Assembly: GCA_028871525.1 (NCBI GenBank) | Contig: JAGWMX010000021.1 | Coordinates: 1-34,993 of the forward strand | DNA: 34,993 nt | Source: Gammaproteobacteria bacterium | GTDB lineage: Bacteria; Pseudomonadota; Gammaproteobacteria; Nevskiales; Nevskiaceae | Reading direction: 5' to 3' | In this document: in pieces, positions 1 to 34,993 of the stretch | How positions within the stretch are numbered: position 1 is the first letter of the stretch | Layout of the letters: each line of letters opens with the position of its first letter | Made by a program: the position numbers and the translations under genes | Notes under the pieces: model-generated | What the model was told of the DNA's origin: nothing | Database searches by the model: none | The model's input: the letters and a program-made list of their open reading frames with translations, nothing else

Positions 1-30
1 ATGCAGTCAGCGAAGGCGGCGGCGTTCTGT

Positions 31-834
31 CTACGCGGCGATTTTGTCGATCAACTCCAGGGCTCGGCGCTGGGAGGGAGTGGGAGCCGTGGTCAGATCG
101 AAGGTGCCAGAACGCTCGACGGGTCCGGGCGTGCGGCAGGTGTTACGCATGATCGAGGCGAGGTCTTCGAACAGGGTGCGCAAGCTGTGCGCCGGGGTGC
201 CGTCGGGGAGCGTGTGCGAGTGGACTTTTCGAGCGCCTCCTCGGCGCGCTCGGCGGGCGCGACCGGATCGCGCGTGGCCTTGGCGAGCTGATCCTCGTCG
301 GCGAAGAGCAAGGGCCGAACAGAAACAATTCGCCGCAGCAGGTGACGAACGCGCTGCCCGGCACGAGTCCGAAGGACCGCGCGTCGGCCACCGGCTCCAC
401 ACTCGGCCCGACCTGAACGCCGCGCTCCTCGTCGAGTCGCCGAGGCAAGGGGGCGAAGCCCTCGGCGCGCAACATTTCTCGAACCGCGGTCGCGCTCAAG
501 GGGATGGAACGCTCCTTGAGGGCGTCGGCGATCTCGTAGACGGAATGATTCTGCTTGCGCAGGTCGATGATCAGATCATGGGCCTTGGTTTTCTTCGGCT
601 GTGCCTGAGGTCCGCCCTTCAGCGAAACGAAGAACTGGGGATCGTGGCGAAATGAATGGCACAGCACGCGAAACGATCCGGGGCTGTAGCCGAACTCGCG
701 TGCGACCTCGTGCGAGGGGCGTGTTCCTCGAGGAAGTAGGCCCGCAGGGCCTCGTACATGCGCTGGCGCGGGTGCGAGGGCTCCTCGAAGAAGCGGCGGC
801 AGGACGTTATGTCTTTCGGTACGCCTATACCCAT
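31..834 (-). pseudogene. Degenerate transposase with N-terminal HTH
   Basis: Remains of one transposase spread over three leftward frames. The N-terminal part reads FFEEPSHPRQRMYEALRAYF, shifts frame near 720, and continues as an HTH-like segment with EVAREFGYSPGSFRVLCHSF and KAHDLIIDLRKQNHSVYEI. A short stretch ending in CCGELFLF follows. Most of the catalytic core then appears to be missing. The last part, in another frame, is a recognisable transposase C-terminus (LRTLFEDLASIMRNTCRTP, ending ALELIDKIAA and a stop at 31-33). I recognise the pattern from transposases of gammaproteobacteria but cannot assign a named IS family. At least two frameshifts and an internal deletion make it non-functional. 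Confidence 0.7.
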
Positions 835-867
835 ACACGCATGGTCCTACATACTACCAATAGGCGT
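821..867. repeat. 8-bp inverted repeat near the start of the dead transposase
   Basis: ACGCCTAT at 821-828 is mirrored by ATAGGCGT at 860-867. The repeat lies at the upstream edge of the degenerate transposase, so it may be part of the old IS end. No matching end is visible on the other side, because the window begins there. Confidence 0.35.
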
Positions 868-1221
868 CAAGCCCTTTCCGAACCCAAGCGGTAGTACCCT
901 GCGTATCGCAGGAAGAAATGGACGTATGGGAGACCGCCGGCCTGATCCGACCCGATGGCCGGCGCACAATTATGGCTGCCTCAAGATGCTTATCGGCGCA
1001 CCATCAACTTATGAGTAACGATAACGGAGTGCGATGGAGGCGATCGCAGGGAGAAGGCGACGCAGCAGCCCACTGTCAGCCCACTGTCGTTAGCCTGAAA
1101 CTGCTCCGTGGAAATTCAGGCTAGGCTTGTCGGACACTCCATCGAAGCCGTTCACGATGCGAACCAGTTTCCGACCTGCAACGGTTTTACGCGACAGGCG
1201 GCCGACGCCGGTCGGTGCGCG
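868..1221. other. Non-coding stretch with an 11-bp tandem repeat
   Basis: No convincing gene is seen between the IS remnant and the broken hydrolase. The only structure found is a perfect tandem duplication of CAGCCCACTGT at 1066-1076 and 1077-1087. Short open frames here have no recognisable content or ribosome binding site. Confidence 0.4.
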
Positions 1222-2255
1222 ATGCTGACTGCCGCGAACCGGCCGCTGCGCCGATATCCGCCCGAGCCGTTCAGCCTCGAAATCGGCGCGCTGGAACGCC
1301 GCGCTCTGGATCTGGACTGCGGTCGGGTGACCTACCTGCGCCACGGCGCAGGCCCGCCGCTGCTGTTGGTGCATGGCATCCCGGCCCCGACACAGTGCCC
1401 GAGCGATGCGAGGTGGGTGCGGGAGGGGCCGGAGGGCTCGCGGAGGAAGGCGCGGGTCGGGGCCCGCGGCTCGCTCCCGCACCCACCGTTCCGGACACCG
1501 TGTCGCGAGCTGACCTCGGCGCACCTGTGGGAACCGTTGCTGGGCGATCTCGGGCGGCACTACGACTGCATCGCCCCCGACCTGCTCGGGCTGGGGCGCT
1601 CGACGCCGGCCGCCGGCGCGGATCTGGCCAGCCCCGGTCAGGCCGACATGCTGGCCGCCTTCCTGGACGCCCTGGGAATCGACCGGACGTTCGCGGTGTT
1701 TCACGATCAGGGCGGCGCGCACGGCCAGCAGATGCTCAAACGCCAGGGACAGCGCCTGCGCGCCGTGGTGTTTACCGACTGTGTCTGCTACGACAATTGG
1801 CCGGTGCCGATCGTGGCGGCGATGATGCGCATGCCGTCGGCGGTGCGAGCGCTGGCGGCCGTGCGCCTGCTGCAGCACGGCATGTGCTGGGCAATCTGGC
1901 CGCAAACCCCACGCTGCGCGGGCCGATCCCGCGCGCGGCGCTGGCCGACTGGGAATTTGCGCTTGACCACGGAGGCGAAGCCCTGGAGGCCTGGATCCGC
2001 TACGTCACCGCGCAGTCGCCACAATGGACGCTGGACGCGGTCCCGGCGCTGCAGGCCTGGCGCAAGCCGGCACGGGTGATCTGGGCCGCCCACGACCGCT
2101 TCCTGCCGCCGTCCTGGGCGGTGCAACTGGCGCGCGACATCCCGGGTGCCGACGACCATCCGGTGCTGCTGCCGTTCGCCGGCCATTTCTGGCAGATGGA
2201 GGTTCCGCGCAGCGGCGGCGCCGAAACGATCGCGACGTTCTTCAGCGGGCTTTGA
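1222..2255 (+). pseudogene. Alpha/beta-fold hydrolase, interrupted and frameshifted
   Basis: The start ATG at 1222 opens an alpha/beta-hydrolase resembling the haloalkane dehalogenase/epoxide hydrolase group. The oxyanion-hole motif LLLVHGIP is present, followed later by TSAHLWEPLL, APDLLGLGRS and a nucleophile-elbow region HDQGGAHG. Two lesions are visible. A 129-bp in-frame insertion (1384-1512) separates HGIP from TSAHLW, which are normally adjacent. A frameshift near 1880 moves the frame from RLLQHG to VLGNLAANPTLRGP. The C-terminal part keeps WAAHDRFLPP and a final AGHFWQME that would carry the catalytic His. The gene converges on the patatin gene and overlaps its end by 14 bp. The classical Gly-x-Ser/Asp-x-Gly elbow is altered to HDQGG, which is also seen in some members of this superfamily. 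Confidence 0.75.
1384..1512. repeat. 129-bp palindromic insertion inside the hydrolase gene
   Basis: This stretch is absent from the normal protein reading. It is built of nested inverted repeats. The outer arms are CGACACAGTGCCCG (1388-1401) and CGGACACCGTGTCG (1492-1505), 12 of 14 complementary. The inner arms are GGTGGGTGCGGGAG (1412-1425) and CTCCCGCACCCACC (1474-1487), perfectly complementary. It has no coding content of its own. Size and symmetry suit a REP-like or MITE-like element. Parts of it recur between rplT and pheS. Confidence 0.6.
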
Positions 2256-3147
2256 TCGCCTCACGTGGGGCACCCGCCCGCACCCGGGCGCGAATCTCGT
2301 CGGCCCGGTCCCTGACCAGCGCCCGGCCCTCGGCGATCGCCTCCTCGGCGCGGTGAAAATCCATCATCGCGAAATCGGCCAGCCGCGGCGCCAGCATGAT
2401 GTCCGGCGGATCGCCGGTCATGCGACCGGTGGTGATGCGATCCTGCATGATGTTGATCGAGGCGGCGATGACGTCGAACATGCTCGGCTGGTCGTCGTCG
2501 CTTTCGAAAAACCCCATCACCTTCTGCCAGAAGCCGCGCTCCCTGTCTTCGGCGCTCGACGCGGCGGCACGGCCCTCGCGCGAGAAGTGCCGGCCGACCA
2601 GCTGCGCATTGAGATTGACGGCCAGCACCAGCTCGGCGCCGGCAGCGCGCGCCGCGGAGACCGGCACCGGGTTGACCAGACCGCCGTCCAGCATCCAACG
2701 TCCCTCGTGTTGCACGGGTCGCAGTACCCCCGGCAGTGCACAGGAGATGCGCGCGGCAGCCAGCACCGGTCCCTTGTCGATCCACACCTCGCGACCGCAA
2801 GCCATGTCGGTGGCCACCGACACGAAGCGCTGATTAAGCGTCTCGATGTCCGGGTTCTGGTGCTGCTTCTGGAAGAAGCCGAACAGCTTCTCGCCCTTGA
2901 CGACACCGCCGGACAAGGTGAAATCCATCAGCCCGAACACGTCGCGCACGGTCAGTTTGCGCACCCACTCGGCGAACGCCTCGGTCTGGCCGGAGACATA
3001 GACCGCGCCGACCAGCGCGCCGATCGAGGTGCCGGCCACCACCTGCGGCCTCAGGCCGATCGCGTCCAGCTCCTGCAGCACACCGATGTGCGCCCAGCCG
3101 CGCGCCGAACCGCTGCCCAGCGCCACGCCGAAGCACGGCTCACTCAT
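2242..3147 (-). CDS. Patatin-like phospholipase, RssA type
   Basis: A 301-residue patatin-family acyl hydrolase. The start has the glycine-rich oxyanion loop VALGSGSARGWAHIGVLQEL (residues 8-27), followed by the nucleophile elbow GTSIG with the catalytic Ser. The catalytic dyad Asp lies in MLDGGLVNPVPV, the DG-G motif. Length and motifs match the bacterial RssA/YchK group, which are cytosolic serine hydrolases of poorly defined substrate. The start ATG overlaps the stop of the upstream DUF2236 gene as ATGA (3144-3147), so the two are probably translationally coupled. The 3' end overlaps the convergent broken hydrolase by 14 bp. No signal peptide is seen. Family call is firm; the natural lipid substrate is unknown. 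Confidence 0.92.
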   Translation of the reverse strand: MSEPCFGVALGSGSARGWAHIGVLQELDAIGLRPQVVAGTSIGALVGAVYVSGQTEAFAEWVRKLTVRDVFGLMDFTLSGGVVKGEKLFGFFQKQHQNPDIETLNQRFVSVATDMACGREVWIDKGPVLAAARISCALPGVLRPVQHEGRWMLDGGLVNPVPVSAARAAGAELVLAVNLNAQLVGRHFSREGRAAASSAEDRERGFWQKVMGFFESDDDQPSMFDVIAASINIMQDRITTGRMTGDPPDIMLAPRLADFAMMDFHRAEEAIAEGRALVRDRADEIRARVRAGAPREAIKAR

Positions 3148-4154
3148 CCTTCATCCTTCGCCGGCCATTTGAACAGCTCGAAATAGTCGGCGCCGGTGCG
3201 CGCGCAGGCGCGCCAGGCCAGACCGCCTTCGGCCATCGCCGCGCGCAGACTCGGCGCGATCAGCTTCAGGGAACGTGCCGCAGCCCGGTTACGCAGCCGC
3301 ACGAACCTCCACCGCTGCATCAGTGCCAGCGCCCAGTCCGGCAGCAGCGCGGCGCCGGCGCCGAGAAACAGGCTACGGCTGAGTCCGGCCAGCGGGATCG
3401 GCAAGCGGATGGTGTCCAGCACCGCCAACACCTCGCGGGTACGGGCGTCGCAGGCCAGTTCCGGGCGGACGGCGTGAAAGAACGTCTCCAGCTCGGACAC
3501 GGACTTCGGCACCTGGCGCGCGCCGAGCGCCTCGGCCACGCGCGCCGTCTCGTAAAGGTAGCGGTCCTGCATCGCCGGCGGCACCCGATCGTGACAATAG
3601 GTCCGATAGCCGCGCAGGAAACTCCAGGCCTCGGTGCAGTGCACCCAGGTCAGCAGGCGCGGATCTTCGGCGGAATACGCGCGCCCGTCGGGCGCGGTGC
3701 CGCGCACCCGGCGGTGAATCGCGCGTACGCGCTCGATCGCCCGCTCGGCGGTTTCGTGCGGTGCGTAAGTGGTGCGGGCGACAAAGGCAATCGTGCGCCG
3801 CAGGCGGCCGAGCGTGTCGCCGCGAAAGTCCGAGTGATCCCACACCCCGGCCAGCGCCAGCGGGTGCAGCGCCTGCAGCATCAGCGCGCCGAGACCGCCG
3901 GCCATCATGCTCGGGAAATCGGCGTGGATCTTCCAGGTCACGGTGTCCGGACCGAACAGGCCCGGATCGCCGAGCGGGCGGTCGTAGTCGGGCGCCGGCT
4001 CGTCGCGCCGCAGCACGCCGATGACCCAACGCCGCAGCCGGTCCCGAGCCGGCGCCGGCAGCAGCCTGACGCCGGGCAGGCGATCAGTCGGGCCGGACGA
4101 GCTTCGTCGCGGCGGCCGCAACCGGCGTGGCGTTCCGGTTTCGGGGTGCAGCAT
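3144..4154 (-). CDS. DUF2236 / MpaB-like oxygenase family protein
   Basis: A 336-residue protein of the DUF2236 family, which includes MpaB and is related to the haem-containing latex-clearing proteins. Family hallmarks are VTWKIHADFPSMMAGGLGAL, the LMLQALHPLALAGVWDHSDF segment, the DPRLLTWVHCTEAWSFL segment with its conserved His, and an arginine-rich C-terminal half. In this family conserved His residues bind haem or a metal, but this protein's reaction is not known. The ATG at 4154 has a GGAG about nine bases upstream. A GTG five codons further up (4169) is also possible. The gene ends in an ATGA overlap with the patatin gene, suggesting a two-gene lipid-related operon. Confidence 0.85.
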   Translation of the reverse strand: MLHPETGTPRRLRPPRRSSSGPTDRLPGVRLLPAPARDRLRRWVIGVLRRDEPAPDYDRPLGDPGLFGPDTVTWKIHADFPSMMAGGLGALMLQALHPLALAGVWDHSDFRGDTLGRLRRTIAFVARTTYAPHETAERAIERVRAIHRRVRGTAPDGRAYSAEDPRLLTWVHCTEAWSFLRGYRTYCHDRVPPAMQDRYLYETARVAEALGARQVPKSVSELETFFHAVRPELACDARTREVLAVLDTIRLPIPLAGLSRSLFLGAGAALLPDWALALMQRWRFVRLRNRAAARSLKLIAPSLRAAMAEGGLAWRACARTGADYFELFKWPAKDEG

Positions 4155-4282
4155 GCCTTGCGTCTCCACGGTCGGCGACCGCGTCCAGATTATCTCAGGG
4201 ACGCAGGCCGATCACGCCGCATGCGCCGCTGGATCGACACGCACGGTCATGCAGCGCTGGTGCCGCCGACGGGCTCGCGGTC

Positions 4283-5677
4283 TCAGCCGCCATCAGTTTC
4301 GGAGACGCGCTGCACCGGCGCGCGCATCGTCACCAGCTCTTCGGCCAGCGTCGGGTGCACCGCCATCGTCGCGTCGAAATCAGCCTTGGTCGCCCCCATG
4401 CGCAACGGGATCGCCGCGAGCTGGATCATCTCCGCGGCGTCAGGTCCCAGCAGATGCACGCCGAGCACCCGGCCGGAGTCGGCGTCGACCACCAGCTTGA
4501 CCAGCGCCGGCTCGTTGCGGCCGGACAGTGTGGCTTTCAGCGGCCGGAAGACGGAGCAATAGATATCCACTGCGCGGCAACGCTCGCGCGCGGCAGTCTC
4601 GGTCAGTCCGACGGTGCCGAGTTCCGGCGTCGTGAACACTGCGGTCGGAATCAATTCGTGGTCAACTGGCGCCGAACGGCCGCCGAATTCGGTATCGGCG
4701 AAGGCGTGCCCTTCGCGGATCGCCACCGGCGTCAGCGCCACCCGGTCGGTGACGTCGCCGACGGCGAAGATATGCGGCGCCGAGCTGCGCGAGTACTCGT
4801 CGACGACGACATGGCCGTTCCATCCCAGCTCGACCCCGGCGTGTTCGAGGCCGAGACCGGCGGTGTTCGGGTCGCGGCCGATGGCATAGAGGACCTGATC
4901 CGCCAGCAGCGTGGTACCGTCGCCGAGTTCGCATTCCAGGCCGCGCGGGCCGCGGTCGATGCGCGTGACGTTGCTGCGCACGCGCACGTCGACACCGCGC
5001 GCCGATAGTGCGCGATGCAGATGCCGTCGCAGATCGCCGTCGAAGCCGCGCAGGATCTCCTCGCCTCGGTAAACCAACGTCACCGCGCTGCCCAGGCCCT
5101 GCAGCAGGCAGGCGAACTCCAGCGCGATATAGCCGCCGCCGACCACGGCGATACGCTCGGGAAGACGTTCGAGATGGAAAATCTCGTTGGAGGTGATCGC
5201 GTGCTCGATGCCCGGTATGCGCCGGTCGAGCACCGGCTGGCCGCCGGTGGCGATCAGGATCTTCTCGGCGCTGACGTCGCGCTGCTCGCTCGGCAGATGC
5301 ACGGTATGGGCGTCGCGCAGGATCGCCCGCGTGGAGTGCAGCGCGACGCCGGCCTTTTGCAGGTTATCGCGGTAAACCGACTCCAGGCGTGCGATCTCAC
5401 GGTCCTTGGCGGCGATCAGGCCGGGCCAGTTGAAGCGCGGCTCACCCACGCTCCAGCCGAAACCCGCCGCGTCCTCGAATTCATCGGCAAAGCGCGAGGC
5501 ATAGACCAGCAGTTTCTTCGGCACGCAACCGCGAATCACGCAGGTACCGCCGAAACGGTATTCCTCGGCAATGCCGACGCGCGCGCCGTGACCGGCGGCC
5601 ACCCGCGCGGCGCGCACGCCGCCGGAGCCGCCACCGATGACGAACAGGTCGTAGTCGAATTCGCGTCCAGCGGCCAT
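4283..5677 (-). CDS. gor: Glutathione-disulfide reductase
   Basis: A 464-residue FAD flavoprotein that reduces oxidised glutathione with NADPH in the cytosol. The N-terminal FAD site is FVIGGGSGGVRAAR (residues 13-26). The redox disulfide is Cys46 and Cys51 in GGTCVIRGCVPKK. The NAD(P) domain has VVGGGYIALEFACLLQG. The FAD-contacting FAVGDVTD motif follows. The C-terminal HPTLAEE carries the proton-relay His441 and Glu446. The CVIRGC spacing resembles the plant/cyanobacterial and proteobacterial type of glutathione reductase. A TTG at 5695 would extend the frame by six codons, but the ATG at 5677 is the more natural start. It lies 14 bp downstream of the serA stop, so it is probably the last gene of an idh-serA-gor unit. 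Confidence 0.9.
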   Translation of the reverse strand: MAAGREFDYDLFVIGGGSGGVRAARVAAGHGARVGIAEEYRFGGTCVIRGCVPKKLLVYASRFADEFEDAAGFGWSVGEPRFNWPGLIAAKDREIARLESVYRDNLQKAGVALHSTRAILRDAHTVHLPSEQRDVSAEKILIATGGQPVLDRRIPGIEHAITSNEIFHLERLPERIAVVGGGYIALEFACLLQGLGSAVTLVYRGEEILRGFDGDLRRHLHRALSARGVDVRVRSNVTRIDRGPRGLECELGDGTTLLADQVLYAIGRDPNTAGLGLEHAGVELGWNGHVVVDEYSRSSAPHIFAVGDVTDRVALTPVAIREGHAFADTEFGGRSAPVDHELIPTAVFTTPELGTVGLTETAARERCRAVDIYCSVFRPLKATLSGRNEPALVKLVVDADSGRVLGVHLLGPDAAEMIQLAAIPLRMGATKADFDATMAVHPTLAEELVTMRAPVQRVSETDGG

Positions 5678-5691
5678 GGGCGATCCCCGCT

Positions 5692-6927
5692 TCAATACAG
5701 CAATCGGGTGCGCAGCGTCCCCGGAATCGACGCCAGCTCTTCCTTCAAAGCCCGCGCCTGATCGTCTCCGGCGGCGACGTCGATCACCACGTAACCGATA
5801 CCGTCGCGCGTCTGCAGATACTGAGCGTCGACGTTGACCGCGGCTTTCGAAAACAGATCGTTGATTCGCCCCAACATGCCTGGCACGTTCTGGTGGATGT
5901 GCAGCAGCCGGCGGCTGTTCAGATGCTCCGGCAGCGACACCTCGGGAAAGTTCACGGCGGTCAGCGTCGAACCGTTGTCGCTGTAGCGGATCAGCTTGGC
6001 GGCGACCTCGACGCCGATGTTCTCCTGCGCCTCCAGGGTGCTGCCACCGATGTGCGGCGTCAGGATCACGTTGTCCATGCCGATCAACGGCGAGACGAAC
6101 GCCTCGCCCTTGCCTTTCGGCTCGACCGGAAACACGTCGATCGCCGCGCCGGCCAGATGTTCGCCGCGCAGCGCCTCAGCCAGCGCGTCGATGTCCACGA
6201 CGGTGCCGCGCGAAGCGTTGATCAGCATGACGCCGGGCTTCATCGCCGCCAGCTCGGCGGCGCCGATCATCCATTTCGTCGCCGGTGTCTCCGGCACGTG
6301 CAACGTGACGATGTCGGACTGGCGCAGCAGATCCGCGAGATTTTCGGCGGCGCGCGCGTTGCCGAGCGCCAGCTTGGGCTCGATGTCGTGATACAGCACC
6401 TGCATGCCCATCGACTCGGCCAGCACGCCGACCTGAGTGCCGATGTGACCGTAGCCGACGATCCCCATCACCTTGCCGCGTAGTTCGTAACTGCCTTCCG
6501 CGGACTTCGACCAGCCGCCGCGGTGGCACTCCATGGTCTTTTCCGGAATGCGGCGCATCAGCAGCACCGCTTCGGCGATCACCAGTTCGGCGACGCTGCG
6601 GGTGTTGGAATACGGCGCGTTGAAGACCGGGACCCCACGTCCGGCCGCCGCGTCCAGGTCCACCTGGTTGGTGCCGATGCAGAAGCAGCCGACCGCGAAC
6701 AACCGCCGGGACGCCGACAGCACCTGGCCCGTCAGATGACTGCGGGAACGGATGCCGACGATGTGCGCGGCCTCCACCGCCGCGACCAGGCGTTCCTCGG
6801 GCAGCGACTTGTCGTGATACTCGATGTTGGTGTAGCCGGCGCTGCGGAACGCTTCCACCGCCGTCTGGCTGATGCCTTCCAGCAGCAGCACGCGGAGATC
6901 CTGCTTCGGAAACGATGTCCTGGTCAT
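5692..6927 (-). CDS. serA: D-3-phosphoglycerate dehydrogenase
   Basis: A 411-residue enzyme catalysing the first step of serine biosynthesis, oxidation of 3-phosphoglycerate to phosphohydroxypyruvate. It closely follows the E. coli SerA layout (410 residues). The substrate domain has GIRSRSHLTG. The NAD-binding motif is VMGIVGYGHIGTQVG. The catalytic Arg is in INASRGTVVD, and the His is in LTPHIGGSTLEAQ. The C-terminal ACT domain (about residues 335-411) begins with HIHQNVPGMLGRIN, which in this family binds serine for feedback inhibition. An AGGACGAG element precedes the ATG. Its codirectional neighbours suggest cotranscription from idh. Confidence 0.95.
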   Translation of the reverse strand: MTRTSFPKQDLRVLLLEGISQTAVEAFRSAGYTNIEYHDKSLPEERLVAAVEAAHIVGIRSRSHLTGQVLSASRRLFAVGCFCIGTNQVDLDAAAGRGVPVFNAPYSNTRSVAELVIAEAVLLMRRIPEKTMECHRGGWSKSAEGSYELRGKVMGIVGYGHIGTQVGVLAESMGMQVLYHDIEPKLALGNARAAENLADLLRQSDIVTLHVPETPATKWMIGAAELAAMKPGVMLINASRGTVVDIDALAEALRGEHLAGAAIDVFPVEPKGKGEAFVSPLIGMDNVILTPHIGGSTLEAQENIGVEVAAKLIRYSDNGSTLTAVNFPEVSLPEHLNSRRLLHIHQNVPGMLGRINDLFSKAAVNVDAQYLQTRDGIGYVVIDVAAGDDQARALKEELASIPGTLRTRLLY

Positions 6928-6986
6928 AACTCGTCCTGGGGTCCGGTGACGGGCGACGGCACGGAAACGGCCGCCGATTTTACCCT

Positions 6987-8054
6987 TCAGGCGTACCCGA
7001 TGCGCGCGATCAGTGCCTGCGTGAACGCTTCAGTGGTCGCGCTGCCGCCGAGATCGGTGGTACGCACGCCGTCGTCCTTCAGCGTCGCGACCAGCGCCGA
7101 CCGCAGCCGCACCGCCAGTTCGTCGAGCCGGCAGTGCTCCAGCATCAGGGCGGCGGCCAGCAGCAGCGCGCTCGGATTGGCCACACCGCGGCCCGCGATG
7201 TCCGGCGCACTGCCGTGAACGGCTTCGAAGACGGCCGCGTCCAGCCCGATGTTCGCGCCGGGCGCCAGACCCAGGCCGCCGATCAGCCCGGCGACCAGGT
7301 CGGAGATGATGTCGCCGAACAGGTTGGTCGTCACCAGCACGTCGAACTGCCACGGGTTCTGTACCAGCTTCATCGCGCAGGCGTCGACGATCACCGTATC
7401 GAACGCGATCCGGCCCGCGTACTTCCGGGCGTAAAGTTCGTTGGCGGTTTCCAGCATGATGCCGGTCAGCGCCTTCATGATGTTGGCCTTGTGTACCAGC
7501 GTGACCTTGCGCCGCCCGCGCGCGATCGCGTAGTCGAAGGCGAACTCCAGTATCCGGTTCATGCCCTGCCGGGTGTTGACGCCGACGGCCAGCGCCGCGC
7601 CGTGAGCGTCGTCGCCGATCGGCACATAGTGTTCGAAGCCGGTGTAGAGACCTTCGAGGTTCTCGCGCACCACCACCAGGTCGATGTCCTCGTAGCGTCC
7701 GCCTGGAACCAGCGTGCGTGCCGGACGCAGGTTGGCGTAGAGCTTGAAGGCTTCGCGCAGCCGGACATTGGACGAGCGATAGCCGCCTCCGGACGGCGTC
7801 TCCAGCGGGCCTTTCAGCGCCAGCCGTGTACGGTGGATCGATTCCAGCGTCGGTTCCGGCAACGGATCGCCGTGCCGTTTTACCGCAGCCAGCCCGGCAT
7901 CCTGGCGCTGCCACTCGAACGGCGCGCCGAGCGCCTCCAGGACGGCGACCGTGGCTTCCACGATCTCGGGACCGACGCCGTCTCCCGGAATCAGGGTCGC
8001 CGGAATGCGGCGCGTCGGCGCCGCGGTCGCGCCCGTGTCTGCGGTTTGAACCAT
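6987..8054 (-). CDS. NAD-type isocitrate dehydrogenase (isocitrate/isopropylmalate family)
   Basis: A 355-residue member of the beta-decarboxylating dehydrogenases. The start reads TLIPGDGVGPEIVEATVAVL. The substrate-binding segment is YRSSNVRLREAFKLYANLRP, with the Ser and Arg residues that contact isocitrate. The ENLEGLYTGFEHYV loop, the catalytic Lys in LVHKANIMK and the metal Asp in DIISDLVAGLIGGLGLAPG are all present. SSNVRLRE favours isocitrate over isopropylmalate, and the length fits the short NAD-dependent enzymes rather than NADP Icd. It lies 59 bp upstream of serA in the same direction. GAGGGG lies about seven bases before the ATG. Homoisocitrate or isopropylmalate activity cannot be excluded from sequence alone. 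Confidence 0.85.
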   Translation of the reverse strand: MVQTADTGATAAPTRRIPATLIPGDGVGPEIVEATVAVLEALGAPFEWQRQDAGLAAVKRHGDPLPEPTLESIHRTRLALKGPLETPSGGGYRSSNVRLREAFKLYANLRPARTLVPGGRYEDIDLVVVRENLEGLYTGFEHYVPIGDDAHGAALAVGVNTRQGMNRILEFAFDYAIARGRRKVTLVHKANIMKALTGIMLETANELYARKYAGRIAFDTVIVDACAMKLVQNPWQFDVLVTTNLFGDIISDLVAGLIGGLGLAPGANIGLDAAVFEAVHGSAPDIAGRGVANPSALLLAAALMLEHCRLDELAVRLRSALVATLKDDGVRTTDLGGSATTEAFTQALIARIGYA

Positions 8055-8326
8055 CGAACACCCCTCGGCGCACCGCCGGCAGCGGCAGCGTGTTGTCTTG
8101 TGGCATGCGGGGCGCCGATTCTACGCCGGACTCCGCGTCAGCGCCGAACCCGGCCCAATGTTTTCTTACGGCGCGACGCGCACCGCAGCCATGGGAACGT
8201 TCATGCTGCGTTCAGCCGTACTGTCGAGGATGGGGATCGGCCACACTCCGATTTTTGGATCGGGACGTAGTCGTATTGATGCCACCGGCATGGGTGCGCG
8301 TCACCATCCACTCAGGAGCCACAACG

Positions 8327-8884
8327 ATGAAACGGAAATTCGCCCCGTTGACTTTCGCCCTAGTGCTCGGCGCAGCGCCTGTGCTGGCCGCCGCCGCCGA
8401 TTTCTGGGCCGGTCCGTATCTCGGCGGCCAGATCGGCCTGAACGAGGCGGACGCCTCGCATCTGTCATCCGAAACCGCCGTCACCGGCGGCGTACTCGGC
8501 GGCTACAACCTCGCGGTACCGATCGGCGGCCCCTATTCGCCGATGATCCTGGGCGGCAGCGTGTTTGCCGAATTCAACGGGCAAGTCACGCATTCGCCAC
8601 GCGACGTGAACTTCGGCAGCAACGCCTACGGCTTCGATTTCCTGGCCGGCCTGCCGCTCGGCGTGCAGCGGCTGTGGCTGCCGTATGTCAAGGTCGGCTT
8701 CGGCAACGTCGACGCCACCGGCGACCTGGGCGGCAGCGATACCAGCGCGCGCATCGGCCTCGGCGCCGAATATCACTGGACGCCGCATATGAGTCTGTCC
8801 GCACAGTGGATGCACCAGGATGCCGACCGCATCACCAACGATAATTTCACCGTTGGCGTGCGCTACCACTTCGGCGGTGGCTAG
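8327..8884 (+). CDS. Small outer-membrane beta-barrel protein
   Basis: A 185-residue exported protein. Residues 1-24 form a signal peptide (MKRKF, then a hydrophobic core ending AAAADF). The rest alternates polar and aromatic residues in the manner of an eight-stranded OmpA/OmpW-like barrel, with glycine-rich turns such as GPYLGGQIGL and LGGYNLAVPIGG. It ends in a terminal strand FTVGVRYHFGGG. AGGAG lies eight bases before the ATG. It probably sits in the outer membrane. No enzymatic residues are recognised and the role is unknown. It is flanked by non-coding gaps and appears to be a single-gene unit. Confidence 0.8.
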   Translation: MKRKFAPLTFALVLGAAPVLAAAADFWAGPYLGGQIGLNEADASHLSSETAVTGGVLGGYNLAVPIGGPYSPMILGGSVFAEFNGQVTHSPRDVNFGSNAYGFDFLAGLPLGVQRLWLPYVKVGFGNVDATGDLGGSDTSARIGLGAEYHWTPHMSLSAQWMHQDADRITNDNFTVGVRYHFGGG

Positions 8885-9120
8885 GTGAATACCGCCATGG
8901 GCTGCCGGCTGGTCGCCACCGAGACTTCGCCGGCCACCATCAACCTCACCGGCTGACCGGCGTCGCCGCAGCCGGCAATCACCTGCCCGAGATCCGGGCG
9001 CCGGCCGCTCGGCTCTCAGTCTTCCTCAAGCGCTGCGGATGCGATTGAATCGCCCGGCTTGGCCATCCGCGTCGGCCGCCGAGGGTATGCTCAACCACGG
9101 ATTTGAATCCATGCGATGCG

Positions 9121-10380
9121 ATGACGCAACTGACGGCCTGGCCACCACGCACCCGCGCCGACTGCCTGGCCCTGGACCAGGCCGACCCGCTGGCGGCGCT
9201 GCGCCGGCGTTTCGCGCTACCGCCGCGAACGATCTATCTGGACGGCAACTCGCTCGGCGCGCTGCCGCGCGATACGCCGGCGCACCTGGCAGCCGTGGTG
9301 CGCGAGCAATGGGGACGCGGGCTGATCCGCAGCTGGCCGGCGGCCGGCTGGATCGACGCCCCACGGCGCGTCGGTGACAAGATCGGGCGCCTGATCGGCG
9401 CCCGGCGCGGCGAGGTGGTGGTCTGCGACTCGGTGTCGGTGAACCTGTACAAGCTGCTGGCCGCGGCGCTGCGCCTGCGACCGCGCCGACGCACGATCCT
9501 GTGCGAAGCCGGCGACTTTCCGACCGACCGCTACATCGCCGAGGGCCTGGTCGACCGGCTCGGCGACGGCTATCGCCTTCGCTGCGTGGCGCCGACCCGG
9601 CTGGCCGCGGCGCTGGACCGCGATACCGCAGTGCTGCTGTTAAGCCACGTCAACTACCGCAGCGGCGCGATGCACGACCTTGCCGGACTGACCGCCGCCG
9701 CACACCGCTCCGGGACTTTGGTGCTTTGGGATCTGTCGCACTCGGCGGGCATCGTGCCACTGCGGCTGGCCGCCGCCGAGGTCGATTTCGCCGTTGGCTG
9801 CGGCTACAAGTTCCTCAACGGTGGCCCCGGCGCACCAGCTTTCGCCTACGTGGCGCGACACTTGCAGCCGCGGCTTGTGCAGCCGCTGCACGGCTGGTTC
9901 GGTCACGCCCGGCCGTTCGCTTTCACAGCAGATTACCGACCGGCAGCCGGTATCGATCGACTGCTGGTGGGTACGGCGCCGATCCTCGGCCTTGCGGCAC
10001 TGGAATCCGCTATCGATCTGCTGCTGCAGGTGCCGATCCGGCAGTTGCGCGAAAAATCATTGCGGCTGTCGACGCTGCTGATACGACGGATCCAGGGCGA
10101 GTTGCAGCACTACGGCCTTTCCATCGTCACACCGTCGCACCAGGCCAGGCGCGGCAGCCAAGTCAGTCTGCGCCACCGGCGGGCTTGGCCGATCTGCCAG
10201 GCGTTGATTGCCGCCGGCGTGATCACCGATTTCCGTGCGCCGGACGTGCTGCGTTTCGGTCTGGCGCCGGCCTACCTGCGCTATGTCGATGCCTGGGACG
10301 CCATCACCCGGCTGCGCCGGATCATGCGCACCGAAGCCTGGCGCGATCGGCAGTATGCGCGGCGATCGCGAGTGACCTGA
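9121..10380 (+). CDS. kynU: Kynureninase
   Basis: A 419-residue PLP enzyme that cleaves kynurenine or 3-hydroxykynurenine to (hydroxy)anthranilate and alanine. Hallmarks are IYLDGNSLGALP near the N-terminus, the PLP Asp region LVLWDLSHSAGIVPL, the Schiff-base Lys230 in GCGYKFLNGGPG, and the LHGWFGHARPFAF segment. The C-terminal domain ends with RFGLAPAYLRYVDAWDAI. A TTG at 9103 would lengthen the frame slightly, but MTQLTAWPP at 9121 fits the family start better. No other kynurenine-pathway gene is adjacent, so this is an orphan copy here. Confidence 0.92.
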   Translation: MTQLTAWPPRTRADCLALDQADPLAALRRRFALPPRTIYLDGNSLGALPRDTPAHLAAVVREQWGRGLIRSWPAAGWIDAPRRVGDKIGRLIGARRGEVVVCDSVSVNLYKLLAAALRLRPRRRTILCEAGDFPTDRYIAEGLVDRLGDGYRLRCVAPTRLAAALDRDTAVLLLSHVNYRSGAMHDLAGLTAAAHRSGTLVLWDLSHSAGIVPLRLAAAEVDFAVGCGYKFLNGGPGAPAFAYVARHLQPRLVQPLHGWFGHARPFAFTADYRPAAGIDRLLVGTAPILGLAALESAIDLLLQVPIRQLREKSLRLSTLLIRRIQGELQHYGLSIVTPSHQARRGSQVSLRHRRAWPICQALIAAGVITDFRAPDVLRFGLAPAYLRYVDAWDAITRLRRIMRTEAWRDRQYARRSRVT

Positions 10381-10528
10381 TGCGCAAGCGCCGAGCGTGC
10401 GCTGAACTCGCTCCAACGGATACGCAGACTGTTGCGGGAAGGCAAATCGCGTACCCTATCGCGTCACCGGGCGTCGCCGGCTTCCAACCGGGCACGCCCT
10501 CCGGCAACCACCGATGGAGACCAATCAG

Positions 10529-12115
10529 ATGAACACTGTAACGCGCGTCGCCGTGCTGGCGGTAGCGTTGGCGCTTTCCGTACCGGCGCTGGCCGACAAG
10601 GCGCCCGCCGCCGGCGACCAGCACGACCAATCCTCCGGGGAGCAGGCATTCAAACCGCAGCAGTCCAACACTGCGGGTTCGGTTACCGTGGAAGGCCAGC
10701 GCATCGACTACCAGGCGATCGCCGGCACCCTGGTGCTCACGCCCGAGGATCTCGGCAACGAGCATCCGGGCAAGGATGCCCCGACCGCCAGCATGTTCTA
10801 CGTGTACTACGCCAAAAAAGGCGGCGGCGACAAACGGCCGATCACGTTCCTGTACAACGGTGGGCCGGGCTCGGCGACGATCTGGCTGCACATGGGCGCG
10901 TTCGGCCCCCGGCGCGTGGTCACCGCGGACGATACGCATACGCCGGCGGCCCCGTACCAGGTGGTGAACAACGACTACAGCCTGCTCGACGCCAGCGACC
11001 TGGTGTTCATCGACGCTCCCGCCACCGGCTTTTCGCGGGTCAAGGGCAAGGACGCCGACAAGACGTTCTTCGGCATCGACGGCGACGGCAAGGCGTTTGC
11101 CGCCTTCATCACCAAGTTCCTGTCCACCCACGGCCGCTGGAACTCGCCGAAGTACCTGTTCGGCGAGAGCTACGGCACCACCCGCTCGGCGGTGCTGGCC
11201 AACCTGCTCGGCAACGAAAACGGCGTCGACCTGAACGGCATCGTCCTGCTGTCGCAGATCCTCGCCTTCGCCAACAGCCCGGATTATCCGCAGGCCGACC
11301 CGAGCGTCGACCAGGGCTACGTGCTGGCGCTGCCGACCTATGCCGCCACCGCCTGGTATCACGACAAGCTGCCGAACAAGCCGGCGCAGCTCGAACCGTT
11401 CCTGCAGCAGGTCGAGGCTTTCGCCCTGGGCGAGTACATGCAAGCGCTGTCCGCCGGCTCGACGCTGTCCGCCGACCGCAAGCAGGCGATCGCCGGCAAG
11501 CTGCACGACTACACCGGCCTGCCGGCCGACTACTGGATGAAGGCCGATCTGCGCGTCAACGGCGGTCAGTTCGAGCATGAACTGCTCAACGACCAGGACA
11601 TGACCACCGGCCGCCTCGACACCCGCTTCTCGGGTCCGAGCATCGACCCGCTGGGTGAGCAGGCCGAGTACGACCCGCAGGCGTCGGCAATCTCCTCGGC
11701 CTACATCGCGGCGTTTAACGACTATGTGCGCAAGACGCTGGACTTCGGCAAAGAGCAGAAGTACCTGCCGCTGGGCCACCTGTGGCGGCACTGGGATTTC
11801 CGCCACCAGCCGCCCGGGGCGCCGTTTCCGCTGCCCGGCGCCACCAACGTCATGCCGGATCTGGCCGCGGCCATGAAGCAGAATCCGACGCTTAAAATCC
11901 TGCTGACCGGCGGCTATTTTGACCTGGCCACGCCGTTCTTCGAGGGCGTCTACGAGATGCATCACCTGCCGATCCCGGACAGCCTGCAAAAAAACATCGA
12001 CTACCACTACTACGAATCCGGGCACATGGTGTACGCCCACCAGCCCTCGCTGAAGCAGTTGCACGACGACGTCGCCGCGTTCATCGCGCGCACCGACAAT
12101 CTCGCCGGCAAATGA
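10529..12115 (+). CDS. S10 family serine carboxypeptidase-like protein, exported
   Basis: A 528-residue peptidase S10 homologue. A signal peptide covers about residues 1-23 (MNTVTRVAVLAVALALS, cleavage after ALA). The family sequence TFLYNGGPGSATIWLHMGAF forms the oxyanion region. The catalytic triad is Ser214 in FGESYGTTRS, Asp465 in GGYFDLATP and His499 in ESGHMVYAHQ. Such enzymes are common in Xanthomonadales and act in the periplasm or outside the cell as carboxypeptidases or acyltransferases. The ATG at 10529 is preferred because it starts directly at the signal peptide and has GGAGA upstream. The ATG at 10514 would add five residues. It converges on the CDGSH gene across a strong hairpin. 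Confidence 0.93.
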   Translation: MNTVTRVAVLAVALALSVPALADKAPAAGDQHDQSSGEQAFKPQQSNTAGSVTVEGQRIDYQAIAGTLVLTPEDLGNEHPGKDAPTASMFYVYYAKKGGGDKRPITFLYNGGPGSATIWLHMGAFGPRRVVTADDTHTPAAPYQVVNNDYSLLDASDLVFIDAPATGFSRVKGKDADKTFFGIDGDGKAFAAFITKFLSTHGRWNSPKYLFGESYGTTRSAVLANLLGNENGVDLNGIVLLSQILAFANSPDYPQADPSVDQGYVLALPTYAATAWYHDKLPNKPAQLEPFLQQVEAFALGEYMQALSAGSTLSADRKQAIAGKLHDYTGLPADYWMKADLRVNGGQFEHELLNDQDMTTGRLDTRFSGPSIDPLGEQAEYDPQASAISSAYIAAFNDYVRKTLDFGKEQKYLPLGHLWRHWDFRHQPPGAPFPLPGATNVMPDLAAAMKQNPTLKILLTGGYFDLATPFFEGVYEMHHLPIPDSLQKNIDYHYYESGHMVYAHQPSLKQLHDDVAAFIARTDNLAGK

Positions 12116-12120
12116 CCGCC

Positions 12121-12161
12121 CCGGTGCGCGCCGGCCCGACAGAGGTACCGGCGCGCACCGG
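12121..12161. terminator. Bidirectional terminator-like hairpin
   Basis: A perfect 14-bp inverted repeat, CCGGTGCGCGCCGG and CCGGCGCGCACCGG, with a 13-nt loop. It fills the gap between the S10 stop (12115) and the end of the convergent CDGSH gene (12163). No long T-run follows on either strand, so efficiency is uncertain. Confidence 0.65.
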
Positions 12162-12162
12162 C

Positions 12163-12411
12163 TTATTCGGCCGGAAGTTGCTTGTGGCTGCCGTCGCAAA
12201 ACGGCTTGTTCGCTGAGCGCTTGCAGCCGCACAGCCACAGCCGCTCGCTGCGCTCGGCGACGAAACGCGCCGGCGTGAATACGGTGTCGCGGTGCGAGCC
12301 GTCGCAGAACGGCTGCGTGTGGCTGCGCCCGCAGGCGCACCAGAAATAGGTTTTACCGGCCTCGACTTCCACCGCGAACGGTATCCGGCTGGCGATCTGC
12401 GGCTGCGTCAT
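12163..12411 (-). CDS. CDGSH-type iron-sulfur protein with two clusters
   Basis: An 82-residue protein with two tandem CDGSH (zf-CDGSH) motifs, CACGRSHTQPFCDGSH and CGCKRSANKPFCDGSH. Each fits the C-x-C-x2-(S/T)-x3-P-x-C-D-G-(S/A/T)-H ligand set for a redox-active [2Fe-2S] cluster bound by three Cys and one His. This is the bacterial MitoNEET-related type 2 arrangement, without a membrane anchor. The start at 12411 has GGAGAAA seven bases upstream; an ATG at 12426 is less likely. It is divergent from rdgC and convergent with the S10 gene. The partner and exact role are not known. Confidence 0.93.
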   Translation of the reverse strand: MTQPQIASRIPFAVEVEAGKTYFWCACGRSHTQPFCDGSHRDTVFTPARFVAERSERLWLCGCKRSANKPFCDGSHKQLPAE

Positions 12412-12517
12412 CACTGATTTCTCCATCCGAATCTGCAGCCGATGCTAACTCCAATCCGTCGGCGGAATACTCGCAGCCGTGCTAGCCTGCGCGCCCGCGC
12501 CAATCCCGCTGCCGACA

Positions 12518-13405
12518 ATGTGGTTCAAAAACCTCTGCGTGTTTCAGTTGCAGGACGACTGGCAGCTGACCGCCGGCGCGCTGGAAGCCTTGCTGACAAA
12601 GCACCCGCTGTTGCCGTGCAGCGGGTTGAACCTGCATAGCCAGGGCTTCGTGGCGCCGCGCGAAGGCGGCGCGCTGGTGGAAAGCGCGGATCGCCATCTG
12701 CTGATCGCCCTCGGCCTGGAAGACAAGCTGATCCCGCGTTCCGCGCTCGACGAGCAAGTGCGCCAACACGCTGCCGAATACGAACGCCGGCACGGCCTGG
12801 CACCGGGGCGGAAGTTGCGCCGCGAACTGCGCGAACAGGCGCTGGCGGAACTGGCGCCGCGCGCACTGGCGCGCCGCCGCACGGTGCGCGCCTGGATCGA
12901 TCCCGCGGCACGACGTCTGGTGGTCGACACGGCCAGCCCGGGCGCCGCTGAAAAACTGGCGACGGCACTGCGCGAAGTACTCGAAAGCCTGCCGCTGATA
13001 CGGCCGCAGCCGGCCACCGCCGTCGCCGTGCGGCTGACCAGCTGGCTGGCCGCGGGTCGCGCGCCTGCCAATTTCACGCTCGGCGATGAAGTGGAACTAC
13101 GTGGTGGAAAACCGGAAACACCGCGGGTGCGCTGCGCCAACCAGCCGTTGACTGCGCCGATGGTTCGGCGTCTTTTGCAGGATGGCCTCACCGTCGTGAA
13201 GCTGAGCCTGCACTGGCGTGAGCGCGCCGCGCTGACGCTGGACCAGACGCTGCAACTGCGGCGCCTGCGCCCACTGGAGACCACACCGGCTGCCGCCGAC
13301 ACTACCGACCCGGCGCAACGCTTCGATGCCGATCTGCGACTGATGATCGGTGACCTGGGCCAGCTGATCAAAGATCTCGGCACCGCATTGGCGGTATCGC
13401 TGTAG
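12518..13405 (+). CDS. rdgC: Recombination-associated protein RdgC
   Basis: A 295-residue RdgC, a ring-shaped dimeric DNA-binding protein that restrains RecA. The start MWFKNLCVFQL is the typical RdgC opening. Other family features are HSQGFVAPREGG, the LVESADRHLLIALGLEDKLI segment, the EYERRHGLAPGRKLRRELRE helix and the C-terminal DADLRLMIGDLGQLIKDLG. Length is close to E. coli RdgC (303). The ATG at 12518 is chosen over an upstream extension because it begins at the conserved Trp-Phe. It stands upstream of infC in the position that thrS occupies in relatives, separated by a 135-bp gap with a probable promoter. Confidence 0.94.
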   Translation: MWFKNLCVFQLQDDWQLTAGALEALLTKHPLLPCSGLNLHSQGFVAPREGGALVESADRHLLIALGLEDKLIPRSALDEQVRQHAAEYERRHGLAPGRKLRRELREQALAELAPRALARRRTVRAWIDPAARRLVVDTASPGAAEKLATALREVLESLPLIRPQPATAVAVRLTSWLAAGRAPANFTLGDEVELRGGKPETPRVRCANQPLTAPMVRRLLQDGLTVVKLSLHWRERAALTLDQTLQLRRLRPLETTPAAADTTDPAQRFDADLRLMIGDLGQLIKDLGTALAVSL

Positions 13406-13444
13406 TAAATAAAGCGCTCGGGAGCAGGGTCGCCGCGAGGTCGA

Positions 13445-13474
13445 TTGTCTGCCGTGTACAGCTGCCTTTATACT
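13445..13474 (+). promoter_or_regulatory. Probable sigma-70 promoter for the infC operon
   Basis: TTGTCT at 13445-13450 and TATACT at 13469-13474 are separated by 18 bp. They lie 66 bp upstream of the infC start, in the only gap before the operon. Confidence 0.5.
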
Positions 13475-13540
13475 TGCGGCCTTTTCGCCGTAACCTTGCT
13501 CGGTCAAGGTCGGCTTGCCACCTGAACCGGAGGGTTTCGT

Positions 13541-14059
13541 ATCAGCGCGGAACGTCAGGATCGCCGTAACGAACAAATCACTGCGCCGCGCGTGCGCGTC
13601 ATCGGCGATGGCGGCGAGCAGATCGGCATCCTGTTGACCGCAGATGCCATCGCCAAGGCTGGAGCAGCGGGGCTGGATCTGGTGGAAGTTTCACCGACCG
13701 CCGACCCCCCGGTCTGCAAGATCATGGATTACGGCAAATACATCTATCAGAAAGACAAGGCCCAGCAGGCCGCCCGCCGCAAACAGAAACAGGTTCAAAT
13801 CAAGGAAGTCAAGTTCCGGCCGTCCACCGATGAAGCGGATTATCGAACCAAGCTGCGCAAGATGCTCGGTTTTCTTGAAGAGGGCGACAAGATCAAGGTC
13901 ACGGTGCGCTATCGCGGCCGGGAAATGGCGCATCAGGAGCGCGGCCTGGAACTGATGGACCGCATCCGCGGCGAGCTTGACGACATGGCGTTGGTCGAAC
14001 AGTCGCCGAAAGCGGAAGGGCGACAGACCGTGATGGTGATGGCGCCGCGGCGCCGTTAA
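13541..14059 (+). CDS. infC: Translation initiation factor IF-3, ATC start
   Basis: A 172-residue IF-3, which binds the 30S subunit, checks start codons and prevents early subunit joining. The N-terminal domain has RNEQITAPRVRVIGDGGEQ, then VEVSPTADPPVCKIMDYGKY. The lysine-rich linker (RRKQKQVQIKEVKFRP) and a C-domain with HQERGLELMDRI follow. The first ATG in frame is far inside the protein, and the GTG at 13592 would cut the conserved N-terminus. An ATC at 13541, preceded by GGAGGGTTTCGT, gives the right length and start. IF-3 genes commonly use rare start codons (AUU in E. coli) for autoregulation. It heads infC-rpmI-rplT. Confidence 0.93.
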   Translation: MSAERQDRRNEQITAPRVRVIGDGGEQIGILLTADAIAKAGAAGLDLVEVSPTADPPVCKIMDYGKYIYQKDKAQQAARRKQKQVQIKEVKFRPSTDEADYRTKLRKMLGFLEEGDKIKVTVRYRGREMAHQERGLELMDRIRGELDDMALVEQSPKAEGRQTVMVMAPRRR

Positions 14060-14110
14060 GACCCGAAACAAAACGACGCGATAGCTTTAGCTTTTGGAAG
14101 GAACATCGAC

Positions 14111-14308
14111 ATGCCGAAAATAAAATCCAACCGCGGGGCCGCCAAGCGCTTCGCCCGCACCGGTGGCGGTGGCTTCAAGCGCAGCCACTCGCACAAGCGC
14201 CACATTCTGACCAAGAAACCGGCCAAGCGCATCCGCAAGCTACGCGGGCCGACCCAGGTGCACGCATCCGACGTGCGCGAGATCAATCAACTGCTGCCCT
14301 ACGCTTGA
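14111..14308 (+). CDS. rpmI: 50S ribosomal protein L35
   Basis: A 65-residue L35. It starts [20 protein letters not shown] and has the family motif [20 protein letters not shown], here written [15 protein letters not shown]. It is rich in Lys and Arg and is part of the large subunit. TTTGGAAGGAAC provides a strong ribosome binding site. It lies 51 bp after infC and 54 bp before rplT in the conserved operon. Confidence 0.97.
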
Positions 14309-14362
14309 CGGCGCCGGGGGAACAGGTTACTGCAGAAGGCGTCACAACAGAGGCTATCCGTC

Positions 14363-14722
14363 ATGGCAAGAGTCAAGCGGGGCGTCACCGCACGCGCCCG
14401 GCACAAAAAAATCCTCAACCGGGCCAAGGGTTATTCCGGAGCACGCTCGCGCACCTTCCGCGCCGCCAAGCAACAGGTCACCCGCTCCGGTCAGTACGCC
14501 TATCGCGACCGGCGGGTCAAGAAGCGCCTGTTCCGCGGGCTGTGGATCGTGCGCATCAACGCTGCGGCCAACGAGCATGGACTGTCCTACAGTCGATTCA
14601 TGCACGGGCTGGCCGCTGCCGGGATCGCGCTTGACCGCAAAGTGCTGGCCGATCTTGCGGTCAACGACAAAACTGCCTTTGCGCAACTGGCAACCCAGGT
14701 CAAGACCAAGCTCGCAGCTTGA
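14363..14722 (+). CDS. rplT: 50S ribosomal protein L20
   Basis: A 119-residue L20, a 23S rRNA-binding assembly protein. It starts [19 protein letters not shown] and has [18 protein letters not shown] and [20 protein letters not shown], all characteristic. In E. coli L20 represses translation of the rpmI-rplT message. A similar control is possible here, but I see no clear L20-binding mimic. It is followed by 207 non-coding bases before pheS. Confidence 0.97.
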
Positions 14723-15922
<1,200 letters not shown>

Positions 15923-15968
15923 GTACATCGACCTTGTGGCCAGCAGCGGCCGGCAGGGAGCCACGGCG

Positions 15969-18344
15969 ATGAGAGTCCCTGTCACCTGGCTGCGCGAATG
16001 GGTCAATCCACCCGGCTCGCCGACCGACTGGGCCGACAAGCTGACGCGAGGCGGCGTCGAAGCCGTGGCCTGCCCGCTGCTGCCGGCGTTGCCGCAGCGC
16101 GTGGTCGTCGGGCGTATCACCTCCATTGAGCCGCACCCGCAGGTCGAACGGCTATCGGTGTGCAACGTCGACGCCGGATCGGATAAACGGCTGACCGTCG
16201 TCTGCGGCGCACCGAACGTGCGCGTCGGGCTGCATGCGCCGCTGGCGCTGCCAGGTGCGCGGCTGCCCGACGCTCGCACCATCGAAACCACCGAACTGGG
16301 GGGAGTGTGCTCGCAGGGCATGCTGTGTTCGGCCGCCGAACTGGGATTGGCCGAGCGCTCCGACGGCCTGCTGGAATTGGCGCTCGAGGCACGTTGCGGC
16401 AGTTCTATCGTTGAACACCTGCAACTCGACGACTGGCTGCTGGAGCTGGAGCTGACGCCCAACCGCGGCGACTGTGCCAGCGTCCTGGGCGTGGCGCGCG
16501 AGCTATCGGCGTTGTACGGCTGCCGATTGACACCGGCGACGGCGACGCCGGCCGCAGTCGGCGTCAGTCAAACCGTCGAAGTCGGCATCGACGACCCACA
16601 AACCTGCCCGCGCTATGCCGGCCGCGCCCTGGTCAGGTTGTCCGGCGGCGGCACCAGTCCGTGGTGGCTCCGCGAGCGGCTGCGCCGGGCCGGTCTGCGC
16701 ACGATCCATCCGCTGGTCGACGTGACCAACTACGTGATGCTGGAACTCGGTCAACCGCTGCACGCCTTCGACCTCGAGCGGCTGGCGCCACCGATCAGCG
16801 TGCGCCGCGCTGCGGCCGGCGAGCGCCTGCAGCTGCTCAACGAGCAACAGCTGGTGCTGACCGCCGACGACCTGCTGATTGCCGACGCGCGCGCGCCGCT
16901 GGCGCTGGCCGGAGTGATGGGCGGCAGCGGCTCTGCGGTCGACTCCGCGACCACCGCGATTTTCCTGGAGAGCGCCTGCTTCGACCCGGTGTGTGTCGCC
17001 GGCAGCGGCCGGCGTCACCACATTCTCTCCGACGCCCGCTACCGCTTCGAGCGCGGCGTCGATCCAAGCCTGCAACGGCGGGCTCTGGAGCGAGCCAGCA
17101 CGTTGATCCTGCAACTGTGCGGCGGTGTCGCCGGGCCGGTCAGCGAAGCCGGCAGTGCTCCGCGCGAAGCGCTGCGCATACCGCTGCGCCAGCACCAGAT
17201 CGAGCGGCTGCTGGGGACGCCGATTCCAAGCGATCAGGTGGCATCGCTACTGGAGAGACTTGACATCAAGCTCCAGACCGACGACCGGGGCGACTGGCTC
17301 GCCAGCGTCCCCACCCACCGCTACGACCTGCGCATCGAAGCCGATCTGGTCGAAGAGATCGGGCGGCTGTGGGGCTACGAGCGCATCGCCCCGCGCGCCT
17401 ATCGCCCGCAACTGCCACCGATCACGGTGCCGGAAACGCGGCGTGATCCCGACACCGTCTGTCAACGGCTGGCGGCACGCGGCTACCGTGAGATCGTCAG
17501 TTACAGCTTCATCGATCCCCAGTGGGGCGAATGGCTGGCGCCTGGTACCCCCAAGATTGCCGTTGACAATCCGATCGCCGAAACGCTGGCGGTCATGCGT
17601 CCGAACCTGTGGCCGGGCCTGCTCGGTGCCTGGCGCTATAACCGGCAGCGGCAAACGCCACGGGCACGGCTGTTCGAACTCGGTATCGGCTTTGCATCCG
17701 GCGACGACGGCCTGCCGCGAGAACAGCAACGATTGGCTGCACTACTGGCTGGCTCGGCGCTCCCGGAACAATGGGGCAGCGCCCGGCGTGCCGCCGACCT
17801 GTTCGATCTGAAAGCCGACATCGAGGCCACACTGGCGCCGTTACCGGCGAATTGGCATTGGCGGGCCGAATACCACCCGGCACTGCACCCGGGCCGTAGC
17901 GCCAGGCTGTACGTCGGGCAAAGCCCTTGCGGCTGGCTCGGCGAACTGCACCCGCAATTGGCCGAGCGGCTCGAGGTCGGCGCCGGCGTACAGTTGCTGG
18001 ATCTGGATTGGCAGATCGTCGCAGACGTGCCAGTGCCGCGCTCCGTGCCGCTGCCGGAGCAGCCGGCCACGCGCCGTGACCTGGCGCTAGTGGTGGATGA
18101 AATGGTGCCAGCGCAGGCGCTGGTGGAAACTGCGCGTCAAACCGGCATCAGCTTTCTGCGCGAGGCGTTCGTGTTCGACGCCTGGCGCGGCGATGAACTC
18201 GAAGCCGGATACAAGAGCATTGCTTTGGGCTTGATTTTTCAGCATCTGTCGCGCACCCTAACCGACGAAGAAGTCGATACTGCAGTAGCTGAAATCACTG
18301 CGCGGCTGGCGGCCTTGCACCGGGCCGACCTGCGCAGAGTCTGA
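15969..18344 (+). CDS. pheT: Phenylalanine--tRNA ligase beta subunit
   Basis: A 791-residue PheT (E. coli 795). In order: an N-terminal [12 protein letters not shown], an OB-fold tRNA-binding domain (about residues 40-150, [20 protein letters not shown]), the B3/B4 editing region with [22 protein letters not shown], the B5 domain, a catalytic-like core, and the C-terminal FDX-ACB anticodon domain ([15 protein letters not shown]). The ATG at 15969 is chosen over a GTG at 15936 because it begins at the conserved start and has AGGGAG upstream. ihfA follows after 13 bp. Confidence 0.97.
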
Positions 18345-18357
18345 AAGGGGGTTCGCG

Positions 18358-18654
18358 GTGGCGCTGACCAAAGCCGAGCTGGCCGATGCCTTGTTCGATG
18401 AACTGGGACTCAATAAGCGGGAGGCCAAGGAGTTCGTCGACCTCTTCTTCGAGGAAGTTCGCGAGCGTTTGGAACACGGCGAACCGGTCAAGCTGTCCGG
18501 CTTCGGCAATTTCGAACTACGCGACAAAAACCAGCGCCCGGGCCGCAATCCGAAGACCGGCGAGGAGATCCCGATCTCGGCGCGCCGCGTAGTCACCTTT
18601 CGTCCCGGCCAGAAACTGCGCCTGCGGGTGAGTGTTGATGAGAAACCGCGCTGA
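18358..18654 (+). CDS. ihfA: Integration host factor alpha subunit
   Basis: A 98-residue DNA-bending protein that pairs with IhfB. It starts with GTG ([18 protein letters not shown]), after AAAGGGGG. The DNA-binding arm [19 protein letters not shown] contains the intercalating Pro of the family, and the C-terminus is [16 protein letters not shown] shapes nucleoid structure, transcription and recombination. It follows pheT by 13 bp and overlaps the merR-type gene, so it is cotranscribed with pheST as in related bacteria. Confidence 0.96.
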
Positions 18655-19042
18655 ACTGGCAGTACTGCCAGAAATTCCGCACAAGCGCTATTTCGCCATC
18701 GGCGAAGTCAGCGAACTGTGCGCGGTCAAACCCCACGTACTGCGCTACTGGGAGCAGGAATTCCCGCAGTTACGGCCGGTGAAGCGCCGCGGCAACCGGC
18801 GCTACTACCAGCAGGACGACGTGCTGATGGTGCGGCGCATCCGCAGCCTGCTCTACGAACAGGGCTTTACCATCACCGGTGCACGCCAACGACTGCGCGA
18901 ACTGGACCAGGAACCGGAGGCGGCCAACGACGCCGTCCGCCTGCCATCAGGCGACACACCGTTGCCGATCCCGCGGCGGCGGCGCGAGCTGCAGTCAATC
19001 CGCTTCGAACTCGAGGAACTCCTCGCCCGCTGGCCGCATTGA
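18638..19042 (+). CDS. MerR-family transcriptional regulator
   Basis: A 134-residue MerR-type regulator with the winged-HTH at residues 17-85 ([59 protein letters not shown]). A short C-terminal region follows. This is the conserved unnamed MerR gene that follows ihfA in many proteobacteria. No metal-binding Cys cluster is present, so the effector is unknown. The ATG at 18638 lies inside the end of ihfA, giving a 17-bp overlap and probable coupling. A GTG and a TTG directly before it could also serve as start. Confidence 0.9.
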
Positions 19043-19286
19043 TTGCGCGGCGCTCGCAAATCGCGGCGACGAAACCCTGAATCATCGCCTTCGGAGGGCG
19101 CCGCAACGCTGGCAGCGCATCCGCATGCAAGTGAGGTTTCGCGCTTTGGTGATGACTCAATGTCATCGCCGGCGAAGCCGAACGCCGCGGACAGAAAATC
19201 TGCGGCCGGGTCACTTGGCGAAGCGGCAGCCAAGCCTAGTGACAACCTGCACCCCGAACAGCCGCGTGGCACAATAACGATCGAGT

Positions 19287-19363
19287 CGGGGCGTGGCGCA
19301 GCCTGGTAGCGCACCTGCCTGGGGGGCAGGTGGTCGCAGGTTCAAATCCTGTCGCCCCGACCA
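19287..19363 (+). tRNA. tRNA-Pro (anticodon GGG)
   Basis: A 77-nt cloverleaf with CCA encoded. Acceptor CGGGGCG pairs with CGCCCCG. The anticodon stem CCTGC/GCAGG encloses the loop CTGGGGG, so the anticodon is GGG. The T arm holds GGTTCAAATCC. Its place after the ihfA-merR pair matches relatives. Confidence 0.97.
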
Positions 19364-19410
19364 TTGCGTTTTTCCGCGAGGCCTTTTGCCAGAACCGCAG
19401 CAGCGCCCTC

Positions 19411-20547
19411 GTGCCGATTTCGAATGTGACCAAGTGCTTGACGAGGTGCTGGTTCCGCCTACGTCCGCAAGCCGGCAACCGGCTGTTGTGGCTACTGGCG
19501 CTGGCCGCAGCGGCGTTCGCGCTGCTGCGACCGCTCGCTCCCGGCGATTGGCTGCGCCTGATCGACTGGCCGACACTGCAGGCGCTGGCGGGACTGCTGG
19601 TGCTGACCAAAGGCATCGAGCGTAGCGGAGCCCTGCAGCATGCCGCCGGACAACTGCTGATCCACCTCCACACCCAGCGTTCGCTGGCGCTGGCGCTGAT
19701 GGTGCTGTCGGCGCTGCTGGCGGCATTTTTGACCAACGACGTCAGCCTGTTTCTGCTGGTACCGCTGACCGTCAGCCTGGCCAGTCTGGCGCAGCTCCCG
19801 CTTGAGCGGCTGGTGGCGATCGAGGCACTGGCGGTGAACACCGGCTCGGCGCTCACCCCGATCGGCAATCCACAGAACCTGTTTCTATGGCAGAGCAGCA
19901 ACCTCGGCTTCGGCGGTTTCGTCGCCATGATGGCCGCACCGGTGGCGCTGATGGCGTCGCTGTTGGCGCTGACCACGCTGCTTTTGTTTCCGCCGCGACC
20001 GGTGAAGCTGCGCGAGCGCGCAGCACCGGCACGGCGCGATCCACGGCTGCTGACGGTGTCGGTGCTGCTGTTTGCCGGCTTCGTCGCCGCACTAGAGTTC
20101 AAGCTGGCACTGCCGGCGCTGCTACTGGTGTTGCTGGTGTTTGTGCTGTTTGACTGCCGTTTGCTGACGCAGGTGGACTGGACTCTGCTGGCAATCATCG
20201 CGCTGATGTTCGTCGATCTCCGCCAATTGGCGTCGGCGCCCGGGGTCGACCAATGGCTGGGACGCCTGCCGATCCGGCATGGGTTGGGCACTTTCCTGGC
20301 CGGCGTGGCCTGTTCGCAACTGATCAGCAACGTGCCGACCGCGATCCTGCTGCGCGCTCACGTCGGCGATCTGCCGGCACTGGCCGCCGGCGTCAGCGTC
20401 GGCGGCTTCGGGTTGGCGATCAGCTCGCTGGCCAATCTGATCGCACTGCGCCTGGCCGGCAGCCGGCGTGCGCCCGGGCTGCTGCACTTGATCGCACTGC
20501 CGTTTCTTCTGCTGGCGACCCTGGCGGTCGGTCTGTTGTTTGTATAG
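19411..20547 (+). CDS. SLC13/ArsB-NhaD-type permease, YbiR-like
   Basis: An integral inner-membrane transporter with about ten hydrophobic segments. It resembles E. coli YbiR of the ion-transporter superfamily. Landmarks are LVLTKGIERSGALQHAAGQL, the re-entrant motif AFLTNDVSLFLLVPLTV, the NTGSALTPIGNPQNLFLWQ signature and a second TNxx-like repeat, CSQLISNVPTAILLRAH. The substrate is probably an anion or ion-proton exchange, not defined. The start is uncertain. GTG 19411 gives 378 residues; GTG 19426 and TTG 19438 are also in frame, and none has a clear ribosome binding site. Any start must lie after the tRNA-Pro. Confidence 0.8.
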   Translation: MPISNVTKCLTRCWFRLRPQAGNRLLWLLALAAAAFALLRPLAPGDWLRLIDWPTLQALAGLLVLTKGIERSGALQHAAGQLLIHLHTQRSLALALMVLSALLAAFLTNDVSLFLLVPLTVSLASLAQLPLERLVAIEALAVNTGSALTPIGNPQNLFLWQSSNLGFGGFVAMMAAPVALMASLLALTTLLLFPPRPVKLRERAAPARRDPRLLTVSVLLFAGFVAALEFKLALPALLLVLLVFVLFDCRLLTQVDWTLLAIIALMFVDLRQLASAPGVDQWLGRLPIRHGLGTFLAGVACSQLISNVPTAILLRAHVGDLPALAAGVSVGGFGLAISSLANLIALRLAGSRRAPGLLHLIALPFLLLATLAVGLLFV

Positions 20548-20706
20548 CCAGCCGCTGGAAATCTCGGCGGCCCAAGGGTAGCGCAAATCCCGTAAGTCCA
20601 GTGCTGGAAACCGCGCGGCGAAATACTGCGAATGCGTCTCATTGGACGCAACTTTTCCAACTCCTTGCTAATCTTAAATCTACCAATTCACAAGGACGAT
20701 GCGAAC

Positions 20707-21039
20707 ATGAAGGTTACTCCCTCACTGCCGCGGCGGCGTTTTCTGACCACGCTGGTGGCCGGCGCAGCCGCGATCCCGCTAATGCGCATTGGCGCCGCCA
20801 GCGCTGGCGATCTGCCGCACCTGTCGCCGAGCGATGCGCAAGCCAAAACCTTCGGCTACGTCGACGAGGCCAGCACGATCGATCAGACAAAGGAAACCGC
20901 TTACAAGGCGGGCAGCCGCTGTGCGAGCTGCCAGCTCTATCAAGGCGATCGCAAGGCAGCCTGGGGACCCTGCGCAATTTTTCCCGGCAAAGCGGTCAAA
21001 ACCACTGGCTGGTGCCGCAGCTACGTTCCGGTATCGTAA
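20707..21039 (+). CDS. High-potential iron-sulfur protein, Tat-exported
   Basis: A 110-residue HiPIP. A Tat signal with RRRFLTTLVAGAAAIP covers about residues 9-33. The mature part binds one [4Fe-4S] cluster through four Cys in C-x2-C (RCASCQLYQG), GPCAIFPGK and GWCRSY. HiPIPs are periplasmic one-electron carriers, usually between the bc1 complex and a terminal acceptor. It starts at ATG 20707 after an AAGGAC element and is followed by a strong hairpin, so it is monocistronic. Confidence 0.94.
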   Translation: MKVTPSLPRRRFLTTLVAGAAAIPLMRIGAASAGDLPHLSPSDAQAKTFGYVDEASTIDQTKETAYKAGSRCASCQLYQGDRKAAWGPCAIFPGKAVKTTGWCRSYVPVS

Positions 21040-21060
21040 AAAGCTTCGCAGCAGTTCGAT

Positions 21061-21085
21061 CGAGGGCCGCATGACGCGGCCCTCG
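21061..21085 (+). terminator. Terminator hairpin after the HiPIP gene
   Basis: A perfect 10-bp stem CGAGGGCCGC / GCGGCCCTCG with a 5-nt loop, 21 bp after the HiPIP stop. The following bases are T-containing (TCTTG) but not a full T-run. Confidence 0.7.
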
Positions 21086-21536
21086 TCTTGTGCGGGCTAT
21101 GGGCAATTACCGGAAGCTGGAGCAGCCGCCGATTTGACGCCAAGGTGAAATTGGATCCTGCGCCGTCGCACGCGATACCACCAGTGTCCTGGGCTGCTCT
21201 GCGGTAGCGGCGTAAATCCTGTCGCCGTAATGCAGGCAGCATCAGTCCAACCTGATACGAACGACGCCAGCGTGCACGCGCCCTTCGCCGCCCGTTCAGC
21301 TCATGCGGAGCGATGGTGTTGCGGCGGCAGCCACTATTGATTGATGCGGCATCGAAACAGTATTACCCGTGGTGCCGACGGCAGCCAGGCGACGGCGGGC
21401 ATACTCGGTGCGGCCGCATCAACAGCACGGGGCATCATTGGATTATTGAACCGGCATGTCTGCGGCGACCCGTACGGTTCAACGACAATGCCGGCGGCGT
21501 ATGCGTTGAACCTGTTGACGTGCCGGTTCAATAGCG
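21086..21536. other. 450-bp non-coding gap between HiPIP and ald
   Basis: No gene with recognisable content is seen. The gap holds a 13-nt match to the tRNA-Pro T arm (AAATCCTGTCGCC at 21214-21226) and, at its right end, the nested palindrome described separately. Short open frames lack ribosome binding sites. Confidence 0.5.
21445..21532. repeat. Nested inverted repeat downstream of ald
   Basis: Outer arms ATTGAACCGGCA (21445-21456) and TGCCGGTTCAAT (21521-21532) are perfect complements. Inner arms GGTTCAACG (21476-21484) and CGTTGAACC (21504-21512) are also perfect. The structure ends five bases before the ald stop codon. It could end ald transcription or be a REP-like mobile hairpin. Confidence 0.6.
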
Positions 21537-22649
21537 CTACAGCACTTCCTGCGCCGGCGTGTAGTCGTAGCCGAGTGCCGAAGCCACCGCTTGGTGCGAC
21601 ACCACACCCTGGTGGACGTTGAGACCGGCGCACAGGTGCTCGTCGTTCAGCAGCGCGCGACGATAACCATGATCGGCCAGTGCCAGCACGAATGGCAGCG
21701 TGGCGTTGGTCAGAGCGAAAGTCGAGGTGCGCGCCACACCGCCGGGCATGTTGGCGACACAGTAGTGGACGACGCCTTCTTCAATGTAGGTCGGATTCTG
21801 GTGCGTGGTCGGACGACTGGTTTCAAAGCAGCCGCCCTGATCGATCGCCACGTCCACCACCACCGCGCCATCACGCATTTTGCGCAGCATCTCGCGCGTC
21901 ACCAGCTTCGGCGCGGCAGCGCCGGGCACCAGCACCGCTCCGATCACCAAATCGGCGCGGGTCACTGACTGCTCCACCGACTCGAAAGTTGAAAACAGCG
22001 TCTGCAGGCGGCCTTCGAACAGTTGATCAAGCTGATTCAAACGGCTCAACGAACGGTCCAGCACGGTGACCTGCGCACCCATGCCAACCGCCACTCGCGC
22101 CGCGTTGTAGCCGACCACACCGCCGCCGAGCACCACCACTTCCGCCGGCGTCACGCCCGGCACGCCGCCGAGCAGCACGCCGATGCCACCCTGTGCCTTT
22201 TCCAGAGTATGCGCGCCGGCCTGGATCGACATGCGCCCCGCGACCTCGCTCATCGGCGCCAGCAGCGGCAGCCCGCCGCGCGCATCGGTGACGGTTTCAT
22301 AGGCGATCGCCACGCAACCGGATTCGATCAGCGCTTTGGCCTGCTGCGGGTCTGGTGCCAGGTGCAGATAAGTGAACAACACCTGCCCCTCGCGCAGCAT
22401 CCGGCACTCGGCCGGCTGCGGCTCCTTGACCTTGACCACCATCTCGGCGCGCGCGAACACCGCTGCGGCATCGGTGACGATCTCCGCGCCCGCCAACTGA
22501 TATTGCTCGTCGCTCAAGCCGATGCCCGCACCAGCCTGCCGCTCGACGATCACCTGGTGGTTGCGCGCGATCAATTCCCTGACGCCAGCCGGCGTCAGAC
22601 CAACGCGGTATTCGTGAACCTTGATTTCCTTCGGCACGCCGATCAGCAT
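21537..22649 (-). CDS. ald: Alanine dehydrogenase
   Basis: A 370-residue NAD-dependent enzyme that interconverts alanine with pyruvate and ammonia. It starts [20 protein letters not shown]. The substrate Lys is in [12 protein letters not shown], the catalytic His in [10 protein letters not shown], and the dinucleotide site is [20 protein letters not shown]. The C-terminal [14 protein letters not shown] fits the family. GGAGGG lies directly upstream of ATG 22649; an upstream in-frame extension to 22691 is unlikely. It reads leftward, convergent with the HiPIP gene and divergent from the broken gene at 22690. Confidence 0.95.
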
Positions 22650-22689
22650 CGAAACCCTCCAAAAATTTTTGCGAAGTTTAGCCGAAGCC

Positions 22690-23106
22690 ATGACCGCACC
22701 ACCTGGCCTGCCACCGCCAGCTCTGCGTCAGTCGTTGCGAAAACCGCTGACCTTTCTGCTGGCCGCGCCGGTTTCGGCCCGTGCCTGTGGTACGGGCAAA
22801 GCTGGCTGGCGCTGCCGCGCTACAACGACGCCGCAATCGAACGCTCGACCGAACTCAAGCTGCTGCTTAGACCTCATCCGGTTACCGGCCAGCGCCCAGC
22901 CAGACGCCGATCACCGCGTCGCACTACTGGCGCGCGAACGCCAGGATGTGCTCGACGACAACAGCCTGCGGCGCCAGGAAATTCACACCAGCTTCGGCAC
23001 CGGCCTAATCCTACTGGTGCTGGCTCTCAGACATTATCTCTTGCCTTTTGCCCGCTGGCAGCACCCCTCGGCCAACGCAACCGGAGGACCGCATGAAGTG
23101 CCATAA
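22690..23106 (+). pseudogene. Unrecognised small gene with two opposing frameshifts
   Basis: Protein-like sequence changes frame twice. It begins MTAPPGLPPPALRQSL then KPLTFLLAAPV in one frame. It continues as LWYGQSWLALPRYNDAAIER and STELKLLL in a second, and returns to the first as DLIRLPASAQPDADHRVALL. It ends with a hydrophobic segment TSFGTGLILLVLALRHYLLP. The two shifts compensate, so the outer frame and stop (23104-23106) are preserved. I do not recognise the family. It could be a hydrophobic-tailed protein of about 135 residues that has decayed. Alternatively, two sequencing indels could produce the same pattern. Confidence 0.45.
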
Positions 23107-23113
23107 GAAGCAC

Positions 23114-23134
23114 GCCCTCGTAGCTCAGTGGATA
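23114..23134 (+). pseudogene. 5' fragment of a tRNA-Arg gene
   Basis: The 21 bases start with acceptor strand GCCCTCG and run through the D-arm core TAGCTCAGTGGATA, then lose tRNA character. CGTAGCTCAGTGGATA (16 nt) is shared with the intact tRNA-Arg(CCT) at 24007-24022, in inverted orientation. The acceptor differs (GCCCTCG against GCGCCCG), so it comes from a different tRNA, probably another Arg isoacceptor. Confidence 0.55.
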
Positions 23135-23238
23135 CGACCGCACGCCCATCCTGTTCGACGCTGCGCAGCATCTCGTACTTGATCTGCACCAGATCGTTCG
23201 GATCGAAGAACGCACTGTCGCGGAAGAGAGGCAGCCTT
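23135..23238 (-). pseudogene. N-terminal fragment of an HTH/transposase-associated protein
   Basis: Leftward reading gives LPLFRDSAFFDPNDLVQIKY followed by EMLRSVEQDGRAV. I recognise this as the opening of helix-turn-helix proteins found beside transposases. The frame runs into the tRNA fragment and has no continuation, so only about 35 codons survive. Confidence 0.45.
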
Positions 23239-23350
23239 TGCGCGAAATTTGGCTGCCGCTCCCGAATCGTTCGAACTGGTCGTCGCGGAATTGTCGCTGT
23301 TCTTGATGGCGAAGGCTCGCGAGGCGCGGAAGGTGGTGGACGTCAACTAA
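23237..23350 (+). pseudogene. C-terminal remnant of an unknown rightward gene
   Basis: A clean 37-codon tail reading [20 protein letters not shown] and ARKVVDVN, then stop. It has no start codon or ribosome binding site and partly overlaps the leftward HTH fragment. Family not recognised. It looks like the preserved 3' end of a deleted gene. Confidence 0.3.
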
Positions 23351-23381
23351 ATGCTGCTCGATTGCGGACGAGGTAAACAGC

Positions 23382-23949
23382 GTGACCGAAATCTACGTGA
23401 GCACTGACGTTGAAACCGATGGCCCGATACCTGGGCCACATTCCATGTTGAGCTTTGGATCAGCGGCGTATTCCGAGTACAAGCAACTGATCTCCACGTT
23501 CAGCGCCAATCTCGAAACCCTGCCTGGTGCTACAGCGCATCCCAAAACCGCCGAGTGGTGGACTTCCCAGCCCGAAGCCTGGGCGGCGTGTCGGCGCGAT
23601 TTGGAGGCCCCTGAGAAGGCTATGGCGCGCTACGTGGCGTGGCTCAAAGAGATTCCAGGGAAACCAGTCTTCATTGGTTATCCGGCGAGACTTTCTGTTC
23701 GTCTACTGGTATCTGATCCGCCTCGCCGGCGAGAGTCCGTTCAGTCATTCCGCGCTCGACATCAAGACCTATGCGATGGCGATGCTGGGAACGAGCTATC
23801 GGGGGAGCACGAAGAAGAACATGCCGAAGCATTGGTTTGATCCTCACCGGTATACGCATGTGGCGCTGGATGATGCGCTCGAACAAGGAGCGTTGTTCTG
23901 CAACATGCTGCTGGAGCGACACCGCAACACCGCCGCGAAGAACAATTGA
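23382..23949 (+). pseudogene. 3'-5' exonuclease (DEDD/DnaQ-like), frameshifted
   Basis: A DnaQ-fold exonuclease in two frames. The first (GTG 23382, after GAGGT) has the metal-binding start [20 protein letters not shown] and continues to KPVFIGYPA. Near 23685 the frame shifts. The rest then reads [58 protein letters not shown] and ends in KNN. The final DDALEQG carries the last acidic residue of the DEDD set. An intact relative would join GYPA directly to the DFLFVYWY block with one or two more bases. The frameshift would remove the C-terminal catalytic half. It abuts the tRNA-Arg gene. Confidence 0.8.
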
Positions 23950-23951
23950 AA

Positions 23952-24027
23952 TGGCGCGCCCGGCAGGAATCGAACCTGCGGCCCCCGACTTAGGAGGTCG
24001 GTGCTCTATCCACTGAGCTACGGGCGC
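23952..24027 (-). tRNA. tRNA-Arg (anticodon CCT)
   Basis: A 76-nt cloverleaf on the minus strand. Acceptor GCGCCCG pairs with CGGGCGC, then G and an encoded CCA. The anticodon stem CCGAC/GTCGG encloses CTCCTAA, so the anticodon is CCT. The T arm contains GGTTCGATTCC. It appears intact and stands in the middle of a scarred integration region. Confidence 0.97.
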
Positions 24028-24038
24028 CCTACCGAATT

Positions 24039-24415
24039 TTAGGCTAAGCGGCGGGCAAGCTCTTCGGCTCGCAGATGGGTATGGCGTTTGAGCATCTGCA
24101 AAGTCTTGTGGCCCCGTGACAGCTGTCAAGGCCATAACATCGTTGCCGAGTCGTTCTGCCAGCCGGCTGGTCGCTTCGTAGCGCAGATCATGCCAGTGCA
24201 AGTTTTCCAGTTGAGCACGTTTGGAGACGCGCCGGAAGGCTTGAGACAGGGTCCCCGACTTGATCTGCAACACCGCACCACCGCGGATCGGTCGAACCAG
24301 CGCAGACAGCAGGGTAATCGACCGACCGCGGAGGGGCACGTCCCGCGACTCGCCGTTCTTGGTCACGTGCAGGTGCGCCACGCGGCGATTCATATCCACG
24401 TCGGCCCACATTAAG
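24039..24415 (-). pseudogene. Tyrosine-type integrase, C-terminal remnant
   Basis: The C-terminal catalytic part of a phage or island integrase, reading leftward to a TAA 12 bp from the tRNA-Arg. It has LMWADVDMNRRVAHLHVTKN, GESRDVPLRGRS and HWHDLRYEATSRLAERLGND with the conserved His-x-x-Arg. An extra G in the VTG-HK motif shifts the frame. In the restored frame the active-site region reads HKTLQMLKRHTHLRAEEL, where this family normally has Tyr-Thr-His, so the catalytic Tyr is replaced by His. The N-terminal half is missing, cut at about 24415 by the transposase fragment. It cannot be active. Confidence 0.8.
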
Positions 24416-25043
24416 CGGCACACAGACCCTTGATGCCATCCTGGTCGCCCTGGTGGACCGAGTCGACCCGGATGAAGCCGGGCCTGCCGGCGGGCTCGGG
24501 CCGACGGCGCTGGCCGATGGTCACAGGCGTGGGCCGGGTCACCGTCCACACACGGCGCACGGACAGATAGCCGGCGCGGCGGCGCAGGTTGTAGAGGTGC
24601 GCCACGGCAATGCCGGCCAACCTTTCAAAGCGCGCATCGGCATAGACGCGATAGGCCCGCTGCAGCAGCACCCGCGTGGCCGGCCCCGACAGGGTACCGT
24701 GCAGGCCGTCCACCTGTGCCAGCAGGCGCGCGTCGGCCTCGGTGTAGCGGCGTGTGAAGCCGGCTTTGGGCGGGGCATAGCGCTGCACCGCGCGGCCGGT
24801 CTCCCGGCACTGGCGGATCAAGCGCGCCACCTGGGTGCGCGAATAGCCGGTCGTGCGTATCAGGTCGTGCCGGAGCAGGCCCTTGTCCGCGCGCCCGAGA
24901 TGCCGGTAGTCGAACCGGGCCACCACCGCGGCCACGAAGCGGTAGCGGGTTGCGTCGTCGGACAACGGGGAAAACTGCAAAGCCGCCGTGCCCGCCAGAA
25001 ACTCGCGGACCTGGTCCAGGGTCGTGAGCTGCACATCGTTCAT
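24413..25043 (-). pseudogene. DDE integrase-core transposase, truncated after the first Asp
   Basis: The N-terminal two hundred or so residues of an integrase-core transposase. It begins MNDVQLTTLDQVREFLAG, has an HTH-like region (TGYSRTQVARLIRQCRETGR), a Tyr/Arg-rich linker (LYNLRRRAGYLSVRRVWTVT) and the start of the catalytic core, RPGFIRVDSVHQGDQDGIKG. That segment holds the first catalytic Asp. Directly afterwards the reading ends in LCAA and stop, where relatives continue into YHINAVD. The rest of the core is gone and the sequence passes into the integrase remnant. The frame extends upstream to a TTG at 25094, but ATG 25043 is the likely start. Confidence 0.8.
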
Positions 25044-25085
25044 GTCGATCACCGTCGCGCGATGATCGGTCCATGAACGCCGCTT

Positions 25086-25143
25086 CAGGCTCAAACCTTG
25101 TTGGAATCACGCACCCCCGCTCAGGCACAAACTATATTGGAAC
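25086..25143. repeat. Two imperfect direct repeats upstream of the transposase fragment
   Basis: CAGGC-x-CAAAC-x4-TTGGAA occurs at 25086-25107 and again at 25122-25143, 17 of 22 positions equal and 36 bp apart. Repeated subterminal sites next to a transposase start suggest the outer end of the old IS. The second copy contains AAACTATATTG, which also resembles the operator half-site seen to the right. Confidence 0.45.
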
Positions 25144-25316
25144 AGACTCCGGTCCCAATGCGGTGATACCTTTGCTCATGGCGTTCCTCTGCGTTTGCTG
25201 ACGCCGTGTCTTGGTTGGTGCCAAGCTGGAGACTACGCCTCCTTCAAATTTCCATCACGTTCGCGACACCGCCCGCTCATCGAATCCCCTCAACTTCCTG
25301 ACACCACCCAATCGCC

Positions 25317-26783
25317 ATGCTCTACCGTAGTATTGCGGACGCCCTCGCGAAACAGATCGCGGAGGGAGTTTATGTAGCGGGAGACCGGCTCCCCTCGATT
25401 CGCGATGCATGCGAGAATTTCAGAGTCAGCATATCGACAATCCAGCGCGCTTATTGGGAACTCGAAAATCGTCGTCTAGCGGAAGCGCGCCCGCAATCCG
25501 GCTACTACGTGCTGCCTCGGAACTGCTGGCCCGCGAGCGCTGAAGTCCCGCCTAGTGCCGACGATCTGCCTGAACCGGTCACCATTAACCAGGGGGTGTT
25601 CCACCTCTTCTCGCGGCAGCAAACCGAAAACTTTCTGAACCTGGGTCTCGCTTACCCTTCTCCCGAATTTCTGCCCGTCACACAGATCCGACGTATCCTG
25701 CGCAAACTTTCCCGGTTTCATCTCGAGGGCATCCTCACCCCTGATGGTACGGCGGACGTGGGGCTGAAACTCCGTCGTCAGCTTGCCCAGATGATGCTGA
25801 ACGCCGGTTGCGAAGTGAACTGCGATGAGGTGGTAACGACTGCCGGATGCAAGGACGCGCTCGCATTCTGTCTCGGAGCGATCGTACATCGCGGAGACAT
25901 CGTCGCCGTCGAGACACCCACTTTCCCTGGTTTTCTTCAACTCCTTGAAGCGCTCGGCGCGCAGGCACTCGAGATTCCGACCGACCCCGTGAATGGCATC
26001 GGCATCGACGCGCTCGAACTCGCGCTCGAGCAATGGCCGATCAAAGCCTGCGTACTGGTCCCCACTTGCCACAATCCGGTCGGCTTCACCATGCCCGAAG
26101 ACCGTCGACGTCGGTTGGTCGATCTTGCCCACGCAGCCCAGCTACCAGTCATCGAGGACGACATCTACGGCGACCTCAGCGTGCCGACACCGCGCCTGCG
26201 GGCGTTAAAGGCCTATGACCGCGACGGCCTCGTGCTCTACTGTTCGTCGGTATCGAAATCGATGGGCGGAGGCTTACGAGTCGGCTGGGCCTGCCCCGGC
26301 AAATTCATCAGCGAGGTACGTCGTCTGAAGGCCCTTCACGGGGTTGCGGAAAATACGCTTTCGGGAATGGTGGTCACGGAATTTTTAGCCAGCCGTGGCT
26401 ACGAACGGCATATGCGCCGCTTGGTTACCCAGTTTCAGCGTGTGGTGTGCAAAATGATCGCAGCGATCCATGCCTACTTCCCTGAAGGCACTGCGGCCAA
26501 AGTGCCTACGGGTGGTTATGTAGTTTGGGTACAATTACCCCACGTGGTCGATAGTTGGGCACTCTACCGGCTCGCCTTAGCCAAAAATATCCTGATCCTA
26601 CCGGGGCGCCTGTTCGCTGCTTCCGGCCGCTACCGTTCACATTTTCGGATCAGTGCCGCCGTGCCCTGGAACCAACGAGCTGAGGATGCAGTCCGCTGTC
26701 TCGGCGCGTTGGTCAGCGACCTCGTACGGCAAGGAAGGAGCTCTCCGCACCCCCAAAAACGCGGTACAGTTTTAACAAAGTAG
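25317..26783 (+). CDS. MocR-type regulator (GntR HTH fused to aminotransferase domain)
   Basis: A 488-residue MocR/PdxR/GabR-family regulator. A GntR winged-HTH covers residues 1-70 (LYRSIADALAKQIAEGVY, GDRLPSIRDACENFRVSIST). A fold-type I aminotransferase domain spans about residues 95-470. It has the PLP features TTAGCKDALAFCLGAIVHRG, VPTCHNPVGFTMP, VIEDDIYGDLS and the Schiff-base Lys314 in YCSSVSKSMGGGLR. Such proteins bind PLP and sense an amine or amino-acid ligand to activate or repress nearby genes. It is the first gene of the cluster and reads toward it. Its likely targets carry the three-site operators at 26762 and 34665. No strong Shine-Dalgarno is seen before ATG 25317. Confidence 0.92.
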   Translation: MLYRSIADALAKQIAEGVYVAGDRLPSIRDACENFRVSISTIQRAYWELENRRLAEARPQSGYYVLPRNCWPASAEVPPSADDLPEPVTINQGVFHLFSRQQTENFLNLGLAYPSPEFLPVTQIRRILRKLSRFHLEGILTPDGTADVGLKLRRQLAQMMLNAGCEVNCDEVVTTAGCKDALAFCLGAIVHRGDIVAVETPTFPGFLQLLEALGAQALEIPTDPVNGIGIDALELALEQWPIKACVLVPTCHNPVGFTMPEDRRRRLVDLAHAAQLPVIEDDIYGDLSVPTPRLRALKAYDRDGLVLYCSSVSKSMGGGLRVGWACPGKFISEVRRLKALHGVAENTLSGMVVTEFLASRGYERHMRRLVTQFQRVVCKMIAAIHAYFPEGTAAKVPTGGYVVWVQLPHVVDSWALYRLALAKNILILPGRLFAASGRYRSHFRISAAVPWNQRAEDAVRCLGALVSDLVRQGRSSPHPQKRGTVLTK

Positions 26784-26893
26784 CACGATACATCTGCCCG
26801 GACCTACAAACTGTATCGCGGGAAATAGGGGGTTCTACATCTTTCGGCTAACCCTCAAACCAAGTAATTTCCTCGAGTCGGCATCGTTCACGT
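26762..26893 (+). promoter_or_regulatory. Operator/leader of the amidohydrolase gene
   Basis: Three copies of a CGATACAGTTT-like element: CGGTACAGTTT (26762-26772), CGATACATCTG (26786-26796) and, inverted, AAACTGTATCG (26808-26818). Spacing between starts is 24 and 22 bp. CTACATCTTT follows at 26835 and GTCGGCATCGTTCACGT at 26877-26893, then GTAGGAAGGCCGAATG at the start codon. The same elements in the same order and nearly the same spacing occur at 34665. Direct plus inverted repeats suit a dimeric MocR regulator. Confidence 0.7.
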
Positions 26894-26916
26894 CTGCACC
26901 CACGTAGGAAGGCCGA

Positions 26917-27903
26917 ATGCGCATTGTCGTTGATGTTCATACTCATATGTTTTCACGCCGCTGGCTCGAGCTGCTCGACGAGCGGGGTGGACCGGACCTG
27001 GAAATCCGGGAGAGCGTTGACAGCCCGCTGACTCTCTACCAGCGCGGCGCCAGCTTCTGTGTGCTGGAAGACGCTCATTTCGACTATGCAGCGCGGATCC
27101 GCAATATGAACGCTGCGGGCGTCGATGTGGCCGTGATCACCCTTCCCGCACCGAGCGTATTCTGGGGCGATGCAGAGACAAGCAGTGCCGCCGCCCGACT
27201 CGCAAACGACGAATTCGCACAAGCTGCAGCGAAATATCCAGACCGCATCCGCTGGATGGCATCACTGCCTTGGCAATATCCGGAACTCGCGATCGAGGAA
27301 CTCGATCGCGCCTGCCGCGCGGGAGCAGTGGGTGTTCTCACTCTCGGTAATATCGCGGGACAGAGCCTCATTGCCCCTCATTTTGTCCCGGTCTGGGGCG
27401 CAATTGATGAGCGCAGGTTACCCGTGCTTCTCCACCCCACGGTACCGCCCGGCATCGATGCGCTTGATCTAAATCGCTACGCACTCGTCGCTTCAACCGG
27501 TTTCATGGTGGACACAACGGTCGCGGTCGCGAAGATGATTTTCGATGGTTTCTTCGATCGCTTTCCAAACTTGAAGCTAATCGCCGCCCATGCCGGTGCA
27601 ACATTGCCCTATCTCGCCGGGCGCTTCGACCGCGTATTCGAGCGTACGGATCGGGCGAAGACGCATATCTCACGGCCGCCGAGCGAATATTTGAAACACA
27701 TTTATTACGATGCTGTCACTTATCAAAAAGAGACGCTGGATCTTTGCATTTCGGTCGCAGGCGCAGAGCACGTTCTCTACGGCTCTGATTATCCATTCAA
27801 TATTGGCGACATGGCGGGCTGTCTCGAACGAGTTAACCGTCTGCCTGCGGATCAGCGCGGACTGGTGGGTGGGGAGAATGCGAGAACCATTTTCGGCTTT
27901 TAG
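26917..27903 (+). CDS. Amidohydrolase, ACMSD-like decarboxylase family
   Basis: A 328-residue TIM-barrel protein of the amidohydrolase-2 family, similar in length and motifs to aminocarboxymuconate-semialdehyde decarboxylase (ACMSD) and related non-oxidative decarboxylases. Metal ligands visible are His8 and His10 (VDVHTHMF), His173 (VLLHPTVPPG), His225 (IAAHAGATLPYLAGRFD) and Asp291 (YGSDYPFNI). GVDVAVITLPAPSVFWGD is also typical. A Zn-dependent C-C cleaving or hydrolytic role on a carboxylated ring or muconate is likely; the substrate is not shown. The gene lies 133 bp after the MocR gene and carries the shared operator leader, so it is a probable direct target. TAGGAAG precedes the ATG. 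Confidence 0.87.
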   Translation: MRIVVDVHTHMFSRRWLELLDERGGPDLEIRESVDSPLTLYQRGASFCVLEDAHFDYAARIRNMNAAGVDVAVITLPAPSVFWGDAETSSAAARLANDEFAQAAAKYPDRIRWMASLPWQYPELAIEELDRACRAGAVGVLTLGNIAGQSLIAPHFVPVWGAIDERRLPVLLHPTVPPGIDALDLNRYALVASTGFMVDTTVAVAKMIFDGFFDRFPNLKLIAAHAGATLPYLAGRFDRVFERTDRAKTHISRPPSEYLKHIYYDAVTYQKETLDLCISVAGAEHVLYGSDYPFNIGDMAGCLERVNRLPADQRGLVGGENARTIFGF

Positions 27904-27940
27904 CGGCACAAATATCGAGTGCCGAGGCCGTACGGGAACC

Positions 27941-28033
27941 CGATCCCAGCCCTCGTTCGTTCTCGCGGTGCTCGGCAGTGCCATAGGGTTCGGCAACATC
28001 TGGCGTTTTCGCCATGAGGGAGGAGGACGATGA
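27941..28033 (+). pseudogene. N-terminal fragment of a sodium:neurotransmitter-type symporter
   Basis: The frame reads RSQPSFVLAVLGSAIGFGNI followed by WRF. This is the first transmembrane segment and Na-site signature of NSS-family transporters (typically FILAxxGSAIGLGNIWRFP). It then degenerates into RHEGGGR and stops at 28031-28033, one base after the A of the TonB receptor ATG (28030). No start codon or remaining transporter is seen. The purine-rich 3' part now acts as the ribosome binding site of the receptor gene. Confidence 0.6.
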
Positions 28034-31000
28034 AACTCAGTGCACAGGGCAAGCTTCAGTTGGCGGCAAAGCTCGTATTTGCGACCGGCGCCAGTTCGGT
28101 GCTGGGCGTAGCGCACGCGACAGCGACCAGTGATGTCCCGGCCAGCGGCGCCTCCGCATCGGATTCAAATCTGAAGGTCGCTCAGGCTGGCGGAACCGCG
28201 CCCTCGACGGCGACCGCCGGCGCCAACGCGGCGCCGGTGCAACTGCAGGGCGTCGAGGTCACCGGTTCGCGCATCAAACAACCGACGTTGACGGGTTCCG
28301 CGGCGCTGCAGTCGATCAACAACAAAGAACTCAAGCTCGAAGGTACAGTCAGTGTCGATTCACTGCTGAACAACTTGCCGTCGGCGTTCACGACCTCGGC
28401 CACGGCAATCGACACCGGCGCCAGCGTCGCCACCGTCGATCTGCGCAGACTGGGCGCCAACCGCACTTTGGTGCTGATCGATGGCAAACGCATGGTGCCC
28501 GGCGATCCATCCTCGACCGGTGGCACTGCGGCTAATCTGAACTTCATCCCGGCGGCATTGGTCGAGCGCGTTGATGTACTGACCGGGGGCGCGTCAGCGG
28601 TATACGGCTCGGATGCCATCTCCGGCGTCGTCAACTTCATCATGAAGAAAGATTTCGACGGCTTCAGCATCGACGGGCAAGGGAGCCGAACCGACAGCGG
28701 CGATGCGACCAACTACACGACTAATCTCATTTGGGGCAGCAACTTCTCCGGTGGCGCCGGCAATGTCACACTGTATGCCGGCTATACCCGGTTCGATGCA
28801 TTGACAGTCGGCGCGCGGGATTTTTCGAAATTCCTGCTTGGCACCAACCGCGCCGGCACTCAGCACTTCCTATTGGGCTCGTCCAACATTCCAGATGGCC
28901 GATTCGTCAGTTACGATGAACCGCCGGGCTCGAATGTAATGATCTTGGATCCAAACGGTTCCAGAACATTTGTCCCGGATGATGGCCGCGTGTTCAGGAC
29001 TCAGGCCACCGCGTTGCAGCGGCCGGACAAGCGCTACACGCTGGGCGGCTTCGCACATCGGCAGTTCGATTCACATTTCGACGTCTACGGCAGCGCGATG
29101 TTCATGACGGATACAGTGAGCAATCTGCTGGCGCCCGGCGGGACATTCTTCCGTACTTTCAACATCAACTGCGATAACCCGTTGTTGTCGGGTCAGGAAC
29201 GGGGGTTTTTGTGTCCGAATGCAGGTCAGACCGAGGCGAACGTGTCGATTGGCAAGCGGACGGTCGAATTCGGAGCCCGACGGGACGACATGCGTAACAC
29301 TGAATATCGCATCGCTTTCGGGCTTCGCGGCGATATCGTCGACAACTGGTCTTACGATGTTTCTGCGCAGCGCAGCGAAACCATCTTTTCGCTGGCGCAC
29401 TTGAACGACGTCTCAGCGCAGCGCACGCAACAAGCCTTGCAGGTCACCACCGATAGTAGCGGCAACCCGGTGTGTATCGATCCAACCGGGGGCTGCGTGC
29501 CGCTGGATCTGTTCCAGGTCGGCCAGATTACCCCCGCGCAAGGGAATTTCGTCTCGGTCCCGGCCGTCCAACAAGGCAACACAGTGGAGCAAGTAGTAAC
29601 TGCCTCGATTACCGGTGATCTCGGGCGGTACGGACTCCGCAGCCCATTCGCGAAACGCGGCACACAGCTTGCCGGCGGCTTCGAGTACCGAACCGAGGCC
29701 CTCGACTTCCGCCCAGACCAGGAGTTCGCCTCCGGTGACCTCGGGGAGGGTTTAGTGACTCCACCAGTCAGCGGACGCTTCAACGTTCGAGACTGGTTCA
29801 GCGAACTGCAGTTGCCGATCGCTGAAGGACTGCCGTTCGTCAAGCTGCTGCAGCTCGATACTGCCTACCGCTTGTCCGACTACAAGATCGCAAGCCGCTC
29901 CAGCGAACTCTTCACGCATGCCTACAAATTTGGCCTGCGTTACGCACCGGTGGATGACATCGCCTTCCGCGCGAGTTGGAACCGAGCGGTACGCGCACCG
30001 GATCTCAACGAACTATTTTTCCCGACTTCGCTGCAGGTCTTTAACGGCAGCGATCCCTGCGCCGGTTCGACGCCGCAAGCGACTCTGGCCCAATGTGAGC
30101 GCAGCGGAGTCACACCGGCACAGTTCGGAAACATCCTGAACTGCCCCACGGGTCAGTGCAACTTAAAATTCGGAGGCAACACGAATCTGAACCCCGAGAA
30201 AGCCATCACCCGCCAGGCGGGAATCGTACTGACGCCACGCTTCCTTAAAGGCTTCACCGGCACCATCGACTACTACAATATCGTGTTGAGCGGAGCGATC
30301 GGCACGATTGCACCCCAGACCGTGCTCAGTGAGTGTCTGACCAACGGACAGTTCTGCGAACAGATTCATCGTGGCGCGGCGGGCCAGTTGTTCGGCGGAC
30401 CGACCAATTTCGTCGGCGCCACCAACTTGAACACCGGATTCATCAAAGAACGCGGGGTCGACTTCGATTTCAACTACAGCCGCTACCTGAACGACCTGGG
30501 CCTGGGTGACAACGGTCGAGTAGATATCAATTTCGTTGGCACTTACTTAAATTCATTTCAGCGCAAAAATACGCCGACTTCGTCGGCGTTCGAGTGTGCC
30601 GGACGCTTCGGCGTGGTCTGTGGAGTGCCTTTGGCGCGTTGGCGTCACAAGATGCGAGCGACCTGGGAAAACCCGCTGGGCATGGTGCCCGGCTTCGCGC
30701 TGTCGCTGCAGTGGCGCTATATCGGCTCCGCTGCTCTGGACGCGAATCAGAGCAGCAACTCTCAACTCAATCCAACGGGAAGCTCCTTCAATCGGATCGA
30801 CGGCGTGATCCCGGCCAAGCAATATACGGACTTGACTATGACTTACCGGCTGCCGATCAGCACCCAGGATGTGACGTTGCGGTTCGGCATCAACAACCTC
30901 GGTGCCGAAGGCCCGCCAATAATCTCCGTCTTCCAGCTGCCGTCAATTTCAACAACCAGCATCGCGCCCAACACCTTTCCGAGCGTCTATGACACCCTGG

Positions 31001-31041
31001 GTCGGGTTTTCTTCCTCGGCGTGACCGCCGATTTCCGCTGA
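28030..31041 (+). CDS. TonB-dependent outer-membrane receptor
   Basis: A 1003-residue receptor of the large Xanthomonadales/Nevskiales type. A signal peptide spans about residues 1-31 (ending VAHATA). A low-complexity linker follows, then the plug domain: VQLQGVEVTGSRIKQPTLTG, DLRRLGANRTLVLIDGKRM, ERVDVLTGGASAVYGSDAIS and GVVNFIMKK. The barrel has the usual NRAVRAPDLNELFFPTSLQV segment and ends in an aromatic strand with terminal LGVTADFR. It transports a ligand across the outer membrane with TonB energy. Position between amidohydrolase and decarboxylase suggests import of the pathway substrate. GGGAGGAGG lies just before ATG 28030. It has no own three-site operator. Confidence 0.95.
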   Translation: MKLSAQGKLQLAAKLVFATGASSVLGVAHATATSDVPASGASASDSNLKVAQAGGTAPSTATAGANAAPVQLQGVEVTGSRIKQPTLTGSAALQSINNKELKLEGTVSVDSLLNNLPSAFTTSATAIDTGASVATVDLRRLGANRTLVLIDGKRMVPGDPSSTGGTAANLNFIPAALVERVDVLTGGASAVYGSDAISGVVNFIMKKDFDGFSIDGQGSRTDSGDATNYTTNLIWGSNFSGGAGNVTLYAGYTRFDALTVGARDFSKFLLGTNRAGTQHFLLGSSNIPDGRFVSYDEPPGSNVMILDPNGSRTFVPDDGRVFRTQATALQRPDKRYTLGGFAHRQFDSHFDVYGSAMFMTDTVSNLLAPGGTFFRTFNINCDNPLLSGQERGFLCPNAGQTEANVSIGKRTVEFGARRDDMRNTEYRIAFGLRGDIVDNWSYDVSAQRSETIFSLAHLNDVSAQRTQQALQVTTDSSGNPVCIDPTGGCVPLDLFQVGQITPAQGNFVSVPAVQQGNTVEQVVTASITGDLGRYGLRSPFAKRGTQLAGGFEYRTEALDFRPDQEFASGDLGEGLVTPPVSGRFNVRDWFSELQLPIAEGLPFVKLLQLDTAYRLSDYKIASRSSELFTHAYKFGLRYAPVDDIAFRASWNRAVRAPDLNELFFPTSLQVFNGSDPCAGSTPQATLAQCERSGVTPAQFGNILNCPTGQCNLKFGGNTNLNPEKAITRQAGIVLTPRFLKGFTGTIDYYNIVLSGAIGTIAPQTVLSECLTNGQFCEQIHRGAAGQLFGGPTNFVGATNLNTGFIKERGVDFDFNYSRYLNDLGLGDNGRVDINFVGTYLNSFQRKNTPTSSAFECAGRFGVVCGVPLARWRHKMRATWENPLGMVPGFALSLQWRYIGSAALDANQSSNSQLNPTGSSFNRIDGVIPAKQYTDLTMTYRLPISTQDVTLRFGINNLGAEGPPIISVFQLPSISTTSIAPNTFPSVYDTLGRVFFLGVTADFR

Positions 31042-31229
31042 TGCTCACAGCAATTGATGCATATACCCATGCCATTGAAGGGGCAGGCCGACTGAATAAA
31101 AACAATCTCCACGCACTGCACACCCGCGGGTAGAGTGCATCGGCAAAGTGCCAAGACCTTGCGCGCACATGATATACGCCACCCCGAAGCTGGAATCGCC
31201 GATGGCCGGTCTGCCGTAAGGAGGGCGCC

Positions 31230-32681
31230 ATGAGCGATCAAAGTCGAGGCGATGACTGGGCATCGCTCAGCCTGTCCGAAGACGAGATGCGGCGGCTCGG
31301 CTATGCCGTGGTCGACCTCATCATCGCCTATCACCGCTCGCTCGGTAGCCAACCGCTGGTGAACGCGCCGGATTGCAGCGCTCACAGCGTCGATATTCAA
31401 TCATCATCACCGTTCCCGGAGGTTGGGCAAGCGCCCATGCAAGTGCTGACCAAGGTTAAAGAGGCGGTTCTCGCCGACATGATTCACGTCTCTGACCCGC
31501 GTTTTTTCGGATATATCCCCAGCCCCGGCAACTTCGTGGGCGCAATGGCGGACGCGCTGGCTTCCGGCTTTAACGTTTTCGCCGGCACCGCCAGCCATTG
31601 CCGCGGACCGACGCAGGTGGAAACCGCCTGCTGCCGCTGGCTCGCGTCGCTGGCGGGCCTGCCGGACACGGCCGGCGGGACGTTCGTCAGCGGCGGCTCG
31701 GTCGCCAACCTCACCGCTGTCGTTCTCGCCCGTCATCGGATCCTCGGCGACAGCATTGCCGATGCCCGGGCCTATTGTTCCGATCAGACGCATTCCTCGC
31801 TGGACCGCGCCTTCAGGATCTTGGGTTTCGGGAACAACCAGCTCGTCCGCATCCCTTCGGACACGGACTTCCGTGCCGATCCCGAAGCACTGTGGTCACG
31901 GCTCCGAACCGACCGTGCGGCAGGATTACGGCCTTTCCTGGTGATCGGCAACCTGGGGACCACCAGCACCGGCGCCGCCGATCCGCTCGGCGCGCTCGCC
32001 GAGATTGCAGTCACCGAAAACATCTGGTTGCACGTCGACGCCGCCTACGGTGGCGGCGCGCTGCTGAATCCGCACAAGCGTGCGGAATTTGCCGACGTCG
32101 GGCGTGCGCACTCGGTCACCATGGACCAGCACAAGTGGTTTTTCCAGCCTATCGAATGTGCCAGTCTGCTGGTCCGGGACATGTCGTGGCTGCATGAATT
32201 CTTCCATGCGACGCCTTCCTATCTGAAGGACTCTGCTGCGGCAGAAGAGGGGATCAACTATCGGGACCACGGAATCCAACTCACCCGTGGCTTCCGCGCC
32301 CTGAAGCTGTGGATGTCGCTACAGACCTTCGGCGTGCAGGCTTTTGCCGCGGCTGTCGAGCACGGTCTGCGCATGGCCGAGGAAGCAGAGTCACTGCTGC
32401 GCGCACGACCTGGCTGGAGCATTATATCGCCGGCGACCCTCGGCATTGTTTCATTCCGTTTTGAAATGGTCGGCCTCGGCGAGCTGGCGCTGGATAGGCT
32501 CAATGAATCGATTAATCGCGCGCTCGTGTCCGAAGGCAAGGCCTTTACCACCACGACTGAACTCCGCGGCAGGAAAGTTCTGCGTCTGTGCACCATCAAT
32601 CCCCGCATGGAACTCCGACATATCCGGCAAACGATCGGGCGGCTGGACGCAATCGCCCGGCAACTCACCAACCCGCACTAG
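31230..32681 (+). CDS. Group II pyridoxal-dependent decarboxylase (aromatic amino-acid type)
   Basis: A 483-residue PLP decarboxylase related to aromatic L-amino-acid, tyrosine and tryptophan decarboxylases. Key features are VGAMADALASGFNVFAGTAS near residue 110, GTFVSGGSVANLTAVVLARH, the PLP-contacting Asp270 in LHVDAAYGGGALL, and the Schiff-base Lys302 in TMDQHKWFFQPIE. The segment GIQLTRGFRALKLWMSLQTF follows. AAGGAGG precedes ATG 31230. It is nine bases upstream of the CMD gene and so heads a tight operon. The product would be an amine such as tryptamine or tyramine, or another decarboxylated compound. Residues alone do not decide the substrate. Confidence 0.92.
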   Translation: MSDQSRGDDWASLSLSEDEMRRLGYAVVDLIIAYHRSLGSQPLVNAPDCSAHSVDIQSSSPFPEVGQAPMQVLTKVKEAVLADMIHVSDPRFFGYIPSPGNFVGAMADALASGFNVFAGTASHCRGPTQVETACCRWLASLAGLPDTAGGTFVSGGSVANLTAVVLARHRILGDSIADARAYCSDQTHSSLDRAFRILGFGNNQLVRIPSDTDFRADPEALWSRLRTDRAAGLRPFLVIGNLGTTSTGAADPLGALAEIAVTENIWLHVDAAYGGGALLNPHKRAEFADVGRAHSVTMDQHKWFFQPIECASLLVRDMSWLHEFFHATPSYLKDSAAAEEGINYRDHGIQLTRGFRALKLWMSLQTFGVQAFAAAVEHGLRMAEEAESLLRARPGWSIISPATLGIVSFRFEMVGLGELALDRLNESINRALVSEGKAFTTTTELRGRKVLRLCTINPRMELRHIRQTIGRLDAIARQLTNPH

Positions 32682-32690
32682 GAGTCTACG

Positions 32691-33311
32691 ATGAGCCACT
32701 TGAATCCTTTGCCGCGAACTGCGAACCCGGAACTCGAGGAAGAATTCGCACTTTTAGAACGAATCCTCGGCTTCGTCCCCAACAGTGTTCTGACAATGCA
32801 GCGGCGGCCAAAAATTGTGAAGGGGTTCGCAACATTGACACGCAGCGTCATGGACCCTGAGGGTGAAGTTGAACTCGGCTTCAAGCGGCTGCTCGCCCAT
32901 ATGGCGAGCGCGGCGGCAGGCTGTCAATACTGCGCGGCTCATAGCATTATCGCCGCCCGCATCCACGGCATCAGTGATGAAAAAGTGGAGGCTCTCTGGA
33001 ATTACGAACACAGCCCACTCTACAGTGAAGCCGAACGGGTCGCACTCGAGTTCGCTCGGTGTTCCGGCGCCGTTCCCAATGCCGTGACGCCAGAACTCTT
33101 CGAACGACTTCGTGCCCACTGGAATGAAAAGCAGATTGTGGAGATGCTGGGGGTGGTAGCCCTTTATGGATTCCTCAATCGCTGGAACGACAGTATGGCC
33201 ACTGATCTCGAAGCTCCGGCACTTGCGACCGGCGAGCGATTCCTTGCAAAACACGGCTGGAATGCGGGGAAACACAGCGGACGAGGCAGGAAGGCAACAA
33301 GCGGATCGTAA
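32691..33311 (+). CDS. Carboxymuconolactone decarboxylase / AhpD-family protein
   Basis: A 206-residue all-helical protein of the CMD/AhpD superfamily. The active motif C-x2-C-x2-H is Cys78, Cys81 and His84 in AAAGCQYCAAHSI, as in AhpD-type alkylhydroperoxidases, where the two Cys cycle between thiol and disulfide. The N-terminus has NPELEEEFALLERILGFVPN, which is common in this subgroup. It may remove peroxide or catalyse a small ring-product step; the exact reaction is unknown. TAGGAG lies before ATG 32691. It sits between the decarboxylase and DUF711 genes with gaps of 9 and 7 bp, so all three are cotranscribed. Confidence 0.9.
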   Translation: MSHLNPLPRTANPELEEEFALLERILGFVPNSVLTMQRRPKIVKGFATLTRSVMDPEGEVELGFKRLLAHMASAAAGCQYCAAHSIIAARIHGISDEKVEALWNYEHSPLYSEAERVALEFARCSGAVPNAVTPELFERLRAHWNEKQIVEMLGVVALYGFLNRWNDSMATDLEAPALATGERFLAKHGWNAGKHSGRGRKATSGS

Positions 33312-33318
33312 ACGAACC

Positions 33319-34572
33319 ATGACAATGACTCGCCGCGCTTTTACCGGTCTTGCCGGGCAAAGTCTGCTGCTGCCCTTCACTTCATCGCTTGGCGCCGCCA
33401 CCACGCCATCCGCCCCCCTGTTCCGCATCCGAACCATCACCGCCGGCATCACTTTACGCAGCGCACGTGATCACGAGGCGATCGAAAAGGCCGCGCATTT
33501 CCTCGGCAGCGCCCGCGCCCGGTACGAGGCAGAAGGCCATGAGGTGCAGACGGTGCGGATCGCCACTCAGCCACTGACCCGCTTTCTTCCCGATTGGGAC
33601 AGCGATCGGGCATTTGACCTCCTGAGGTCGCTCGACCGGCTAGCGAAGGAGCTCGGATTTATACTCGCGTTGGGGCCGGTGATCGAAGATGATCAATCCG
33701 CACAGCATCTGGCGCCCTTTGGTGCGCGCCTTGTTACCGAGACGTCTAGACTCAACTTTTCGGCGACCGTCGCCTCGGCAAAGGGGGGAATACATCGTAA
33801 AACGATTCTGGCCGCGGCCGAGACCGTGGCCGCACTCGCCGCGGTCGGCGAGAAAGGACAGGAGAATTTCCGTTTCGCGGCAGCGGCTCAAGTTCCACCC
33901 GGTTCTCCCTTCTTTCCTGGCGCCTGGCATGAGGGACCCGCGAACTTCGCTCTTGGGCTCGAATCCGCGAATCTTCTCACCGCCGTGTTTCGCTCAGCGG
34001 CAACGCCGGAAGCGGCGCGCATATCCCTTATCGAAGCTCTGGACACAAGTTTCGCCGGCCTCGCCGACACCGCCACCTCCCTTGCCGCCGAGCATGGACG
34101 GGCCTATCTCGGAATCGATACCTCACCCGCGCCCGGCCTCGATGCCAGCATCGGCTCCGCCATCGAGAGACTGTCGGGTGTGCCGTTCGGTGCCCCCTCG
34201 ACCCTTGCTGCCTGTGCCGTCATCACCGATGCGCTTAAAGGCGTAAAGACCAGGAGCTGCGGCCTCTCAGGGCTGATGCTGCCGGTTCTCGAAGACCCGG
34301 TGCTAGCGCAGCGGGCATCTGAAGGGCGGTTCGACTCCGCTCGCTTGCTTCTGTTTTCGAGCGTTTGCGCCACCGGGCTCGACATGGTCCCGCTTCCGGG
34401 GAACATCGGCACACCAAAGCTTGCTCGCATCATTTTGGATGTGGCAGCGCTTGCCACCAAATATCGAAAACCGCTTCTCGCGCGGCTCCTTCCGATTCCA
34501 GGCAAGGACGCCGGCGATGATGTGACTTTCGACAATCCGTTGCTGGCGAATTCCCGTGTGCTTTACCCCTGA
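33319..34572 (+). CDS. DUF711-family protein with Tat signal
   Basis: A 417-residue member of DUF711 (UPF0210 relatives), a family of unknown function. Family features are FRIRTITAGI near the N-terminus, AEHGRAYLGIDTSPAPGLDA, GVPFGAPSTLAACAVITDAL, SCGLSGLMLPVLEDPVLAQR and CATGLDMVPLPGN. It begins MTMTRRAFTGLAGQSLLLPF, a twin-arginine signal with cleavage probably after SSLGA. This suggests a periplasmic location, whereas many DUF711 relatives look cytosolic. It ends NSRVLYP. The start at 33319 is seven bases after the CMD stop, although the frame is open further upstream. Function cannot be stated; it may act on the same imported compound. Confidence 0.85.
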   Translation: MTMTRRAFTGLAGQSLLLPFTSSLGAATTPSAPLFRIRTITAGITLRSARDHEAIEKAAHFLGSARARYEAEGHEVQTVRIATQPLTRFLPDWDSDRAFDLLRSLDRLAKELGFILALGPVIEDDQSAQHLAPFGARLVTETSRLNFSATVASAKGGIHRKTILAAAETVAALAAVGEKGQENFRFAAAAQVPPGSPFFPGAWHEGPANFALGLESANLLTAVFRSAATPEAARISLIEALDTSFAGLADTATSLAAEHGRAYLGIDTSPAPGLDASIGSAIERLSGVPFGAPSTLAACAVITDALKGVKTRSCGLSGLMLPVLEDPVLAQRASEGRFDSARLLLFSSVCATGLDMVPLPGNIGTPKLARIILDVAALATKYRKPLLARLLPIPGKDAGDDVTFDNPLLANSRVLYP

Positions 34573-34664
34573 ACCACCTTCTGGAAAATCAGCCTTTGCG
34601 AAGCGCGGGGTCATGCCAGCGCAGTCGTGTGGCCTCGGGCCGCGCCGCTGTCCCGAAAGAACCC

Positions 34665-34800
34665 CCATACAGTTTTGGCGAAGTAGCGCGATACACAGGT
34701 CCTTATGAGCAAACTGTATCGTCCAAAATGAGGTGGCGCTACATCTTTTGACCGATTTCAAGACACCAGTAAGATTCCACTGTGTCGGCATCGTTCACGT
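34665..34800 (+). promoter_or_regulatory. Operator/leader of the last gene, twin of that at 26762
   Basis: CCATACAGTTT (34665-34675), CGATACACAGG (34689-34699) and inverted AAACTGTATCG (34711-34721), with spacings of 24 and 22 bp, match the amidohydrolase leader. CTACATCTTT (34739-34748) and GTCGGCATCGTTCACGT (34784-34800) follow, then GTAGGAAGACCGAATG. The distance from third site to start codon is 102 bp here and 98 bp in the other leader. The remaining gap from 34573 to 34664 shows no gene. Confidence 0.7.
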
Positions 34801-34823
34801 TTGGGATCAGGTAGGAAGACCGA

Positions 34824-34993
34824 ATGAGCATCATCACCGGAAACCTGCGCGAGCTGTTCGATCTGGCGCGCACCGACATCATGGCCAAGGTCGACGAAGC
34901 CAGGCGGCTGGGACTTCACCCGCCGCTGTTCCCGCCGAAAACAGAAACGCCCGCGCCGGTCCGCTCGCCCAAAGAACAGGCCGCCAAAGAACA
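34824..34993 (+). CDS. Unrecognised gene, 5' part, cut by the window end
   Basis: The first 56 codons of a rightward gene from ATG 34824, with TAGGAAG seven bases upstream. It starts MSIITGNLRELFDLARTDIM, continues with a charged helix (AKVDEARRLGLHPPLFP) and then a Pro/Lys/Glu-rich linker. No signal peptide or known motif is visible. Its leader matches that of the amidohydrolase gene, so it is likely in the same MocR regulon. Its identity cannot be given from this part. Confidence 0.6.
   Translation, partial: MSIITGNLRELFDLARTDIMAKVDEARRLGLHPPLFPPKTETPAPVRSPKEQAAKE

Follow-up and report, generated by a model that had tools for sequence, protein, structure and literature searches.

The 129-bp insertion in an alpha/beta-hydrolase gene of a Nevskiaceae genome, located in the 34,993-nt stretch of DNA analysed here (the window), most likely represents one copy of a mobile repeat that is non-autonomous and consists of two REP-like hairpin units in inverted orientation. 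The insertion belongs to a repeat family built from a stem-core-hairpin unit, copies of which occupy sites with empty counterparts in relatives, and the same gene position is filled in unrelated lineages. Judged from reading frames, most full-length copies in the genome of origin and at least 36 of 92 elements in Gallionellaceae appear to be read through in frame. The element belongs to a clearly structured family of paired, REP-like hairpins that often enters genes in frame and for which the literature searched gave no description. A preliminary description of the window had proposed a small non-autonomous mobile element, which is borne out by the many copies, the empty sites in relatives, the nested and tandem copies and the lack of any gene inside; the two inverted REP-like hairpins, the in-frame habit in genes and the spread to Gallionellaceae had not been foreseen.

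The window insertion and its hairpin units

The insertion lies at positions 1384–1512, exactly where it had been placed, and corresponds to a 127-bp element (1384–1510) followed by a TG dinucleotide (1511–1512), 43 codons in all. It separates the 5' part of the hydrolase gene (1222–1383, forward strand), which ends in HGIP, from its continuation in the same frame (1513–1890, forward strand), which starts with TSAHLW, the flanks being GGCATCCCG / CATGGCATCCCG on the left and ACCTCGGCG / ACCTCGGCGCACCTG on the right. The interrupted protein matches Pfam Abhydrolase_1 (E 5e-15), and its nearest solved relatives are haloalkane dehalogenases. Orthologues with long matches were found in two of 61 genomes, G013 (69% identity) and G002 (66%); both have an empty site, where HGVP is directly followed by TSARLW and HGIP by TSSRLW, respectively, so that homologous proteins do exist without the 43-residue insert. 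The site had also been called datable: the insert is indeed absent from these two same-family orthologues, but the hydrolase has no match at E≤1e-12 in the single same-genus genome searched, and the date is thus weak, being only "after the split from those genera".

Homology in the frame of the insert stops near position 1875, and tblastn with the two orthologues, as well as the anchor spacing, places a frame shift between ~1875 and ~1917, the 3' part of the gene (1917–2255, forward strand) lying in another frame owing to decay or assembly error. Going by these frames, the gene has probably become a pseudogene, provided that the assembly is correct. The insert was said to keep the frame, and it is read through in that of the gene, but since the gene is itself frameshifted further downstream, this proves nothing for tolerance there, and an argument from frame to tolerance in the window was ruled out. 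The related statement that the insert has no coding content is right in that it holds no gene, but it is open in at least four of the six frames. Elsewhere in the window, positions 1–840 contain long overlapping ORFs on both strands with no Pfam match, and look like degraded coding DNA at the end of the contig.

The nested inverted repeats previously noticed were both found, the main one pairing 1412–1437 with 1462–1487 (81% complementary) and the outer one 1388–1401 with 1492–1505. Two hairpin units are present, the first on the forward strand (1382–1432; outer arms CGGCCCC / GGGGCCG, core ACACAGTG ... GGGTGCGGGAG) and the second, inverted, on the reverse strand (1467–1511; outer arms AGCTCGC / GCGAGCC, core ACACGGTG ... 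GGGTGCGGGAG); they score 63.2 and 63.3 bits, respectively, with covariance model R1, which was built from an alignment (A1) that includes both of them. Across the family, a single unit measures ~44–53 nt and is often found as an inverted pair, with a spacer that is either short (3–5 nt) or long (36–42 nt), while solitary units also occur. Each unit combines an outer stem, paired but variable, with an unpaired core that is conserved (GACACGGTG / GGGTGCGGGAG) and an inner hairpin that is again paired and variable. The (nearly) invariant columns over 52 units are precisely the two unpaired strands, and the stems vary freely yet stay paired: 90.1% of 618 cells are paired (97.0% in the outer stem, 80.3% in the inner one), and double changes affect 13 of 13 pairs and 177 cells, versus 52.3±5.9 in shuffles and 17–34 in slid controls.

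G-T pairs account for 10 of the 618 cells, and 40 of the 52 units have an inner loop of the GNA triloop type, which forms unusually stable DNA mini-hairpins; the few G-T pairs and the GNA loops point to a DNA hairpin rather than an RNA. The window insert itself folds with a z-score of -3.2 as RNA and of only -1.9 as DNA. A known structured RNA was rejected, as a comparison of 11 loci with Rfam gave three matches with E values of up to 5, all of which fell short of the gathering score and lay off the unit.

Distribution and host genes in Nevskiales and Gallionellaceae

The 129-bp sequence is not unique in its own genome (G000; 2.71 Mb in 146 contigs, 92% complete), where a genome-wide search at E<1e-7 retrieved ten full-length and two partial copies, 12 places in all. 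The full-length copies are on contigs C31 (the window), C98, C68, C117 (one, plus three in tandem with a period of 129), C64 (two) and C95; the best two besides the window copy are 98% and 92% identical to it, and copies within the genome diverge by up to 28%. Model R1 detects 21 hairpin units at E<0.01. A pattern search for the end motif was swamped by chance matches (552, versus 450 for the reversed control). Elements are 127 or 130 bp long, plus 2, with tandem periods of 129, 132 and 99. A CG dinucleotide borders the element on the left in eight of eight full-length loci (1382–1383 in the window) and on the right in seven, the window copy having TG at 1511–1512; this is presumed to be a 2-bp target duplication, which is indistinguishable from an element carrying CG itself. 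Among 146 relatives, with the genome of origin counted, blastn matches occur in 23 and unit-model matches in 35, of which 34 are in the same family.

All seven gene-internal loci of this genome are open through the element, and six of them pass a test of flanking codons, the seventh (the N-terminal M28 copy) being callable on one side only. The in-frame hosts are the hydrolase, a GSDH-type dehydrogenase, a Nudix/metallo-beta-lactamase protein, QueG, where the insert sits exactly between RKA and GS when compared with QueG structures, an FAD_binding_3 protein and an M28 peptidase (twice). The FAD_binding_3 gene, which is FAD-dependent monooxygenase-like, carries three tandem in-frame copies amounting to 129 codons (L005:1501-1885), the first two near-identical and the third more diverged. 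An eighth locus (C95:10142) lies near the N-terminus of a putative hydantoinase-like ORF, and a two-unit copy of 98 nt in a putative YjbQ-like gene breaks the frame.

In Nevskiales as a whole, the majority of two-unit elements are not clearly inside genes: 9 have the same coding frame on both sides, 3 another frame, 12 coding sequence on one side and 16 on neither, while 5 are at an edge. The unit finder picked out 126 elements. The Nevskiales tally omits 16 Gallionella-type loci and 26 from unrelated taxa, and a few of the single units are chance matches (e.g., L134 and L077). Further Nevskiales hosts recognized by Pfam are HtpG, enoyl-CoA hydratase, GlyS and LysR. Other repeats are also seen in this order. 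In the same-genus relative G001, a unit lies within a ~240-bp repeat (L038:1393-1643 and L057:1393-1634) with ends GAAACTCTGAATAACC / GGTTATTCAGAGTTTC, part of which resembles the Rfam family sX9 with a score below the gathering cut-off, and in Nevskia (L101, L100 and L102) the element sits inside another repeat of the ACCGGCGAAAGCCGG...ATCCAG type, i.e., repeats are nested in repeats.

At least 117 core-bearing stretches were found among GTDB contigs, mainly from Nevskiales, then from Gallionella, Sideroxydans, Ferrigenium and Nitrosomonadales MAGs, and from scattered other taxa; the unit model confirmed the Gallionella-type set, partly with an inverted partner. A related 99-bp (33-codon) form occupies 142 places and is present in 13 of the 13 Gallionellaceae-type genomes searched, one of which (G158) is titled only Gammaproteobacteria. 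Eighty regions were chosen from the longer of these matches. The codon test, applied to 92 elements in 87 loci, classified 36 as flanked by the same frame and open, 7 as having the same strand but another frame, 1 as lying between opposite strands, 29 as coding on one side and 19 on neither; none of the 92 combined the same frame with a stop, and 33 of the 36 in-frame elements use three of the six possible frames. The held-out accuracy of the codon model (488/488 in Nevskiales, 289/306 in Gallionellaceae) is partly circular, since training and testing both relied on ORFs picked by GC pattern. As for the immediate borders, the tabulated flank bases show G at -1 in 82 cases and C at +1 in 58.

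Gallionellaceae hosts identified by Pfam are FumC, AceE, HisF, ArgS, RlmN, MurG, a GltD-like oxidoreductase, RecG, GlnE and PhoH. PDB homologues of QueG, FumC and HisF lack exactly the insert, which is the sole unmatched part in comparisons with E. coli FumC (1fuo) and reconstructed HisF (4evz). An AlphaFold model of FumC with the insert (11 sequences) reaches a mean pLDDT of 66, with the insert block lowest (~23), and being weak is only compatible with disorder of the insert. Over the 34 codons of the insert, dN/dS was 0.19, 0.60 and 1.26 and undefined in four pairs, which is uninformative and shows no sign of protein-level selection on the insert, an idea that was rejected; the values of 0.11–0.12 for the host genes probably reflect mainly the time before insertion. 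Two further observations concern these hosts: in the ABC exporter of one Gallionella MAG, a second palindromic repeat of ~62 bp (ATAACCAGCGACTTGG...CTAGTCGAATGGCTAG...) is nested in the element and the ORF is still open (L307:3295-3357), and the contig end at which the fumC sequence of G150 starts falls inside a further, tandem copy of the insert (L462:1-120).

Occupation of the same sites in separate lineages

Eleven genomes have a FumC match, and the insert, located before the HPND motif, is present in four of them (G146, G147, G149 and G150, with one FumC match each) and absent from the other seven. Similarly, an insert in an ABC exporter is present in 5 of the 11 genomes used for the tree (G148, G149, G150, G153 and G158) and absent from G146, G147, G151, G154, G155 and G157, while G152 and G156 gave no full orthologue and were left out. 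With the insert removed, monophyly of the occupied alleles is rejected by both gene trees (deltaL 122, AU p 4e-51 for FumC; deltaL 247, AU p 7e-112 for the ABC exporter). Inserts sharing a site are closer to each other than their flanks are in 22 of 22 pairs. Over 19 pairs, inserts are 93.9% identical (1760/1874) and the adjoining 15 bp of flank 77.3% (439/568), with flanks overall at 75–82%; this set comprises 17 of the 22 pairs and two with L348, after removal of the four with L307, which has the nested repeat, and of one with a 208 bp flank. Gene conversion with flanking tracts was ruled out, as flank identity does not rise toward the insert border.

Recent, repeated insertion is the preferred reading of this same-site occupancy. 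Alternatively, each site was filled once, long ago, the insert being kept under nucleotide-level constraint as a useful DNA or RNA hairpin (for mRNA processing, or as a nucleoid or repair site) and lost precisely in many lineages. We consider this unlikely, even though it accords with inserts being more conserved than flanks in every same-site pair, with the sharp end of conservation at the border, with the strong covariation and with same-site inserts usually being each other's nearest relatives, as is mostly the case in the ABC exporter. The occupied alleles are, however, scattered over both gene trees, so that many precise losses would be needed. An insert in a different gene, from genome G151, also matches the FumC inserts at 97–98% identity, which equals or exceeds their similarity among themselves (96–97%). 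Copies within G000, moreover, differ by up to 28%, and retrieval by similarity favours conserved copies, a caveat that applies to re-insertion as well as to ancestral insertion.

For repeated insertion, the following scheme can be proposed. The inverted pair would move as one unit, by means of an enzyme that acts in trans and recognizes a folded single DNA strand in which the two stems hold the core strands. This enzyme would join the element at a short G/C-centred target, namely CG in the window genome and the junction between G and C in Gallionellaceae; with a short target and few tolerated sites, re-use of the same place is plausible. The common moving lengths (127+2, 130+2 and 99 bp) are multiples of three and stop-free in most frames, and a copy landing in a gene would consequently add a peptide rich in Pro, Ala, Gly and Ser, probably disordered, whereas untolerated copies would be removed by selection. 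In the window, the target lies directly after the HGxP motif of the haloalkane-dehalogenase-like hydrolase, in a gene since lost or misassembled. More tentatively, the element could be a homing-like palindrome. Having no gene of its own, it would return, in separate lineages, to one and the same codon of particular conserved enzymes (FumC, the ABC exporter and others), and would do so in units of three bases, guided by the folded single strand and the variable stems. If true, it would parallel inteins at the protein level, though with no splicing involved.

Mobilization and relation to known palindromic elements

ERIC is a 127-bp element with a TA duplication. The present family could in principle be a comparable MITE, derived from a DDE transposon, that has inverted repeats at its termini and duplicates 2 bp (CG), given its imperfect inverted ends, its length of 127 bp, the absence of a gene inside and the CG that flanks it left and right in 7 of 8 loci, which again might equally belong to the element. 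The length, the imperfect palindrome and the presumed 2-bp duplication are what it would share with ERIC and other MITEs (PMC10969869). Nevertheless, this explanation is rather improbable: units occur alone, no long element with these ends was seen, and the outer stems vary freely while remaining paired, a pattern not accounted for by a fixed terminal repeat that is bound as a duplex. The element also differs from ERIC in having CG instead of TA and in its common in-frame intragenic copies. An autonomous partner with the same ends was likewise not seen, nor any transposase, among the 25 commonest of the 226 Pfam families in 122 neighbouring proteins, the genomes being incomplete.

REPs and REPINs are short hairpins, often in inverted pairs and partly inside genes, which carry a GTAG tag and are moved by RAYT, according to the parts of PMC3116915 and PMC3733652 that were available. 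A REPIN of the Pseudomonas kind, mobilized by a RAYT (a Y1 tyrosine transposase), would fit the inverted hairpin pairs and a presumed single-strand recognition, and Y1 genes are present in 99 of 146 relatives and in 12 of 13 Gallionellaceae-type genomes. Against this, the element has a longer unit with two stems, a conserved core and variable stems, and the GTAG tag is absent from both the 52-unit consensus and the invariant columns. Furthermore, G000 has no Y1 match, nor have 7 of the 35 unit-bearing genomes (G000 among them); no unit clearly borders any of 50 Y1 loci (one match, E 0.11), and no blastn element lies beside 30 Gallionellaceae Y1 loci, with one stray pattern match (L518). Four of the same 30 loci are bordered by a second palindromic repeat, with the CTAGTCGAATGGCTAG core, which served as a positive control and is the one nested in the element in the Gallionella ABC exporter. 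RAYT mobilization was rejected on the missing Y1 genes and the Y1 loci with no bordering unit, and the REPIN explanation is accordingly given little credence. The search returned no mobilizing enzyme, and carriage by phages was ruled out, the exact core pattern having no match in viral contigs. Least probable by far is an intron or bypass element, in which the insert would be excised from the mRNA or the ribosome would skip it: the vicinity of conserved enzyme motifs (HGxP, HPND) and the recurrent occupancy are reminiscent of homing introns, but in-gene copies are open and keep the frame, making either process needless, and there is no Rfam match.

The closest known kinds are the Rickettsia palindromic elements (RPEs) and intragenic REPs. 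As far as RPEs are described in the available passages of PMC10969869 and PMC3733652 (Ogata 2000, 2002), they are palindromes of ~100–150 bp, found in frame and translated in many unrelated host genes, with no known mobilizing enzyme; a palindromic repeat in frame in many unrelated genes is also what was found here, and the element resembles RPEs in behaviour, a likeness by description, not by sequence, for which no homology is claimed. It differs from them in its occurrence in free-living Nevskiales and Gallionellaceae, its two-unit architecture, its covarying stems and invariant core strands, and the filling of the same sites in unrelated lineages. Another group, the CGTC-tagged REPs, for which Sideroxydans lithotrophicus is named as a host, shares paired hairpins, location inside ORFs and the lack of an associated transposase (PMC3733652, in the passages available); the features given there, namely a CGTC (or TGTC/CCTC) tag, an 8–9 bp stem with a 4–5 nt loop and a CCA tail, are not in the consensus or structure of the unit. 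Literature searches on palindromic elements, RPEs, REPs and these taxa listed no description of this family in Nevskiales or Gallionellaceae; the passages of PMC12306157 do not mention the genera at issue, and those of PMC3770913 do not deal with palindromes.

In-frame, protein-coding palindromes have so far mainly been treated as a rickettsial curiosity. Here, a structurally well-defined family behaves likewise in core metabolic enzymes of two free-living groups of Pseudomonadota, and unrelated lineages have the same sites filled. Such natural replicates of full and empty sites, many of them within one gene, make the tolerance, age and site choice of protein-invading DNA measurable, and provide a clear target for finding the missing mobilizing enzyme of REP-like elements that lack a transposase. 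As predicted from the open in-frame inserts, the host proteins would carry a translated stretch of parasitic-looking DNA.
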